Part shown: in pieces, positions 1 to 64,000 of the stretch
Layout of the letters: each line of letters starts with the position of its first letter
How positions within the stretch are numbered: position 1 is the first letter of the stretch
NCBI GenBank assembly: GCA_021323595.1
Contig: JAJPKR010000014.1
Coordinates: 1-64,000 of the forward strand
Origin: Terriglobia bacterium
Lineage (GTDB): Bacteria > Acidobacteriota > Terriglobia > Terriglobales > SCQP01
Direction: 5' to 3'
Length of the DNA stretch: 64,000 bases
The notes under the pieces: model-generated
Told to the model about the DNA's origin: nothing
Databases searched by the model: none
Seen by the model: the letters and a program-made list of their open reading frames with translations, nothing else
Program-made: the position numbers and the translations under genes

Positions 1-1
1 C

Positions 2-646
2 CTACGGCGCCCCTCCGCTCCAGCGCATCCCAGGCCAACCGCAACCATCCCCAAGGTGGGGCCAAATCAGGCCATCGCAGTGGGGCCACTCCAGATTGAC
101 GAAATCAAACGGCAGTTCAGCGAGCAGTGTGTACCCATAAATTCGTCGATGTTCGTTCCAGCCCCCTACGAACCGCGCGCGCTCGCCAGGATCGACGCGC
201 GGGTGCTCGCGCGCTTGTAGGAATTCCCAATTCGCTGCCATCTCGCGAATCAACCTGTCCAGGTGGTCGACCCTCACGTCGATGCGACGCGCGAGTGTGT
301 GGTGAATAATTTTTTGCTCTTCCCACTTATCGGCAATGCGCAGCGGCTGAGGAAAGTCACCGGTTCCAGGGTTGCGTAGGAGGACGGAAATTGAAAACGA
401 ATGAATGGTGCTTGGACGAACTGCTGCTGCTGCCGGATGAGCTGAAATCTTCTTCGCCAGCTCAGCAGTGGCAGCGCGCGTAAAAGTCAACAACTTGACA
501 CGCGGCGCAGTTTGGCTGGCCAAGAGGCGTTCCAAGAGTGCTACAACAGTGGCGCTTTTTCCCGTGCCGGGTCCTGCCAGAACTAGCGCGTGCTGGTTAG
601 CACGGTGACCAAGGATCGCCTGCTGCTCTTGCGTAGGCTCGTACAT
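2..646 (-). pseudogene. Truncated UvrD/Rep-type DNA helicase, N-terminal part
   Basis: The reading frame starts at the ATG at 646 (MYEPTQEQQ) and encodes the first part of a superfamily 1 helicase. It has a Q-motif-like TQEQQAIL, the Walker A motif AGPGTGKS near residue 25, and the Ia motif LLTFTRAATAEL. Homology-like sequence runs to about residue 184 (GYTLLAELPFDF) and then changes to low-complexity Trp/Gly-rich sequence before a stop at 2-4. The DEYQD/DExx box and all later helicase motifs are missing, so the product should be inactive. The break falls near two copies of a 9-base repeat (56-64 and 80-88) that could be the end of an inserted element. The helicase family call is secure. The cause of the truncation is inferred, because the rest of the gene lies outside the window. 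Confidence 0.75.
56..88. repeat. Pair of GTGGGGCCA direct repeats at the helicase break
   Basis: GTGGGGCCA occurs at 56-64 and again at 80-88, 24 bases apart, exactly where the helicase frame loses similarity to its family. Short repeats containing TGGGGCCA or TGGCCCCA are typical of IS21-family ends, so this may be the end of an insertion that continues beyond position 1. That is inference; no transposase of that family is visible. Confidence 0.3.
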
Positions 647-694
647 GCCAGAGTTAGAACCGGTTAGCCTGGCCAGCAACAGGGCCGGCGCATT

Positions 695-902
695 TGTAGT
701 GCTCCCCTCAAAACTAGACAGTCACGGCCTCGGAATTTAGTACAGCTTTGAACGCCAAGAGGGCCTCGTGCGGGGTGCGATTCTTCACTCCGCGATGAGG
801 CCGGTCGTGATTGCACTCCTCGATCCAGCGAGCGATGCTGCCCCGTGCTTCTTCCAAGCTCCGATACTCCGCCGTCCAGACTTCCTCTTCCTTCAAGACG
901 CT
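695..902 (-). mobile_element. IS3-family right-end remnant with transposase C-terminus
   Basis: On the minus strand, from about 902 down to the stop at 714-716, the frame encodes the last 60 or so residues of an IS3-type DDE transposase. Recognisable parts are LKEEEVW, YRSLEEAR, the glutamate-containing WIEECNHDRPH and TPHEALLAF. The stop lies inside TGTCTAGTTTTGAGGGG (720 down to 704), and this sequence continues to GCACTACA. It has the form of an IS3-family right inverted repeat, ending near 695. The upstream transposase sequence is replaced by unrelated DNA, so the element is a fragment and cannot move alone. It sits about 50 bases upstream of the helicase start. Confidence 0.7.
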
Positions 903-988
903 GGCCATGCTGGACACCCATCCCAAAAAGAATGATGAAAAACGGTGGCACGGAGTCAAGAATGCAGCAATATGCAGGTAAAGACAGG

Positions 989-1085
<97 letters not shown>

Positions 1086-1578
1086 CGGCGTGCGTGCTGC
1101 CTACGATTATAGGGGCTGCCGCCGCCCCAGCGAAATCGGCCTGCCGGCGCGGCGGCGGGACGCAGCGCGGCGGGCGGGCACCAGACCCGCAGTGATGAAA
1201 AGACGCTCTGCGGCCCCGATACGCCGGTTTCACGGGCTGCCTCCTGTGCCTTGGTGTAGAACCGCTCGTACGCCTGCCGGCCGGAATCTCGACAGGGATC
1301 CCCATCGTCAGGACGGTGCCTTGGAATGACGCAATCGAATCCACCGACAAGCGCGGCCACTAATGGCAAGAGCCGGCTGAATTGACGCGGAACGAAAACC
1401 GCAGCATCATTCTCGGGGCCCCGGCGGCCGCAACGGCTTCGCTCAGCGGAATGGGAGCGAGATTCCAGCGGCCGCAATTTTAGTGGGTGAACCGGTTTCC
1501 CCCGGGGCGGCAGCAGGCGCAGCCGGATGGACGAATATCGAGGGAGCTTGTTCGGGATCACCTAGGAGGGTTGCTCGA
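1086..1578. other. Intergenic stretch with a possible decayed coding remnant
   Basis: No intact gene is visible between tRNA-Ser and the next ORF. On the minus strand, from about 1350 to 1205, two frames join into one protein-like stretch. The first frame gives DSIASFQGTVLTMGIPVEI and, after a one-base shift near 1281, the second gives QAYERFYTKAQEAARE. This suggests a frameshifted fragment of an unidentified gene. The rest is GC-rich without recognisable features. Confidence in the remnant is low. Confidence 0.25.
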
Positions 1579-2703
1579 ATGCCGAAGCCAGCGCCGGAAC
1601 TCGCCGCTACCGCACGCAAGCTTTTCCCATTAGGTTTGATCGTAGCGTTCGCTCTGGCTGGATCGGCGGCAGGCCCGATTGGCTCCCCTGCCGGGGCGGC
1701 GAACCGCACGGAACTCCTTTTCCTCGGCACTGCCGGCGGACCGCCCCTGCGCCCGGACCGCTCCGAACCCTCCACGTTGCTGATCGTCGACGGCCGCGAA
1801 TATCTCATCGACTGCGGCGTCGGCACCATGCGCCGCATGCTGGAGGCCGGCGTTCACTCCGACGAGATCGCGACAATCTTTCTCACACACCTGCATCCAG
1901 ACCACGCTCTCGGCCTCGCCGATGTGATGGAGAATGACTTTTTCCAGTTGAGGGGCGGCAATTCCGCACAGACCATCGCGATCTACGGCCCACCCCGGAC
2001 TCAACAGCTCGTCGACGCCGCATTCGAGTACATCGCGATTGCGTTCGGCGTTTTTGCCGCGGAGCCGCCGTCGGCATACACCAAGGGTGCCAACGGGAAG
2101 CTCCTTAGCCCGTTCAACGCCCATGAGGTCGAGAACGGCGGCGTGATTTTTCAGGACGACAAAATTCGTGTCACCGCCGCCGAGAACACTCATTACGCGC
2201 TGATGCCGGCGCAAGCGCGCACGCGGATGAAGTCATATTCCTACCGCATCGAGACGCCGCATGGGGTGGTTGTTTTCACCGGCGATACCGGCCCGAGCGA
2301 CGCGGTTCTGCGCTTGGCGCAGGGAGCGGATGTGCTCGTGACGGAGGTCGAGGACCTCAACCAGATTTCAGAATTCGTGAACCGAATGGCCGAAAGGAAT
2401 CACTGGACGGCGGAACGGACGGCTGCGCTAATGGCGCACATGCGACGCGAGCACCTTAGCGAAGAAGAAGCCGGCATTATGGCTGCCAAGGCGGGGGTGA
2501 AGTCGCTGGTGCTCTACCACTACGACCCCGCGGATCCGGCAGCTTACGTCGCCGCGGTCAAGAAGATGTTTCCCCGCCCAGTGTTTGCGCCCGCCGACTT
2601 GGAACGATATTGCCTCCGCTCGGTTCCTCAAGGAGCGTACAAGAGCCAAACCGTTCTGAGTCTGTGCGGCCATGCGTCGGCGAACGCCTCACGGGTGCGT
2701 TGA
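1579..2703 (+). CDS. Secreted metallo-beta-lactamase-fold hydrolase (RNase Z/arylsulfatase-like)
   Basis: This 374-residue protein starts at the ATG at 1579, ten bases after a clear AGGAGG (1563-1568). An upstream extension of the same frame has no such signal. The N-terminus has a basic start, a hydrophobic stretch (LGLIVAFALAGSAAG) and small residues, consistent with export. The mature part opens with LLFLGTAGGPPLRPDR and carries the metal-binding motif THLHPDHALG near residue 105. It also has FTGDTGPSD for the second metal ligand and LYHYDP near the C-terminus. These fit the beta-lactamase fold group that includes RNase Z and the periplasmic arylsulfatase-like hydrolases. The export signal argues against a tRNA-processing role. 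The substrate cannot be read from the sequence. It stands alone, with no operon partner. Confidence 0.85.
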   Translation: MPKPAPELAATARKLFPLGLIVAFALAGSAAGPIGSPAGAANRTELLFLGTAGGPPLRPDRSEPSTLLIVDGREYLIDCGVGTMRRMLEAGVHSDEIATIFLTHLHPDHALGLADVMENDFFQLRGGNSAQTIAIYGPPRTQQLVDAAFEYIAIAFGVFAAEPPSAYTKGANGKLLSPFNAHEVENGGVIFQDDKIRVTAAENTHYALMPAQARTRMKSYSYRIETPHGVVVFTGDTGPSDAVLRLAQGADVLVTEVEDLNQISEFVNRMAERNHWTAERTAALMAHMRREHLSEEEAGIMAAKAGVKSLVLYHYDPADPAAYVAAVKKMFPRPVFAPADLERYCLRSVPQGAYKSQTVLSLCGHASANASRVR

Positions 2704-3033
2704 GGTTCCGATGCTGGCAGTCATTACCTAACGCGCCCAGCTGTCTCGTCCCGCCGAGGCATGCTGTCGCTCTCCAGCCGAAAACGATCCGTGTGCCGGG
2801 CGGCATGCGCGCCGAGTCTGCTGATGCCCGCTGCGAAAGCGGCCTTCGGGCAGGCGCGTCACAAGCCCGGAGCACGGCGAAAGGCGGCGTTGCCGGCGGA
2901 AACTGCCGCACGCTTGCCGCTCGCTACGCTACAAATGCGGTATATGAGCTCGGCTAAGCGGAGCCCCTCAACTCCGCGGGCGGCCGACGCCAGCGATGCG
3001 CGGGCCGCATCGGGGGCGCCGGCAACGGCAACG
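2704..3033. other. Intergenic region, nothing recognised
   Basis: These 330 bases lie between the metallo-hydrolase (+) and the SRPBCC gene (-), which converge here. I see no RNA gene, convincing terminator with a T-tract, or conserved coding frame. Confidence 0.5.
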
Positions 3034-3495
3034 TCAGCGGCGGCCTTGCTCGGCGCGCCGCTTCGCCCGCTCGTGAATGAGCTTCCAACCGCCTTCCATG
3101 CTCCGGCGCCGCTCTTCGGGGATCGCGCCGATCGCGTAATGATGGAAGCGAATGAGCGTGCCGCCGCGCTGCTCGCTCAGGCGGTACTGCACGTTCGAGA
3201 CGGTCGCGAACGACATCATCAGCGGGCCGTGAAACTCGAGCAGCGACGGCCGCTTGATCGCCTGCACGTGCGCCCAAAAATGGCCGTTGTTATCGCCCAG
3301 GTCCCGGTACCAGCGCCCGCCAGGCCACGGCTCGATCTTGGCGTGCAAGGGCTTCTCCTCCATGTCCGTGAACGCCGGCCCCAACTCCTCAAGCAGCGCC
3401 GCGAACGTGGCTTCCGGCGCGGCGTTGACAAAGATTTCTTGCTCGATGCTCAGAGTCAAATCCTCGGCCCTGAGTTCTTTCGTTTCGGTGGTCAT
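3034..3495 (-). CDS. SRPBCC (AHSA1-like) domain protein
   Basis: This 153-residue single-domain protein starts at an ATG at 3495 behind AGGAGAAAC. The opening strand (SIEQEIFVNAAPEATFAALL), the central PGGRWYRDLGDNNGHFWAHV and the VQYRLSEQRGGTLIRFHH strand are typical of the START/Bet v1-like helix-grip fold in the AHSA1 branch. Such proteins bind small hydrophobic ligands, and many are encoded beside an ArsR-type repressor, as here. It follows the ArsR gene by 81 bases on the same strand and is probably co-transcribed. The ligand is unknown. Confidence 0.85.
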   Translation of the reverse strand: MTTETKELRAEDLTLSIEQEIFVNAAPEATFAALLEELGPAFTDMEEKPLHAKIEPWPGGRWYRDLGDNNGHFWAHVQAIKRPSLLEFHGPLMMSFATVSNVQYRLSEQRGGTLIRFHHYAIGAIPEERRRSMEGGWKLIHERAKRRAEQGRR

Positions 3496-3576
3496 CGTTT
3501 CTCCTTTTGCCGCTCTTGGCGAGCGGCGATGTGATATTTGCTGCCTCGAAAACCTCGGCGCGGCGCCGCGCCCCGC

Positions 3577-3930
3577 CTATCCTTCCGACTCGGGCTCGCT
3601 CGCGCCGGCCGTGGAGCGCTCGGCGCGCTCCTTGACGCGGTTCAGCGTGTCGCGCCAGAACCGCTCGAACTCGCCCGTCCACTCATGCAGCGGGCGGAGC
3701 GCCACCGCATTGGTCCGGTAGAGCTTCTGCCTGCCTTCCCGGCGCACCCGCACCAGATCCACCTCCCGCAGCACCCGCAAGTGCTTCGAAATCGAGGGCT
3801 GCTCGAGTCCGAGAGCCGCCACGATCTCGCTGACCGAGCGCTCCCGGCCGGCCAGGAACGCCAAGATGTCCCGGCGCCGCGGTTCGGCCACGGCGTTGAA
3901 GGGATCCGAGGTGGTCGCGGCCCGCGCCAT
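3577..3930 (-). CDS. ArsR-family winged-helix repressor
   Basis: This 117-residue regulator starts at the ATG at 3930 (MARAATTSDPF). The frame has no better start upstream, because the operator-like palindrome lies there. The domain runs FNAVAEPRRRDILAFLAG, then the recognition-helix region LEQPSISKHLRVLREVDLV, then the wing VRREGRQKLYRTN. This is the ArsR subgroup that pairs with SRPBCC proteins. No metal-binding ELCVC motif is present, so an organic ligand or constitutive repression is more likely than metal sensing. The C-terminus (EWTGEFERFWRDTLNRVKE) is the usual dimerisation helix. It is probably autoregulatory through the palindrome at 3946-3961. Confidence 0.9.
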   Translation of the reverse strand: MARAATTSDPFNAVAEPRRRDILAFLAGRERSVSEIVAALGLEQPSISKHLRVLREVDLVRVRREGRQKLYRTNAVALRPLHEWTGEFERFWRDTLNRVKERAERSTAGASEPESEG

Positions 3931-3945
3931 ACAAACCGACAATAC

Positions 3946-3961
3946 ATTCCTATATGGGAAT
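3946..3961. promoter_or_regulatory. Probable ArsR operator palindrome
   Basis: ATTCCTATATGGGAAT is an imperfect palindrome (14 of 16 positions symmetric) centred 23 bases upstream of the arsR-type start codon. It lies in the only AT-rich patch of the intergenic region. Position and symmetry fit an autoregulatory operator of an ArsR-family repressor. Confidence 0.55.
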
Positions 3962-4022
3962 ATGTCAAGCAAAAATTTAGCGGGATTCGACGGGCTCCGG
4001 TAACACCCTGAGCGGGAATGGT

Positions 4023-5144
4023 TTACGGCTGGGGCGGGCGCCAGACGGCGACGCGGGAGTCGGCGGCGCCGTAATAGAGAAACCACGCGCGGTGGAAGTG
4101 GACGAGGCCTTCGAGGAACGTCGTGCCGGCGCCGTACTGGCCGTTGGTTTCGTACCCGGCGGCGGGAGCAAAGAACGGCCGCGCGGTGCGGGCGAGGAGG
4201 CGGGCGGGAGCGGCGGCGGAAAAGAGCGCTTGCCCGGCGGCGTAGCGGCCGGCCGGCAACGACGGATCGCCGCTGGTGCGGGCATTCATCGCGTTGTAGA
4301 GCAGCACGATGCCCTTCTGGGTCAAGAGCGCGGGCGCACCGGGCTCGGTGAGCGCGCTGTCGAAGCGGCCGGGCCGCGGCGGCAGCACCACGGGGCCCGG
4401 CTGCCAATCGATCAAATTGGTTGAAGTGGCGATGCGCACGCCCTGATCGCCCCAATACATCCAGTAGCGGCCGCCGATCTTGACGGCGCGCAGGCGGCCG
4501 TTCTCGAGCGCGGTGACGATGGCTCCCGATTTCGTCCAGCGCCGCGCCCACGCGCCGCCCAGTTCGGCAAAGGCCGGGCCGCGCTTGAGCCAGTGAATCA
4601 GATCGCGCGAGGTGGCGATGGCGAGGCGCGCCTGGCGGCGATTCCACTGCGTATAGGTCATCACGAACAGACCGCCGGGCGCGGCCACCACCCGCGGATC
4701 CTCGCATCCGCCCCCGCGCTCGTCGGCCGATTGCGCATCGGCGGCGGGAAACAGCACCGGCTGCGGCCGGCGGCGGAAATGCACGCCGTCGGCGCTTTCC
4801 GCCCAGCCGATGCGCGAAACGTGGCCGCCGATGGCGGCGGCGCCGGTGTCATCCTCGGCGCGGTACAAGAGCACGACCTTGCCGCCGCGGACGATCGCGG
4901 CGGGATTGAAGACGTGCAGCGCTTCCCAGCGCACGGCCGGCTGCCCGGGCGCGGCGAATAGGGCCGCGGGATCGGGCGCCAAGATGGGATTGCGGGGCGT
5001 GCGTACGAACGGTCCGAGTTGCCACCCCGCCCGCGCCGGAGCCGCAGGGCGTTGCCGTGCCGGCGCCGGCAGCGGCGCCAGCGCCGCGAGCGCCAGCAGC
5101 GCCGCCAGCGGCGCGAGCAGATTCGGCGAGGTTCGATCCGGCAT
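4023..5144 (-). CDS. Exported GH130-type glycosidase/phosphorylase
   Basis: This 373-residue protein starts at the ATG at 5144, preceded by AGGAGGG. The N-terminus (LLAPLAALLALAALAPLPAP) looks like a signal peptide, so the enzyme probably acts in the periplasm or outside. The fold is a five-bladed beta-propeller of the GH43/GH62/GH130 type. It shows HVFNPAAIVRGGKVVLLYRA, GIG-like blade repeats, the CEDPRVV motif typical of GH130, IATSRDLIHW and YETNGQYGAGTTF. GH130 members mostly phosphorolyse or hydrolyse beta-mannosides. Exported members are more likely to be hydrolases, because phosphorolysis needs cytoplasmic phosphate and sugar phosphate. It lies 188 bases downstream of a sugar kinase on the same strand, which suggests a sugar-use locus. 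Exact specificity is unknown. Confidence 0.8.
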   Translation of the reverse strand: MPDRTSPNLLAPLAALLALAALAPLPAPARQRPAAPARAGWQLGPFVRTPRNPILAPDPAALFAAPGQPAVRWEALHVFNPAAIVRGGKVVLLYRAEDDTGAAAIGGHVSRIGWAESADGVHFRRRPQPVLFPAADAQSADERGGGCEDPRVVAAPGGLFVMTYTQWNRRQARLAIATSRDLIHWLKRGPAFAELGGAWARRWTKSGAIVTALENGRLRAVKIGGRYWMYWGDQGVRIATSTNLIDWQPGPVVLPPRPGRFDSALTEPGAPALLTQKGIVLLYNAMNARTSGDPSLPAGRYAAGQALFSAAAPARLLARTARPFFAPAAGYETNGQYGAGTTFLEGLVHFHRAWFLYYGAADSRVAVWRPPQP

Positions 5145-5332
5145 GTTTAGGCCCTCCTGGTAGAAACCCGCCTTATGGCGCGCGGTGCGGCCGCCCAAGG
5201 GGCGGCGGGACGAGCACGCCGGCCGAGCGCACCCAAAACGCGGCGCCCCGGGGCCGCGCTCGAAAGCTGCACCGGCGCGACGCGAAGGCACCCTCGGGAC
5301 CGCAGGCCAACGAACCATCGCCTGCGACGCGC

Positions 5333-6301
5333 CTAGACGCGCTCGATTTCGATGCGCGGCAGCAAGCGGGCGACGTCGTCGGGACGCACTTGCGCGCACT
5401 CCTTGGTCAGCACGTTGGCGGTGCCGCAGGCGGCGGCCAGGCGCAGGCAATCGGCGAAGGGCAAATTGCGCGCCAGGCCGACGGCAAACCCGCCCAGGGC
5501 GGCATCGCCGGAGCCGACGGAGTTCACGCGCGGAACCTGCGGAGCGAAGGCCCGCACGGCGCCGTCGCCGCCCAGGGCATAGAGGCCGCCGGCGCCATTC
5601 GAGATCAAGGGCAGCTCGACGCCGCAATCGCGCAACCGCGCCAAGGCTGCGGCGAAGTCGCCGGGCGCCTCCAGGCGCGCGTGCAGCAACTCCTCGGCTT
5701 CGGCGCGATTGGGCTTGATGGCGCGCAAGCGCGGGCCGGCGCCGTTGCGCGCCAGGGCGGCGCGCAGCCATTGCCGGCTGGTGTCGAGGAGGATGGCGCG
5801 GCCGGGGCGGGCGACATCGGCGATCAGGTCGTTGTAGATCGCATCGGGGCAGCCCGGCGGCACGCTGCCGGAGAGCACCACCACCTGGACCTCGTCCGTG
5901 AGGCGGCGCAAGGCGGCGCGCAGCGCCGCCAGCGCTTCGCCGCCCACGGGAGCGCCGGGTTCGACAATTTCGGTCTCCGTGCCGTCGTCTTCGACCAGCA
6001 CGAATGCGGTGCGGGTGTCGGCGGTCACTCGCACCGGCGCCACGCGAATATCCTCGCGCGCCAGTTCCGCCAGCAAGTAGTCGCCGGTGTAGCCGCCGAA
6101 GAAGCCCACCACCAGCACCGCCTCGCCGAGCACGCGCATCACGCCGGCGGCGTTGATCGCCTTGCCGCCCGCCGAAGTGACGACTTCGGCGGCCTGCTGA
6201 TGACGGCCGCGGTCCAATTGCGGCAGCCGCAAATATTTGTCCACGGCGGGATTGAGAGAGACGGCGCAGATCATTGGGGCCGCCGAGCGCGGGTCCAGCA
6301 T
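5333..6301 (-). CDS. PfkB-family kinase, 1-phosphofructokinase/tagatose-6-phosphate kinase type
   Basis: This 322-residue ribokinase-fold enzyme starts with ICAVSLNPAVDKYL and has GGKAINAAGVMRVLG, the sugar-phosphate binding signature of the FruK/LacC branch. It also has VVLSGSVPPGCP, IKPNRAEAEELL, and NSVGSGDAALGGF containing the catalytic aspartate and anion hole. The start may be ATG 6301 or the ATG at 6274, which gives the family-typical first residues; no strong ribosome binding site decides it. It probably phosphorylates a hexose monophosphate to a bisphosphate with ATP. It precedes the GH130 gene on the same strand and is divergent from mrp. No PTS genes are visible nearby, so the substrate route is unclear. 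Confidence 0.85.
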   Translation of the reverse strand: MLDPRSAAPMICAVSLNPAVDKYLRLPQLDRGRHQQAAEVVTSAGGKAINAAGVMRVLGEAVLVVGFFGGYTGDYLLAELAREDIRVAPVRVTADTRTAFVLVEDDGTETEIVEPGAPVGGEALAALRAALRRLTDEVQVVVLSGSVPPGCPDAIYNDLIADVARPGRAILLDTSRQWLRAALARNGAGPRLRAIKPNRAEAEELLHARLEAPGDFAAALARLRDCGVELPLISNGAGGLYALGGDGAVRAFAPQVPRVNSVGSGDAALGGFAVGLARNLPFADCLRLAAACGTANVLTKECAQVRPDDVARLLPRIEIERV

Positions 6302-6412
6302 TCATTTTGCCACTCGCCCCGCGCGCGGGCGGCGGCTCGAAAGTCCGGAATGCGGCCGGGAGCGGCGCGCGCCCGCCCGCGGGCGGCGGAAGCGGCGACC
6401 TATACTGAAGAC

Positions 6413-7501
6413 ATGGGCACGCCCACCACCGAAGTCCTGCTGGACGCCCTGCGCTTGGTGCGCGATCCCGATCTCGGGCGCGACATCGTCGCGCTGGCGA
6501 TGGTGCACGATCTGGCGGCGCGCAACGGCGAAGTGTGGCTGACGTTGCGGCTGCCGAGCACCGCGCAAGAGACGCGCGAGCGGATCGAGCGCGAGGCGCG
6601 GGAGCGGCTGCTGGCGTTGCCCGGCATCGCGCAGGCGCACATCAAGCTCGATCTCAACGTCCCCGCCGCCGGTCTCGCGCACGGCCAGCAGGCGCTGCCC
6701 GGGGTCAAAAACATCATCGCCATCGGCTCCGGCAAGGGCGGCGTCGGCAAGACCACGGTGGCGGTGAACGTGGCCATCGCGCTCGCCGAGCTGGGGGGCG
6801 TGGTGGGGCTGATGGATGCGGATGTGTACGGGCCCAACGTGCCGCGGATGATGGCGATCCATGAAGCGCCCCGCGTCCTCGAGCAAAACCGCATCGAGCC
6901 GCTGCGCAATTACGGCGTCAAAGTCATTTCGATGGGCCTGATCAGCCCGGGCGACCAACCGGTGATCTGGCGCGGGCCGATGCTGCACAGCGCCGTGCAG
7001 CAATTCCTGCGCAACGTGGAGTGGGGCGAACTCGACTACCTCATCATCGACATGCCGCCGGGCACCGGCGACGTGGCGCTGACGCTCGCGCAAAGCGTGC
7101 CGATGACCGGCGGCGTGATCGTGACGACGCCTTCCGACGTTTCGCTCGAGGACGCGCGCAAGGCGCTGGGAATGTTCCAGCGGCTCAAGATCGAAGTGCT
7201 GGGCGTGGTCGAGAACATGAGCTCCTTCGAGTGCCCGCACTGCCATCACCCCGTCGATATCTTCAGCCAGGGCGGGGGACGGCGCATCGCCGACCAATTC
7301 AGCGTGCCGTTTTTGGGCACGCTGCCGTTGCTGCCGGAGGTGCGGGACGGCGGGGATCGCGGCCAGCCGGTAACCGTCGCCGGCGCCGGCAATGCCGCGG
7401 CGCATCCCTATTACGCGCTGGCGCGGCGGCTGGCCGCCGAGGTCGGCCTGCGGGCGGCGACGGCCGGCGCCGAGCAAGACGTCATTCAGATTCGCCCCTG
7501 A
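6413..7501 (+). CDS. mrp: Mrp/NBP35-family Fe-S carrier ATPase
   Basis: This 362-residue protein starts at the ATG at 6413. Residues 1-85 form a DUF59/MIP18-like domain (LRLVRDPDLGRDIVALAMV). The ATPase part begins with NIIAIGSGKGGVGKTT, the deviant Walker A motif with a signature lysine. It continues with DADVYGPNVPRM and IIDMPPGTGD and carries the CPHC pair (SSFECPHCHHP) that holds a bridging 4Fe-4S cluster in homodimers. The family delivers Fe-S clusters to apoproteins in the cytoplasm. A small CxxC protein gene follows 14 bases after the stop and may be co-transcribed. The length is normal. Confidence 0.95.
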   Translation: MGTPTTEVLLDALRLVRDPDLGRDIVALAMVHDLAARNGEVWLTLRLPSTAQETRERIEREARERLLALPGIAQAHIKLDLNVPAAGLAHGQQALPGVKNIIAIGSGKGGVGKTTVAVNVAIALAELGGVVGLMDADVYGPNVPRMMAIHEAPRVLEQNRIEPLRNYGVKVISMGLISPGDQPVIWRGPMLHSAVQQFLRNVEWGELDYLIIDMPPGTGDVALTLAQSVPMTGGVIVTTPSDVSLEDARKALGMFQRLKIEVLGVVENMSSFECPHCHHPVDIFSQGGGRRIADQFSVPFLGTLPLLPEVRDGGDRGQPVTVAGAGNAAAHPYYALARRLAAEVGLRAATAGAEQDVIQIRP

Positions 7502-7515
7502 GCGCGGGGAGGGAC

Positions 7516-7788
7516 GTGGAAGAACGCGATTTTTTCACCGAGAAGCAGATCAGCAAGCCGGCCCGGCTGACTTGCAGCTTTTGCCGCACCGAAAACGAAT
7601 ACCAATTGGCCTGGGTGGTGCGGACGAAAAAGAACAGCCTGCCGCCCCGCGCCGACAGCGTGGACCGAGCCCGCTTCGCCAAACTGCAATCCTATATGGT
7701 GCGCCGCGATGACAAGGTCGCCTGCGTCAACCCGCGCTGCCGCAAAACGTTCGAGATCAGCGGCGTTCAAACTGTGGTCCTGCTCTAG
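7516..7788 (+). CDS. Small protein with two cysteine pairs, function unknown
   Basis: This 90-residue protein starts at a GTG at 7516 behind GGGGAGGGA. It has LTCSFCRTENEYQ near residue 20 and KVACVNPRCRKTFE near residue 75. Together these form a C-x2-C plus C-x4-C set that could bind zinc or an Fe-S cluster. I do not recognise the family. Its position directly after mrp makes an Fe-S-related role possible, but zinc-ribbon folding is equally likely. Confidence 0.65.
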   Translation: MEERDFFTEKQISKPARLTCSFCRTENEYQLAWVVRTKKNSLPPRADSVDRARFAKLQSYMVRRDDKVACVNPRCRKTFEISGVQTVVLL

Positions 7789-7825
7789 GCGCGCGGCGGC
7801 GCCAAGCGCGGTGCGCTGCGCATCG

Positions 7826-8305
7826 TCAGCCGCGGCGGCTGAGGCCTTCGACTTCAGGCTCGTCGAGCGGCTGCACCCAGACGGTGTGGGCGACGGCGCT
7901 TTCCCGCCCGGCGGCCCATTCGCGATGGCGGCGCACGGCAGCAGCGGCCAGCGCCATCCCCGTCCAAACCAGAGCCAGCCCCAGCGCGATGTTGAGGAAC
8001 AGATTCAGCCCCGCGTTCCACAACTCGCCATGGCGGGCCAGCCGCAGGGTTTCATATTCGAACGTCGAGAAGGTGGTAAAGGTGCCGATGAACCCTACCG
8101 CGATCACGGTGCGCAGCTCGGCGGAAAAGAGCGCCGTGGATTCGGCGAGCTGCATCAGCAGGCCGATGAGGAAGCAGCCGATGAGGTTTTCGCCCAGTGT
8201 TCCGAGAGGAAAGGCGGGCCCGAAGAACCGCGCCATGCCACCGGAAAAGCCCCACCGCGCCAGCGCTCCCGCCGCCCCCGCCAGAGCGAGATAAACGACT
8301 TCCAT
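7826..8305 (-). CDS. crcB: CrcB/Fluc fluoride exporter
   Basis: This 159-residue integral membrane protein has four predicted helices. It has the family signatures GTLGENLIGCFLIGLL (with the polar-track Asn) and GFIGTFTTFSTFEYET (phenylalanine box and central sodium-site Gly-Thr-Phe motif). CrcB/Fluc proteins form dual-topology dimeric fluoride channels in the inner membrane that lower cytoplasmic fluoride. The charged tail after residue 125 is longer than in most members. The gene has its own fluoride riboswitch, and the start codon at 8305 is placed directly against the riboswitch expression platform. A single crcB copy fits the dual-topology homodimer form. Confidence 0.95.
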   Translation of the reverse strand: MEVVYLALAGAAGALARWGFSGGMARFFGPAFPLGTLGENLIGCFLIGLLMQLAESTALFSAELRTVIAVGFIGTFTTFSTFEYETLRLARHGELWNAGLNLFLNIALGLALVWTGMALAAAAVRRHREWAAGRESAVAHTVWVQPLDEPEVEGLSRRG

Positions 8306-8420
8306 GATGACCCCCTAGGCGCCCGCGCGGGCGGGCGGTGATTCGCAGGGGTCATCAGTCCGATGATCCAGGACGGTTCGCGGTCTACGCAGCCAGCCGT
8401 CGGGGGAACCCCATCCCCAA
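8306..8420 (-). promoter_or_regulatory. Fluoride riboswitch (crcB motif) with RBS-sequestering platform
   Basis: Read on the minus strand, GGGGATGGGGTTCCCC (8418-8403) matches the conserved first hairpin of the fluoride riboswitch, and CTGATGACCCCTGCG (8358-8344) matches the conserved 3' half. The GGGG of the hairpin loop (8412-8409) can pair with the CCCC (8351-8348) to form the known pseudoknot. Just before the crcB ATG, AGGGGGTCATC (8316-8306) is complementary to GATGACCCCT of the aptamer with one bulged G. This sequence includes the ribosome binding site. Fluoride binding would lock the CCCC into the pseudoknot and free the site, so control is probably translational. No T-tract terminator is seen. 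Confidence 0.93.
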
Positions 8421-8458
8421 GGTCCATTCTAACTCCATCGCGCCGGCGTCGCCGCGCT

Positions 8459-10228
<1,770 letters not shown>

Positions 10229-10328
10229 TCTTCGCCTGCGGAGGAAGGGAGGCTAGTTAAATTCCTCTAATCGGCACCGGAAAGGAACCCTCGCGCTTGG
10301 GGACGGCCGCCGTTTCGAGCAGTCGCGC

Positions 10329-11828
10329 TCAGCGCCGCCAGCGCAGGATCGGCTGGCGGGCGGCGGATACTTCATCCAGGCGCGAAAGCCGGGTGGTATG
10401 GGGAGCGCTCTTGACCCGCTCCGGCTCAGTTTCCGCTTCGGCGGCGATGGCGCGGAGGGCGGCGATGAATTCGTCGAGTTCGTCGCGGCCGGCGCTTTCG
10501 GTCGGCTCGATCATCATCGCCCCGCGGACGACCAGCGGGAACGAGACGGTATAGGGATGGAAACCGTAGTCAATCAGCCGCTTGGCGATATCCCCGGTGC
10601 TGACGCCATGGGCTTGCTGCTTTTGATCGCTGAAGACGCACTCGTGCATGCAAGGGCGGTCATAGGGGAGCGCGTAGGCGCCTTCGAGTCCGCGGCGGAT
10701 ATAGTTGGCGTTGAGCACGGCGTCCTCGGTGGTTTGCTTGAGGCCGTCGCACCCATTCGCCATGATGTAGGCGAGAGCGCGCACGAACATCCCGAAGTTG
10801 CCGTAGAACGAGCGCATGCGGCCGATGGTGCGCGGCCGGTCGTAATCGGCGCGCAAGCGGCCGTCGGCGCCGGCCGTGATCACCGGGATCGGCAGAAAGG
10901 GCTCCAACTCGCTTTTTACCGCCACCGGCCCGGCGCCGGGTCCGCCGCCGCCATGGGGGGTGGAAAAGGTCTTGTGCAGGTTGAGGTGCATCACGTCCAC
11001 GCCGAAATCGCCGGGGCGCGCGCGGCCAACCAGGGCATTCATGTTGGCGCCGTCCATGTAGAGCAAGCCGCCGCGCTCGTGGATTAGGTCAGCGATGCGA
11101 TGGATGTCTTCCTCAAAGAGCCCCAAGGTATTGGGGTTGGTCAGCATCAATGCGGCCACGTCGTCGGTCATGACCCGATCGAGATCGGCCAGGTCCACGG
11201 TGCCGCGCGCGTTCGAGCGCAGGTTCTGCACCTGGTAGCCGGCGATGGCGGCCGTGGCGGGATTGGTGCCGTGGGCGGAATCGGGAATGAGCACCTTGTG
11301 GCGGGCTTCGCCGCGCGCGGAAAGCAGGGCGTGAATCATCAGAATGCCCGTCATCTCGCCATGCGCGCCGGCGGCCGGCTGCAAAGTGATCGCGTCCATG
11401 CCGGTGATTTCCAGCAAGTAGCGGGAAAGCAGGTGCATGATGCGCAGGGCGCCTTGGGACAGTTCCTCGGGCTGCAACGGATGTCCTTGCGCCAAACCCT
11501 CGAGCCGCGCCACTTGTTCGTTCACGCGCGGGTTGTACTTCATCGTGCAGGAGCCCAGCGGGTACAGGCCGGTATCGACGCCGTAGTTCCAAGTGCTCAG
11601 GCGGGTGAAATGCCGGATCACCTCGAGCTCGCTGACTTCCGGAAAGTCGGCGATCTGGTCGCGCCGCAACCGGCCCAGGCCGGTCAGATCGGCGGCGGGT
11701 ACATCCAACGGCGGCAACTGATAGCCGCGTTTGCCGGCGGCGGAGCGTTCGAAGATCAAGGGTTCGTTCTGAACCAGGTGCCGCGAGGCGCGGGTGATCG
11801 CCATGATCGTTTCTCTCGTCTCTCCCAT
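10329..11828 (-). CDS. gcvPB: Glycine dehydrogenase (decarboxylating) subunit 2
   Basis: This 499-residue PLP enzyme is the C-terminal half of the split P-protein. It has STWNYGVDTGLYPLGSCTM near the N-terminus and HLNLHKTFSTPHGGGGPG with the PLP-binding lysine. It decarboxylates glycine and transfers aminomethyl to the lipoyl arm of GcvH, as a heterotetramer with GcvPA. It starts either at ATG 11828, four bases after the gcvPA stop, or at the ATG at 11804. The family usually shows a short N-terminus, so both are possible. It is last of the four gcv genes on this strand. Confidence 0.95.
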   Translation of the reverse strand: MGETRETIMAITRASRHLVQNEPLIFERSAAGKRGYQLPPLDVPAADLTGLGRLRRDQIADFPEVSELEVIRHFTRLSTWNYGVDTGLYPLGSCTMKYNPRVNEQVARLEGLAQGHPLQPEELSQGALRIMHLLSRYLLEITGMDAITLQPAAGAHGEMTGILMIHALLSARGEARHKVLIPDSAHGTNPATAAIAGYQVQNLRSNARGTVDLADLDRVMTDDVAALMLTNPNTLGLFEEDIHRIADLIHERGGLLYMDGANMNALVGRARPGDFGVDVMHLNLHKTFSTPHGGGGPGAGPVAVKSELEPFLPIPVITAGADGRLRADYDRPRTIGRMRSFYGNFGMFVRALAYIMANGCDGLKQTTEDAVLNANYIRRGLEGAYALPYDRPCMHECVFSDQKQQAHGVSTGDIAKRLIDYGFHPYTVSFPLVVRGAMMIEPTESAGRDELDEFIAALRAIAAEAETEPERVKSAPHTTRLSRLDEVSAARQPILRWRR

Positions 11829-11832
11829 CGCG

Positions 11833-13203
11833 TCAGTGAGCGCTGACCAATTCCCGAGGATCGGCGGTGGCGGGAGCGGGCGCGTAAGCCGCCACCAGCC
11901 GCTCGATCGCGGCGCGGGGCACGGTCTCGGTGACGCAGACGAGGACCGCGCCGTCCAACTCCGGGTAGTAGCGGCGCAGCGGGAAGCCGCCGACGATGCG
12001 TTCGCGGCTCAAGGCGGGCAGCGCCGCTTCGGCCCGGCCCGGCCCGAGCTGCACCACGAGCTCATTGAACCGCGGCGAGGGGAACAACACCTGCAGGCCG
12101 GCGGCGGCGAACGCCTGCGCGGCAAAGGCGGTCTTGGCGAGGTTCTGCTCCGCCAATTCCCGCAACCCGTCCTTGCCGTAAAGGCTCATGAAGATGGCGG
12201 CCATCAGGGCGCAGAGCGCTTGGTTGGTGCAGATGTTGGAGGTCGCCTTCTCGCGGCGGATATGCTGCTCGCGCGTGGCCAGGGTGAGCACGTAGCCGCG
12301 CCGCCCTTCGTGATCGCGCGCCTCGCCCGCCAAACGGCCGGGCAAAGCCCGCAAGTATTTCTCCTGGGTGGCGATCACGCCGGCATAGGGGCCGCCGAAG
12401 CCGACCGGAATCCCCAGCCCTTGCGCCTCCAGCGCCACGATGTCGGCCGCGGCCGGCGGCGCCAAGATTCCCAACGAAATCGGCTCGGCGATGACCGCGA
12501 TCAGGAGCGCTCCATGGCGGTGAGCGGCGGCCGCGGCGGCCTCCCAGTTCTCGATGGCGCCGAAGAAATTCGGACTTTGCACGACGACGGCCGCGGTGTC
12601 GGGTCCCAGGGCGGCCTCGAGGGCGGCCAGGTCGACCGTGCCGTCGGGCAGATAGCCGATCTCCCGCGCCGCCAGGCCGCGCTGCGTGACGTAGGTGTTG
12701 AGCACCTCGCGATACTGCGGGTGCGCCGAGCGCGCGACGACAATGCCTTCGCGACCGCTGATGCGCAGCGCCATGAGCACCGCTTCGGCCATGGCGGTCG
12801 AGCCGTCATACATGGAGGCGTTGGCCACGTCCATGCCGGTCAACTGGCAGATCATCGTCTGGAACTCGAAGATCGCCTGCAGCGTGCCCTGGCTGATCTC
12901 GGCTTGATAGGGCGTATAGGCGGTGAACCACTCGCCGCGGGAGATGAGCGCGTCGATGGGACTGGGCCGGAAATGGCGATAAGCGCCGGCGCCCAGAAAC
13001 GACGCCCAACCGGGCGCGCACTCGGCGGCGGCGCCTTGGAAGAAGTCGAGGATCTCCGGCTCCGATTGCCCGCGCGGGATATTCAAGGGCCGGGTCAAGC
13101 GGCAATATTCGGGAATGTGCCGGAACAGATCGTCGATCGAAGCGGCGCCGATCGCCTCCAGCATCTGGCGCCGAATCTCGTCGGAAGTCGGTAAGTAACG
13201 CAT
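11833..13203 (-). CDS. gcvPA: Glycine dehydrogenase (decarboxylating) subunit 1
   Basis: This 456-residue protein is the N-terminal half of the split P-protein. It opens with [15 protein letters not shown] and has [48 protein letters not shown] and [14 protein letters not shown], all characteristic of GcvPA. The subunit has the aminotransferase fold but lacks the PLP lysine, which lies in GcvPB. It is ten bases from gcvH upstream and four from gcvPB downstream. The split arrangement is usual outside Proteobacteria and eukaryotes. Confidence 0.96.
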
Positions 13204-13212
13204 CGGAAAGCT

Positions 13213-13605
13213 TTAATGCTCGGCGGTTTCGGCGATGAACTGCTCATATTCCGCGGCCGTGAGGAGCGCGTCGAGCTCCGCCGGCTGCGCGAGCTCGATC
13301 TTGATCAGCCACGCCCGCTGGTGCGGATCTTGGTTGATGAGCTCGGGAGCGCCGGCCAGTTTTTCATTGATCTCCTTCACAGTGCCGTCGGCGGGCGCGA
13401 AGATCTCGCTCACCGCCTTCACCGACTCGACCGTGCCGAATGCCTCCCCCTTCTTCACGGCGTTGCCGACCTTGGGCAGCTCGACATAGACCACATCACC
13501 CAGCTGGCGCTGCGCATAGTCCGTGATGCCGATGGTGCCGGTCTGGCCCTCGCGGAAGATCCACTCATGCTCCTTGGTATAACGATACTCGTTGGGATAT
13601 GCCAT
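13213..13605 (-). CDS. gcvH: Glycine cleavage system H protein
   Basis: This 130-residue lipoyl carrier begins YPNEYRYTKEHEWIF and contains the lipoylation site FGTVESVKAVSEIFAP (the lysine in ESVKA). It continues with the usual GTVKEINEKL and ELINQDPHQRAWLIKI. It shuttles the aminomethyl group between GcvPA/B, GcvT and the L protein. It lies 14 bases after gcvT. Length and motifs are normal. Confidence 0.97.
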   Translation of the reverse strand: MAYPNEYRYTKEHEWIFREGQTGTIGITDYAQRQLGDVVYVELPKVGNAVKKGEAFGTVESVKAVSEIFAPADGTVKEINEKLAGAPELINQDPHQRAWLIKIELAQPAELDALLTAAEYEQFIAETAEH

Positions 13606-13619
13606 AGAAAGTCCTGGTG

Positions 13620-14729
13620 CTATCGGGGCCGCTTGTAAAAGGGCAGCGGCACGATGCGCGCGCGCGCCGTGCGCTGGCGGATCTGGATATCGAGTTCCGC
13701 GCCGGGCTCGAAGCCGGGCCCGGCCGGCACGCTCGCCATGCCGATATTCTTGCCGCTGGTTGGACAGGGCGACCCGCTGGTCACGCGGCCGATGACCGCC
13801 CCGTTCCGCAGCACTGCGTAGCCGTCACGGCCGATCCCAGCCTCCACCATTTCGAAGCCGACGAGTTGCCGCGGCACGCCAGTTCGCTTTTGCGCTTCCA
13901 GCGCGGCCCTTCCCAAAAACTCTCCTTTGCCCAATTTGACGATCCAACCGAGATTGGCTTCGAAGGGCGTGGTCTGATCGTCAATTTCGTGGCCATACAG
14001 CGCCATGCCCGCTTCCAGCCGCAGGGTATTCCGCGCACCGAGGCCGCACGGCACGAGGCCGGCGGCACGGCCGGCTTCGAGCAGCGCCTCCCAGAGGCGG
14101 ACGGCTTGGGCAGGATCGAAATAGATCTCGAAACCATCTTCGCCGGTGTAGCCGGTTCGCGCAATCAAGGCCGGCACGCCCAGCACCGGGCCCGAGGTGA
14201 ACCAGTAATAACGGATCGGCGCGAGCGCGACCGGAGTCAGTTGTTGCAGGATGGCCAAAGCGCGCGGGCCCTGCACCGCCAATTGCGCATAGGCGTCGCT
14301 GCGATCCTCGACTTGCGCCGCAAAGCGGTTGTGGAGGCGAATGTGCGCGAAATCCTTCTCCCGATTGGCGGCGTTGACGACGAGAAAATAATGCGCCTCG
14401 GCGAGCTTATGGACCAGGAGATCGTCGACGAAGGTGCCGCGCTCGGTCATCAGGCCGGTATATTGGGCCTGGCCCACCGCGAGCCGGCTGGCGTCATTGC
14501 AGCAGACGTGCTGCACCAGCTCGAGCGCGCCGGAACCGCGCACCTCAATCTCGCCCATATGGCTGACGTCGAACAGCCCTGCGGCACGCCGCACCGCCTG
14601 GTGCTCGGGGATGATGCCGGCATATTCGACCGGCATTTCCCAGCCGCCAAAGCCGACCATGCGGCCGCCCATCTGCCGGTGCTTGGCATACAGCGCGGTC
14701 CTGCGCAATGACGCCGTCTCGGTGGTCAC
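13620..14729 (-). CDS. gcvT: Glycine cleavage system T protein (aminomethyltransferase)
   Basis: This 369-residue enzyme starts at a GTG at 14729 with GGAG about eight bases upstream. The sequence has GGWEMPVEYAGIIPEHQAVR, GLFDVSHMGEIEV with the tetrahydrofolate-site region, and TGYTGEDGFEIYF. It also has CGLGARNTLRLEAGMALYGHE, all typical of GcvT. It transfers the methylene group from GcvH-bound aminomethyl to tetrahydrofolate and releases ammonia. It is the first gene of gcvT-gcvH-gcvPA-gcvPB. The 120 bases upstream show no glycine riboswitch. FolD, encoded at 56906-57823, uses the methylene-tetrahydrofolate produced here. Confidence 0.97.
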   Translation of the reverse strand: MTTETASLRRTALYAKHRQMGGRMVGFGGWEMPVEYAGIIPEHQAVRRAAGLFDVSHMGEIEVRGSGALELVQHVCCNDASRLAVGQAQYTGLMTERGTFVDDLLVHKLAEAHYFLVVNAANREKDFAHIRLHNRFAAQVEDRSDAYAQLAVQGPRALAILQQLTPVALAPIRYYWFTSGPVLGVPALIARTGYTGEDGFEIYFDPAQAVRLWEALLEAGRAAGLVPCGLGARNTLRLEAGMALYGHEIDDQTTPFEANLGWIVKLGKGEFLGRAALEAQKRTGVPRQLVGFEMVEAGIGRDGYAVLRNGAVIGRVTSGSPCPTSGKNIGMASVPAGPGFEPGAELDIQIRQRTARARIVPLPFYKRPR

Positions 14730-14849
14730 CCCGTCTCCCGCGAGGAACTCTTAAGGTAGCATGCGCCTGCGATCGCGCGCATCCGCGCGCCGCACCGCGC
14801 CGCGCCGGGGGGGGGTGGCTGCTTCTTGCTACACTAGAATTCGGTTTTC

Positions 14850-14926
14850 GGGCGCCTAGCTCAGTTGGTTAGAGCGCTGTCTTCACACGGCAGAGGTCAT
14901 AGGTTCGAATCCTATGGCGCCCACCA
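14850..14926 (+). tRNA. tRNA-Val(CAC)
   Basis: The gene begins GGGCGCC at 14850 and ends GGCGCCC, A and an encoded CCA at 14926. The D-arm (AGCTCAGTTGGTTAGAGC), the anticodon loop TTCACAC with CAC, and the T-loop TTCGAAT are all regular. CAC reads the valine codon GTG. Only 13 bases separate it from the next start codon, so it is probably co-transcribed with the yceD operon and cut out by RNases. Confidence 0.97.
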
Positions 14927-14939
14927 CGGTCCCCGCGGA

Positions 14940-15470
14940 ATGGCCGCAAGTACGTTGATTACGGTCGAAGATCTGGCGCGCGGGCCGGTTCGGCTCGATC
15001 GTGTTTACGCGCGCGGTGAGCTCGAAGCACGCGACCCCGGGCTGGAAGCGATCGGTCCGATCGAGGCGCATGCCGAGGCGCGGCTGGCGGGACCCGAGGT
15101 GCGCATTCACTTGCGGTTCTCAGGGCAGGTCGAATTGATCTGCGCCCGCTGTTTGGCGCTGGTGGTGCAACCCATGGCCGAGGACGCAAACCTTGTTTAT
15201 CATCCAGCCAGCGAACTGGCGCCGGTGCAGGAGATGGAGATTCACGCCGCCGACAGCGAGGTGGGCTTTTTTGCGCGCGGCATCGAGATGGAGGAACTAT
15301 TGCGCGAACGGGTTTTGCTGGCTTTGCCGATGCGCGCGCTGTGCCGCGAAGGGTGCCCGGGGTTGTGCCCGCGCTGCGGCCAGAACCTGAACGACGGGCC
15401 CTGCGCCTGTCCGGACCGCGGCCGGGACGCCCGCTGGCAACCCCTGGCCGAATACCGCGCACGCCATTGA
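14940..15470 (+). CDS. YceD/DUF177 family protein (23S rRNA accumulation)
   Basis: This 176-residue protein starts at the ATG at 14940. No strong ribosome binding site is visible because the tRNA-Val gene ends 13 bases before. It contains VELICARCLALVVQP, with the first cysteine pair, and CREGCPGLCPRCGQNL, with the second set. These are the metal-binding cysteines of DUF177, though the E. coli branch lacks some of them. YceD is needed for normal 23S rRNA levels and is nearly always encoded just before rpmF, as here. The molecular role is not well established. Confidence 0.9.
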   Translation: MAASTLITVEDLARGPVRLDRVYARGELEARDPGLEAIGPIEAHAEARLAGPEVRIHLRFSGQVELICARCLALVVQPMAEDANLVYHPASELAPVQEMEIHAADSEVGFFARGIEMEELLRERVLLALPMRALCREGCPGLCPRCGQNLNDGPCACPDRGRDARWQPLAEYRARH

Positions 15471-15483
15471 CGGACGAATTCTT

Positions 15484-15666
15484 ATGCCGAATCCCAAACG
15501 ACGCCATTCTCACCAGCGCACGCAGACGCGCCGCGCTCATCATCACCTGCAAACGCCCTCGCTCGCCGAATGCCCCAACTGCCATGAGCGCAAGCTGCCG
15601 CACCGCGCCTGCCCGCATTGCGGCTATTATCGCGATCGGGAAATCTTCGAAGTAAAGGAACGGTAA
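15484..15666 (+). CDS. rpmF: Ribosomal protein bL32
   Basis: This 60-residue protein begins MPNPKRRHSHQRTQTRR, the standard bL32 start. It has CPNCHERKLPHRACPHCGYY, a C-x2-C...C-x2-C zinc ribbon, so this is the zinc-dependent form. It is a component of the large subunit near the peptidyl transferase centre. It sits 13 bases after yceD and 24 bases before plsX, the conserved order yceD-rpmF-plsX-fabD. Confidence 0.98.
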   Translation: MPNPKRRHSHQRTQTRRAHHHLQTPSLAECPNCHERKLPHRACPHCGYYRDREIFEVKER

Positions 15667-15690
15667 GCGATTGCGCGGCGCGCAGGGCGC

Positions 15691-16749
15691 ATGAGCAAAG
15701 GCCCCCAACTCACTCTCGCACTCGACGCCATGGGCAGCGACAGCGCCCCGCTGCCGGAAGTGGGCGGAGCGCTGCTAGCCGCCCGCCAATATGGCATCCG
15801 CGTCCTGCTGGTCGGGCAGGAGCCGGTGGTGCGGGCGGAGCTGGCGCGCCACGGCGGCGCCGGACGGGCGCATCCCGGCCGGGTGGAAATCGTGCCCGCC
15901 GAGGAAGTCATCCGCATGGATGAGAAGGCGATCCGGGCGGCGCGCACCAAGCGGCACTCCTCGATCCATGTCGCCTGCCGGCTGGTGCGGGACGGCGAGG
16001 CCGCGGGCATGGTCAGCGCCGGCAACACCGGCGCAGTCATGGCGACGGGGAAGATGATGCTGGGCAGCCTGCCGGTGGTGCAACGGCCGGCGCTGGCCGC
16101 CGTCTTTCCCACGGCCGCCGGCAGCGCCGCGGTGATGCTCGACGTCGGCGCCAATGTCGATTGCCGTCCGGAGCATCTCGAGCAGTTCGCCATCATGGGC
16201 GAGATCTACCACCGGGTGATTCTGGCCTCCGAGCGCCCGCGCGTCGGCTTGCTCTCGATCGGCGAAGAAGAGATCAAGGGCAACGACCTCACCCGCGAGG
16301 CCTACGCGCTGCTGCGGCAACTGCCCATCGAATTCATCGGCAACGTCGAAGGCCGCGACGTGTACAACGGCAACGTGGACGTGATCGTCTGCGACGGCTT
16401 CGTGGGCAATGTCGCGCTCAAGATCAGCGAAGGCTTGGTGGAGACGGTGCGCAGCCTGCTCAAGCAGTCGCTGGAAAGCACGCTGGCCAGCAAGATCGGC
16501 TACGTGCTGTCGCGCCAGGCCTACGCCCGCTTCAAGAAGCGCCTGGACTACAGCGAATACGGGGGCGCGCCGCTGCTGGGCGTGCGCGGGGTGGTCATCA
16601 TCTCCCACGGGCGCTCCAACGCCAACGCCATCAAGAACGCGCTGCGCGTGGCGCGCGAGTTTCACGAGCGCCGCATCAACCAGCAGATCGAAGCCGAGAT
16701 CACGCGCCGCGCCAACCTCGAAACCGAAGTCTCCCAGCCCGAAGCATGA
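15691..16749 (+). CDS. plsX: Phosphate acyltransferase PlsX
   Basis: This 352-residue protein has [12 protein letters not shown] at the N-terminus, [67 protein letters not shown] and [13 protein letters not shown]. All are typical of PlsX. It makes acyl-phosphate from acyl-ACP for phosphatidic acid synthesis and works as a membrane-associated peripheral protein. Its stop codon overlaps the fabD start as ATGA, indicating translational coupling. Confidence 0.97.
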
Positions 16750-17690
16750 TCGCTTTCCTCTTCCCCGGACAAGGCTCGCAGTACGCCGGCATGGGCCGCG
16801 AGTTGGCGGAGAAGTTCCCGGTTGCCGCCGAAACCTTTCGCGATGCCGACCGCGCGCTCGGCTTTGAACTGTCGCGGCTCTGCTTCGAAGGGCCGGAAGC
16901 CGAGCTCAAGCGCACCAGCAACACGCAGCCGGCGGTGCTGACCGCCGGCGTGGCGGCGGCCCGCGTGCTGATGGAGCACGGGGTGCAGCCCGATTTTGTC
17001 GCCGGCCATAGCCTGGGCGAATATGCCGCGCTGGTCGTGGCCGGCGGCATGGATTTCAAAGACGCGGTGCGCACCGTGCGGCGGCGCGGCGAATTGATGC
17101 AGAGCGCCGTGCCCGAGGGCGAAGGCGCGATGGCCGCCATCCTCGGCCTCGATGCCGCCGCCGTCGGCGAGCTCTGCGCCGCCGCCGCCCAAGGGCAAGT
17201 GTGTTCGCCCGCCAACTTCAACGCGCCCGAACAGACGGTGGTCGCCGGCCATGCCGCGGCCGTGGCGCGCGCCTCCGCCTTGGCCGAGCAGCGCGGCGGC
17301 CGCGCCGTTCCCTTGCCGGTCAGCGCCCCTTTCCATTGCGCGCTGATGCGGCCGGCGCAAGAGACGCTCGAGGGCGACCTGTGGAACACGTTGTTTTGCG
17401 AGCTCAATTTCCCGCTCGTGACCAATGTGGATGCCGAGCCGATCGAGGGCGCCGAGGAGGCGCGCGACGCGCTCATCCGCCAGGTGGTCGCGCCGGTGCA
17501 ATGGGAGCGGTCCATACGATTCCTAGCCGGGAAGGGCGTGGATCTGTTCATCGAAACCGGCCCCGGGCGCGTTCTCAGCGGCCTGCTGCGGCGCATCGAC
17601 CGCAAGCTGCGCGCGGCCAACGTCGAAGACGCCGCCAGCCTCGAAGCCGCGCTCGCCGCCGCCCAACTGGGCCGCCCCGAGCCCGCGTAA
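16746..17690 (+). CDS. fabD: Malonyl-CoA:ACP transacylase
   Basis: This 314-residue enzyme starts at the ATG at 16746 inside the plsX stop. It opens [17 protein letters not shown], has the nucleophile elbow [10 protein letters not shown] with the catalytic Ser, [11 protein letters not shown] with the catalytic His, and [12 protein letters not shown] at the end. It loads malonyl onto ACP for fatty acid elongation. No other fab genes (fabG, acpP, fabF) follow in this window, which differs from the common fab cluster. Confidence 0.97.
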
Positions 17691-17726
17691 GCCCGCCGCC
17701 GCGCGTGGTAGGGTGAAAGCTTACCC

Positions 17727-19166
17727 GTGTCCGACCCAAAACTGCCGACTCGCGCCGAGGATTTTTCCGAATGGTATAACCAGCTCGTGCTGCGCGCCGA
17801 ACTGGCCGATTACGCGCCGGTTCGCGGCTGCATGATCGTGCGGCCCTACGGCTGGGCGCTGTGGGAGAACATCACCGCCGCGCTCGACCAGCGTTTCAAG
17901 GCGACGGGGCACGTCAACGCCGCCTTCCCGCTGCTCATTCCCCAAAGCTTCATCGCCAAAGAGCAGTCGCACGTCGCCGGCTTCTCGCCGGAGCTGGCGG
18001 TGGTGACGCACGGCGGCGGGGAGAAGCTGGAGGAGCCGCTGGTGATCCGGCCCACCTCGGAGACGATCATCGGCCACTCCTACGCCAAGTGGATCCAGTC
18101 CTATCGCGATCTGCCCGTGCTCATCAATCAGTGGAACAGCGTGGTGCGCTGGGAGCTGCGCACCAAGCTCTTCCTGCGCACGCTGGAGTTTTACTGGCAG
18201 GAGGGGCACACCGCGCACGCGACCGCGGCGGAAGCGCAGGCGGAAACCTTGCAGATGCTCGACGTCTATACCGATTTCGCCGTGCGCGAAGCGGCCATTC
18301 CCGTCATTCCCGGGCGCAAATCGGCGGCGGAGCGCTTCGCCGGCGCCAACGAGACGTATTCGATCGAGGCGCTGATGGGCGACGGCAAAGCCCTGCAAGC
18401 GGGCACCTCGCACAATCTCGGCCAAAACTTCGCCAAAGCCTTCGAGATTCGCTATCTCGACCAGGCCGGCGCGCTGCAATACTGCTGGACGACCTCCTGG
18501 GGCCTCTCGACGCGCTTCATCGGCGCCATCATCATGGTGCACGGCGACGATCAAGGCTTGATCCTGCCCCCGCGCCTGGCGCCCTTCCAAGCGGTGCTGG
18601 TGCCGATTTTCAAGACCGACGCGGAGCGGCAGCAAGTGACGGAGGCCGCCCGGCGCCTGCGCCAGGAACTCGCCGCCGCCGGCGTGCGCGTGAAGCTGGA
18701 CGAGCGCGACAACGCCAGCCCTGGGTTCAAATTCAACGATTGGGAGATGCGCGGCGTGCCGCTGCGCATCGAGCTCGGCCCCAAGGACGTCGCCAAGAAT
18801 TCGGTGGTGCTGGCCCGCCGCGACCGGCCGGGGAAGGAGGGCAAGACCGCCGTCGTGCAAGCTGGCTTGGCGGCGGCCGTGGCCCGGACTTTGGACGAAA
18901 TCCAGCAAGCGCTTTTCGACCGCGCCTTAGCCGAGCGCCGGCGCAAGACCTTCGCGGTCAGCGCATATGGCGAGTTCAAGAGCGCCGTCGAGCAAGGCTT
19001 GGCCTACGTCTTCTGGTGCGGCAATGCCGCGTGCGAGGAAAAGATCAAGGCTGAAACCAAGGCCACGCTGCGCTGCATCCCGATGGAGCAAGAGGGCGGC
19101 GAAGGCCGCTGCATCTTGTGCGGCGGCGCCTCCCGCGAACGCGCGTACTTTGCCCGCGCGTATTGA
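17727..19166 (+). CDS. proS: Prolyl-tRNA synthetase, short (archaeal/eukaryote-like) type
   Basis: This 479-residue class II synthetase starts at a GTG at 17727. Motif 2 lies in NSVVRWELRTKLFLRTLEFYWQEGHTAH. GTSHNLGQNFAKAFEI and WGLSTRFIGAIIMVHGDDQGL follow. The anticodon-binding domain is followed by a C-terminal zinc-type region with C-x4-C and C-x2-C pairs. There is no insertion/editing domain between motifs 2 and 3, so this is the short ProRS form found in archaea, eukaryotes and some bacteria. It charges tRNA-Pro. It follows fabD by 36 bases on the same strand. Confidence 0.96.
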   Translation: MSDPKLPTRAEDFSEWYNQLVLRAELADYAPVRGCMIVRPYGWALWENITAALDQRFKATGHVNAAFPLLIPQSFIAKEQSHVAGFSPELAVVTHGGGEKLEEPLVIRPTSETIIGHSYAKWIQSYRDLPVLINQWNSVVRWELRTKLFLRTLEFYWQEGHTAHATAAEAQAETLQMLDVYTDFAVREAAIPVIPGRKSAAERFAGANETYSIEALMGDGKALQAGTSHNLGQNFAKAFEIRYLDQAGALQYCWTTSWGLSTRFIGAIIMVHGDDQGLILPPRLAPFQAVLVPIFKTDAERQQVTEAARRLRQELAAAGVRVKLDERDNASPGFKFNDWEMRGVPLRIELGPKDVAKNSVVLARRDRPGKEGKTAVVQAGLAAAVARTLDEIQQALFDRALAERRRKTFAVSAYGEFKSAVEQGLAYVFWCGNAACEEKIKAETKATLRCIPMEQEGGEGRCILCGGASRERAYFARAY

Positions 19167-19206
19167 TCCCGGTCTAGACCCGCTCGCCCGCCGCCGGGGT
19201 GCGCGG

Positions 19207-19929
19207 ATGCAAAAGATGCCGCGAAAAATGCCGCGCTGGCATGCTGCGTTCGCTCTGGCCGCGCTGTTGTGCGCGCCGATGGCGGCGCAAGCGCCGCCGG
19301 GATCCGCCGGTGCGCCGGAGGCGACCGCGGAGCGGTTGTGGCGCGCGACGCGGGCGGCGCCGCAGACCATCGTTCGCAACTGGAAGTTCACGCTGCCGGC
19401 GGCCCTGGCGACGGCGGCGCTGATCACCGCCGTGGACCGGCCCGCCTCGGGCGCGATTCACAATTTCCAGCTCGAACACGACAGCAGCAATCTCTCGAAC
19501 GGCGGTTTGCTGATCGCCGAGCCGGTCGAGGCGGTGATCGTCTCCGCCGTGGGCGCGGGGTGCCTCCTCTGTTCTTCGGCATGGCGCGACCTGGCTGCGG
19601 CGGGCACGACCGCGGCATATGCGGCGGCCGCGACCGAAGCCTTAAAACTGGCGGCCGAGCGCCGCCGTCCCTATCAGGCGGATGCGGGGGAATTTTGGGA
19701 CGGCTACGGCACGTCGTTTCCCTCCGGCCACGCGGCAGTCTCGTTCGCGCTGGCTGCGTTCTTGGCGCACCGCGATCCCCGCCGGCACTGGGTGGCGTTC
19801 GTGGCCTATCCGCTCGCCGCGGCGGTGAGCGCGCTGCGCTTCACCGGCAAACGCCATTTTCCCGGCGATTTGTTCTTTGGCGGCGTGACCGGCTATGAGC
19901 TCGGCCGCTGCGCCGTGCTTTGCAATTGA
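19207..19929 (+). CDS. PAP2-family membrane phosphatase
   Basis: This 240-residue protein starts at the ATG at 19207; ATGs at 19216 and 19228 are alternatives. It has a signal-like N-terminus (WHAAFALAALLCAPMAAQA). The PAP2 catalytic motifs are all present: KLAAERRRPYQ, SFPSGHAAVSFA and SALRFTGKRHFPGDLFFGG. The final Asp and His positions make the phosphohistidine mechanism complete. Likely substrates are lipid phosphates such as phosphatidate or undecaprenyl diphosphate. It follows proS by 40 bases. Its last 37 bases overlap the 3' end of the convergent decarboxylase gene. Confidence 0.88.
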   Translation: MQKMPRKMPRWHAAFALAALLCAPMAAQAPPGSAGAPEATAERLWRATRAAPQTIVRNWKFTLPAALATAALITAVDRPASGAIHNFQLEHDSSNLSNGGLLIAEPVEAVIVSAVGAGCLLCSSAWRDLAAAGTTAAYAAAATEALKLAAERRRPYQADAGEFWDGYGTSFPSGHAAVSFALAAFLAHRDPRRHWVAFVAYPLAAAVSALRFTGKRHFPGDLFFGGVTGYELGRCAVLCN

Positions 19930-21338
19930 GCCTGGGCGGCGGCGCGCGCGGCCTCCCAGGCGGCGGCGACGTCTTCGCGCTCCGTAGCCAGCGCGCCGAT
20001 GGAGAAACGGGCCATCCAGCGCCCGCCCAAGACGGCGGGCGTGAGGTAGGCGAAGCCTGAGCGATTGAGGCGCTCGACCCAACCCAGCGTATGCCGGTCC
20101 AGCGCTTCGCCGGCAAGGCCGTCGGGCTCATGCCGCAAACAAACGGTCTGGAGCGGGACGGGCGCGACGACTCGCCACGGCGGCGATTGCCGCGCCTCGG
20201 CCGCCAGCCATTGGGCGTTGGCGAGGTCGCGGCGCAACCGGGCCTCGAGCCGCGCCGTGCCTTGTTCGCGCAGCAAGAACCAGAGTTTGAGCGCGCGAAA
20301 GCGGCGGCCCAGCGCCAAACCCCAGTCGCGATAGTTGACCGCCTCGCCGTCGGCGGCCGAGCGGAGATAGCTGGGATTGGTGGACATGACGCGGATCAAG
20401 TGTTCCGGATCGCGGACATAGTAGAGCGAGCAATCGAAGGCCGCGCCCAGCCACTTGTGCGGATTCACCACCACGGAATCGGCCAATTCCACGCCCTGCC
20501 AGAGAGGACGGCACTCGGGCAGGATCATCGCCGAGCCGGCCATGGCGGCGTCCACGTGCAGCCACAGGCGATGGCGCACGGCAAGGGCGGCGATGGCGCC
20601 GATGGGATCGAAGGCAGTCGCAGCGGTCGTGCCCGCGGTGGCCACCACCGCGCAGGGGCGCAGGCCGGCGGCGAGATCTTGTTCGATGCTGGCCGCGAGG
20701 CGATCGGGCCGCAGCGCGAACTCGCCATCGGTTTCGATCCAGCACAAGTTCTGGGCGCCAAAGCCGGCCAACAGCGCCGCTTTGCGCACCGAGCTATGCG
20801 CCTGCTCCGACGCATAGATCACGAGCGGCTGCCCCTGCCCCTGCACCCCTGGCCCCGCCATGCTGAATGCCGTGGCGCGCTCGCGCGCGCAGAGCAGGGC
20901 GATCAGGGTGGAGGTGGAGGCGGTGTCTTGGATGACGCCGCGAAACGACGCCGGCAAGCCGATCATTTGGCGCATCCAGTCGGTGACAACTTCCTCGAGT
21001 TCCGTCAGCGCCGGGCACGCTTGCCAGGAGATTCCCAGCACCCCCAAGCCGGTGCTCAGATAATCGCCGAGCACGCTGGCCAACTCGCTGTTGGCGGGAA
21101 AGAACGCGAAAAATCTGGGATGCTGCCAATGGGTGAGCCCGGGCAAGACGATTTGCTCGACGTCGGACCAGATCGCGCTCCAACTCTCGCCCTCACGCGG
21201 CGGCGCTGCCGGCAACTGTGCGTGCACGCGTCCCGGCGGCGGCGGCGCCATCACCGGGAATTCGGGGACGCGGGCGCGGTAATCGGCGATCCAGTCCACC
21301 AACTGGTGGCCGAAGCGGCGAAATTCCTCCGGGCTCAT
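19893..21338 (-). CDS. PLP-dependent aromatic amino acid decarboxylase family
   Basis: This 481-residue group II decarboxylase has HWQHPRFFAFFPANSELASVLGDYL near residue 75 and VIQDTASTSTLIALLCARE. It also has WLHVDAAMAGSAMILPE with the PLP-contacting Asp, and VVNPHKWLGAAFDCSLYYV with the PLP lysine. These fit the aromatic-L-amino-acid (DOPA/Trp/Phe) decarboxylase branch rather than glutamate decarboxylase. The substrate cannot be fixed from the sequence. Its start overlaps the stop of the FtsB-like gene as ATGA, an odd functional pairing. It overlaps the PAP2 gene tail-to-tail. Confidence 0.88.
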   Translation of the reverse strand: MSPEEFRRFGHQLVDWIADYRARVPEFPVMAPPPPGRVHAQLPAAPPREGESWSAIWSDVEQIVLPGLTHWQHPRFFAFFPANSELASVLGDYLSTGLGVLGISWQACPALTELEEVVTDWMRQMIGLPASFRGVIQDTASTSTLIALLCARERATAFSMAGPGVQGQGQPLVIYASEQAHSSVRKAALLAGFGAQNLCWIETDGEFALRPDRLAASIEQDLAAGLRPCAVVATAGTTAATAFDPIGAIAALAVRHRLWLHVDAAMAGSAMILPECRPLWQGVELADSVVVNPHKWLGAAFDCSLYYVRDPEHLIRVMSTNPSYLRSAADGEAVNYRDWGLALGRRFRALKLWFLLREQGTARLEARLRRDLANAQWLAAEARQSPPWRVVAPVPLQTVCLRHEPDGLAGEALDRHTLGWVERLNRSGFAYLTPAVLGGRWMARFSIGALATEREDVAAAWEAARAAAQAQLQSTAQRPSS

Positions 21339-21697
21339 TTCCCGCCCGGGCGGGCGCCGGTGGCGGGCGCGGGATGGAGTCGCGCGGGATCATACGTGAA
21401 CACGACCTCGCCGGGTTTGGTGAGGTGCATCTGCTCGCGGGCGATGCGCTCGATGGCCTCGGGATCGCTGCGCAGCCGTTGAATGTCGCGGTGCAAATCC
21501 CGATTCTCTTGCTGCATCCGCGCCAGCCGCGCCATTTCTTGCCGGTAGGCCGCGCGTTTTTGCCGCAAAGCCAAATAGCCGTTGTGGCCGAAAATTTCGA
21601 CCCGCGCCAAGAGCGCCAGCAGCAGCGCCGCCAGCGCCAGCATGATGCGCCGCCCCAAACTGGTGCGCCAGAAAGATGTGGTCCCGCGACCCCGCAC
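21335..21697 (-). CDS. FtsB/DivIC-like septum formation initiator
   Basis: This 120-residue protein starts at a GTG at 21697. It has one transmembrane helix (RRIMLALAALLLALLARVEIF, about residues 17-37), then a coiled coil (AAYRQEMARLARMQQENRDLHRDIQRL). It ends with the family tail DPEAIERIAREQMHLTKPGE. Such proteins form a membrane complex with FtsL and FtsQ at the division site. The gene is divergent from cutA and overlaps the decarboxylase gene downstream. Confidence 0.88.
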   Translation of the reverse strand: MRGRGTTSFWRTSLGRRIMLALAALLLALLARVEIFGHNGYLALRQKRAAYRQEMARLARMQQENRDLHRDIQRLRSDPEAIERIAREQMHLTKPGEVVFTYDPARLHPAPATGARPGGK

Positions 21698-21768
21698 TTG
21701 TTTTACTTTCCGCCGAGCCGGCGCCGCCGGTCAAGGGCGGCCAAGCGATTTGGCATCAAAATAATGAC

Positions 21769-22095
21769 GTGCCAGAGCCCGTCCTGCTTTTCCTCACGTG
21801 CGCCAGCTTGGGCGAGGGCGAAGCGATCGCGCGCCGCCTGCTGGAACTGCGCCTGATCGCCTGCGCCACACTTGGCAGCCATGTCCGCTCCTATTACACC
21901 TGGAAGGGGGAGAAACAGGAGACCACCGAATATCCTCTCGTGCTCAAGAGTCACCGCGAACACCTGCCGGCCATCGAGGCCGAGGTGCGCCGCCTGCACT
22001 CCTATGAAGTCCCGGAGCTGATTGCGGTGCCGATCGTCGGCGGCAGCGCCGATTATCTTGCCTGGGTCGCGGCGTCGCTCGCGCCGGCCCGCTAA
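21769..22095 (+). CDS. cutA: CutA1 divalent-ion tolerance protein
   Basis: The likely start is the GTG at 21769, giving 108 residues, the normal CutA length. Longer versions of the frame add unrelated sequence. Motifs are LTCASLGEGEAIARRLLELRLIACATL, YYTWKGEKQETTEYPLVLKS and YEVPELIAVPIVGGSADYLAWV. CutA forms very stable trimers with a ferredoxin-like fold. Its link to copper tolerance is old and its biochemical role is not settled. No metal transport gene is adjacent. Confidence 0.93.
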   Translation: MPEPVLLFLTCASLGEGEAIARRLLELRLIACATLGSHVRSYYTWKGEKQETTEYPLVLKSHREHLPAIEAEVRRLHSYEVPELIAVPIVGGSADYLAWVAASLAPAR

Positions 22096-22168
22096 AGGGC
22101 GCCCGCCTGCGCCCCAGCCGCCGCACTAGGACACCCACAAGTCAAGCTCTTGGCCGGTCAAGGGTCAC

Positions 22169-23122
22169 CTAATGGCCCCGCTTCGCGTGGTGCTCGGCGT
22201 GGCGGCGCAGATGCACGTGAATGTGCGGCATCTTGGCGACGCCGCGCGCCGACAGGCTCGCTCCGAAAAGCAGCAGCAGGGCGCCGCAGTAGCCCCAGAC
22301 CAGCAAGGTGACCGGTAAGGCGAGCGACGCCCCATACACCGCGCGGAAATCGAGCAAAGGCAGGACCCAGCGGAATACGGTCTTGAAGATTTCCGCCAGG
22401 ATGCCGGTGTAGAGGGCGGCGGGAAACACCCGCGCCGGCGACACCTTGCCGTTGGGCAAGAGCCAATAGATCACGAAGAAGCCCAGGATCGCCGCGGGAA
22501 AGGCGAAGGTTTGCAGCACGATAAAGTCAAGCAAGTGGGAGAACCAGGTTTCCCCCGGCGCCACCACGTCCACGATGCGCTGGCCCATGACCGTGAACTG
22601 CAAAAAGCAAAACCCGATGGCGCCGCAAATTGCGACCAGCCCGAGCGAGACGGCTTGGTTGGCAAGATAGCCGCGGTTCTTCTGGAACTCCCAAATCCCG
22701 TTGAGCGCGACTTCGAGGGGCATGAACACGCCCGTGCTGCTCACCGCCAGCATGACCACGGAGAAAACCTGGGCGGAGGCATGTGTCGAGAGGCTATTGA
22801 CGTCACGGACCAGCAGCGTGGCGCCGGTGGGCAGATAGCTTTGGATGAACTGCGTGACCACGTCCAGCACGAAGCCCAGCGGCTGCAAGTGGCGGGAAAC
22901 CCAAACCAGCATCAGCACGAAGGGCAAAAACGCCAGCAGCATGTTGGCGGAAACCGAATAGGCGTAGGTGTGCGCTTCGGTGCTGCCGAGAAACTTGGTG
23001 CTGGGGCCGAGCAGCTTGGCGCTAACGCGTGTCAGCCGCCAAAGCTCGCGGCCATGCCGGCGCCAATTCCGCGGCGCGTGGCCGAGATCGGGAATGGCCG
23101 GCAGGGAGGGCGCCTCGTTCAC
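22169..23122 (-). CDS. YihY/BrkB-family inner membrane protein (copy 1)
   Basis: This is about 317 residues if it starts at the GTG at 23122. The frame continues further upstream, but this start gives the same N-terminal length before TEAHTYAYS as the second copy at 32451. It has six or so membrane helices. Family signatures are HTYAYSVSANMLLAFLPFVL, GVFMPLEVALNGIWEFQKNRGY, FVIYWLLPNGKV and LLVWGYCGALLLLFGASL. Often annotated as RNase BN or virulence factor BrkB, the family has no proven RNase activity and its role is unknown. The C-terminus is His-rich (HIHVHLRRHAEHHAKRGH), which could bind metal. Confidence 0.85.
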   Translation of the reverse strand: MNEAPSLPAIPDLGHAPRNWRRHGRELWRLTRVSAKLLGPSTKFLGSTEAHTYAYSVSANMLLAFLPFVLMLVWVSRHLQPLGFVLDVVTQFIQSYLPTGATLLVRDVNSLSTHASAQVFSVVMLAVSSTGVFMPLEVALNGIWEFQKNRGYLANQAVSLGLVAICGAIGFCFLQFTVMGQRIVDVVAPGETWFSHLLDFIVLQTFAFPAAILGFFVIYWLLPNGKVSPARVFPAALYTGILAEIFKTVFRWVLPLLDFRAVYGASLALPVTLLVWGYCGALLLLFGASLSARGVAKMPHIHVHLRRHAEHHAKRGH

Positions 23123-23338
23123 GAAATCGAGAATACGCCAGCCCCGCACGGAAACCCACAGCGGCAGCGGGGAAGCGCCCGGCCTGTCCCCTCGGGGGGC
23201 CGCGCCGCGGAGGCCGAACGGGAACCCCGACCGTCCTCTTTTTGTAACGGCGAGAGGCAAGAAGCAACTCCGGCCAGTGTGGTAGACTCAACCCCAAACC
23301 ACCGTCTCGGCACCCCCCCGCGCGAGAGAGGTACTATT

Positions 23339-25558
23339 TTGCCCACTGCTCGAAAAATCCTGCCTGCATTGTTTTTGCCGTTGCTGCTGCTCGTGCCGCT
23401 GCGCGCCGACCGGTTCAAAGTGGCGATCCGGTCGGGCCAATACTATGAAGCGCACAAGCAATTCGACAATGCCCTCTATTGGTACGATCAAGCGCTCAAG
23501 CTGCGGCCGCAGGACCCCGCCGTGATCCTGGAGGAGCGGCGGGTGCGCTTCGAAGCCGCGGTGGCGCACATCGAAAAGGGGCGGAAGCTCGCAGCCGACC
23601 ATCGCAACGCGGAGGCGCTGGCGGAGTTCGAAAAGGCGCGCCTGATCGATCCCACCGATTTCGTGGCCGAGCAGGAGATCGAAAAGATCAAACGCGAGGA
23701 GGCGCCTGCGGTTGCGCCCGGGCAGCCCGTTACCCCGGCCGCCGCGCAAACGCTGCAGCAGCGCCTGGCGCGGGCGGCGGGACCGGTGGAATTGGGGCCG
23801 ATTTCGACCACCCCGATCACGCTCGAGTTGACCAACGATTCGCGGGTCGCCTACGACACCGTGGGCAAGCTCGCGGGACTGAACGTCGTTTACGATCCCG
23901 ACTACCGGGGCTCGCGGGTGGTCTTGAACCTGCAAGGCGTGACGCTGCGCGAGGCGCTGCGCATTCTCAATCTGGAATCGACGAGCTTCTACACCGTCGT
24001 TACGCCCAATACCATCTTCGTCGCCAACGATACCCAGGCCAAGCGCAATGAACTGGAGCAGCAGGTCATCAAGACGTTTTATCTGAAAAACGCCACTGAC
24101 GCGCAAGACCTGACGCAGATCCAAGGGGCGATCCGGGGACTGTTGCCGCCGCCCTTGCACATGCAGGCCGTGGCTTCGCAAATGGCCATCGTCATGCGCG
24201 ATACGCCGGATAAGCTCGCCGTGACGCAGAAGATCATCGACGATTTGGACAAGGCGCCGCCCGAAGTCCTGGTGGACATTCAAGTCTTGCAAGTCAGCCG
24301 CGACGTGGCCCGCAAGCTGGGGATCTTGCCGCCAACGGAGCTGAGCATCGGCCTGGTCACCCCCTCTTCGACCTCCACGAACTCCAGCGGCGGCACGACC
24401 ACGACCACGACCCAGCCGACGCTCAACGATCTGCGCCATCTCAACAGCAAGGATTGGAGCGTGACCATCTCCCAGGCCACGCTCGACGCCCTGCTCACCA
24501 ACAGCCAGACGAAGGCGATTCAGACGCCGCAACTGCGGGCCGTGCAAGGCCAAGATGCGACCTTGCAGATCGGCCAGCGCATCCCTATCGCCACCGGCAG
24601 CTTCCAGCCCGGCATCGGCGGCATCGGCATCAATCCGCTGGTGAACACTCAGTTTCAGTACATTCCGGTGGGCGTGAACGTGGATTTGACCCCGTGGGTC
24701 AACGGCGACGACGTGACCCTGAAGGCGAAGGTCGAGATCTCGAGTGTTGACAGCTTCCAAACCATCGGCGGCATACAACAGCCGGTGATCGGGCAGCGGG
24801 TGGTCAATCACGTGATCCGCCTGCGGGAAGGCGAGAGCAACATCTTGGGCGGGATGTTCTCGGACCAGACGACCAAGAACGTGAGCGGAATTCCGTTCCT
24901 CAGCGCGATCCCCGGCCTGAAATGGCTCTTCTCCGACACGTCCACCGACCATCGGGAAGAAGAGGATCTGATCGTGCTGACGCCGCATATCCTGCGCCAT
25001 TTGGACGTGACGCCGTTCAATCGCGAGGCGCTCGACACGGGCACGCAGAACAACATGGAACTGCGGGAACTGCCGCCGGCGACGCTGGCGAGCCCGGCGC
25101 CGAGCGCGCAAGCGCCCGCGCAGGCGATTCCCTTGCCGGCGGGACCGCCCAGTTTGCAATTCGCGCCGGCGCAAGTTTCCGCGCAAGTGGGTGCGCCCTT
25201 TACCGTCGCGCTGGATCTGAATAACGTCACCGCCGCCTACGCGCTGGCGCTGCAGCTCAACTACGACCCGCGGATGGTCGAGGTGCAAAACGTCGTGAAC
25301 GGCGGCTTTTTGTCGAACGACGGCCAAGTAGTGGCGGTGGCGCACCTGAACGATCCCACCACCGGCACGACGCAGATCAACGCCAGCCGCGGCGCCAATG
25401 CCGGCGGCATTTCCGGCTCCGGCGCCGTTCTGGTGATTACCTTCCGCGCCAAAGCCGCGGGGGTGACCACGATCTCGGTGAGCCGCGTGGTGGCGCGCAA
25501 TCCCTCGGGCGAGCCGATCCAGGTGGGCACGGCGTCGGCGACGATCCGGATTCGTTGA
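23339..25558 (+). CDS. Secretin-like protein with TPR and C-terminal cohesin domain
   Basis: This 739-residue exported protein starts at a TTG at 23339, seven bases after GAGAGAGG. A signal peptide (ILPALFLPLLLLVPLRA) is followed by two TPR-like repeats (about 31-115). A secretin/STN N-domain lies at about 160-235 (GKLAGLNVVYDPDYRGSRV), then an N1-like domain at about 243-310 (KTFYLKNATDAQDL). The secretin beta-barrel region spans about 370-555 (AIQTPQLRAVQGQDATLQIG, ILGGMFSDQTTKNVSGIPFL, EEEDLIVLTPHIL). After a Pro/Ala linker, residues 603-738 form a cohesin-type beta sandwich (AQVGAPFTVALDLNNV, LQLNYDPRMVEVQNV). It heads a group with two pseudopilins, so it probably forms or gates an outer-membrane pore of a type II-like system. 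The cohesin fusion is unusual. Confidence 0.85.
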   Translation: MPTARKILPALFLPLLLLVPLRADRFKVAIRSGQYYEAHKQFDNALYWYDQALKLRPQDPAVILEERRVRFEAAVAHIEKGRKLAADHRNAEALAEFEKARLIDPTDFVAEQEIEKIKREEAPAVAPGQPVTPAAAQTLQQRLARAAGPVELGPISTTPITLELTNDSRVAYDTVGKLAGLNVVYDPDYRGSRVVLNLQGVTLREALRILNLESTSFYTVVTPNTIFVANDTQAKRNELEQQVIKTFYLKNATDAQDLTQIQGAIRGLLPPPLHMQAVASQMAIVMRDTPDKLAVTQKIIDDLDKAPPEVLVDIQVLQVSRDVARKLGILPPTELSIGLVTPSSTSTNSSGGTTTTTTQPTLNDLRHLNSKDWSVTISQATLDALLTNSQTKAIQTPQLRAVQGQDATLQIGQRIPIATGSFQPGIGGIGINPLVNTQFQYIPVGVNVDLTPWVNGDDVTLKAKVEISSVDSFQTIGGIQQPVIGQRVVNHVIRLREGESNILGGMFSDQTTKNVSGIPFLSAIPGLKWLFSDTSTDHREEEDLIVLTPHILRHLDVTPFNREALDTGTQNNMELRELPPATLASPAPSAQAPAQAIPLPAGPPSLQFAPAQVSAQVGAPFTVALDLNNVTAAYALALQLNYDPRMVEVQNVVNGGFLSNDGQVVAVAHLNDPTTGTTQINASRGANAGGISGSGAVLVITFRAKAAGVTTISVSRVVARNPSGEPIQVGTASATIRIR

Positions 25559-25560
25559 CA

Positions 25561-26040
25561 ATGCGGTACGCGGTACGCAAGGCGGCACGGCAGGAGCGAG
25601 GCGCCGCCGGCTTCTCGCTGGTGGAGTTGATCGTGGCCATCACGTTGTTGCTGGTGCTGACCACGATGGCGCTGCCGCTGGCGCGCATCGCGGTGCAGCG
25701 GCAAAAAGAGCAGGAACTGCGCTATGACCTGCGCACGATGCGCGCGGCCATTGACCGTTACAAAGACGCCGCCGATCGCGGCGCCTTTCAGGTGGAGTTG
25801 GGCAGCGACGGGTATCCGCCGGATTTGCAGACGCTCGTCAAAGGGGTCGAGTCGAACGGCAAGACTTATCGCTTTTTGCGGCGGATCCCCGTCGATCCCA
25901 TGACCGGCACCACCGATTGGGGGCTGCGCTCCACCGAAGACGACCCTGATTCGGATTCCTGGGGTGGGCAAAACGTTTTCGATGTCTATACGAAAACCGA
26001 CGGAACGGCCCTCGATGGCACAAAGTACAAGGATTGGTAG
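25561..26040 (+). CDS. Type II secretion pseudopilin (GspG-like), first copy
   Basis: This 159-residue protein starts at the ATG at 25561, two bases after the secretin stop. The prepilin peptidase site is GAAGFSLVELIVAI, with the conserved Gly/Phe cleavage point and Glu5, followed by the hydrophobic helix TLLLVLTTMALPLARIAV. The C-terminal half has YPPDLQTLVKG and IPVDPMTGTTDWGLR, the calcium-site region typical of GspG major pseudopilins. No gspE or gspF is in the window, so the motor must be encoded elsewhere. It is likely processed by PilD-type peptidase. Confidence 0.9.
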   Translation: MRYAVRKAARQERGAAGFSLVELIVAITLLLVLTTMALPLARIAVQRQKEQELRYDLRTMRAAIDRYKDAADRGAFQVELGSDGYPPDLQTLVKGVESNGKTYRFLRRIPVDPMTGTTDWGLRSTEDDPDSDSWGGQNVFDVYTKTDGTALDGTKYKDW

Positions 26041-26044
26041 CCTC

Positions 26045-26440
26045 ATGCGCAAGCACGCCAGGCAAGGCTTTACGCTGATCGAGCTGATGGTGGTGATGGC
26101 CATTATCTCGATCTTGCTTGCCATTTCCCTGCCGATCTATCAGCGCACCGTAACCCACGCGCGCGAAACGGTGCTCAAGGACGATCTCTTCCAGATGCGC
26201 CAGCTCATCGACCAGTACACGCTGGACAAGCAGCAGGCGCCGCAATCGCTCGACGATTTGGTCTCCGCGGGCTATTTGCGCGCCTTGCCGGTGGATCCGA
26301 TGACGCATTCTTCCAGCACCTGGCAACCCGTAATGGACGATTCACTGATGAGCGCCGACCAGCAGGAGCCGGGCATCGTGGACGTCCACAGCGGCAGCGA
26401 CGCCATGTCGCTGGAAGGCACACCCTACAACACCTGGTAA
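26045..26440 (+). CDS. Type II secretion pseudopilin (GspG-like), second copy
   Basis: This 131-residue protein starts at the ATG at 26045, five bases after the first pseudopilin stop. It has ARQGFTLIELMVVMAIISILLAI, a canonical class III signal with cleavage before Phe and Glu at +5. The globular part has QAPQSLDDLVSAGYLRALPVDPMT, the same layout as the preceding protein but quite different in sequence. The two probably form a heteromeric pseudopilus with the secretin gene upstream. Confidence 0.9.
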   Translation: MRKHARQGFTLIELMVVMAIISILLAISLPIYQRTVTHARETVLKDDLFQMRQLIDQYTLDKQQAPQSLDDLVSAGYLRALPVDPMTHSSSTWQPVMDDSLMSADQQEPGIVDVHSGSDAMSLEGTPYNTW

Positions 26441-26617
26441 GGGCCGGCGGCCCGCGCGACCGCGCGCGCCGCCGCCACGCCAGGGTCTCCCCTACTCTCT
26501 CCTAAGCTCAGGGCACGCCGGCCACGCCGCGGTCTGGCGCCGGTGCAAACAGAGTGCAGGCAGCCCTCGGCCCACCGGCGGTCTCTAACCTAATTTCGGC
26601 CGCCACCAAAAGGCTCA

Positions 26618-27697
26618 ATGAGAGTTGCGCTCATCGCCCCTCCCTTCATTTCGGTGCCGCCGCCGCGCTACGGGGGGACGGAACTGTTCATCGCCAATCT
26701 GGCGGAGGGATTGCTGGAACTGGGGCACGAGCCGGTGGTCTATACCAACGGCGAATCCACGCTGCGCTGTGAAACGCGCTGGTTGTTTCCCAAGCAAGAG
26801 TGGCCAATCACCTGCGACCTGCACGGCAGCCTCAAGGATCTGGCGCACTCGAGCTGGGCCTGCCGCGACGCCCTGGAAGATTGCGATATCGTGCATTTGA
26901 ACAATGCGCCCGGCCTGGCGCTCTCGCGGTTGATCCCCAGGCCGGTGGCGTACACGCTGCACCACCCGCACGACCCGTCCCTAAGCGAGTTTTACCAGCA
27001 CTTCCCCGACGTTCAGTTCGTGGCGATCTCGCGAGGGCAAGCGGCGCGGGAACTGATCGCCGGGATGCAAGTGATCCACCATGGGCTGGATTTGAGCGCA
27101 TACCGGTTAGGCGCCGGCCGGCGCGAGTACCTTTGCACGATCGGCCGGATCGCTCCGATGAAAGGCATTCACCACGCGATCGCGGTGGCGCGGGCGAGCG
27201 GTTTGCCGCTGAAGATCGCGGGCGAAATCCAGCCCGTCTATCGCGACTATTGGGAGCACGCGATCCGGCCGCAGGTGGATGGGCGCTTCATCGAATACGT
27301 CGGTGAAGCCGATCTCGGCGTCAAGAACGATCTATTGGGCGGGGCGATCGCGTTCTTGTTTCCCATCGAGTGGGAGGAGCCGTTTGGACTGGTGATGCTG
27401 GAAGCCATGGCGTGCGGCACACCCGTGCTGGCGTTCGCGCGCGGCTCGGCGCCGGAAGTGGTGCGAAATGGCGTGAGCGGCTGGCTGTGCGCGGACGCCG
27501 CGGCCATGGCGGCGCGAGCGCGCGCACCGGGCATCGGCGCCGCCGCGTGCCGCGCATATGTGGCCGAGCATTTTAGCTCCGCCGCCATGGCGCGCGCGTA
27601 CGCGGCGGTGTACCGCGCCCTGGCCAAGCGACGGTCCCAGCCGCCCGCACGGGCAGCGCGGGAGCGGAGCCAAGGCGGACGATTGAGCGCCGCCTGA
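26618..27697 (+). CDS. GT4-family glycosyltransferase
   Basis: This 359-residue protein starts at the ATG at 26618 after AAAAGG. It has the N-terminal MRVALIAPPFISVPPPRYGGTE and LAEGLLELGHEPVVYTNG. The C-terminal GT-B half has GRIAPMKGIHHAIAVARASGL, the nucleotide-sugar site FPIEWEEPFGLVMLEAMACGTPVLAF and GSAPEVVRNGVSGWL. These are typical of GT4 retaining enzymes, with the EX7E motif in EEPFGLVMLE. The acceptor is unknown. The debranching-type enzyme gene follows 34 bases later. Together they resemble a common acidobacterial and cyanobacterial pair associated with storage sugar or trehalose metabolism, but that link is inference. Confidence 0.9.
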   Translation: MRVALIAPPFISVPPPRYGGTELFIANLAEGLLELGHEPVVYTNGESTLRCETRWLFPKQEWPITCDLHGSLKDLAHSSWACRDALEDCDIVHLNNAPGLALSRLIPRPVAYTLHHPHDPSLSEFYQHFPDVQFVAISRGQAARELIAGMQVIHHGLDLSAYRLGAGRREYLCTIGRIAPMKGIHHAIAVARASGLPLKIAGEIQPVYRDYWEHAIRPQVDGRFIEYVGEADLGVKNDLLGGAIAFLFPIEWEEPFGLVMLEAMACGTPVLAFARGSAPEVVRNGVSGWLCADAAAMAARARAPGIGAAACRAYVAEHFSSAAMARAYAAVYRALAKRRSQPPARAARERSQGGRLSAA

Positions 27698-27731
27698 AGG
27701 GCGGCGCGGGACGGCGCCAAGCGCATCCTGA

Positions 27732-29966
27732 ATGCACATGGGGACCGTCGCAGTTCCGGCCGCATCCGTGCCCTGGGACAGCGCCTTGAGCGGCCCGCCC
27801 CGCCGCACCAACAATCTGAGCCTGCTCGACGGCAAGACCTTCTCCGCCACCACCCTGGCGGGCGATATCGCCCCCGCCGGCGCCATGGACGTCGGCATCT
27901 TTCATCGCGACACCCGCTTCTTGAGCCACTTCGAGCTGCGCATCAACGGCCAGCGCACGGTGGTGCTATCGGCGGGGACGCAAGCCAATCTCTATGCCCA
28001 GATCGAGCTGACCACGCATACGCCGCTGATCCGAGAGGAACAGGAGGCGCCGGAGAACACGCTGCACTTGCGGCGGGAACAGATGCTGGCCGGGCAGTTC
28101 TTCGAACGCTTGACGATCGAAAACTTCAATCTGGCCCCGGCCAAGGTGCGGCTGGAGTGGCTCTTCGCCGCCGATTTCGCCGATGTCTTCGCCGTCCGCG
28201 GCCTGCAGCGCTCCGAACATGGCGACGCGCTGCCGCCGCAGGTGGACGAGCAAACCGTCGAGTACCGCTACCGGGGCCGCGACGGCGTCGGCCGCCGCAC
28301 CCGGCTTCGGTTCGAGCCCGCGCCCGACCAACTCGAGGCCGGGCGGGCGCGTTACGAGATCGCGCTGCGCCCGCACGAGAAGACGCAAATCGCGGTGAGC
28401 ATCTGGCCGGAAACCGAGGGCGACGCGCCGCCGCCGGTGGCAGGCTTCGCCACCGCGCTCGAAACACGGCGCCGGGCGCTGCATGCTTGGCAGCGGGAGA
28501 CGACCAGTTTCGAGAGTTCCAACGGCGTCTTCGATGCTTGCCTGGAGACGGCGGCCAGCGACTTCTTCGCCTTGCGGATCGCGGTCAATCCGCGCGGCGC
28601 GCGCACCCAGGAAGAGGCGTTTCCACAGAATCAAGCCGGCGAGATCATCGCCGCGGGCATTCCCTGGTTCGCGACCATCTTCGGCCGCGACTCGCTGATC
28701 GCCGCCTATCAGTCGCTGCTGCTGCAGCCGCGCTTGGCGCGCGAGACGCTGCGCTTCTTGGCGCGATGGCAAGGGCGCGAGGAAAACGACTGGCGCGACG
28801 AACAGCCGGGCAAGATCCTGCACGAGTTTCGCGAAGGGGAAATGACGCTGGCGGGCGAGATGCCGCACTCGCCCTATTACGGATCGGTCGACAGCACGCC
28901 GCTGTTTCTGATCACCCTCGGCGAGACGTTCAACTGGACCGGGGACCGCGAATTGCTCGACGAGTTGCTGCCGGCGGCGCGCGCCGCCATGGGATGGATC
29001 GAGCGCTACGGCGATCTCGACGGCGACGGCTTCGTCGAGTTCCAGCGCCGGTCGCCCCGCGGCCTCGATAACCAGGGCTGGAAGGATTCGACCGACGCCA
29101 ATCTGCACCGCGACGGCCGCCCGGCGCCGCCCCCCATCGCGCTCTGCGAGGTGCAAGGCTATTGCTTCGATGCCCGCTATCGCCTCGCGCAATTGCTGCG
29201 GATCGCCGGTGACAGCCACGAAGCCGAGCGGCTGCGCCACGAGGCTACCGAATTGGCCCGGCGCTTCGAGCGCAGATTCTGGATGCCGCAACGCAACTTC
29301 TACGCCATGGCCCTGGACGGCCACAAGCAGCCGCTCGAGGTTCTGGCCTCCAACGCCGGCCACCTGCTTTGGAGCCGCATCGTCGGGCAAGAGCGGGCGC
29401 GGCAAGTCGCGCAGCGCTTGGTGCGCACGGAGCTATTCTCCGGCTGGGGCATTCGCACCCTTTCCGCCGACGAGCCGACGTTCAATCCCCTGAGCTACCA
29501 CCGCGGCTCCGTCTGGCCGCACGACAATTCGCTGATCGGCTTGGGGCTGGCGCTCTACGACCTCAAGCCGGCGCTGGAGCAAATCTTCACCGGACTGTTC
29601 CAAGCCTTGCTCTACTTTCGCGACTTGCGGTTGCCGGAGCTCTTCGTGGGCGTGCAGCGGCGGGAATTCGACCAGCCGGTGCACTATCCCGTTTCATGCT
29701 CGCCGCAGGCTTGGGCCTCGGGCGCCCTCTTCCTGCTGTTGACGGCCATGCTGGGCATTCGCCCGAACGCCGCCAAGAAGGAGTTGCGCATCGTCAATCC
29801 CAAGCTGCCGCAATGGCTCGATTGGCTGCGCGTCCGGAACCTGCACATCGGGCAATCGCTGGTCAGCCTCGAGTTCAGCCGGCGCGACCAGCGCACGTTC
29901 TGCAACGTTCTCGATGCCCAGGGCGAGCGCCTGGCCATTTCCGTGGATTTCACCAAGCGGGCGTGA
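27732..29966 (+). CDS. Amylo-alpha-1,6-glucosidase / glycogen debranching-type enzyme
   Basis: This 744-residue protein starts at the ATG at 27732, or six bases later at an in-frame ATG. Residues 20-250 form the GDE N-terminal bis-type beta domain (NLSLLDGKTFSATTLAGDI, VGIFHRDTRFLSHFELRING). The (alpha/alpha)6 barrel follows: GIPWFATIFGRDSLIAAYQSL, MPHSPYYGSVDSTPLF, YGDLDGDGFVEFQRRSP, NQGWKDSTDA and YHRGSVWPHDNSLIGLGL. The GWKDS and WPHDN elements are hallmarks of this MGH1/trehalase-like clan. The family cleaves alpha-1,6 branches or related oligosaccharides in the cytoplasm. No signal peptide is present. Confidence 0.9.
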   Translation: MHMGTVAVPAASVPWDSALSGPPRRTNNLSLLDGKTFSATTLAGDIAPAGAMDVGIFHRDTRFLSHFELRINGQRTVVLSAGTQANLYAQIELTTHTPLIREEQEAPENTLHLRREQMLAGQFFERLTIENFNLAPAKVRLEWLFAADFADVFAVRGLQRSEHGDALPPQVDEQTVEYRYRGRDGVGRRTRLRFEPAPDQLEAGRARYEIALRPHEKTQIAVSIWPETEGDAPPPVAGFATALETRRRALHAWQRETTSFESSNGVFDACLETAASDFFALRIAVNPRGARTQEEAFPQNQAGEIIAAGIPWFATIFGRDSLIAAYQSLLLQPRLARETLRFLARWQGREENDWRDEQPGKILHEFREGEMTLAGEMPHSPYYGSVDSTPLFLITLGETFNWTGDRELLDELLPAARAAMGWIERYGDLDGDGFVEFQRRSPRGLDNQGWKDSTDANLHRDGRPAPPPIALCEVQGYCFDARYRLAQLLRIAGDSHEAERLRHEATELARRFERRFWMPQRNFYAMALDGHKQPLEVLASNAGHLLWSRIVGQERARQVAQRLVRTELFSGWGIRTLSADEPTFNPLSYHRGSVWPHDNSLIGLGLALYDLKPALEQIFTGLFQALLYFRDLRLPELFVGVQRREFDQPVHYPVSCSPQAWASGALFLLLTAMLGIRPNAAKKELRIVNPKLPQWLDWLRVRNLHIGQSLVSLEFSRRDQRTFCNVLDAQGERLAISVDFTKRA

Positions 29967-30091
29967 AGCCGCCATGCGGATCACCCCGCGGTCGTGGCCG
30001 GGCGGGCGGCGCGCTCGCCCACGCCGCCGCCGAGCCCAACCTCGCGAGCCGGGCGCCGGGCTCAGGTGAGCACGGCGCCGGACGCGACGCC

Positions 30092-30766
30092 TTACGTTTT
30101 GGCGACGGTCTCCAGTTCCTTTTCCGCCAGGAACCAGTCGGTCAGCTTGACCGAGCGGTCCGCGGCGCGCTTTTCGGCGTCGGCCTGCGTCTGCGGCGGC
30201 GGCAGCACCAGCGAGCCGCCTTTCTTCCAATCCGCCGGCGTCGAGAAGCCGAAGGTGTCGGTGGTTTGCAGCGCTTCGAAAACGCGCAAGATTTCATCGA
30301 CATTGCGGCCCGTGGACTGCGGGTAGTAAAGGATCGCCCGCACCACTTGCTTGGGATCGATGAAAAACACCGCCCGCACCGGCGCCGTGTCGCTGGCGCC
30401 CGGATGGATCATGCCGTAGGCCTGGGCCACGCGGGTATCGAGGTCGGCGACGACGGGAAACGTCACCTTGACGCCGGCCTTTTCCTCGAGCGTGCGCACC
30501 CAGGCGATGTGCGAGTACACGCTGTCCACGCTGACCCCGATCGGCTGCACGTTCAGCTTCTGGAAGTCGGGGGCGCGGCGCGCGAATTGGATGAACTCGG
30601 TGCTGCACACCGGCGTGAAATCAGCGGGATGGGAGAACAGCATCACCCACTTGCCCTTGTAATCGCTCAGGCGGATCACGCCGTGCGTGGACTTGGCCTC
30701 GAAGTCGGGAGCCGGCTCATTGATGCGCGGCAGGCGCGTGGGAGCGTTGCCATTGTCAAGACTCAT
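30092..30766 (-). CDS. 1-Cys peroxiredoxin (Prx6 subfamily)
   Basis: This 224-residue protein starts at the ATG at 30766 with GGAG eight bases upstream. The active site HPADFTPVCSTEF places the peroxidatic cysteine at residue 54, the only cysteine in the protein, so there is no resolving cysteine. VRAVFFIDPKQVVRAILYYPQS and STPADWKKGGSLVLPPP are typical of the Prx6 branch with its C-terminal arm. It reduces peroxides and needs an external thiol to recycle. The gene is preceded by an apparent cysteine-codon attenuator (30799-30925) with its own promoter, so it is probably induced when charged Cys-tRNA is scarce. Confidence 0.95.
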   Translation of the reverse strand: MSLDNGNAPTRLPRINEPAPDFEAKSTHGVIRLSDYKGKWVMLFSHPADFTPVCSTEFIQFARRAPDFQKLNVQPIGVSVDSVYSHIAWVRTLEEKAGVKVTFPVVADLDTRVAQAYGMIHPGASDTAPVRAVFFIDPKQVVRAILYYPQSTGRNVDEILRVFEALQTTDTFGFSTPADWKKGGSLVLPPPQTQADAEKRAADRSVKLTDWFLAEKELETVAKT

Positions 30767-30798
30767 GCGATTGTCTCCATTTTCGTGAACGTTAAATG

Positions 30799-30829
30799 AA
30801 AAAGCCCACCAGCGAATCGCGGGTGGGCT
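30799..30829 (-). terminator. Intrinsic terminator acting as attenuator before the peroxiredoxin gene
   Basis: On the minus strand AGCCCACC (30829-30822) and GGTGGGCT (30810-30803) form an 8-bp stem with an 11-base loop, followed by a run of five T ending at 30799. It lies between the leader peptide and the peroxiredoxin start, so it would end transcription before the gene. Its 5' arm can instead pair with GGTGTGGCT (30870-30862), giving an antiterminator. Confidence 0.85.
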
Positions 30830-30859
30830 GAAAGAACTCTTGCGCGGAAATCGGCGCGT

Positions 30860-30925
30860 CTAGCCACACCTGCGGCGTTGCATGGCAGGACAACAACACA
30901 TGCGCCGCAGATGAGCCAAACTCAT
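30860..30925 (-). CDS. Leader peptide with three consecutive cysteines (attenuator uORF)
   Basis: This 21-codon ORF encodes MSLAHLRRMCCCPAMQRRRCG. The three Cys codons (30898-30890, all TGT) lie in the loop of a perfect 8-bp hairpin, CTGCGGCG (30910-30903) with CGCCGCAG (30877-30870). The stop codon lies in the second arm. The predicted transcription start is the A of its ATG, so translation would be leaderless, which explains the absence of a spaced Shine-Dalgarno site. Ribosome stalling at Cys would cover the first arm and let the second region pair with the terminator arm. The product is a regulatory peptide, probably not functional after synthesis. Confidence 0.8.
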   Translation of the reverse strand: MSLAHLRRMCCCPAMQRRRCG

Positions 30926-30931
30926 ATCCTC

Positions 30932-30960
30932 ATGATAGGCGAGCCCGGCGCGACGGTCAA
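30932..30960 (-). promoter_or_regulatory. Sigma-70 promoter for the leader peptide and peroxiredoxin
   Basis: On the minus strand TTGACC (30960-30955) and TATCAT (30937-30932) are separated by exactly 17 bases. Six bases (GAGGAT) separate the -10 box from the ATG at 30925, so the seventh base downstream, the expected +1, is the first base of the leader peptide start codon. The match to consensus is five of six at -35 and four of six at -10. Confidence 0.75.
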
Positions 30961-31040
30961 ATCCCGTGGGACGTACCCGCCCGGCAGCATGGAGCCAAGC
31001 GGCGCAGGCGGCCCGCTGGAACGGCGCTCCGAGCGCCCCC

Positions 31041-31418
31041 TCAGCTTTCGAAAAGCACATGCGCCAGCGCCAGCGCGCGCGTATGCGTCAGCGAGAGCTG
31101 GATGTGGCGCACGCCCAAACGGTCCGCATGGGCGCGCGCCGCGCCGCTCAGGGCCAGCGTCGGCTGGCCGCTGGGCAGGCGGGCGACCTCCAGGTCGCGC
31201 CAGCGTACGCCCTGGCTCCAGCCGGTGCCGAGCTCCTTCATCGCCGCCTCTTTGGCGGCAAAGCGGGCGGCATAGCGTTCGGCCCAATTCGCGGCTGCAT
31301 GGCAGTAAGCGCGCTCGGCAGGGGTGAAGATGCGGCCCAGAAACGCCTCCCCGAAGCGCTCGATCGAGGCCGCGATCCGGGCGACTTCCGCGATATCCGT
31401 GCCGATTGCAACGACCAT
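31041..31418 (-). CDS. acpS: Holo-ACP synthase
   Basis: This 125-residue protein starts at the ATG at 31418 (MVVAIGTDIAEVARI). The GTDI motif with the magnesium-binding Asp, FTPAERAYC, and RFAAKEAAMKELGTG with the second acidic residue are diagnostic of AcpS. SLTHTRALALAHV is the C-terminal beta strand region. It transfers phosphopantetheine from CoA to ACP. It is divergent from pgeF, with 36 bases between the start codons. CoaE, which makes CoA, is encoded at 56281. Confidence 0.96.
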   Translation of the reverse strand: MVVAIGTDIAEVARIAASIERFGEAFLGRIFTPAERAYCHAAANWAERYAARFAAKEAAMKELGTGWSQGVRWRDLEVARLPSGQPTLALSGAARAHADRLGVRHIQLSLTHTRALALAHVLFES

Positions 31419-31454
31419 GGCGCCAATGCCTGAGCTTATCTTGCCGCACAATGG

Positions 31455-32291
31455 ATGCGTTCGATGGCTGCGACCGAACCGCCCCCGATCTTGCGTTCCG
31501 CGCTCTTGGCGGAGGTGCCCGGCCTGGTGCACGGGTTCAGCACGCGATCCAGCGGCGATATGGCGGCCGGCGCAGGCGGCCAAGATGCGTCGCTGCGGCG
31601 GTTTGCGGCCGAGGTGAGCGGCAGGAGCGGCGAATGGCGCTGGATGAGCGTCAGACAGGTACACTCGTCGCTCGTCTGGCGCGATCCGGCGCCGGAAACC
31701 GCTGGCGACGGCATGATGACCGACGCCAGCGGGGTGCTGCTCGGCATTCGGGTGGCCGATTGCGTGCCCATTCTGCTGGCCGACGTTCGGCGAGGAGTCA
31801 TCGCCGCCGTCCATGCCGGTTGGCGGGGTACGGTGGCGCGAATCGTGGAAAAGGCTGTCGGGGAACTGCGGGCGCAATTCGGCAGCGACCCCGCCGATTT
31901 GCGGGCGGCGCTGGGCCCGAGCATCCGCCGCTGCTGCTACCAGGTCGGCGCGGAAGTCGTCGAGGCCTTTGCCGCGCAATTCGACTATGCCGAGGCGCTC
32001 TGGACGCCTGCGCCCGCCGACCCGGTGCGGGAGCGCTATCCGATGCTCTTCATGACCGGTGCGCCTCCCGGGCATCCGCGAGACCCGCGCTGGAACTACA
32101 ATCCGAGCGTTTGCTTGGACTTAGCGGAAGCAAACCGGCGTCAATTGCGCGCCGTCGGGCTGCCCGAGGGGGCTATCGACGTATTGGCGTACTGCACGTC
32201 CTGCTCCCCGGAGTGGTTCTACTCCTATCGCCGTGATGGCGCGCAAGCGGGGCGCATGATTGCGGCCATCGGGCTCCGCCTGCCCGGGTGA
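31455..32291 (+). CDS. pgeF: Peptidoglycan editing factor PgeF / LACC1-like purine phosphorylase
   Basis: This 278-residue protein starts at ATG 31455 or 31464. Signatures are GLVHGFSTRS, RQVHSSLV, the zinc-site cysteine in IRVADCVPILLAD and the histidine in AAVHAGWRGTVARI. ALGPSIRRCCYQVG, NPSVCLDLAEANRRQL and YCTSCSPEWFYSYRRDG follow. This is the YfiH/DUF152 (Cu-oxidase_4) family. Members have been linked to removal of mis-incorporated amino acids in peptidoglycan precursors and, for LACC1, to purine nucleoside phosphorylase activity. Cytoplasmic. The following BrkB gene is on the same strand but has its own possible promoter. Confidence 0.93.
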   Translation: MRSMAATEPPPILRSALLAEVPGLVHGFSTRSSGDMAAGAGGQDASLRRFAAEVSGRSGEWRWMSVRQVHSSLVWRDPAPETAGDGMMTDASGVLLGIRVADCVPILLADVRRGVIAAVHAGWRGTVARIVEKAVGELRAQFGSDPADLRAALGPSIRRCCYQVGAEVVEAFAAQFDYAEALWTPAPADPVRERYPMLFMTGAPPGHPRDPRWNYNPSVCLDLAEANRRQLRAVGLPEGAIDVLAYCTSCSPEWFYSYRRDGAQAGRMIAAIGLRLPG

Positions 32292-32309
32292 CGCGGTCGG
32301 TTTTTGAAC

Positions 32310-32339
32310 TTGCGAACGATCCCAATTTGGATTTAATAT
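32310..32339 (+). promoter_or_regulatory. Possible sigma-70 promoter for the second BrkB gene
   Basis: TTGCGA (32310-32315) and TAATAT (32334-32339) are 18 bases apart, in an AT-rich patch just after pgeF. The match is moderate, and no experimental or comparative support is available. Confidence 0.35.
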
Positions 32340-32450
32340 ATTTAGCAATTCGGGCAGTAGAATCCCCACAGGGCGCGGACCGACCTCCCCGTGCCCTTTT
32401 CGTTTTTCCCGAAACGGCCAGCGTTGCACAATGGAGAAGCCCATTGCTTT

Positions 32451-33428
32451 ATGGGTCTCATCACTCCGAAGCCCGCGCCCGCGATGATGGCCTCGAGCCC
32501 TCCGGGCCCCCCGCTGGCGCCCGCCGCGCCGACCGAACGCGCGTTGTTGTGGCGGCGCACGGCGCGATATTTGACCGCCGCGGAGACCCATACGTATGCC
32601 TTCTCCATCGCGGGCCAAGCGATGCTGTCGTTTTTTCCCTTCGTCGTGTTCTTGCTCTCGCTGACGCGCAATGTGTTCCACGCGCCGCGGCTCTACCGCG
32701 GCATGCTGACGCTGGTGGGCGCATATTTGCCCGTGAGCGACTCGGCCCTCGATCGCACTCGCAGCTTCATTCTGGATAATCTTTCGGCCATCGTGGAGCA
32801 TCACCAGCGGGCGCAGGTCTTGTCGCTGGTCATCTTGCTGGCTACTTGCACCGGGATCTTCTTGCCGCTGGAGGTCGCGCTGAATCGCGTTTGGAACGTC
32901 GCCAAGAATCGCAGCTATGCCAGCAATTGGGCGGTGGCTTTCGGCCTGGCGGTGGCCTGCGGTGTCTTAGGGATGCTGTCGGCCTCGTTCACGGCGCTTT
33001 CCGAGAGCTATTCGACGCGGCTGGCGCGTTTTCTGTGGAAGAATTCGCCGTTGCATTTGGGCGCATTGCACGAGCTGGTGCGCAACGTTTCCATCATTCT
33101 CGTGCGCGCCGGGGCGATCCCGCTGACCATCGCCGTGTTCTTCCTGATCTATTGGAAGCTGCCCAATCGCCGCCTGGCGGCGCGGCAAGTCATGCCGGCC
33201 GCGATCGCCGCCGGCCTGGCGTGGGAGATTTCGAAGTACGTCTATATAGCGTTGTTGCCCTGGCTGAATTTTCGCGAGATTTATGGTCCGTTTGCGATTT
33301 CGGTCTCGCTGGTCCTATGGGCCTACGTCAGCGCCTTGCTGCTTTTGCTCGGCGCCGAATTGATGGCGGAAGGACCGCGCATCGCCGCGGAACGGGCCGC
33401 CCGCAACCAGGCGGCGGCAGAAGCCTGA
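32451..33428 (+). CDS. YihY/BrkB-family inner membrane protein (copy 2)
   Basis: About 325 residues from the ATG at 32451 (MGLITPKPAP); an in-frame GTG at 32391 would add 20 residues. It shares the family signatures of the copy at 22169: ETHTYAFSIAGQAMLSFFPFVV, GIFLPLEVALNRVWNVAKNRSY, FFLIYWKLPNRRLAARQVMPA and LWAYVSALLLLLGAELMAEG. Six membrane helices are likely. Unlike copy 1, it lacks the His-rich tail. The two proteins are divergent enough to be old paralogues. Function unknown. Confidence 0.88.
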   Translation: MGLITPKPAPAMMASSPPGPPLAPAAPTERALLWRRTARYLTAAETHTYAFSIAGQAMLSFFPFVVFLLSLTRNVFHAPRLYRGMLTLVGAYLPVSDSALDRTRSFILDNLSAIVEHHQRAQVLSLVILLATCTGIFLPLEVALNRVWNVAKNRSYASNWAVAFGLAVACGVLGMLSASFTALSESYSTRLARFLWKNSPLHLGALHELVRNVSIILVRAGAIPLTIAVFFLIYWKLPNRRLAARQVMPAAIAAGLAWEISKYVYIALLPWLNFREIYGPFAISVSLVLWAYVSALLLLLGAELMAEGPRIAAERAARNQAAAEA

Positions 33429-33540
33429 TGAGCCCCCGAAGGTTCATTTTGCGGTGGAGTGACTGAGGGGATACGGGCCCGGAGCAAAGCTGCGTCTTTT
33501 CAAGCGCTTGCGTGAGCGTTCCGACCCGGGACGCGATAAA

Positions 33541-33587
33541 ATACAATTAATAGTGGTTTGATCTTGACTTGCCCCAATTTGTAGGCG
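33541..33587 (+). promoter_or_regulatory. Candidate NrdR box(es) upstream of nrdJ
   Basis: The sequence at 33541-33556, read on the minus strand as CCACTATTAATTGTAT, agrees with the palindromic NrdR box consensus (ACAC-W-ATATAT-W-GTGT) at about 12 of 16 positions. A weaker match (about 9 of 16) lies at 33572-33587, 31 bases away centre to centre, the spacing usual for paired NrdR boxes. They flank the -35 element of the promoter. NrdR itself is not in the window. Confidence 0.45.
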
Positions 33588-33593
33588 TACTGT
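33564..33593 (+). promoter_or_regulatory. Probable sigma-70 promoter of nrdJ
   Basis: TTGACT (33564-33569) and TACTGT (33588-33593) are 18 bases apart, followed by a T-rich stretch and then the nrdJ start at 33652. The -35 is a five of six match. The overlap with the NrdR-box candidates suits repression. Confidence 0.5.
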
Positions 33594-33651
33594 TTTTTTC
33601 GCCGCTTCGCAGTACAAGCCCACAAGACTTCACGCCAAGCAGGAACGCACC

Positions 33652-36615
33652 ATGGACATGGGAAATGAAAATCGTGTTGGTGAAGTGATGGAACCGTCGT
33701 TGGGAAGCACGATGACAACGCCTTCGGCCGAGCCGGGCGCGAGCCCGCGCCGCGGGCGCGGGCTCAGCTTCCAACGGCGCTTCACCAGCCCTCACCTCTC
33801 GCCCTACGAGGAAGTGCAATGGGAGCGGCGGACGGCGCTGATCCAAAACGAAAAGGGCGAGACGATTTTCGAACAGCGGGACGTCGAAGTGCCGATCGAT
33901 TGGTCGCAAACGGCGACCAATATCGTCGCTTCGAAGTATCTGCACGGGCGCCAAGGCGCCAGCGCGCGGGAGAACAGCGTGCGGCAACTGGTGGGGCGCG
34001 TCGCCGAGACGATCCGCGATTGGGGATTGCGGGGCGGGTATTTTCGGAGCGAAGAAGACGGCCGCGTTTTTCATGACGAGCTCGCGCATCTGCTGCTGAC
34101 CCAGAAGGCAGCCTTCAACTCTCCGGTTTGGTTCAACTGCGGCGTGGACCGGCTGGAGCCGGAAGCCGATGCGGCCAATTGGTATTGGGACGAGGAGCGG
34201 CAGCAGCCGGCATTCGGCAAAATCGGTTATCGCAAGCCGCAGTGCTCGGCCTGCTTCATCAATTCGGTCTCGGATTCGCTCGACAGCATCCTGAACCTGG
34301 CCAAGACCGAAGGCATGCTCTTCAAGTGGGGCTCGGGCACGGGCACGAACCTTTCCCCGCTGCGCAGCTCGCGCGAGACGCTTTCGGGAGGCGGGATCGC
34401 CAGCGGGCCGCTGAGCTTCATGAAGGGCTTCGACGCTTTCGCCGGCGTCATCAAGTCCGGCGGCAAGACGCGGCGCGCCGCCAAGATGGTCATCCTCAAC
34501 GTGGACCATCCCGATATCGAAGACTTCATTTGGTGCAAGGCCAGAGAGGAGAAGAAAGCCTGGACGCTGGTGCAGGCGGGCTACGATCCTTCCCTCGATG
34601 GCGAGGCGTATTCGTCGATCTTTTTCCAAAACGCCAACAACAGCGTGCGCGTGACCGACGAATTCATGCGGGCGGCGGAGCAGGACGAAGCCTGGGAACT
34701 GCGGCGCGTGTCTGGCGACCGCAAGCCAGTGAAGACGGTGCGGGCGCGCGAGCTGTTGCGCGCCATCGCGGAAGCGGCCTGGCAGTGCGGCGATCCCGGC
34801 ATACAATACGACACCACCGTCAACCGCTGGCACACCAGCAAACACAGCGGTCGCATCAACGCCTCCAACCCTTGCTCCGAGTACATGTTCCTCGACGACT
34901 CGGCCTGCAACCTGGCATCGTTGAACCTGATGAAGTTCGCCGGCTCGGCGGCGGGTTTCGACATCGCCGCCTACCGCCATGCGGTGGACATCATGATCAC
35001 GGCGCAAGAGATTCTGGTGGATAACGCCAGCTATCCCACCGAGGCGGTGGCGCGCAACTCGCACGATTTCCGGCCGCTGGGCTTGGGCTACGCCAACCTC
35101 GGCGCGCTGCTGATGGCGAGCGGCCTGCCTTACGACAGCGAGGCCGGCCGCGCCTATGCCGCGTGCCTAACGGCGATCATGTGCGGCGAGGCCTATGCGC
35201 AATCGGCGCGCATCGCCGAGGCGCTGGCAACGCCCGAGCGCGACGGTGCGTTTCCCGGCTTCGCCGTCAACCGGGAGCCGATGCTGGACGTGATCCGCAT
35301 GCACCGCGCCGCCGTCAATCAAATCGCCGCCCGCGCTGTCGCCGAGCCGCTGCTGGCGGCCGCCCGCGATAGCTGGGATCAAGCGCTGGAGGCCGGCGCC
35401 CGGCACGGCTACCGCAATGCCCAAGTCACCGTGCTGGCGCCCACCGGCACGATCGGCTTCATGATGGACTGCGACACGACCGGCATCGAGCCGGATCTGG
35501 CGCTGGTCAAGTACAAGAAGCTGGTCGGCGGCGGCGTGATCAAGATCGTCAACCAGAGCGTGGACAAGGCCTTGCTCAAGCTCGGCTACACCCCGCAACA
35601 AACCACCGATATCGTGGCGTACGTGGATGCCACCGGCACGATCGAGGGCGCGCCCCACCTCAAGGAAGAGCACCTGCCGGTGTTCGATTGCTCGTTCAAG
35701 CCGGCCAACGGCACGCGCAGTATTCACTATTCCGGGCACGTCAAGATGATGGCCGCCTGCCAGCCGTTCCTCTCCGGAGCCATTTCGAAGACCGTGAATC
35801 TGCCTGAGGCGGCGACGGTCGAGGACGTGATGCAGGTCTATATCGATGGCTGGAAGCTGGGGCTGAAGGCGATCGCCATTTATCGCGACGGCAGCAAGAA
35901 GGTGCAGCCGTTGTCGGCGGCGAAAGAAGAGCCGGCCAAGGCCGCGGCAGCGGCGCCGGCGGTCTCCGTGCCGTCGCAGGTGCCGAGCGCCCATCCCTAC
36001 CGCCGCCGCCTGCCCGACGAGCGGCAATCGCTGACGCACAAATTCAAGATCGGCGGCCACGAAGGCTATATCACGGTGGGCATGTATGAAGACGGCCAGC
36101 CCGGCGAGATCTTCGTGACCATGGCGAAAGAGGGCTCGACCATCAGCGGCCTCATGGACAGCTTCGCCACCGCCATCTCGCTCGCCCTGCAACACGGCGT
36201 GCCGCTCAAGCTGCTGGTGGACAAGTTCTCGCACACCCGCTTCGAGCCGAGCGGCTGGTCGGGCAATGCCGAGATCGGCTACGCCAAGTCGATCATGGAT
36301 TATCTGTTTCGCTGGATGGGCTTGAAGTTCTTGGGCCAGCAGCCGCCGCCGCCGCGCGGGGTCGAGGACGGCCATGGCCCGCGCGGCGAGGCCAAGGAAG
36401 AACTCGAGGACGCCGGGCAATTGCCGTTGATCGCCGGGCAAGAGACCGCGGGCACGGCGGCCAAGTCCGCGCCGGGCGCGACGCCGCCGAGCGCGCGCCG
36501 CATGGTGGCCACGGCGACCGATGCGCCCGCTTGCCATAATTGCGGCAGCATCATGGTGCCCAACGGCAGCTGCTATAAATGCGTCAACTGCGGCGAAACT
36601 AGCGGCTGTTCGTAA
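33652..36615 (+). CDS. nrdJ: Adenosylcobalamin-dependent (class II) ribonucleotide reductase
   Basis: This 987-residue protein starts at the ATG at 33652 behind CAGGA. It contains LTQKAAFNSPVWFNCGV, CSACFINSVSDSLDSI, GSGTGTNLSPLRSSRE, the active-site NPCSEYMFLDDSACNLASL, and TVLAPTGTIGFMMDCDTTG. This is the long NrdJ form that reduces nucleoside diphosphates with coenzyme B12, independent of oxygen. The C-terminus carries CHNCGSIM and CYKCVNCGETSGC, the redox cysteine tail that re-reduces the active site. No nrdA/B or B12 riboswitch is seen nearby. Candidate NrdR boxes lie upstream. Confidence 0.97.
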   Translation: MDMGNENRVGEVMEPSLGSTMTTPSAEPGASPRRGRGLSFQRRFTSPHLSPYEEVQWERRTALIQNEKGETIFEQRDVEVPIDWSQTATNIVASKYLHGRQGASARENSVRQLVGRVAETIRDWGLRGGYFRSEEDGRVFHDELAHLLLTQKAAFNSPVWFNCGVDRLEPEADAANWYWDEERQQPAFGKIGYRKPQCSACFINSVSDSLDSILNLAKTEGMLFKWGSGTGTNLSPLRSSRETLSGGGIASGPLSFMKGFDAFAGVIKSGGKTRRAAKMVILNVDHPDIEDFIWCKAREEKKAWTLVQAGYDPSLDGEAYSSIFFQNANNSVRVTDEFMRAAEQDEAWELRRVSGDRKPVKTVRARELLRAIAEAAWQCGDPGIQYDTTVNRWHTSKHSGRINASNPCSEYMFLDDSACNLASLNLMKFAGSAAGFDIAAYRHAVDIMITAQEILVDNASYPTEAVARNSHDFRPLGLGYANLGALLMASGLPYDSEAGRAYAACLTAIMCGEAYAQSARIAEALATPERDGAFPGFAVNREPMLDVIRMHRAAVNQIAARAVAEPLLAAARDSWDQALEAGARHGYRNAQVTVLAPTGTIGFMMDCDTTGIEPDLALVKYKKLVGGGVIKIVNQSVDKALLKLGYTPQQTTDIVAYVDATGTIEGAPHLKEEHLPVFDCSFKPANGTRSIHYSGHVKMMAACQPFLSGAISKTVNLPEAATVEDVMQVYIDGWKLGLKAIAIYRDGSKKVQPLSAAKEEPAKAAAAAPAVSVPSQVPSAHPYRRRLPDERQSLTHKFKIGGHEGYITVGMYEDGQPGEIFVTMAKEGSTISGLMDSFATAISLALQHGVPLKLLVDKFSHTRFEPSGWSGNAEIGYAKSIMDYLFRWMGLKFLGQQPPPPRGVEDGHGPRGEAKEELEDAGQLPLIAGQETAGTAAKSAPGATPPSARRMVATATDAPACHNCGSIMVPNGSCYKCVNCGETSGCS

Positions 36616-36773
36616 GATCAAGAGCGGGGCGCCCGAGCGCGGCGTCTTCCCGCAGGGGCCGGCGCCGGAGTGCCCGCGCGCCTTTTCGGCGCCCCAGCTC
36701 CCTTTTTTGCGCGCGACGGCGGCGCCGGGATTCTCTCGCGCTCTGCCGCGCGGCGAGCCTGTACCCTCTTGAT

Positions 36774-37802
36774 ATGCAAATACGCAAGCTAGGACGCACC
36801 GGGCTCAAAGTCTCGGCCATCTGCCTCGGCACCATGACCTTCGGCAACCAGGCGGATGAGGCCGAAAGCTTCTCGATCATGGATCGGGCCTGGGACGGCG
36901 GCGTGTTCTTCTTCGACACCGCTGATGCTTATCCCGTGCCGCCGCTGCCGGAGACAGTGGGCCGTACCGAAGCGATCCTCGGCCGCTGGCTGGAACGCAA
37001 TCCTGGCCGGCGCCAAGACTTGGTCCTCGCGACCAAGTGCCGCTTCCCGATGGGCAAGGGCCCGAACCATGGCGGCCTATCGCGACGGCACGTGATCGAA
37101 GCCTGCGAAGCCAGCCTGCGGCGGCTGAAGACCGATTGGCTCGACCTTTACCAGGCGCATGCGCCCGATCCCGACACACCGATCGAAGAGACCCTAGCCG
37201 CGTTCGACGACTTGGTGCGCGCGGGCAAGATCCGCTACGTGGGCTGCTCGAATTTTCCCGCCTGGCAGTTGGCGTTAGCGCTAGGAGCCAGCGCCAAGCA
37301 CGGATGGGCCAGGCTCGATTGCCATCAGCCGCGCTACAACCTGCTGCATCGGGACATCGAAGCCGAGTTGCTGCCTCTTTGCCGCGAGCAAGGCGTGGGC
37401 GTGATCGCCTACAACCCGCTGGCAGGCGGATTCTTGACCGGCAAATACCAAAAGGACGCCTCGCCGCCCGCCGGCACGCGCTTCACGCTGGGCGGCCAAA
37501 CCGGCGCCATTTATCGCGAGCGCTATTGGCAAGCGGCGTACTTCGACGCGATCGAGCCTTTGCGCGCGCATTGCCTCGCCGCCGGCCGGACGCTGGGACA
37601 ATTGGCGATCGCGTGGGTGCTGGAGCAAAGCGGCGTTACCTCGGCGATCGTCGGCGCCAGCCGTGCAGCTCAGCTCGAGCAAACGCTGCCCGCCGCCGAA
37701 CTGGCGCTAAGCGACGACGATCGCGCTGCCTGCGACGCCGTTTGGTATCGCATCCCCCGCCGGCCGCTTACTGCCGGCGCCGTGCAGCCAGAACGCAAGT
37801 AG
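36774..37802 (+). CDS. Aldo/keto reductase
   Basis: This 342-residue TIM-barrel oxidoreductase has MQIRKLGRTGLKVSAICLGTMTFG at the N-terminus. The catalytic Asp and Tyr are in FFDTADAYPVPP, the lysine in LVLATKCRF and the histidine in DLYQAHAPDPDTPIEET. The NADPH site includes the C-terminal region GVTSAIVGASRAAQLEQTL. It belongs to the bacterial AKR branch with uncertain physiological substrates. It is a single gene with no clear operon partners. Confidence 0.93.
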   Translation: MQIRKLGRTGLKVSAICLGTMTFGNQADEAESFSIMDRAWDGGVFFFDTADAYPVPPLPETVGRTEAILGRWLERNPGRRQDLVLATKCRFPMGKGPNHGGLSRRHVIEACEASLRRLKTDWLDLYQAHAPDPDTPIEETLAAFDDLVRAGKIRYVGCSNFPAWQLALALGASAKHGWARLDCHQPRYNLLHRDIEAELLPLCREQGVGVIAYNPLAGGFLTGKYQKDASPPAGTRFTLGGQTGAIYRERYWQAAYFDAIEPLRAHCLAAGRTLGQLAIAWVLEQSGVTSAIVGASRAAQLEQTLPAAELALSDDDRAACDAVWYRIPRRPLTAGAVQPERK

Positions 37803-37858
37803 GACCGGGGCCATCGCCCCTTCCCATAGGCCGGCGAAGGGGCTGTCCGGCGCAGCGA

Positions 37859-38167
37859 TTAACGTGGTTTCGCCGGCGGATGGCCTGGTTTGGCTTTCTT
37901 GTTTTCGCGCTTGGCGGCGTTCAAACGCTGCTTTTCGAGATTCCGTTGCACCTTGGCTTCATGGCGTTCCCAGCGCCGCCGGGCGCGCGCGCGTAAGTCT
38001 TGCTCGAACCACCCGCGTCCCGCAGGCTGCGCCGAAGCCGCTTTCGGCGAATGATTTAGCTGGGGGCGCTGGGCGAAGCTTGGTGTGACGAATAATACAC
38101 TGGCCGCGAGGAGCGCGCCAGACAGACAGGCTTGCTCAAACCAAGGTTGCGAAGGTCGTGCCATCAT
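37859..38167 (-). CDS. Small secreted basic protein, unknown
   Basis: This 102-residue protein starts at the ATG at 38167, or at the next codon, behind a strong GGAGGTG (38177-38171). The N-terminus is a signal peptide: ACLSGALLAASVLFVTPSFAQR, with SFA-Q as the likely cleavage point. The mature part is rich in Arg, Lys and Ala (RARARRRWERHEAKVQRNLEKQRLNAAKRENKKAKPG) and should form a charged helix. I do not recognise a family. It might bind nucleic acid or cell-surface polymer, but that is speculation. Confidence 0.6.
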   Translation of the reverse strand: MMARPSQPWFEQACLSGALLAASVLFVTPSFAQRPQLNHSPKAASAQPAGRGWFEQDLRARARRRWERHEAKVQRNLEKQRLNAAKRENKKAKPGHPPAKPR

Positions 38168-38387
38168 CTGCACCTCCGAGCATGCCCGAACCGAACCAGC
38201 TAACAATACAGCAAATGCCTCGCCAAAGGGCAAAGCGGGCTAAAGCACCCAGACTCAAGGCCCCGAGGCGTATGCCGCTGCGGGACTTGCCGCCCGGGTT
38301 CAATCGGGGGCAATTTTTTCGCCTGGCCAAAAGGTGTAGCCCAGGACGGTGTTTCCGCAGGGTCGCAGGGGGCCCTCTGCGGAGCAG

Positions 38388-38849
38388 CTAGCGCGACCGC
38401 GATTTGAGGGCGGCGCGAGCCTCGCGCTCGGCCTGGCGGCGGCGCTCCGTCTCGCGCTTGTCATAGAGCTGCTTGCCTTTGGCCAGGCCGAGCTCGCATT
38501 TGACGCGGCCGTTCTTGAAATACAGCCGCAGCGGAATCAGCGTCAGGCCGCGTTCGCGCGTCTTGCCTTCGAGCCGGGCGATCTCGGCGCGGTGCAACAG
38601 CAGCTTGCGGGTGCGGTCGGGATCCGGCGCATCGTAGCCGGCGTTCTCGTAGCGGCTGATGTGGCAGTTGAGCAGGAAGGCTTCGCCGTCGCGAATCAAG
38701 CCGTAACTATCCTTGAGTTGCGCGTGGCCGGCGCGCAGCGACTTGACCTCGCTGCCGAGCAGCGCCAAGCCGGCTTCGAAGCGATCCAAAATCTCGTAGT
38801 TGTGGCGCGCTTGGCGGTTTTCGGCGATCAGCTTTTCTCCAGCGGCCAT
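38388..38849 (-). CDS. smpB: SsrA-binding protein SmpB
   Basis: This 153-residue protein has LIAENRQARHNYEILDRFEAGLALLGSEVKSLR, the conserved SmpB N-terminal barrel. It also has DSYGLIRDGEAFLLNCHI, LLLHRAEIARLEGKTRERGLTLIPLRLYF and the C-terminal basic tail GLAKGKQLYDKRETE. It binds tmRNA and delivers it to stalled ribosomes. The tmRNA gene is not seen in this window. Its first 143 bases overlap the 3' end of the upstream reductase gene in another frame. Confidence 0.97.
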   Translation of the reverse strand: MAAGEKLIAENRQARHNYEILDRFEAGLALLGSEVKSLRAGHAQLKDSYGLIRDGEAFLLNCHISRYENAGYDAPDPDRTRKLLLHRAEIARLEGKTRERGLTLIPLRLYFKNGRVKCELGLAKGKQLYDKRETERRRQAEREARAALKSRSR

Positions 38850-39408
38850 GGTTCATGGTAACGGAGCGGAGGGGCGGAGCCGGCCTGGGAATCTCGTATT
38901 CGCTCTGCACCAGCCCGCCGGAATCGGTGCGCGTAGCCACGTGGCGCAGCACGAGGTCGCGCGGCATGGGGCCGAAGAGCGGGATGCCGGCGCCGATCAA
39001 GACCGGCACGCGCGTGATGACCAAGCGATCCAGGCATCCCGCCGCCAAGAAGCGTTGGATCGTGATGCCGCCATCCACGTACGCATGCTGGAAGCCGCGC
39101 GCCTCCAGCCGCTGCACGATGGCGGGCGGGTCTCCCGACATCTGTTCTACCGGGCGGCCCGCCACCCGCGAAAGGTCGAGCGAGCGGCTGCTCAACACGA
39201 CCACCGGCTTTTGACCGTAAGCCCAGCCCCCGAACGTCAGCACCACTTCGAAGGTTTTGCGGCCGATCACCACGACATCGATGCCCGCGCAGAACTCCTC
39301 GAAGCCATGCGGCTCCTGCGCGCCCGCGTCCAAGAAATCGAGCGCGTGGTCGGGCCGCGCCAGGAACCCGTCGAGGCTTGTGCCACAAAATGCCGAGAGC
39401 TGGAGCAT
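38707..39408 (-). CDS. RibD C-terminal/dihydrofolate reductase-like protein with read-through tail
   Basis: This 233-residue protein starts at the ATG at 39408 (MLQLSAFCGTSLDGFLARPD). It has FCAGIDVVVIGRKTFEVVLTF, KPVVVLSSRSLDL, GGITIQRFLAAGCLDRLVITRVPVLIG and GIPLFG, all typical of the small RibD-C/DHFR-like family of about 175 residues. After EYEIPR (about residue 175) the frame continues for some 57 basic residues with no family counterpart. It overlaps smpB by 143 bases. The normal stop therefore appears to have been lost. The substrate is unknown. Confidence 0.82.
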   Translation of the reverse strand: MLQLSAFCGTSLDGFLARPDHALDFLDAGAQEPHGFEEFCAGIDVVVIGRKTFEVVLTFGGWAYGQKPVVVLSSRSLDLSRVAGRPVEQMSGDPPAIVQRLEARGFQHAYVDGGITIQRFLAAGCLDRLVITRVPVLIGAGIPLFGPMPRDLVLRHVATRTDSGGLVQSEYEIPRPAPPLRSVTMNHGRWRKADRRKPPSAPQLRDFGSLRSRLGAARQRGQVAARRPRATQG

Positions 39409-39455
39409 GGTCGGTATGGTTACGCCGGTCGCGCAAAAGGCCCCGGCACGGCGGG

Positions 39456-40706
39456 CTACTCGTAACGCAAGGCGTCCACCGGATCGAGCTTGGCGGCCTT
39501 GACGGCGGGCACGATGCCGAAGAAGACCCCGACGCCGACTGAGATCGAGAACCCGGCGATCACCGCCCACATCGGCACCGAGGAAGGCAAATTGGGCAAG
39601 GCGAACTTGATCAGGAAACTGAACAGCCATCCGCCGAAGATGCCGATGATGCCGCCGGCGCCGGTGAGGAAGACCGCCTCGGAGAGGAATTGGGCGATGA
39701 TATCGCGGCGGCGGGCGCCGATGGCCTTGCGCACGCCGATCTCGCGCGTGCGCTCGGTGACGGAGACCAGCATGATGTTCATTACGCCCACGCCGCCGAT
39801 GAGCATGCCGATGGAGGCGATGATGACGATCGCCAGCGCCACCTTGCCGGTGATGTCGTGGAACTGGCTGATGATGCTGTCGGCGGTGGCCATGCCGAAG
39901 CTATCGGGCGCGTTCCAGGCGTCGCGGCGGGAGCGGCGCAAGGCGGCGCGAATCTGGTCCATGGCTTCGTCGAGCATGCCGGGCCGGGCGGCGACGGCGA
40001 AGAAGTGCTCGCGGGCGCCGGGATAGATCTTGCGGTAGGTGTCGTAGGGCACCTGCACCGTCAGATTCTGCTGGTCACCGCCGACCATCTTGCGTTTGGC
40101 GAAGACGCCGACGACGCGAAAATCCATGCCGTTGATCTCGATCGTCTTGCCGATGGGATCTTCATGGCCGGGGAAAAGGGCGGTGGCAACGGAGTCGCCG
40201 ATGACGACAACCTTCTCCCGGTGCTCGTTTTCGAATTCGTCGAAGTAGCGGCCCTCGCTGATGTCCTGATTGAGCACGAGCGGGTACGCGGGCGTGGCGC
40301 CGTCGAAATTGATGGGGGTTACGTCGTGGTTGCGGTAGTGGGCGTCGCCGCCGGTGCCGAAGTTGTTGAAGCCGTTGAAAATCTCCGGGCTGATCGCGGC
40401 GCAGGCGGTGCATTCTTGCCGCACCGCCTCGATATCGCGCTCGCTGATGGGCTTGCGCATGCGCTCTTCGCGGGTCAGCCCGCCGACGTGAATGCCGGGG
40501 GAAAACTTATAGACGAAGATGGTGTCGGTGCCGAAACCGCGCATCTCGTTCACGATGGTCTTGTTCATCCCCGTCAGGATGCTGCCGATGGCCATCAGCG
40601 TGACGGTGCCGACAAACACCCCGAGAATCGTCAGGCCCGAGCGCAGCTTGTGGGCGCGAACAGTATCGTAGGCGAGCTGCAGATTCTCCTTGAAGTGCGC
40701 GGCCAT
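39456..40706 (-). CDS. MacB-like ABC transporter permease (second)
   Basis: This 416-residue protein has an N-terminal membrane helix (KLRSGLTILGVFVGTVTLMAIG), a large periplasmic MacB_PCD-type domain, and a C-terminal FtsX domain with three helices. The FtsX domain includes GMLIGGVGVMNIMLVSVTERTREIGVRKAIGARRRDI and the end KAAKLDPVDALRYE. It follows the first permease by one base. The pair presumably forms a heterodimer with the ATPase encoded upstream, coupling ATP hydrolysis to movement of the periplasmic domain in efflux or lipoprotein export. Confidence 0.93.
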   Translation of the reverse strand: MAAHFKENLQLAYDTVRAHKLRSGLTILGVFVGTVTLMAIGSILTGMNKTIVNEMRGFGTDTIFVYKFSPGIHVGGLTREERMRKPISERDIEAVRQECTACAAISPEIFNGFNNFGTGGDAHYRNHDVTPINFDGATPAYPLVLNQDISEGRYFDEFENEHREKVVVIGDSVATALFPGHEDPIGKTIEINGMDFRVVGVFAKRKMVGGDQQNLTVQVPYDTYRKIYPGAREHFFAVAARPGMLDEAMDQIRAALRRSRRDAWNAPDSFGMATADSIISQFHDITGKVALAIVIIASIGMLIGGVGVMNIMLVSVTERTREIGVRKAIGARRRDIIAQFLSEAVFLTGAGGIIGIFGGWLFSFLIKFALPNLPSSVPMWAVIAGFSISVGVGVFFGIVPAVKAAKLDPVDALRYE

Positions 40707-40707
40707 G

Positions 40708-41946
40708 CTAGACCTCCGCCCGCAGCGCCACGATCGGCTCCAGTTTGGCCGCCTTGCTCGCGGGGTAGATGCCGAAAAACAGGCCCACCAAGCTCGAGAT
40801 CGCCACCGCCGCGATCACCGCCGTGATCGGCAGCGAGAAGGGAATGGGGGTGAGCGCGCCGGCGGCCAAGGTGAAGAGCCAGGCGACGAGCACTCCCGCC
40901 AGCCCGCCCACCGTCGAGATCACCGCCGATTCGATCAGGAACTGGCGCAGGATGTCGCTGCGGCGCGCGCCCAAGGCCTTGCGGGTGCCGATCTCGCGCG
41001 TCCGTTCGGTGACCGCGGCCAGCATGATGTTCATGATCACGATCCCGCCCACCACCAAGAAGACGAAGCTGACGCCGACCATCACCGCCGCAATGGCGCC
41101 GGTCAGAGCGTGCCAGAGGTTCATGAGGGCGTCGGAGCCGATCAGGCCGAAATTGTCCTTGTCGGCATACCCGAGATGACGCTCGGTGCGCATGAGCATC
41201 TCGATCTCGTCCATGGTGGCGGGCAGCAGTGCCGCCGAGCGCGCCTGCACCTGCAGGTCGAGCGAATCTTGATCGCCGTAGATTTTTTGGTAGGTGCCGA
41301 GGGGAATGATGGCGAAGTTGTCTTGCGATTGGCCGAAGACGTTGCCCAGCGCCGAGGCTACGCCCACGACCTGGAAGGGGCGCCCGTCGATGTAGACCGT
41401 CTGCCCGAGCGCGGGGCCGTCGCCGAAAAGATGCTGCAGCAGATCATTGCCGATGAAGACGGCGTCGGTGCGATGCTGCTCGTCGCTGGGCAGCAAGAAT
41501 CGCCCTTGCGCGATCTTGTATGCGGCCATGCCGATGCTATTGGCGGTTTGGCCGCTCAGATGAACGTCTTCCAACGAGCGCGCGCCGACTTTGACGGTGG
41601 CGCTGTTGCGGCCGACCGAGGCGGCGATGGCCTGCGGCAAATGCGCGGTGTCGAGCAGGAACCGGTACTCCTCCAGGCGGATGGGCTTGTTGCGCTTCTG
41701 CGCTTCCATGAACTTGCTGGCATCGGTCATCTCGTCCAGCGAATAGCGATTGACGCTGAAGGTATTCGAACCCAAGCCCGCGATCTTCTCCCCGACGTAG
41801 CCGTTGACGCCCTCGACCAGCGAAACCACCGCGACCAGGGTGCAGACCGAGATGATGACGCCCAAGAGGGTGAGAAAGCTGCGCAGCTTATGGCTGCGCA
41901 GGGTTTCCAGGGCGATCCCGATGGCTTCGGCCAGATGCATAATCAC
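40708..41946 (-). CDS. MacB-like ABC transporter permease (first)
   Basis: This 412-residue protein has the same layout as the next gene. It has an N-terminal helix (KLRSFLTLLGVIISVCTLVAVV), a periplasmic domain with LSGQTANSIGMAAYKIAQGRF, and a FtsX domain (VVGGIVIMNIMLAAVTERTREIGTRKALGARRSDILRQF). It ends SKAAKLEPIVALRAEV. The two permeases are clearly paralogous but not near-identical. It is encoded 41 bases after the ATPase gene. Confidence 0.93.
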   Translation of the reverse strand: MIMHLAEAIGIALETLRSHKLRSFLTLLGVIISVCTLVAVVSLVEGVNGYVGEKIAGLGSNTFSVNRYSLDEMTDASKFMEAQKRNKPIRLEEYRFLLDTAHLPQAIAASVGRNSATVKVGARSLEDVHLSGQTANSIGMAAYKIAQGRFLLPSDEQHRTDAVFIGNDLLQHLFGDGPALGQTVYIDGRPFQVVGVASALGNVFGQSQDNFAIIPLGTYQKIYGDQDSLDLQVQARSAALLPATMDEIEMLMRTERHLGYADKDNFGLIGSDALMNLWHALTGAIAAVMVGVSFVFLVVGGIVIMNIMLAAVTERTREIGTRKALGARRSDILRQFLIESAVISTVGGLAGVLVAWLFTLAAGALTPIPFSLPITAVIAAVAISSLVGLFFGIYPASKAAKLEPIVALRAEV

Positions 41947-41987
41947 CGCCGCCGGGGGCGGAAAACGCCGGCTCCGGCCCGCGCGGT

Positions 41988-42767
41988 CTAACCGCGGGCG
42001 GCGCCGGCCTCGCGCGCCTTGCCGCGCGCGGTTTGAGCATCGCCGGCCACCTTGCCGTCCCGGATATGGATCACGCGATGAGCATATTCGGCGATGTCGT
42101 GCTCGTGCGTCACGAGCACGATGGTATTGCCGCGTTCCCAGAGCACCTCAAGCAAGCGCATGATTTCGTTGCTGGTGGTGCTGTCGAGATTGCCGGTGGG
42201 CTCGTCGGCGAGGATGATCGACGGCCGGTTCACCAGGGCGCGGGCGATGGCCACCCGCTGGCGCTGGCCGCCGGAGAGCTCATTGGGCTTATGGTTGACG
42301 CGCTCGCCCAAGTCCACTTGCCGCAAGGCCTCCAGGGCGCGGGCGGAGCGCTCTTGCGGCGGCACGCCGGCGTAGATCAGCGGCAGCTCCACGTTGTGCA
42401 ACGCGGTCGCGCGCGGCAGCAGGTTGAAGGTCTGGAAGACGAAGCCGATCTCTTGGTTGCGGATGCGCGCCAACTCGTCGTCATCCATCTCGCTGACCAA
42501 CTGCCCGCCCAGCCAATATTGGCCGCGGGTGGGGGAATCCAGGCAGCCGATCAGGTTCATCAGCGTGCTCTTGCCGGAGCCGGACGGGCCCATGATGGCG
42601 ACGTATTCGTTGCGGCGAATCTCGATCGAGATCCCGCGCAAGGCGGCCACCTGTTCCGAGCCCATCTGGTAAATCTTCCAGAGGTCGGCCGTGCGGATGA
42701 CCACTTCGCGCTCGCCTCCGGCGCGAGGGAGGGTGACAGTGGGTTGCGGCGCGGCGGGAGTGGACAT
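41988..42767 (-). CDS. ABC transporter ATPase, MacB/LolD type
   Basis: This 259-residue protein has Walker [14 protein letters not shown]-loop [20 protein letters not shown], signature [15 protein letters not shown], Walker [14 protein letters not shown] and H-loop [13 protein letters not shown]. This sequence type matches the MacB nucleotide-binding domain and LolD. The ATPase is a separate polypeptide here, unlike E. coli MacB where it is fused to the permease. It lies 13 bases after the adaptor gene. Confidence 0.95.
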
Positions 42768-42780
42768 CGAGGGCTCGCGG

Positions 42781-44166
42781 TCAGGAAACGTTCTGCGGGG
42801 TGAGCTGCTGTACGGAATTATCCACCTTTACCGGGGTCCGATTGCGCATGGTGCGCAAGGCGCGGTAAGGGCCGATGATCACTTCCTCGCCGGGTTTGAT
42901 GCCGTTCAACACCTGAATGTGGTCGACGCCGGTCACGCCGGTGGTGACGGGAACGAAGACCGCCCGGCCTTGCCGCAGCACGAACACGCCTTGCACCGGC
43001 TGGGGCGCGGGCGCGGCGGTGGCGGTGGGCGCGGCGGCCAGGGCGGTGCCGGGCTTGGGCGCCTCAAGTTCCGCCTTGTCGCGCTCGATCACCGCTTGCA
43101 GGGGCACGGCCACGGCGTCCTTGGCGGTGGCGGTGGTGATCTTGGCGGTGCAGGAGAGGCCCGGGCGGATGTTCGGCGGGGGATTCGTCAGGGTCAGCAC
43201 GACCTTGAAATCCTTGGCTTGATCGCCGGTCGAGCCGGTAGTGGTGTCGCTCGCGGCTTGGCCGGTGGAACGCAAAATGGCGGTATCGCCGACCTCGGTC
43301 ACCACGGCGGGAAAGCTCTGATCGCCGTAGGCGTCGATCTTGATCTGGGCCGGTTGCCCCAGCTTCACGTTCACGATATCGGTCTCATCCACCTGCAGTT
43401 CCGCCGTGACCACCGACATGTCGGCCACGCGCATGACCAGGCTGCCGGGCTGGTTCTGGATGCCCATGACGACGGTGTCGCCGACGTGCACCGGCAGATA
43501 GGTCACCAGCCCGTCCAAGGGGCTGCGCAACTGGGTCTTGGCGTAAACGTCTTGCACGCGCTTGAGATTGGCCGTCGCCTGGCGGATGCCGGCTTGGGCG
43601 CTGAGCAGATCGGCGCGCGCCTGCGCCACCTTGGCGGCGGAGAGATCATGCTGCGCCTCGGCCGCGCGATAGGCGGTCAACTTCGTCTGGTAATCGGCCT
43701 TCGAGAGCAATTGCGCGCCATACAGGCTCTCGGCGCGGCGCCAATCCTCGCGCGCCTGCTCCAGCTGCGCGGTGGCGTTTTGCAAATCGGCTTGGTTGGT
43801 GGCCAGCGCCGCCTTTTGCGCCTGATACTGCGCTTGCGCGGTGCGCACGGCCGCTTGGAAGGAGGCGACATCAGCCTGCTGCTGGACGTTGTCAATGATC
43901 GCCACCAACTCGCCTTTGCGGACGTGGTCGCCTTCCTTCACCAGCAATTGCCGCACCTGGCCGATGGAGTTGGCGGCGATATCGGCGTGATTCTTCGGCT
44001 GGATCTGACCGGAAGCGGTGACTTGCGCCTCGATATTGCGGCGCACCGCCATGGCGGTCTGCACCTTCACGATGCCGGCCTGGCTGCGGGCGACCGAGAT
44101 CGCGATCACCGCGCCCAGCACGGCCACGACGACAATCAAAATAAAGACTTTCTTCCAGGGCTTCAT
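42781..44166 (-). CDS. HlyD/MacA-family periplasmic adaptor
   Basis: This 461-residue protein has an N-terminal anchor ([20 protein letters not shown]) and the lipoyl half-motif [16 protein letters not shown] long alpha-helical hairpin spans about residues 95-200, with the second lipoyl half at [21 protein letters not shown]. Beta-barrel and membrane-proximal domains follow. A low-complexity Ala/Pro/Thr stretch near residue 400 is a linker. It would bridge the inner-membrane ABC complex to an outer-membrane channel (TolC-like, not encoded here). First gene of the four-gene exporter operon. Confidence 0.94.
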
Positions 44167-44449
44167 CGGCGGCTTAGCTCAACGAGATAGTACGGGCCCA
44201 AGGGCGGGAATGTTTCGCGCGCCAGCGCCATTCCGCAGGGTGCTGGCTATCATCAATTGTACCTGCGCCCGCCGCCGGAGGATCGAGGGCGGCATTCGCG
44301 GCGCGGCCTCCGCCCGCGGCGCAGCCGGCCCCCGGCGCCGGATACGCAAAATTGTGCGCGAACACTCAAACGAGCCGCTCCCGCCAACCCTCGGTTCGGC
44401 TTGCTTCCGCCCCCCATTGAACATAGAATTACGCCAAAGGGGCGCGAAG

Positions 44450-46165
44450 GTGTTCACGTTGCGAGCGGCAAATCTGAAACCGATAGCTGCCGCTGGCCGG
44501 CGCCGCGGCCCGGGCGGCATCCTGGCATCCCTTTTGGCCTTCGTCGCCATCGCGACGCTGGCGGCGGGGGCGCAAAATCCCACGCCCACCGCCACCGCGC
44601 CCGCCGTTCCTCCGAAATTGACGGCGAAACAACGGCGCCAGCAAGAAAAGGCGCTGGCCAAGGAATTGGGCGGCTACTACAAGAAGTGGCTGAATGAAGA
44701 CGTCGTCTACATCATCACGCCCGAGGAGCGGGAAGCTTTCCTGCAACTGAAGACCGACGAAGAGCGCGATCAATTCATCGAGGCGTTCTGGGCGCGGCGC
44801 AATCCGGATCCCGGCTCTCCCTACAATTCCTACAAGGAAGAACATTACCGGCGCATCGCTTACGCCAACGCGCATTTCGCCGCGGGCGTGCCCGGCTGGC
44901 GCACCGACCGGGGCCGCATTTACATTACCTTCGGTCCGCCCGACGAAATCGATTCGCATCCGAGCGGCGGCACCTACGAGCGCCCGATGTCGGAAGGCGG
45001 GGGGGAGACCTCCACCTATCCCTTCGAAGACTGGCGCTATCGCTATATTCCGGGCATCGGCCAGGAAGTGATTATGGAGTTCGTCGACACCTGCATGTGC
45101 GGCGACTACCATCTCACGATGGACCCGTCGGAAAAGGACGCGTTGCTTGAAGTTCCCGGCGCCGGGCTGACGCTGTACGAATCCATGGGGATGTCGAGCA
45201 AACAAGCGCGTTTCGAGAACGCCGACGGAACGCACCTGCCCTATTCGCCCTTCCGGCCCGAGAGCATGGACGAATTCGAGCGGCTGGAGCGCTATACCGA
45301 GGAGATGCGGCCGCCGAAGATCGAGTTCAAGGACCTCGAGGCGGTGGTTTCCCACCACATCAACTACAATCTGCTGCCCTTCGTGCTGCGCACCGATTAC
45401 GTCAAGATCACCGACGACACCGATCTGGTGCCCTTTACGATCCAGATTCCGGATTCGGCGATGACCTTCCAGGAGTCGAACGGCGTGCAGCAGGGAAAGA
45501 TCAATGTTTTCGGCCAAATCAGCTCCCTCAGCGGCCGCGTCGTGGACACGTTCGAGAACACCGTGGCGCTCAACATTCCCGCCGAGCTGATGCCGCAGTT
45601 CACGGGCAAGACCAGCCGCTATTGGCACGGGGCGCTGCTGAAGCCGGGCCGCTATAAGGTCAGCCTGGTGCTGAAGGACGTCAACAGCCCCGATAAGCTG
45701 GGCACGCTCGAAACCGCCATCACGGTGCCCAACTATGGCGACACGAATCTATCGACCTCGAGCATCATGCTGGCGGATGAGATCCAACCCGTGCCGGCCA
45801 AGGATGTGGGCGCGGGGGAATTCATCGTCGGGGACACCAAAGTGCGGCCGGTGGTGGGATCGCGCTTTTCCCGCAAGCAGCGGATGGGCATCTGGATGCA
45901 GGTCTATAATCTGAAACTGGATCAGAAGACCCACAAACCGGATGCGACGATCGATTGGCAAGTGGAAGACCTGGCCAATCACAAGCTTTTGCTGAACACC
46001 GAAGAAAGCTCCAACGCGATCAAGGACGCGTCCGAACAACTGACGTTGGAGAAGACCCTGCCGCTAGCCAGTTTGGCCCCCGGAGCCTACCGGCTGACGG
46101 TGAAGATCACGGATCATCTGGCGGGCCGGACGGTGGCGCCGGAATCCACGTTCATTGTGCAGTAG
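44450..46165 (+). CDS. GWxTD-domain protein, exported
   Basis: This 571-residue protein starts at a GTG at 44450 with AGGGG eight bases upstream. A hydrophobic N-terminal segment (GILASLLAFVAIATLAAGAQ) indicates export. The GWxTD-type domain is at about 70-210: YYKKWLNEDVVYIITPEE, DQFIEAFWARRNPDPGSPYN, RIYITFGPPDEIDSHPSGGTY and YPFEDWRYRYIPGIGQ. The rest is beta-rich. The family is common in Acidobacteria and related phyla, and its function is not established. It is divergent from the MacAB-like operon, 283 bases apart, so the two may share regulation. Confidence 0.85.
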   Translation: MFTLRAANLKPIAAAGRRRGPGGILASLLAFVAIATLAAGAQNPTPTATAPAVPPKLTAKQRRQQEKALAKELGGYYKKWLNEDVVYIITPEEREAFLQLKTDEERDQFIEAFWARRNPDPGSPYNSYKEEHYRRIAYANAHFAAGVPGWRTDRGRIYITFGPPDEIDSHPSGGTYERPMSEGGGETSTYPFEDWRYRYIPGIGQEVIMEFVDTCMCGDYHLTMDPSEKDALLEVPGAGLTLYESMGMSSKQARFENADGTHLPYSPFRPESMDEFERLERYTEEMRPPKIEFKDLEAVVSHHINYNLLPFVLRTDYVKITDDTDLVPFTIQIPDSAMTFQESNGVQQGKINVFGQISSLSGRVVDTFENTVALNIPAELMPQFTGKTSRYWHGALLKPGRYKVSLVLKDVNSPDKLGTLETAITVPNYGDTNLSTSSIMLADEIQPVPAKDVGAGEFIVGDTKVRPVVGSRFSRKQRMGIWMQVYNLKLDQKTHKPDATIDWQVEDLANHKLLLNTEESSNAIKDASEQLTLEKTLPLASLAPGAYRLTVKITDHLAGRTVAPESTFIVQ

Positions 46166-46207
46166 CCACGTCGTCCGGGCGGCGCGGCCTGGAGCGCCAC
46201 TGAATAT

Positions 46208-47929
46208 ATGAATTGGGCATCACCCTCCCCCCGGTGCCCCCGTCCTGGCCTAGGCGGCGTCTGGATTCATCTCAGAGGCCGGCGCCTGCTCTGGACCATA
46301 ATAGTGGTGCTGAGCATAACCGCGCTGGCGCAAGCCCCTTCTCAGGGCCGCGTGTTGGGGATTGTCACCGACCCGACCGGCACGCCCCTGGCAGACGCGA
46401 TCGTGCGGCTCCTGCCGGCAGGGCTGCACCCGCGGGCCGAGCTACAACGCACCGCGCTGAACGGATCCTTTGCCTTCGCCCATCTGACGGCCGGGACGTA
46501 CTATGTCGAGGCCGGGCGCGGGCAGCGCGTCTCGGGCCGGCAAAAAGTTCAAATCACGGCGGCCCACACGGCCTACCTGGCGTTGCCGCTGCTGTACGCC
46601 CTAGGCTCGCTGCGGGTGAGCGCGCCGGAGAGCGGCTCGGCGGAAGATTTCGGCTGGTTGCTGCGCGCCAACAATGCGGTGCGCCCGCTGCTGCGGTGGC
46701 AGGAAGCCAACGAGGCCCCGGCGCACCTCAGCGGCTACGTCAGCGTCATGGCCGGCGGGAGCGCGGCGCCGCAATCTGATCCCGGCGCGATTGCCACGAC
46801 TTTTCAATTGCAGCGCCAGGCCTGGGGCGATTCTGAATTGGCCTTTGCGGGTTCGGTGGGAACCTCGCCGGCGGGCGTGGCCGGCACGGCCTCCCAGTTG
46901 AGCGCGATCTTCGAGCCGCACGGGGAGCAAAGCCCGGCGCGCCTGGTGATCACCCTGCAGCAGATTCCGCTGCCGCCCTTGGCCCATGTACCGAGCGTGC
47001 AAGCCGTCAGCTTCAATTACGCCGACGGCCTGACGGCAGGCAGATTGAGCGTGCAATACGGCGCGATGTTCGATACCGTCAGCCTGGTCAATTCGTTCCA
47101 TACGCTTGACCCCTACCTGCGCCTGCAATGGCAGGCCGGAGCCCATGCGCATTGGGAATACCGCTTTGCGACCGCAGTTCCCCCGGTCCACTTCGGCCCC
47201 ACCTATGCCGAAGCCGCCGCCACTCCGCGGCTAGCGCTCGACGATTTCGCGGCGCAGATGGAGCGGGCGCATCATCAGGAACTGGGCTACGAGGACCAGC
47301 TCACCGCCAACGATTTGCTGGAAGCGGCGGCCTTCGTCGATCACTTCACGCATGCGGTCGTGGCCGGGACCGGCGCGCAAGCCGCCGATCTGGCGAGCGG
47401 AAATCTCTTGCCCGATCCGCTGACGAACACCTTCAGCGCCGACGGCGGCAATTACGGCGGCTGGGGGGCGCGGCTGGTGTTCGACCATCGCGTGAGCGGC
47501 AACCTCAGCGCATCCCTGGGCTGGGCCGAAGGCCCGGTGCTGGCGCCGCGCGGGGCGCGGGTGCAAAGCGCGCTCCTTGGCCCCGACCTAGCGGCCGTGC
47601 GGCGCCAGGCACTGACAGTCAAATTAGCCGGCGAACTGCCGGTGACCCATACGCGCGTGGCGTGCAGCTACCGCTGGCTCAACGGAACCAGCGTGACTGC
47701 GGTCGATCCTTACGACGATTCGCCGGATCAGAGCGATTCGTACGCCAACATCACCATCCGCCAGCCCTTGCCCCGATTCGCTTTTGGCACGAATCGCGTC
47801 GAAGCCTTGGCCGAATTCCACAACCTGCTGGCACAAGGCTATCTTCCCGTGATGAGCGCCGATGGGCATCTACTTTACTTGATCCAAGCTGCGCGGTCGT
47901 TCCGAGGAGGGCTTAGCTTCAATTTTTAA
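46208..47929 (+). CDS. Carboxypeptidase-regulatory-like domain protein, probable outer-membrane barrel
   Basis: This 573-residue protein has a signal-like helix (LLWTIIVVLSITALAQA). A carboxypeptidase-regulatory/CNA-B-like domain follows at about 45-125 (GRVLGIVTDPTGTPLADAIVRLLP, LNGSFAFAHLTAGTYYVEA). The remainder has alternating polar and hydrophobic strands and ends with an aromatic LSFNF, typical of outer-membrane beta barrels. It resembles the acidobacterial TonB-receptor-like proteins (Oar type) but is half their length and shows no clear plug domain. It follows the GWxTD gene by 42 bases. Confidence 0.65.
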   Translation: MNWASPSPRCPRPGLGGVWIHLRGRRLLWTIIVVLSITALAQAPSQGRVLGIVTDPTGTPLADAIVRLLPAGLHPRAELQRTALNGSFAFAHLTAGTYYVEAGRGQRVSGRQKVQITAAHTAYLALPLLYALGSLRVSAPESGSAEDFGWLLRANNAVRPLLRWQEANEAPAHLSGYVSVMAGGSAAPQSDPGAIATTFQLQRQAWGDSELAFAGSVGTSPAGVAGTASQLSAIFEPHGEQSPARLVITLQQIPLPPLAHVPSVQAVSFNYADGLTAGRLSVQYGAMFDTVSLVNSFHTLDPYLRLQWQAGAHAHWEYRFATAVPPVHFGPTYAEAAATPRLALDDFAAQMERAHHQELGYEDQLTANDLLEAAAFVDHFTHAVVAGTGAQAADLASGNLLPDPLTNTFSADGGNYGGWGARLVFDHRVSGNLSASLGWAEGPVLAPRGARVQSALLGPDLAAVRRQALTVKLAGELPVTHTRVACSYRWLNGTSVTAVDPYDDSPDQSDSYANITIRQPLPRFAFGTNRVEALAEFHNLLAQGYLPVMSADGHLLYLIQAARSFRGGLSFNF

Positions 47930-48070
47930 AGCGCCGGACGCGGCCATGATCCAAGTCTCCGCCGCGTAAAGAGGACCTTTTGGCCTATGGCAGGACGGAA
48001 GGAAATTACGGAATTTCATAATTTTTGCGCAGTTCGCGTTCCGGAGATGGAAACGGCGCAAGAATGCGAC

Positions 48071-48086
48071 TGGCATCCCGATTGCA
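48071..48086 (+). promoter_or_regulatory. Sigma-54 promoter of the histidine kinase/NtrC operon
   Basis: TGGCATCCCGATTGCA matches the -24/-12 consensus TGGCAC-N5-TTGCA at every position but one, with exact GG-to-GC spacing. The expected transcription start is near 48097, only about seven bases before the GTG at 48104. Because the operon encodes an NtrC-type activator, positive autoregulation is likely. Confidence 0.75.
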
Positions 48087-48103
48087 TCTAGCGAAAGTCA
48101 CTT

Positions 48104-50923
48104 GTGACGACTCACGCCCCAAATCGGTTTCTGGACCTCGGCCTAGTCCTACTGACCGTGACGCTGGCCACTTTCGGGGCGCTTAGCTTCCGCCAGCAAC
48201 GCATTTATCAGCCGCCGAGCGACAACGTATTTTGGGTGGCGACGGGACAGGGGCTGCGGGCGGAACAAGTGAGCCGGCCGGGAGCGGGCTGGCGGGCAGG
48301 AATTCGGCCCGGGGATTTGCTGATCGGCGTGGCCGGGCAGCCCGTCACCAGCGCAGAGCAGCTCCAGCGGGCGATTTTCGGAGCCGGAGCCGGCCGGACG
48401 CTGCCATACGCGCTGCTGCGCGCGGGCCACATCGTGGTGGCGCGGGTACGGGTGGCGCGGGCCACCAGCCGGTGGCGGCGCTTTCTGATCGCGGATTTGG
48501 TCGGCCTGCTTTATCTGGCGATCGGCATCTTCGTCATCCTGCGTCGCCGTTCGGCCCGGCTGGCGGTGCATTTCTATCTTTTCTGCCTGGCTTCGTTCGT
48601 GCTCTACGCCTTCCATTTCACCGGCAAGCTCAACTCCTTCGATTGGACGGTTTTCTGGTGCAATGAAATCGCGCTGCTGCTGGCGCCACCGCTTTTGCTG
48701 CATTTCGCGCTGGTGTTTCCGCGCGCGAAAGGGATCTTGAAGCGCCTGCCCGGCTTGGCGGCGTTGCTGTACGCGCCGGCGGGCGCGTTCCTGCTGCTGC
48801 AGGCCGCCTTCGCGACCGGCGCCTTGCAGTCGCCGGCGCCGGCGGCCGCGGTGCAGCGGGCGCTCGATCGCGTGCCCTACGCCTTGTTCGCGGCGGCCTT
48901 CGTCTTGGCGGCGGTGGCGTTCTTCCACACCTTGCGCCATGCGAGCTCGAATCTGCAGCGGCAGCAAATGCAATGGATCGCCGGCGGCGTGACGCTGGCG
49001 CTGATCCCGTTCCTGGCGCTCTACGTGGTTCCCTATTTGCGCGGCGTGGAAACGCCGCCGCTGAGCACGTTGGCGCTGGCGGCGATGGCGCTGGTGCCCC
49101 TCTCCATCGGTTATGCGGTGGTGCGCTATCGCTTGATGGATGTGGACGCGGTCTTCCGCCGCGGGATCGTGTACAGCCTGGCGACGATGGCGGTGGTGGC
49201 GATCTATTTCGCGGCGATCGGGCTGGCGGCGGCGCTGATCCATCTGCGCGTGCCCAATCTCGGGGCCGCGGGCTGGATTTTGGCGATCGTGGTGACGGCG
49301 CTGCTGTTCGAGCCGATGAAAAACTGGCTGCAAGAACGCCTGGACCGCGCTTTTTATCGCGACCGGTACGACTACCGCCGCACGCTGCTCGAGTTCGGGC
49401 GGCAGATGAGCGCGGAGCCGGAGCTGGAGCCGCTGCTGGCCCGGGTGGTGGAGCGGCTGGCGGCGACGCTATCGCTGCCGCGGGTGGCGGTCTTCGTGCG
49501 CGGCGAGGGGGGGCAATTCACGCTGGCGCGCAGCCGCGGCCTGGCGCCGGCGGCGCCGTGCTGGAACGCGGCGGCATTGCCGCCGCCGGAGCCGGGCGCC
49601 AGTCCCTGGCGCTACTTCGAGAATCCCGCGCACGGGCCCTGCCCCGAGCTCGACCTGAATTACTATCTCGCCTGCGAATCGCAGGGACGCACGGTCGCCT
49701 GGCTGGGCTTCGCCCGCGCCGGCAATCCCGGTTTGCTCACCAGCGACGACCTGCAACTGCTCGAAACCCTGGCGAATCCTCTCGCCATCGCCATCGACAA
49801 CGCGCGTCTCTACGAGACGCTGCGCAGCCAGGCGCGCGAATACGAGCGCCTCAAGGAATTCAACGAGAATATCGTCGAAAGCGTCGCGGCCGGCGTGGCG
49901 GCGGTGAGCGAGGACGACCGCATCGAGAGCTGGAACGCGCGCATGGAAACGCTGGCGGGCGTGCCGCGCGCGGCGGCGCTGGGGCGGACGGTGGGGGAGA
50001 TCTTCGGCGTCGCTTTCGCGCGCGAATATTACCGGCTGCGCGCGGAGCCGGGCGTGGCCAACCTATATAAGCTGGAGATGACGCTGGGCGGCGAGCGGCG
50101 GGTGGTGAATCTGGCGCTGGCGCCGCTGGTGACGCGGCAATTCCAGGTGGTGGGGCGGATTCTGCTGCTCGACGACATCACCGCGCGCGTCGAACTCGAG
50201 CGGCGGCTGGCGCAGGCCGAGCGCCTGAGCTCGGTCGGCCTGCTGGCGGCGGGCGTCGCTCACGAGGTCAACACGCCGCTGGCGGTGATCTCGAACTACA
50301 CGCAGCTTTTGGCGAAGCAACTGCCGGCGGACGATCCGCGCGCGGCCCTGGTCGAGCGCATCACGCGGCAGACCTTCCGCGCCTCGGAGATCGTCGGCAG
50401 CCTGCTGAACTTCTCCCGGGGCGGCAGCGGCCGCCGCGTGGAACTGGATCTGAACCAGGTGATCACGGAAACGCTGGCGCTGGTCGAGCATCCGCTGCGC
50501 ACCGCGGGCATCCGCGTGGTGAGCGAGTTGGCGGACGGGCTGCCGGCGGTGGCCGGCGACAGCGGGCGGCTGCAGCAAGTGTTCTTGAACCTGATCCTGA
50601 ACGCCCGCGACGCCATGCCGCACGGCGGCACGCTGCGCTTGCAGACGCAATGCGACGGCGAGCGCGTGCGGGCGGCGGTGGCCGACAGCGGCGTGGGCAT
50701 TCCCGAGGACGCACGCGACCGCATCTTCGATCCCTTTTTCACGACCAAAGTGCCGGATCGTTCCCGCCAGGACGGGCTGGCTTCGGGCACGGGCTTGGGG
50801 TTATCGGTGACCTATGGGATCATTCAAGAACACGGCGGCACCATCCAGGTCGCGAGCGAGCCGGGACAAGGCACCTGCTTCTACGTGGAATTTCCCGCCG
50901 TGAGGCGAGCTGTCCATGCCTGA
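48104..50923 (+). CDS. Multi-domain sensor histidine kinase with PDZ, multi-helix membrane, GAF and PAS domains
   Basis: This 939-residue kinase starts at a GTG at 48104. After a first helix (residues 10-27) comes a PDZ domain (about 50-110; AGIRPGDLLIGVAGQPVTSAEQL), then about nine more helices up to residue 405. A GAF domain follows (about 440-570; RVVERLAATLSLPRVAVFVRGE), a PAS domain (about 590-690; FNENIVESVAAGVAAVSEDD) and HisKA with the His near residue 720 (GVAHEVNTPLAVI). The ATPase motifs are NLILNARDAMPHGG, DSGVGIPED and GTGLGLSVTYG. The layout resembles PrsK-type kinases of PEP-CTERM systems, with an added PDZ. Its 3' end overlaps the response regulator by eight bases. Confidence 0.9.
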   Translation: MTTHAPNRFLDLGLVLLTVTLATFGALSFRQQRIYQPPSDNVFWVATGQGLRAEQVSRPGAGWRAGIRPGDLLIGVAGQPVTSAEQLQRAIFGAGAGRTLPYALLRAGHIVVARVRVARATSRWRRFLIADLVGLLYLAIGIFVILRRRSARLAVHFYLFCLASFVLYAFHFTGKLNSFDWTVFWCNEIALLLAPPLLLHFALVFPRAKGILKRLPGLAALLYAPAGAFLLLQAAFATGALQSPAPAAAVQRALDRVPYALFAAAFVLAAVAFFHTLRHASSNLQRQQMQWIAGGVTLALIPFLALYVVPYLRGVETPPLSTLALAAMALVPLSIGYAVVRYRLMDVDAVFRRGIVYSLATMAVVAIYFAAIGLAAALIHLRVPNLGAAGWILAIVVTALLFEPMKNWLQERLDRAFYRDRYDYRRTLLEFGRQMSAEPELEPLLARVVERLAATLSLPRVAVFVRGEGGQFTLARSRGLAPAAPCWNAAALPPPEPGASPWRYFENPAHGPCPELDLNYYLACESQGRTVAWLGFARAGNPGLLTSDDLQLLETLANPLAIAIDNARLYETLRSQAREYERLKEFNENIVESVAAGVAAVSEDDRIESWNARMETLAGVPRAAALGRTVGEIFGVAFAREYYRLRAEPGVANLYKLEMTLGGERRVVNLALAPLVTRQFQVVGRILLLDDITARVELERRLAQAERLSSVGLLAAGVAHEVNTPLAVISNYTQLLAKQLPADDPRAALVERITRQTFRASEIVGSLLNFSRGGSGRRVELDLNQVITETLALVEHPLRTAGIRVVSELADGLPAVAGDSGRLQQVFLNLILNARDAMPHGGTLRLQTQCDGERVRAAVADSGVGIPEDARDRIFDPFFTTKVPDRSRQDGLASGTGLGLSVTYGIIQEHGGTIQVASEPGQGTCFYVEFPAVRRAVHA

Positions 50924-52379
50924 CCTTGCTTCCTCCGCCGCCGCCGCGCCTCGCCCCTCGGCCGCGGGCGCCGAACCGGGCCGCGGGCGGATTCTGATCA
51001 TCGACGACGAACTGGCGATTCGCGAGAGCCTGGAAGAGCTGCTGCGCTTCGAGGGCTTCGAAGTGGAATCGGCGGCGAGCGGCGAAGAGGGCTGCGAGCT
51101 GTTCCAGCGCGCCTACTTCGATCTGGTGCTGCACGACGTGGCGCTGCCGGGCGCGGGCGGATTGGAAGTGCTGGAGCGGCTGCAGACGATCGCCGCCACG
51201 CCGGTGATCATGATCTCCGCCTACGCGACCGTCGAGCTGGCGGTCGCGGCGATTCAGAAGGGCGCGCGCAACTTCCTGCAGAAGCCTTGGAACAACGAGA
51301 AGCTGCTGGCCGACATCGCCGCGGCGATGAGCGCCTCGCGCGTCGAGCAGGAGAATCTGCACCTCAAGCGCGCGCTCAAGCAGCGCTACAGTTTCGAAAA
51401 CCTGGTGGGCAAGAGCGAGGCGATGCTGCGCGTCTTCGATCTGGTGGCGCAGGTGGCGCCCAGCCGCTCGACGGTCTTGCTGCAGGGCGAAAGCGGCACG
51501 GGCAAGGAGCTGATCGCGAAGGCGATCCACGCCCATTCGCCGCGCGCCGACCACGCCTTCGTGCCGGTCAACAGCGGCGGCATGCCCACCGATCTGCTCG
51601 AGAGCACGCTGTTCGGGCACGTGCGCGGGGCCTTCACCGGCGCCATCGCGCCCAAGAAGGGACTTTTCGAAGTCGCCGACCGCGGCACGATCTTTTTGGA
51701 TGAAATCGGCAACATGTCGCTGGAGACGCAGGCCAAGATCTTGCGCGTCCTGCAGGACCGGCGTTTCATGCGGCTGGGCGGGGTCGAGGAACAGCAGGTG
51801 GACGTGCGGGTGATCACCGCCACGAACGCCGATTTGCAGCGGCTGGTGAGCGAGGGCAAGTTTCGCGAGGACCTCTACTACCGGCTGAACGTCATCACCG
51901 TCAAGCTGCCGGCGCTGCGCGAGCGGCGGGAGGATATTCCGCTGCTGGTGGACTTTTTCCTGGTGAAGTACGCGCGGGAAAACGGGCTGGCGCCGCGCCG
52001 GATCAGTCCCGAGGCGCTGCGCTATCTGCTCGAGTACAACTGGCCCGGCAACGTGCGCGAGCTCGAAAACGTGGTGGAGCGCGCCGTGGTCCTCTCGACC
52101 GACACGCTCATCGGGCCGGAGCTGTTGCCCGATCCGATCGTCGGCCGCCCGCCTTCGTGGGCGGGCTGGGCGCCGCGCGCGCGCGCGCAGCAAGCACCCG
52201 CCTCGCTCTTCGAGATCGTGGATGAGTTCGAGAAACGCATCATCCTCGATATGCTCGAGCAAACCCACGGGCGGCAGACGGAAGCCGCCGAGCGCTTCCA
52301 AATTCCGCTTTCCACCCTCAACCAAAAGATCAAGCGCCACGGGATCGACGTGAAAAAGGTGCGGGGCCAGGACGCCTAG
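50916..52379 (+). CDS. NtrC-family sigma-54-dependent response regulator
   Basis: This 487-residue protein starts at the ATG at 50916, overlapping the kinase. The receiver domain spans about 25-140, with acidic pocket IIDDE and phospho-acceptor Asp74 (LVLHDVALPG). The AAA+ domain has Walker A GESGTGKE (191-198), the sigma-54 contact GAFTGA (239-244) and Walker B GTIFLDEIG. The Fis-type HTH is at the C-terminus (HGRQTEAAERFQIPLSTLNQ). It activates sigma-54 promoters when phosphorylated. Sigma-54-like sites occur before its own operon (48071) and before the following PEP-CTERM-like gene (52538). Confidence 0.96.
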   Translation: MPDLASSAAAAPRPSAAGAEPGRGRILIIDDELAIRESLEELLRFEGFEVESAASGEEGCELFQRAYFDLVLHDVALPGAGGLEVLERLQTIAATPVIMISAYATVELAVAAIQKGARNFLQKPWNNEKLLADIAAAMSASRVEQENLHLKRALKQRYSFENLVGKSEAMLRVFDLVAQVAPSRSTVLLQGESGTGKELIAKAIHAHSPRADHAFVPVNSGGMPTDLLESTLFGHVRGAFTGAIAPKKGLFEVADRGTIFLDEIGNMSLETQAKILRVLQDRRFMRLGGVEEQQVDVRVITATNADLQRLVSEGKFREDLYYRLNVITVKLPALRERREDIPLLVDFFLVKYARENGLAPRRISPEALRYLLEYNWPGNVRELENVVERAVVLSTDTLIGPELLPDPIVGRPPSWAGWAPRARAQQAPASLFEIVDEFEKRIILDMLEQTHGRQTEAAERFQIPLSTLNQKIKRHGIDVKKVRGQDA

Positions 52380-52537
52380 GCCCGCCTTCGGCATGCGCGG
52401 CTTAAGTTTGATCATGGCGTGATGTAATCGCCGCGAACGCCCGCGCCTTCGCATTTCCGTCCACATTGTCGGCACCCGCGTGCAAAGCCGAAAGGCGGCG
52501 CGGCAGCGCAAACGCTTTGCGGTCAACGCCGGTGTTT

Positions 52538-52553
52538 TGGCGCGAGCCGTGCA
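52538..52553 (+). promoter_or_regulatory. Candidate sigma-54 promoter of the first PEP-CTERM-like gene
   Basis: TGGCGCGAGCCGTGCA keeps the GG and GC elements at the correct spacing and matches 9 of 11 consensus positions. The expected start at about 52564 leaves a 30-base leader with a GGGAGG ribosome binding site ahead of the ATG at 52594. Confidence 0.45.
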
Positions 52554-52593
52554 AGATCCCGGGCAGCGCGTGGCTCGCGCTCGGGAGGTCTAA

Positions 52594-53100
52594 ATGCGGA
52601 GAGTCATCACAGCGGCGGCGCTCACGATTGCGCTCGGCGCATTCCAGGCCGCCTTGGGAGGGACGATTCCATGGGACGGCTGCAGCGGGCTCGCCTGGGC
52701 GGCGGCGCCGGGCGAGCTCGGGAGCGCCCCCGGCGGGCTGTGCGCGGCGGCGGGCAGCGCCAGGCCGGTCGGGCTCGCTCCGCGGCAGCGCGGCGAGCGG
52801 GGAGCGCTGGCCGCCCGGCCATCAGCATTCTGGCGCCAGGGATGGCCGCTGGAGACAGAGGCGAGCCGGCGCCTCGAGCGGCCGCTTGGGCTGACCACAC
52901 ATGCGGGCGCGCCGCTTGGTTCCCTGGCCGGCGCCCGGCACGGGGCTCGCGCCGCGGGCATCTGGAACCAGGCGCAGGACGAATTCGACGACGGCACGCC
53001 GGCGGCGGAGCCTAAGAGCTTGAGCTTTTTGGCGCTGGGCGTGGCGCTGCTGGGCGGCGTGGGATGGCGGCGCAGAAGGCTGGCGCAAGGGCGGGGGTAG
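52594..53100 (+). CDS. PEP-CTERM-like exported protein (variant sorting signal)
   Basis: This 168-residue protein starts at the ATG at 52594, six bases after GGGAGG. A signal peptide (VITAAALTIALGAFQAALGG) is followed by a Gly/Ala/Arg-rich region without recognised domains. The C-terminus ends EPKSLSFLALGVALLGGVGWRRRR, a tripartite signal of short motif, hydrophobic helix and Arg cluster as in PEP-CTERM proteins, but with AEPK in place of the usual PEP. The long compositionally biased middle and the modified motif lower the certainty. It follows the NtrC-family gene by 214 bases. Confidence 0.6.
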   Translation: MRRVITAAALTIALGAFQAALGGTIPWDGCSGLAWAAAPGELGSAPGGLCAAAGSARPVGLAPRQRGERGALAARPSAFWRQGWPLETEASRRLERPLGLTTHAGAPLGSLAGARHGARAAGIWNQAQDEFDDGTPAAEPKSLSFLALGVALLGGVGWRRRRLAQGRG

Positions 53101-53225
53101 ATCGGCCGCCGCGGACTCGCCAAACGGCGTCACCAGGGGACGCCGCGAGACAAGCACGGCGGGAGGGGCGCGCTTGCGCTCAGCGCGAAGGGACAACATC
53201 CCCGCGGGGAGGTGCAAGACATTGT

Positions 53226-53284
53226 ATTCCAATTCTGATATATACTCGCGGGGACAGCGGCGATGCCGCCAGAGCGATTGGAAT
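53226..53284 (+). promoter_or_regulatory. AT-rich promoter-like patch with flanking inverted repeat
   Basis: Before the second PEP-CTERM gene there is an extended -10 type sequence, TGATATATACT (53236-53246). Exact inverted repeats ATTCCAAT (53226-53233) and ATTGGAAT (53277-53284) enclose it together with a GCGGC-GAT-GCCGC hairpin (53257-53269). This could be a sigma-70 promoter with an operator. No sigma-54 match with correct spacing was found here. Confidence 0.35.
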
Positions 53285-53336
53285 CGCGCTCCTTACACCG
53301 AGAAGGGGCGGAGCGAGTTGGGAAACGGGGTTAGGA

Positions 53337-54047
53337 ATGAAACGATGCCTGGCAGTGCTGGTCTTGCTCACGAGCGTGAGCCTTGGCGCCGCCTTCGCGG
53401 GCACCATCAACATCGGCAACGGCGCCACCGGTTCCAATCCGACCGGCTTGAATCAGCCTTTGTCGCCGGTTCTCGTCGGCAATGGGAGTGACATAAGCGT
53501 TTACCTGCAAGGCAGCGCGGCGATCACGAACACGTTTTTGCTGGCGCTGATTGTGCCGAACGTCACCGCTGGGACGGGAGTGAACAGTCCAGCGAGCCTG
53601 ACCCTTTACGGGAGCTTTCCCGGCGGTTCGACACCGTGCCCGGCGTGCGCGATCGGCAGCCTGACATTCCAGGGAACGCTGAGCAGCACCTCAGGGACGA
53701 AGCTCAGCGGGCTCGGCGGGGCGCTTGCCAATTTCAGCGATTCGCTCAATGCCACGAATTTCGACACGTTCGATCATTCGGCCGGCGTGACGCCGATGTC
53801 CTTCGGCGTTTATACGTGGACGATTACCACCGGAGAGCTCTCGGGCTCGAACCATCCTTTGATCGATTTCTCGATTCCGGAGGGCGAGCTCAATGGGAGC
53901 ATTTTCGCGGCGCTCACCGACAACGGGAATTCGACCGTTTGGACGAATTCCGGCGGCGTGGAGACACCCGAACCGGCGACGGCGGCGTTGCTGGCGATCG
54001 GCCTTTTGCTGGCCGGCTTCGTCGCTCGCAAGCGGCAACCCGCCTAG
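53337..54047 (+). CDS. PEP-CTERM sorting-domain protein
   Basis: This 236-residue protein starts at the ATG at 53337. The signal peptide is RCLAVLVLLTSVSLGAAFAG. The mature part is Gly/Ser/Thr-rich with beta-type sequence and no known enzyme domain. The end is ETPEPATAALLAIGLLLAGFVARKRQPA in character: a canonical PEP motif, a hydrophobic helix and a basic tail. Such proteins are exported and processed by an exosortase, often as part of extracellular matrix or cell surface. No exosortase gene is in the window. A strong terminator follows at 54073. Confidence 0.9.
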   Translation: MKRCLAVLVLLTSVSLGAAFAGTINIGNGATGSNPTGLNQPLSPVLVGNGSDISVYLQGSAAITNTFLLALIVPNVTAGTGVNSPASLTLYGSFPGGSTPCPACAIGSLTFQGTLSSTSGTKLSGLGGALANFSDSLNATNFDTFDHSAGVTPMSFGVYTWTITTGELSGSNHPLIDFSIPEGELNGSIFAALTDNGNSTVWTNSGGVETPEPATAALLAIGLLLAGFVARKRQPA

Positions 54048-54072
54048 CTGGAATCGAGTACGCGCGATGATC

Positions 54073-54102
54073 AGGGCCGCCGCGCTCGCGCGCGGCGGCC
54101 TT
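54073..54102 (+). terminator. Intrinsic terminator after the PEP-CTERM gene
   Basis: GGCCGCCGCG (54073-54082) and CGCGGCGGCC (54089-54098) form a perfect 10-bp stem with a six-base loop, followed by TTTT. It ends the plus-strand unit. The converging HtrA gene stops at 54120. Confidence 0.9.
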
Positions 54103-54119
54103 TTATGTTGCGGCCGCGC

Positions 54120-55265
54120 TCACAAGTTCATGGATTCGGCGCGGCCCAACGTCACGCGCAGGGTCATCTGGCGGCCGCCGCGAAAGATCGTGAGCGTCAC
54201 TTGTTCGCCCGCATGCTTGGTCACGAGCAGGCGCGCGATATCGTCGGGAGATTCCACCGGCTCGCCATCGAGAGCGACGATGATGTCTCCGCCGAATTTC
54301 ACCGGCGTGTTGCCGATATAGCCGGGTTCCGTGCCGCCGCGCAGGCCGGCCCGCGCGGCCGGCGAGCCGGGGGGCGCGCTCAAGACCAGGACGCCATGGT
54401 CCACCGGCAAGTTCAGTTGTTCGGCCATGTCCGAAGATATCGGGTAGCCGGTGATTCCCAGCGTGGGGCGATTCACGTGGCCGGTGGTGATCAAGTCGTG
54501 CAAGACCGCCTTGGCCAAATTGATGGGAATGGCAAAACCGATTCCGATATTCGAACCGGTCTGCGAATAGATGGCGCTATCGATGCCGATGACCTGGCCC
54601 TCGCTGTTCAGGAGCGGCCCACCACTGTTGCCGGGATTGATCGGGGCGGCGGTCTGAATGGCGTTGTCGATATTGACTCCGCCAGAGGGATCGCGCACGG
54701 TGCGAATCGAGCTGATAATGCCTTGCGTCATCGTGCCGGGCAAGCCATAGGGATTGCCGATCGCCAGCACGTCTTGCCCCACCTGCAAATTGCTGGAATC
54801 GCCCAGGGTGACGGCCGGCAAATGCGCGGCAGGGATCTTGATCACCGCCAGATCGAGATCCGGCGCGGTACCCACGACCTGAGCCGAATAGCGGTGGGTT
54901 TCGTTTCTACGCGGCGTCCAGGCGACGCGCAGGCGCTGCGCGTCGCGGATGACGTGGTAGTTGGTGAGGATATAGCCGCCGGGATTGATAATGAAGCCGG
55001 AACCCTGGCCGGATTCCGGCACTGGGCCAAACAGGAGATCGAACGCGATGATTTGGGTGGTAATGTTCACCACCGACGGCCGCACTCGCTTATAGATTGC
55101 GATGTTGCGCAACTCGTTAGCTTCGAAATGCGTCTGCGGCGCCGATTCGATCAAAGGGACATCGGCGCGGACCAAGCGCGGCGACTCGTGGCGCAGCGAG
55201 GTGTAGAGGGCAAAAGCACCCGCCAGGATCAGGGCGAGGGCCAACGGGCGAGCTAGCCGGCTCAT
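54120..55265 (-). CDS. HtrA/DegP-type trypsin-like serine protease
   Basis: This 381-residue protein starts at the ATG at 55265 (MSRLARPLALALILAGAFALY), where the N-terminus is a signal anchor. The S1C protease domain has the triad His in ILTNYHVIRDAQ, Asp in APDLDLAVIKI and Ser in INPGNSGGPLLNSEG. A single PDZ domain lies at about 290-375 (LSAPPGSPAARAGLRGG, GGDIIVALDGEPVESPDDIA). One PDZ fits the DegS/HhoA-like layout. It acts in envelope protein quality control. Transcribed alone; its upstream region is the long non-coding stretch. Confidence 0.95.
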   Translation of the reverse strand: MSRLARPLALALILAGAFALYTSLRHESPRLVRADVPLIESAPQTHFEANELRNIAIYKRVRPSVVNITTQIIAFDLLFGPVPESGQGSGFIINPGGYILTNYHVIRDAQRLRVAWTPRRNETHRYSAQVVGTAPDLDLAVIKIPAAHLPAVTLGDSSNLQVGQDVLAIGNPYGLPGTMTQGIISSIRTVRDPSGGVNIDNAIQTAAPINPGNSGGPLLNSEGQVIGIDSAIYSQTGSNIGIGFAIPINLAKAVLHDLITTGHVNRPTLGITGYPISSDMAEQLNLPVDHGVLVLSAPPGSPAARAGLRGGTEPGYIGNTPVKFGGDIIVALDGEPVESPDDIARLLVTKHAGEQVTLTIFRGGRQMTLRVTLGRAESMNL

Positions 55266-55965
55266 GGCAATAGAGTACAAGGCGTGGTCGCGGCGGTACA
55301 GCGACTCGTCGCGGATGCAGGGTCCCAGCCCGCGACACGCGACGCGTTCGTCCGGTTCGCGGACCGTAGCCGTTGGTTCAATGAGGCGGCGGGCGATGAC
55401 CGGAAAGAAACCGCCGGGCCGGGGAACCGAAGGCATTCATCCGAAAAATTGCAAGCTGCAACCACGGTGAGAGATGGGATCCGGGTCGAAGGCACGGGTA
55501 GTACACCACCGCGGGGCACATCAAGAATCCATGAACCTGCGGACCTTAAGCTCGTTGAATCAGTTCTGAAGGAAGCCGCCGTTGCTCCTGCCCTCCTGTG
55601 GGGGCGTGAGGGGCCCGAGCAGTGCCGCGAACGCGAGCGCTCAACGCCAGCGCCCTGGCGTTTCGAGACATCCTTTACGCGATAGGAAGCCCCCAGAAGG
55701 GGGGAGACCAGCACGCGTGCGGCCCGAGCGCCGGATCCATGAGATAAGTTGCTGGTTCGCAATGACTTAAATGTTGACCACACGCCTTAGCAGCGGCCGA
55801 AAAAATGGTCTCCTGGTCGGAAGTACAGGTCAACGGGGGCGATGCGGAAGCGGCGGGCGCCGAACTCATAACTCATTAGCGGGACTCAACTTACGGTTAG
55901 GATTTCGCCGCGACGGAACGACTCGCAGTGTTGAGCTTCCCAACGGGGGGCACCCAAGCTCGGCC

Positions 55966-55979
55966 ACCCAAATTTGGGT
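55966..55979. repeat. Perfect 14-bp palindrome
   Basis: ACCCAAATTTGGGT is fully self-complementary and stands in the gene-free region. It could be a protein-binding site, but no gene start lies close by. Confidence 0.5.
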
Positions 55980-55989
55980 ACACAAAATG

Positions 55990-56021
55990 GAGGGAATCGG
56001 AGCGCGGGCGATTCCCTCTTT
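55990..56021. other. Strong stem-loop in the gene-free region
   Basis: GAGGGAATCG (55990-55999) and CGATTCCCTC (56009-56018) form a perfect 10-bp stem with a nine-base loop, then TTT on the plus strand. On the minus strand it is followed by CCATTTTG. It could be a terminator for an unannotated transcript or part of a structured RNA. Confidence 0.5.
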
Positions 56022-56173
56022 GCCGGAAATGGCGAAGCGAGGTCGAGTCTTCAAATTGTCAAACAGCGGGCGGAGCGCGCCGACTGCCGCGTCCCGCGGA
56101 GGCTACCCCTGGGGGGCCTCATAAGTAGGATTCAGATTGGACCGGCAGAGTTGGCCGGGGTAAAGCGATGGCA

Positions 56174-56212
56174 GGAGGCAGCGGAGGCTACGGAGGCTGC
56201 GGAGGCGGAGGC
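56174..56212. repeat. Short tandem repeat GGAGGCNNC
   Basis: GGAGGC recurs at 56174, 56183, 56192 and 56201 with a 9-base period, and once more at 56207. No coding frame through it is supported. Confidence 0.7.
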
Positions 56213-56280
56213 GAGACGGAGGTCCATCCACGGCTGGCGGCCGCGGCGAACAGCCACGGCGACCTGGCATCCGGTAAGGG

Positions 56281-56889
56281 TTAGTGGCCGACAGCCAAGC
56301 TACGCAATTCGGAAAACAGATCCCGAACCTGGTGGCGAGTGGCCTCAAGCGGGCCGGAGTTGTCGATGATAAAGTCGGCGTGGCGCGCCTTCTGCTTGTC
56401 GGGCCATTGCGCGGCCAGTCGCGCCTCGGCTTCGGCGCGCGTGCCGCGGCCGCGCGCCAAGAAGCGTTGGATTTTCTGCTCGCGATCGCAAGTCACGACC
56501 ACGACGCGATCGTAGCGCCGCGCCGAGCCGGCCTCGAGCGCCACCGCGGCTTCGACGACCGCCAGCGGCTGGCCGGCTTTCTCCAGTTCCGCGAGCCGGC
56601 GATCGATCTCCGCCTGAATCGGCGGATGCAAGACGGCGTTGAGCACGCGGGTTGCGGCAGGATCGGCGAAGGCGAGCCTTGCCAGGGCGGCGCGGTTCAC
56701 CGCGCCATCGGATTCGAGGATCGCCGGCCCGAACGCGTTCACAAGCGCCGCCGCGGTCGGCGTGCCCGCGGCCAGGAATTCGTGGCCGATGGCATCGGCA
56801 TCCAAGACCGGAACGCCCATCGCCCCCAGCCAGCCGGCGACCGTGCTTTTGCCGCTGCAAAGCCCGCCGGTCAGCAGCACCCGCCACAC
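56281..56889 (-). CDS. coaE: Dephospho-CoA kinase
   Basis: This 202-residue protein starts at a GTG at 56889 behind GGGAGG. It has VLLTGGLCSGKSTVAGWL with the P-loop, PVLDADAIGHEFLA, NRAALARLAFADPAATRVLNAVLHPPI and VVVVTCDREQKIQRFLAR, all diagnostic of CoaE. It makes the last step of CoA synthesis, phosphorylating the ribose 3'-hydroxyl. It follows folD by 16 bases on the same strand and is probably co-transcribed. Confidence 0.95.
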   Translation of the reverse strand: MWRVLLTGGLCSGKSTVAGWLGAMGVPVLDADAIGHEFLAAGTPTAAALVNAFGPAILESDGAVNRAALARLAFADPAATRVLNAVLHPPIQAEIDRRLAELEKAGQPLAVVEAAVALEAGSARRYDRVVVVTCDREQKIQRFLARGRGTRAEAEARLAAQWPDKQKARHADFIIDNSGPLEATRHQVRDLFSELRSLAVGH

Positions 56890-56905
56890 GAGGAAACCTC
56901 CCGGA

Positions 56906-57823
56906 TCACCGGCGCCGCAGCTCGGCGGCGGCGACGGTATTGGCCATGAGCATGGCGATGGTGAGGGGGCCGACGCCGCCGGGGACGGGGGTGAAGGCGG
57001 AGGCGAGCTCGCGCACGGCGACGGGATCCACGTCGCCGATCCAAGTCGAACCCCGGCGCTCGAACTCGGCCAAGCGCCTGGGATCGGCGGCGAAGAAGCG
57101 TTCGACCTCGGCGCGCTCGGTGAGCTTGTTGCTGCCCACATCCACGACCACGGCGCCGGGCTTGATATGTTCGCGGCCCAGGAGCCCCGGCCGGCCGACG
57201 GCGGCAACGAGCAGATCGGCGCGGCGGCAGACGGCGGCGAGGTCGCGAGTGCGGGAATGGGCGATGGTCACGGTGGCATCGTGGCGGAGCAGCAGCAACG
57301 CCATGGGTTTGCCCACGATGTCGCTGCGGCCGACGACGACGGCGTTTTGGCCGGCAACGGGGATGCCGGAGCGCTGGAGCATGGCCATGATGCCCGCCGG
57401 CGTGCAAGGGAGAAAGCCGGGGCGGCCGGCGACGAGGTTGCCGACGTTGATGGGATGAAAGCCATCCACGTCCTTGCCGGGATCGACGGCGACCAGCACG
57501 CGTTGCGCGTCCACCTGCGGCGGCAGCGGCAACTGCACCAAGATGCCGTCCACGGCGGGATCGGCGTTGAGGCCGCAGACGATTTCGAGGACATCCTCGG
57601 TGGTCGCCGCGACGGGGCGAATCACCTCGATGGAACGAATGCCCAGTTCCGCGCCCGCCCTCACCTTGCTGCGCACGTAGAGGGCGGAAGCGGGATTATC
57701 GCCGACCAGCACCACGGCGAGGCAGGGTGCGCGGCCGGCGGCGGCGAGCGCGGCCACGCGGTCTTTCAATTCGCCGCGAATTTCGGCGGCAATCGCCGCG
57801 CCGTCGATTTTCCGCGCGCTCAT
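56906..57823 (-). CDS. folD: Methylenetetrahydrofolate dehydrogenase/cyclohydrolase
   Basis: This 305-residue protein starts at the ATG at 57823. It has LAVVLVGDNPASALYVRSKVRAG (with the catalytic Tyr and Lys), DGILVQLPLPPQVDAQ, KDVDGFHPINVG, FLPCTPAGIMAML and GRSDIVGKPMALLLL. FolD interconverts methylene-, methenyl- and formyl-tetrahydrofolate with NADP, and so takes up the product of the glycine cleavage genes at 10.3-14.7 kb. Its start lies only 29 bases from the likely start of the divergent GH57 gene. Confidence 0.97.
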   Translation of the reverse strand: MSARKIDGAAIAAEIRGELKDRVAALAAAGRAPCLAVVLVGDNPASALYVRSKVRAGAELGIRSIEVIRPVAATTEDVLEIVCGLNADPAVDGILVQLPLPPQVDAQRVLVAVDPGKDVDGFHPINVGNLVAGRPGFLPCTPAGIMAMLQRSGIPVAGQNAVVVGRSDIVGKPMALLLLRHDATVTIAHSRTRDLAAVCRRADLLVAAVGRPGLLGREHIKPGAVVVDVGSNKLTERAEVERFFAADPRRLAEFERRGSTWIGDVDPVAVRELASAFTPVPGGVGPLTIAMLMANTVAAAELRRR

Positions 57824-57852
57824 CGTCCCGCGTGCAGTTTAACATTCTCGAC

Positions 57853-59850
57853 GTGAGCCTCACGCTGGCGCTGGTCTTGCACGCCCATCAGCCGGTGGAC
57901 AACTTCGATTCCGTCATCGAAGAAGCCTACCGAACCTCTTATGAACCCTTTCTCGCGGCCGCGGAGCGCCATCCGGGACTGCGGCTGACGCTGCATTTCA
58001 GCGGCTGGCTGCTGGCCTGGCTGCGCGCGCGGCATCCCGATTACATCGCCCGCCTGAACCATGGCCTGCAAGCCGGGCGGCTGGAGATCCTGGGCGGCGG
58101 CTATTACGAGCCGGTTTTGGCCGCGATTCCAGAACGGGACCGGCGGCTGCAACTCGAGCGCATGCGCGAGTTGGTGGCGACGACCTTCGGCCGACAGCCG
58201 CGCGGCGCATGGCTGGCGGAACGCGTCTGGGAGCCCGACTTGCCCGCCACGCTGGCGGCCGCGGGGTTCGAGTACACGGTCGTGGACGACACGCATCTGC
58301 TGATGACCGGCCTGGAGCCGGAGCAAACCTACGGCTATTTCATCGCCGAGTCCGGCGGCGCGGCCATCAAGCTGGTTCCCTCCAACCGCTTTTTGCGCTT
58401 CGCGATTCCTTTCCAAGCGGAGCACGAATCGCTGGAGTTCTTGGCCGCAGCGGCGCGGGATCAGCCCGGCGCCTTGCTGGTGATGGCGGACGACCTGGAG
58501 AAGTTCGGGACGTGGCCACACACCTATGAGCACGTGATCGCGGGCGGCTGGCTCGAGCGCTTTTTCGAACGACTCGATGCGAGCAGCGGCTGGCTGAGCA
58601 CGGCCACGCTCGGCGCAGCGCTCGCCGCCTCGCCCGCCTTGGGCCTGGCATCGCCGCCCACGGCCTCCTATGAAGAGATGATGCAATGGGCGCTGCCGGC
58701 GGCGGCAGGCGCGCGCTTGGCGGCGGCGCGCGCCGATCCGGCCACGGCACCATACCGGCGTTTTTTGGCGGGCGCGCCGTGGCGCAATTTCTTCTCGAAA
58801 TACCCGGAATCCAACGCTCTTCATCAGTACGCGCTCGAGCTGAGCGAGCGCGCCGCCGCCGCGCAGGACGGCGAGGCGCAAGAGGAAATTCTCGCCGCCG
58901 AATGCAACGACGCTTACTGGCACGGCCTTTTCGGCGGCCTTTACGCACCGCATCTGCGCAATGCCGCTTACACGCACTTGCTGCGCGCCGAGGCGAGGCT
59001 GCCGGCGCACGAAGCGCGGCATGGCGACTTGGATCGCAACGGGGGCGAAGTCGCGGTCTTGCGCAATCGCCAAACGCGATTGGTGATCGAAGCCTCCGAT
59101 GGCGGCGTGGTCCGCGAGCTCGATTGGCTGCCCGCCGCCGCCAATGTAATCAATTCCCTGGCCCGCCGGCCCGAGGCGTATCACGAGCAGATTCGGGCCC
59201 AGATCGCCACCAATCCCGCGCGGCTGCCGGGCGGCGCGGCGGCGCCCGGCGCCGAGCTCAGCGCTTTGCTGCAATACGATCGTTACCGGCGCGCATGCCA
59301 TCGCTTGTACTTGTTTCCCGCCGAGAAGACCTTCGCGGACTTCTTGCGCCTGGCGCTGGCGGAAGATCCCGTCCTCGCCGGCGGGCGCTTCACGCTGGAA
59401 TCGCTAGCGGCGGGAAGCGCCGTCCTGGCCGTCCCGGGCAACGCGGCGCGCAAGCGGTTCGCGCTGAGCGCGGAAGGCAAGCTCGATTGCACGTTCGAAT
59501 GTCCCAGCGCGAAACCGGGGTTGGCCGCGGGCGTCGAAATGGTTTTCAACTTGTTAGCGCCGCAAGCCTCGGATCGCGCCATCGTGGCCGGGAGCGAGCG
59601 GCTGAGGCTCGACGCGGAAACGGAAGTGGCGGGCGAGACGCTCGCCTTCGAAGATGGCTGGCGGCGCCTGCGCATCGTGCTGCGCGCCCCGGGCGCCAGG
59701 AGCTGGTGGCTGCGGCCGATCCATACGGTTTCGCAGTCGGAGAGCGGCTATGAGAAGGTGTATCAGGGCAGCGTGGCGATGGCGGTTTGGCGCGCGGCGC
59801 CGGCGTTATTCCAGGTCAGCGTCGAGTTCCTGCCGTTGGCCACGCCATGA
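57853..59850 (+). CDS. GH57 family alpha-amylase/4-alpha-glucanotransferase
   Basis: This 665-residue protein starts at the GTG at 57853 (LTLALVLHAHQPVDNF), matching the family N-terminus; a GTG at 57832 would add seven residues. GH57 motifs in order: HAHQPV; LEILGGGYYEPVLAA; WLAERVWEPDLP with the nucleophile Glu; VMADDLEKFG with the acid/base Asp; and YWHGLFGGLYAPHLR. The second half has the DUF1925/DUF1926-type beta domains. This layout is that of 4-alpha-glucanotransferases and amylases acting on intracellular glucans. No signal peptide is seen. It may act with the debranching-type enzyme at 27.7 kb, though the genes are far apart. Confidence 0.93.
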   Translation: MSLTLALVLHAHQPVDNFDSVIEEAYRTSYEPFLAAAERHPGLRLTLHFSGWLLAWLRARHPDYIARLNHGLQAGRLEILGGGYYEPVLAAIPERDRRLQLERMRELVATTFGRQPRGAWLAERVWEPDLPATLAAAGFEYTVVDDTHLLMTGLEPEQTYGYFIAESGGAAIKLVPSNRFLRFAIPFQAEHESLEFLAAAARDQPGALLVMADDLEKFGTWPHTYEHVIAGGWLERFFERLDASSGWLSTATLGAALAASPALGLASPPTASYEEMMQWALPAAAGARLAAARADPATAPYRRFLAGAPWRNFFSKYPESNALHQYALELSERAAAAQDGEAQEEILAAECNDAYWHGLFGGLYAPHLRNAAYTHLLRAEARLPAHEARHGDLDRNGGEVAVLRNRQTRLVIEASDGGVVRELDWLPAAANVINSLARRPEAYHEQIRAQIATNPARLPGGAAAPGAELSALLQYDRYRRACHRLYLFPAEKTFADFLRLALAEDPVLAGGRFTLESLAAGSAVLAVPGNAARKRFALSAEGKLDCTFECPSAKPGLAAGVEMVFNLLAPQASDRAIVAGSERLRLDAETEVAGETLAFEDGWRRLRIVLRAPGARSWWLRPIHTVSQSESGYEKVYQGSVAMAVWRAAPALFQVSVEFLPLATP

Positions 59851-59910
59851 CATACTGAGCTTCGCCGCCGGGGTTCTCACGAGCGCGGCCCCGCGGACAA
59901 TGCCGCGTTC

Positions 59911-62502
59911 ATGTTATTGACGGCTTCCAACCGCTTAGCGCGCATCTTGCGCGCGCGGCACGACGACGCCCAACGGCAGCAAGGCCGCAGCGCCTGGACA
60001 GGGGCGGAGATTCTGCCGTGGAGCGCGTGGCTGGAGCAGGTTTGGAGCGAATTCGCGCTGAGCCGCGAGGATGCGCCGCCGCTGCTTGATGCCGTCCAGG
60101 AGGCGTACCTGTGGCGGCTGCTGGTGCGCGAGTGGAGCGAGCGAGAGGGGAGCGCGCCGCTCTCGGTGGCGGCTACGGCCGCGGAAGCGGCGGAGGCCTG
60201 GAGGCTGCTGCACGAATACCGCCTGGAGATCGCGCCGGAGGCGTGGGAGTCCGCGCCCGATCCCGCCGTGTTTTACCAATGGCAGGCGGAATTCCGGCAG
60301 CGGCTGAACACGGCCGGCTGGATCAGCGCAGCGCAGGTGCCAGACGCGCTGGCCCGCCGCTTGGAGAGGCGCGAGTGGCAACCGCCGCGCCGCGTGGAAC
60401 TCGCCGGCTTTCGGGAACGGACTCCGGCGCAAGCCCGGCTGGTCGAGGCGCTGGAGCGCGACGGCGCGGCGGTGACAGAACGGCCCGCGCCGCCCGCAGC
60501 CGCGCCCGGCAACATGATCAAGGCGGGGTTTGCGGACGTGGAAGCGGAAATCCGGGCGGCGGCGCGCTGGGCGCGCGCGGCACTCGAGGCCGGCGTCCAG
60601 GGCACGATCGCGGTCGTCGTGCCCGGACTGTACCCATACCGCCTGGATCTCGAGCGGATTTTCGCCGACGTGTTGACGCCCAGCGCGTTGCTGCCGGGGG
60701 AGGCGGGCGAGCCGCCGTTCAACCTCGCGCTGCCGCCGCCGCTGGCTTCGTGGCCGCTGGCGCAAACGGCAGTGGCGCTGCTGCGCTTGGCATTCGCGCC
60801 GCTGCCGTTCCAGCTCGCCTCCCGGCTCCTGCTGTCGCCTTACTGGAGCGCCGGCGAGAAGGAATGGCTGTCCCGAAGCGAACTCGAGCGCGACCTTCGC
60901 GACGCCGGCGCGCCCACCGTTTCTCTGCAGCACTTGCTGCGCGACCCGCGGGGGGCGGTGCGCCGGCCGTCCCTGACCGCCAGCCTCCGCCGCATGCGCA
61001 CGATCGCGGGGCGGCAGCCTAAACGGCAAGGCGCGGGCGCCTGGGCGGACGCTTTCGCCGAACTGCTGGCGGCGGCGCATTGGCCGGGCGAGCGTCCGCT
61101 GGACAGCGCGGAATTCCAGACCGCAGACGCGCTGCGCGACGCCATCGCCGCCTTGGCGCGGCTGGAGCCGGTCGCCGCGCCATTGAGCAGCGACGCCGCG
61201 CTGGAGGAACTGGAGGGCATCGTCCATTCGCAACTGTTCCAGCCGGAAGCGCCCGAGTCCCCGGTGCAGATCCTGGGCATAAACGAGGCCGCGGGACTGG
61301 AGTTTGCGCGGCTGTGGGTGATGGGGCTGGACGCCGATTCCTGGCCGGGACCGGCGCGGCCGCCGGCGTTGTTGCCGCCGGCGGTGCGATTGGCCGCAAA
61401 CCTGCCGCATTGCAGCGCGCAATGGCAGCACGCCTTCGCGGTGCGCGAGCAGGCGCGCTGGCGGGACGCCGCGCCCGAGGTGGTGCTGAGTTTTCCGCGC
61501 ACGCGAGAGGACGTCGAACTCACGGAAAGCCCGCTGCTGGCCGGGCTCCCCGAGGCGGCGCCGGGAGTATTGGAGAGCAGCGACACCAGCCATAGCCGCC
61601 AGCTTGTCGGCACCGGCCCGATCGAATGGTTCGAGGACGAAGCCGCGGGGCCCGCCGACGCGAAGCAAGAATACCCTGGCGGCGCCGGGTTAATCGCCGA
61701 TCAAGCCGCCTGCCCGTTTCGCGGCTTCGCCCACGCCCGCCTCCAAGCCCGCGGGCTCGGCGACGCGCCGCACGCGGGCTTGGACGCGAGCGATCGCGGC
61801 AAACTGGCGCATCGCTGCATGCAGTTGTACGGATTGGCGATCAAGGACGGACACGCGGTGGAGGCGCAGACCATCGCCGAACAGGCAATCAAGGCGGCCC
61901 GCGACCTTGGCATCGTCCTGCATCCGGTGCTCGAGCAAGGCGAGCGCGAGCGGCTGAGGCGGATGCTGACGCATTGGATCGAGGCGATCGAGCCGGAGGC
62001 GCCTCCGATCGTGGAGATTGAAAAGAAAACCTCCGTCCAGGTGGACAAGCTCAAGCTGGCGCTGCGGATTGACCGGATGGACCGCGTCAGCGACGGCGAG
62101 ATCGTGATCGATTACAAGACCGGGGAGGCGAGAAAGCAGGCTTGGGAGAGCGAGCGTCCGGACGAGCCGCAAGTACCCTTGTATGCCGGATTCGCTTCCG
62201 CGCAGCCGGTCGCCGCGGCCTTCGCACGACTCAAGCCGGGTAAGGAGGGCTTCGAGGGATGGGCCGACCGGAAGGGGCGACTGCCGGGAGTCGAGGCCGC
62301 ACCGCGCGACTGGGCCGATCATTTGGAGGCCTGGCGCACGGCGCTAAAGCAGCTTGCCCGCGAATTTCTCGCCGGAGATGCCCGAATCGCGCCCAAGCAC
62401 GGGAGCGATACCTGCCGCTTCTGCGACCTCGGAGTGCTATGCCGGGTCGCCGAACTGGAACCGCCCGCGGCCGCCGGCGACGACGGCGAGGAGGAGGCAT
62501 GA
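59911..62502 (+). CDS. AddB-like helicase-nuclease subunit with Fe-S nuclease domain
   Basis: This 863-residue protein has an inactivated helicase-like N-terminal region (no intact P-loop), LGINEAAGLEFARLWVMGLD-type motifs near residue 450, and a C-terminal PD-(D/E)XK nuclease. The nuclease has SDRGKLAHRCMQL near 630 and LRIDRMDRVSDGEIVIDYKTGEA near 710-740. A cysteine at about residue 600 (ADQAACPFRG) plus CRFCDLGVLC near 835 form the C...C-x2-C-x5-C set that holds a 4Fe-4S cluster in AddB-type nucleases. Its stop overlaps the following helicase start as ATGA. It probably takes part in double-strand break end processing. Confidence 0.87.
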   Translation: MLLTASNRLARILRARHDDAQRQQGRSAWTGAEILPWSAWLEQVWSEFALSREDAPPLLDAVQEAYLWRLLVREWSEREGSAPLSVAATAAEAAEAWRLLHEYRLEIAPEAWESAPDPAVFYQWQAEFRQRLNTAGWISAAQVPDALARRLERREWQPPRRVELAGFRERTPAQARLVEALERDGAAVTERPAPPAAAPGNMIKAGFADVEAEIRAAARWARAALEAGVQGTIAVVVPGLYPYRLDLERIFADVLTPSALLPGEAGEPPFNLALPPPLASWPLAQTAVALLRLAFAPLPFQLASRLLLSPYWSAGEKEWLSRSELERDLRDAGAPTVSLQHLLRDPRGAVRRPSLTASLRRMRTIAGRQPKRQGAGAWADAFAELLAAAHWPGERPLDSAEFQTADALRDAIAALARLEPVAAPLSSDAALEELEGIVHSQLFQPEAPESPVQILGINEAAGLEFARLWVMGLDADSWPGPARPPALLPPAVRLAANLPHCSAQWQHAFAVREQARWRDAAPEVVLSFPRTREDVELTESPLLAGLPEAAPGVLESSDTSHSRQLVGTGPIEWFEDEAAGPADAKQEYPGGAGLIADQAACPFRGFAHARLQARGLGDAPHAGLDASDRGKLAHRCMQLYGLAIKDGHAVEAQTIAEQAIKAARDLGIVLHPVLEQGERERLRRMLTHWIEAIEPEAPPIVEIEKKTSVQVDKLKLALRIDRMDRVSDGEIVIDYKTGEARKQAWESERPDEPQVPLYAGFASAQPVAAAFARLKPGKEGFEGWADRKGRLPGVEAAPRDWADHLEAWRTALKQLAREFLAGDARIAPKHGSDTCRFCDLGVLCRVAELEPPAAAGDDGEEEA

Positions 62503-64000
62503 GCGGAGCGGCGACGGCGGGGGCGCTCGAGGCCGAAGACCGCGCGGCGCGGCAGGCGGCGCTCGAACCCAGCCTCTCCGCCATCGTCGAGGCGCCGGCG
62601 GGCGCCGGGAAAACGGAATTGCTGATCCAGCGCTACCTGCGCTTGCTGGCCGTGGTCGAAGAGCCCGAGCGCATCCTGGCGCTGACGTTTACCCGCAAAG
62701 CCGCGGCGGAAATGCGCCTGCGCATCGCCGCCGCGTTGCGCTCGGCGACCGCCGCCGAGCCGGCCCAGGAGCCCGCGCGCACGCGGTGGCGGCTGGCCCG
62801 CGAAGCGCTGCACCGCGATCGGACGCGCGATTGGCGGCTGCTCGAAAATCCGGCGCGGCTGCGCGCCCTGACGTTCGACGGCTTCTGCCGCGCTTTGGTC
62901 GCGCGCACGCCCTGGCAGTCGCGGCTGGGCAGTTTGCCCGTGGAACCGGAAGCCGCCGATCACGTGTTTCCGCTGGCGGCGCAGCGGCTGCTTGAGACGA
63001 AGGCCGAGGATCCGGTCGGCGCGGCGCTGCGCGTGGTGCTCGACCATCTCAACAACGATTGGCCGCGGCTCGAGAAGCTGATCGGCAAGATGCTCGGCCG
63101 CCGCGATCAATGGATGCGGCACCTCTTTCAGGCGCCGGACGCGGTGGACGAATGGCGCGAGCGGCTGGAGTCAAGTCTGGCCGGGGCGATTCGCGCGGCG
63201 TTGCGGCGCGCGCGGGCGGCGATCCAGGCCAACGGCGCCTCCGACGATCTCGCCGCGGCGGCCGGGCTGGGCGAGCTGCCGGGGATCGAGCCGGGCGAAT
63301 TGGGGGCGTGGCAGGAGATCGCCAATCTGGCGCTGACCCACAATGGCGACCGGCGCAAGAGGGTTCCGAAGGACCTCCCGGGAGCGAAGGAAGTTTGGAA
63401 GCGCGCGGTAGACGCCCTGGACGATGCGGCCTGCGAGGCGCTCGCCCACCTGTGCGATCTGCCGCCGGCACACTATGACGACGCGCAGTGGCAGGTGCTG
63501 GCACGGCTGATCGTGCTGCTGCAACGCGCCGCCGCCGACCTCAAGCTCGCCTTCCGCGCCAGCGCGACGGTAGATTTCATCGAAGTCGCGCAGGCGGCGC
63601 GGGCGGCGCTGGGCGACGAGAGCGAGCCCAGCGATCTCGCCTACGCGCTCGACGGCCAGCTGGAACACATTTTGGTGGACGAGTTTCAAGACACCTCGGT
63701 GGCGCAGTACGAGCTGCTGCGGCGGCTGATTCGCGAATGGACGCCGGGCGAGGGGCGGAGCATTTTTCTGGTCGGCGATCCCAAGCAGTCCATCTACCGG
63801 TTCCGCGAGGCGGAAGTGGCGCTGTTTTTACGCGTGCAGGAGGAGGGGCTGGATCATTGGCCGCTGGCGCGGCTGCGGCTGCGGCGCAACTTCCGCTCGC
63901 ACCCAAAACTGATCGGCTGGATGAACCTAGCCGGCGCAGCGATCTTTCCGAGCCGCGCGGACGAGGCGATGCGCGCGGTTCCCTTCGAAGCTTCGGTGGC
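62499..64000 (+). CDS. AddA/RecB-like UvrD-family helicase, 3' end outside the window
   Basis: The frame opens at the ATG at 62499 (MSGAATAGALEAEDRAAR) and stays open to the window end, giving about 500 residues. It has Walker A VEAPAGAGKTELLIQRYL, motif Ia LALTFTRKAAAEMRLRI, LTFDGFCRALVARTP, the DEAD-like box LEHILVDEFQDTS, motif III FLVGDPKQSIYRFREAE and motif IV-type LRRNFRSHPKLI. These match the RecB/AddA helicases. It is translationally coupled to the AddB-like gene. A C-terminal nuclease cannot be judged from this window. Confidence 0.93.
   Translation, partial: MSGAATAGALEAEDRAARQAALEPSLSAIVEAPAGAGKTELLIQRYLRLLAVVEEPERILALTFTRKAAAEMRLRIAAALRSATAAEPAQEPARTRWRLAREALHRDRTRDWRLLENPARLRALTFDGFCRALVARTPWQSRLGSLPVEPEAADHVFPLAAQRLLETKAEDPVGAALRVVLDHLNNDWPRLEKLIGKMLGRRDQWMRHLFQAPDAVDEWRERLESSLAGAIRAALRRARAAIQANGASDDLAAAAGLGELPGIEPGELGAWQEIANLALTHNGDRRKRVPKDLPGAKEVWKRAVDALDDAACEALAHLCDLPPAHYDDAQWQVLARLIVLLQRAAADLKLAFRASATVDFIEVAQAARAALGDESEPSDLAYALDGQLEHILVDEFQDTSVAQYELLRRLIREWTPGEGRSIFLVGDPKQSIYRFREAEVALFLRVQEEGLDHWPLARLRLRRNFRSHPKLIGWMNLAGAAIFPSRADEAMRAVPFEASV

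Follow-up and report, generated by a model that had tools for sequence, protein, structure and literature searches.

Leaderless short ORFs with contiguous Cys codons (polycysteine ORFs) have been described in mycobacteria (Canestrari et al. 2020, as covered in PMC9031893, PMC9094748, and PMC13236596). There the targets are cysteine and sulfur genes, and control is described as acting on downstream translation (PMC9031893); an earlier prediction of such ORFs saw no conserved terminator (PMC1262725). In Rhodobacterales, the uORFC-8-2 motif lies before cysS and has been read as a transcription attenuator (PMC8632094), and the same source describes PBC-28-3, a structured 5' element that precedes AhpC peroxiredoxin genes. 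Finally, CruR is a copper-sensing uORF of Bordetella (PMC9426467).

The locus considered here lies in the window, by which we mean the whole 64,000-nucleotide stretch of Terriglobia DNA that was analyzed, and whose closest named relatives, with 84% protein identity, are MAGs of Acidobacteriota. This locus resembles the polycysteine ORFs in its predicted leaderless start, in its contiguous Cys codons before a gene, and in the proposed signal, namely cysteine-dependent ribosome speed. However, the window type has a conserved intrinsic terminator and an antiterminator, and its targets in Acidobacteriota are peroxiredoxin and tRNA-Cys. With uORFC-8-2 it shares a Cys-codon uORF, a hairpin holding the Cys codons, and a terminal hairpin with a U-run, whereas uORFC-8-2 belongs to Alphaproteobacteria, has two tandem Cys codons, and targets cysteinyl-tRNA synthetase. 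The classical trp, his, and leu attenuators have the same plan (leader peptide with regulatory codons, 1:2 hairpin, 2:3 antiterminator, and 3:4 terminator), but window-type targets take no part in making the amino acid that is sensed, the start is predicted to be leaderless, and a tRNA gene lies downstream in relatives of the window. PBC-28-3 is likewise a structured element 5' of a peroxiredoxin gene, but it consists of a long stem with a pyrimidine-rich loop by the start codon, and no leader peptide, Cys codons, or terminator are reported for it. CruR is similar in being a Cys-containing upstream ORF that sets termination before a stress-related operon; it differs in being a 145-residue exported protein with a fixed CXXC and a RAPP arrest motif, in its Rho-dependent termination, and in its copper signal.

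Neither Cys-codon system is matched in its target. The mycobacterial ORFs precede a cysteine or sulfur gene, whereas the window gene is of the Prx6 type and a cysK-like gene follows such a leader only in genus g87 of the family; uORFC-8-2 lies upstream of cysS, but no leader plus terminator was found at 29 cysS loci of the window's relatives. Since the locus would work like both systems yet fails the target criterion of each, we class it as a separate variant of ribosome-mediated attenuator. Specifically, we consider it very probable that the locus is a ribosome-mediated transcription attenuator that reads the supply of Cys-tRNA(Cys) and controls a Prx6-type peroxiredoxin, a reading reached without expression, 5'-end, or ribosome data. 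No precedent was found in the literature searched for attenuated tRNA genes or for peroxiredoxin/tRNA-Cys units, and the peroxiredoxin and tRNA-Cys targets, as well as this phylum, appear new for Cys-codon attenuators.

Components and predicted switching of the window locus

All parts of the attenuator lie on the minus strand between 30960 and 30799, where the earlier note had placed them, correctly to the base. Together with the gene, they are as follows.

30955..30960, minus strand: -35 element TTGACC (consensus scan)
30932..30937, minus strand: -10 element TATCAT, 6 nt before the leader ATG
30860..30925, minus strand: leader ORF MSLAHLRRMCCCPAMQRRRCG, 21 codons, ATG at 30925, stop TAG 30862-30860
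30899..30921, minus strand: region 1, 5' arm of the anti-antiterminator hairpin (RNA fold), core CTGCGGCG at 30910-30903
30890..30898, minus strand: regulatory codons TGT TGT TGT, three tandem Cys (sequence, and clustered Cys in related leaders)
30858..30885, minus strand: region 2, 3' arm of the anti-antiterminator hairpin (RNA fold), containing the antiterminator strand
30862..30870, minus strand: antiterminator strand GGTGTGGCT, ending at the leader stop codon and pairing with the terminator 5' arm
30799..30829, minus strand: intrinsic terminator AGCCCACC-11-GGTGGGCT plus T-run (sequence; similar hairpin in most related loci), with the 5' arm at 30829-30822, the 3' arm at 30810-30803, and the T-run at 30803-30799
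30775..30778, minus strand: GGAG ribosome-binding site of the peroxiredoxin gene (sequence)
30092..30766, minus strand: 1-Cys peroxiredoxin (Prx6 type), 224 aa (Pfam AhpC-TSA 1.9e-37, 1-cysPrx_C 2.4e-7)

The promoter TTGACC-17-TATCAT is present as noted earlier: its two elements, 17 nt apart, together match the consensus at 10/12 positions, and the consensus scan of 2.5 kb finds nothing else that resembles a sigma-70 promoter, where shuffled sequence would give 0.2 matches. The 21-codon ORF with Cys-Cys-Cys, also claimed in the earlier note, can be read from the ATG at 30925, and we predict it to be leaderless, with +1 at or adjoining 30925; no 5' end has been mapped. The proposed target was a peroxiredoxin with a single cysteine, and the gene indeed has one Cys codon in 224 aa, within FTPVCSTE. 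With an AhpC/TSA fold, the 1-cysPrx_C domain, and this single Cys, the predicted protein meets the criteria for a 1-Cys peroxiredoxin of the Prx6 type, its activity being inferred. Because an acpS-like ORF lies upstream of the attenuator (same strand, ending at 31041) and a convergent glycogen-debranching gene lies downstream, prx is a single-gene unit in the window. A search of the window leader against Rfam gave no match to a described RNA family.

Two of the pairings proposed in the earlier note needed correction. The hairpin between regions 1 and 2, described as 8 bp between CTGCGGCG and CGCCGCAG (30877-30870, minus strand), is present in the RNA fold but is really ~22 bp long (~30921-30899 with 30885-30858), so that the whole antiterminator strand is hidden. 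The pairing of 30870-30862 with 30829-30822 also exists, but it carries a one-base bulge and is not uninterrupted. The terminator, with its 8-bp stem and five T, is evident in the sequence as noted. An automated terminator scan did not list it; the loop limit of the scan is 8 nt and the window loop is longer, and the scan's list is therefore no evidence against this terminator. Compared with shuffles, the window leader folds to -62.3 kcal/mol versus -43.9 +/- 4.1 (z -4.4), and pairing is better both between regions 1 and 2 (p=0.002) and between the antiterminator and the terminator 5' arm (p=0.010).

In the mechanism that we propose, transcription would start on the leader AUG, and a 70S ribosome would begin at the leaderless 5' end. 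When charged Cys-tRNA is plentiful, the ribosome would reach the UAG and cover the antiterminator strand, and the terminator would form. When charged Cys-tRNA is scarce, the ribosome would wait at the Cys run and disrupt hairpin 1:2; the freed GGUGUGGCU would then capture the terminator 5' arm before the 3' arm is made, and RNA polymerase would read into prx. In the absence of a ribosome, hairpin 1:2 would form and transcription would end. Inferences in this scheme are the site of the 5' end, ribosome stalling, which way the response runs, and the nature of the signal, which could be starvation for cysteine or its oxidative loss.

Folding with the ribosome placed reproduces the predicted freeing of region 2 by a stalled ribosome. 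In window RNA that does not yet include the terminator 3' arm, antiterminator pairing to the 5' arm rises from 0.05 without a ribosome to 0.99 with a ribosome stalled at Cys. Since the leader detector (described below) took the nearest start codon and lost region 1 in some leaders, 25 loci were refolded with their true starts; with the ribosome at Cys, 12 of these shift toward antitermination by >0.2 and one shifts the opposite way. For the full-length window RNA at equilibrium, the terminator forms in every ribosome state (0.98), and antitermination must therefore be kinetic. In classical attenuators, timing decides the outcome.

Conservation of the leader, terminator, and pairings

The peroxiredoxin is found in 10/14 genomes of the window's family (the window's own counted), and in all 10 it lies behind a Cys-rich leader and a terminator hairpin, in this order. 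These leaders include MVARRMCCCCVPSRSRCA, MSTLIRLLCCCCCCCSPSRRCD, MLAMRLCACCCRWMR, MTRVTRLDCCCSHQHSG, MHSRANVSQATGCCCCRLVR, and MKFLPMCLCCCRQRR; they hold 2-7 clustered Cys, and the cysteines are the only feature common to the peptides. A -10-like box ends 6-7 nt before the leader start in every one of the 10, again with no 5' end mapped, and this is the spacing predicted to put +1 on the start codon. Several family members have TTGACG or TTGACA at the position matching the window -35; L002-L004 are without a good -35, and L011 is without a T-run. A CCCACC...GGTGGG-type hairpin with a T-run lies at the corresponding place in most related loci. Outside the family, the L013 leader is also predicted to be leaderless, with a GTG start, and other loci have 5' leaders of 10 to ~100 nt. 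Since leaderless and long-5'-leader loci coexist, leaderlessness is a property of a branch rather than a part of the mechanism.

Both alternative pairings exceed chance across loci. In 24 loci, the antiterminator/terminator-arm pairing beats dinucleotide-shuffled region 2 (Fisher p 2e-11) and the region 1:2 pairing beats shuffles (Fisher p 8e-10); these values are uncorrected for the relatedness of the loci and hence overstated. In a swap test on 79 leaders, in which each antiterminator was also matched with the terminator arms from every other leader, the own partner was better by 1.85 kcal/mol, and for region 1:2 it was better by 3.86 kcal/mol (0 of 5000 permutations in either case). Co-varying flanks are seen by eye in the window (AGCCCACC with GGTG(T)GGCT), in L002 (CAGGCCCACC with GGTGCGCCTG), and in L008 (GAACCC with GGGTTC). 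By the shuffle measure, three family loci (L005, L007, and L009) have no antiterminator pairing above chance. The antiterminator is mutually exclusive with the terminator and with the leader hairpin, weakly so in these three. Its start lies a median of 7 nt downstream of the last Cys codon, and its end coincides with the stop codon (median offset 0), a placement at which a terminating ribosome would cover it.

The earlier note would have been refuted by a lack of conservation of the Cys codons or of the alternative pairings in related genomes. When this was checked, the Cys codons upstream of peroxiredoxin genes were found to stay in frame, whereas the remainder of the peptide is not conserved, and the pairings were kept with co-varying partners. 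The computable conditions thus failed to refute it, and the leaderless spacing recurs throughout the family. On sequence evidence, the parts of the attenuator, their conservation, their geometry, and the alternative pairings are established, as is the attenuator being real and under selection. It has a putative leader in which regulatory codons for a single amino acid form a run, its translation being inferred, and a predicted intrinsic terminator between the leader ORF and the gene.

Separately, long 5' leaders (5' of the leader ORF) were seen to carry a conserved three-way junction of ~50 nt, ACCGCA ... CGCGGTA with two hairpins (L139, L140, L145, L016, L141, L213, L220, L226, L232, L237, L238, and L205), with both-side changes in 6/16 pairs. 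Rfam gave no match for the long 5' leader domains (class B) of relatives.

Linkage to tRNA genes and the choice of target

In many Terriglobales, a tRNA-Cys(GCA) gene lies downstream of the peroxiredoxin on the same strand. When one tRNA-Cys(GCA) type was searched for in 120 genomes of Terriglobales, an intact gene was found at 63 loci. At 50 of these, the peroxiredoxin is just upstream; the Cys leader is present in 47/47 such loci with enough sequence (terminator detected in 45), and in two of the remaining three (L139 and L140) it was found on longer sequence. At another 7 loci, the attenuator is directly ahead with no protein gene between, as in L202 and L204, where a promoter, a leader (MTVLSSIRQMGSVCCCCCAGEGVEN and MTILHSIRQVPSGCCCCCAGEDIEI), and a terminator are followed by tRNA-Cys. 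The other 6 loci have neither, three of them in one genome with three copies. A second tRNA-Cys type matched in at least 6 genomes (G240, G243, G271, G231, G135, and G217), and the attenuated tRNA is therefore not the only one there. By gene order, the putative attenuator also precedes tRNA-Cys or tRNA-Sec in many relatives, and sometimes tRNA-Cys alone, a wider unit absent from the earlier note.

These data raise the possibility that the selected target is the tRNA-Cys gene itself, the attenuator serving homeostasis of tRNA-Cys supply, with the peroxiredoxin a passenger and, in the window, a relic. In its favor, 57/63 loci of this tRNA-Cys type lie behind a peroxiredoxin or directly behind the attenuator, including the 7 without a peroxiredoxin between. 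However, no tRNA-Cys follows the peroxiredoxin in the window's family, yet 10/10 peroxiredoxins keep the attenuator. Moreover, the window genome's tRNA-Cys is elsewhere, in a tRNA-Gly/tRNA-Cys pair without a leader, and a relic would not have stayed intact down to 75-84% protein identity. We therefore judge this explanation unlikely.

Control of the peroxiredoxin remains our preferred reading for the window, and in Terriglobales the circuit may in addition control its cognate tRNA gene. We lean, with some reserve, toward the view that in this order the attenuator governs tRNA-Cys, alone or behind the peroxiredoxin, such that a shortage of Cys-tRNA would turn on both tRNA-Cys and a peroxide-reducing enzyme, the window branch having the peroxiredoxin alone. 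If so, a tRNA gene would be under feedback attenuation by its own codon, and the cell would treat the loss of charged Cys-tRNA as an oxidative signal. As the controlled gene of the relatives is tRNA-Cys, tRNA supply may be regulated by attenuation. In addition, a conserved Cys attenuator before a detoxifying enzyme that makes no cysteine implies that waiting at Cys codons reads the thiol or redox state; oxidative stress as the physiological cue is an inference. The linked-tRNA group includes the cultured genera Edaphobacter and Granulicella, which makes direct testing possible.

Several further arrangements were observed around these tRNA genes. tRNA-Cys(GCA) lies directly behind a leader and terminator in L224, L231, L234, L249, L253, L265, L267, L202, L204, and L153. 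The two tRNA-Cys types are often a few kb apart, and only the ACCAGTATTC type was behind the attenuator where examined. tRNA-Sec follows an attenuated peroxiredoxin on the same strand in L083, L191, L192, L013, and L018, and in L018 the order is tRNA-Cys, then tRNA-Sec. Tandem peroxiredoxins of two subgroups, ~40% and 60% identical to the window's, occur in L139, L140, L141, and L024, ordered Prx-Prx-tRNA-Cys or Prx-tRNA-Cys-Prx behind one attenuator. Finally, 3' fragments of the attenuated-type tRNA-Cys, 45-52 nt long, lie 2-20 kb from the intact gene in G095, G066, G234, G091, and G179 and resemble the leavings of elements that integrate into tRNA genes.

Probable codon sensing and specificity of the arrangement

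Cys clusters stay in frame through interruptions (CACCC, CTCRCC, and CMCRGCCRC), and the leaders use both Cys codons (TGC 241, TGT 206). In the family leaders, 24/37 Cys codons are TGT, and the neighboring genes that were read use TGC only. Since both codons are used and the frame is kept, it is the codon that is selected and not one DNA word. The clustered cysteines could instead act in the nascent peptide, binding metal or being oxidized, with release or arrest of the peptide setting termination; the target is a redox enzyme, and CruR illustrates the principle with copper (PMC9426467). However, the number (2 to 8) and spacing of Cys vary freely with no other residue conserved, and the antiterminator nucleotides encode, and so account for, the recurrent C-terminal ends -CG* and -RV-. 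CruR, by contrast, relies on Rho together with a fixed CXXC and the arrest motif RAPP. The variable spacing and antiterminator-encoded ends favor a putative codon-sensing over a peptide-sensing mode, and we give the latter little weight.

It could also be argued that the leader controls translation of prx and that the hairpin is a minor terminator. Such control has been proposed for the mycobacterial polycysteine ORFs, for which no conserved terminators are described and which affect translation of the gene downstream (PMC1262725, PMC9031893). This is very hard to reconcile with the conserved, correctly positioned hairpin and T-run; moreover, several loci have a tRNA gene downstream, and a tRNA is beyond translational control. 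Ribosome-mediated attenuation thus remains the preferred explanation; from its design, the attenuator likely responds to Cys-tRNA charging, with read-through and cysteine dependence inferred.

The specificity of the arrangement was assessed with a detector requiring >=3 Cys in 6 codons, a short ORF, and a T-run hairpin <=100 nt from the stop. In 1.89 Mb of Terriglobia loci, both strands, 87 distinct matches were obtained; the loci were collected around peroxiredoxin and tRNA-Cys genes, and the totals are not a genome census. All but six precede a peroxiredoxin, a tRNA-Cys gene, or both (81/87: 41 before a peroxiredoxin then tRNA-Cys, 30 before a peroxiredoxin, and 10 before tRNA-Cys without a peroxiredoxin between), and none of the six scattered matches has a CCCACC-type hairpin. 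Short Cys-rich ORFs do arise by chance in GC-rich DNA, but chance co-occurrence of a short ORF in the promoter region with an ordinary terminator, an origin already refuted by the conservation of leader and terminator, has next to no credibility when the background from these six, ~3 matches per Mb of strand, is set against a match upstream of every family peroxiredoxin.

Within the window's genome, TGTTGTTGY occurs at 37 sites, and among the 30 examined only the window site has a short ORF and then a T-run terminator hairpin. Other attenuators in this genome were sought only through these sites and at the cysS and cysK loci. A DNA pattern of Cys codons plus CCCACC/GGTGGG, used to find other genera, missed the window copy, which has a longer spacer.

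Among the relatives examined, an attenuator precedes cysK in one genus only (g87, in the window's family). Given this restriction and the absence of an attenuator at the 29 cysS loci, the circuit is not a general cysteine response. In G203 and G205, family genomes without the peroxiredoxin, a cysK-like gene lies behind a leaderless-spaced leader (MFASLERRCPSCRC and MTASIEPRRCPSCRC, respectively) with a hairpin and T-run. The putative cysK-like leader fits a cysteine signal, on the basis of two genomes of one genus. The leader in L347 and L349, at ~1241-1290 in gene orientation, ends in RRCPSCRC* and stands with a hairpin and T-run just ahead of the cysK-like gene.
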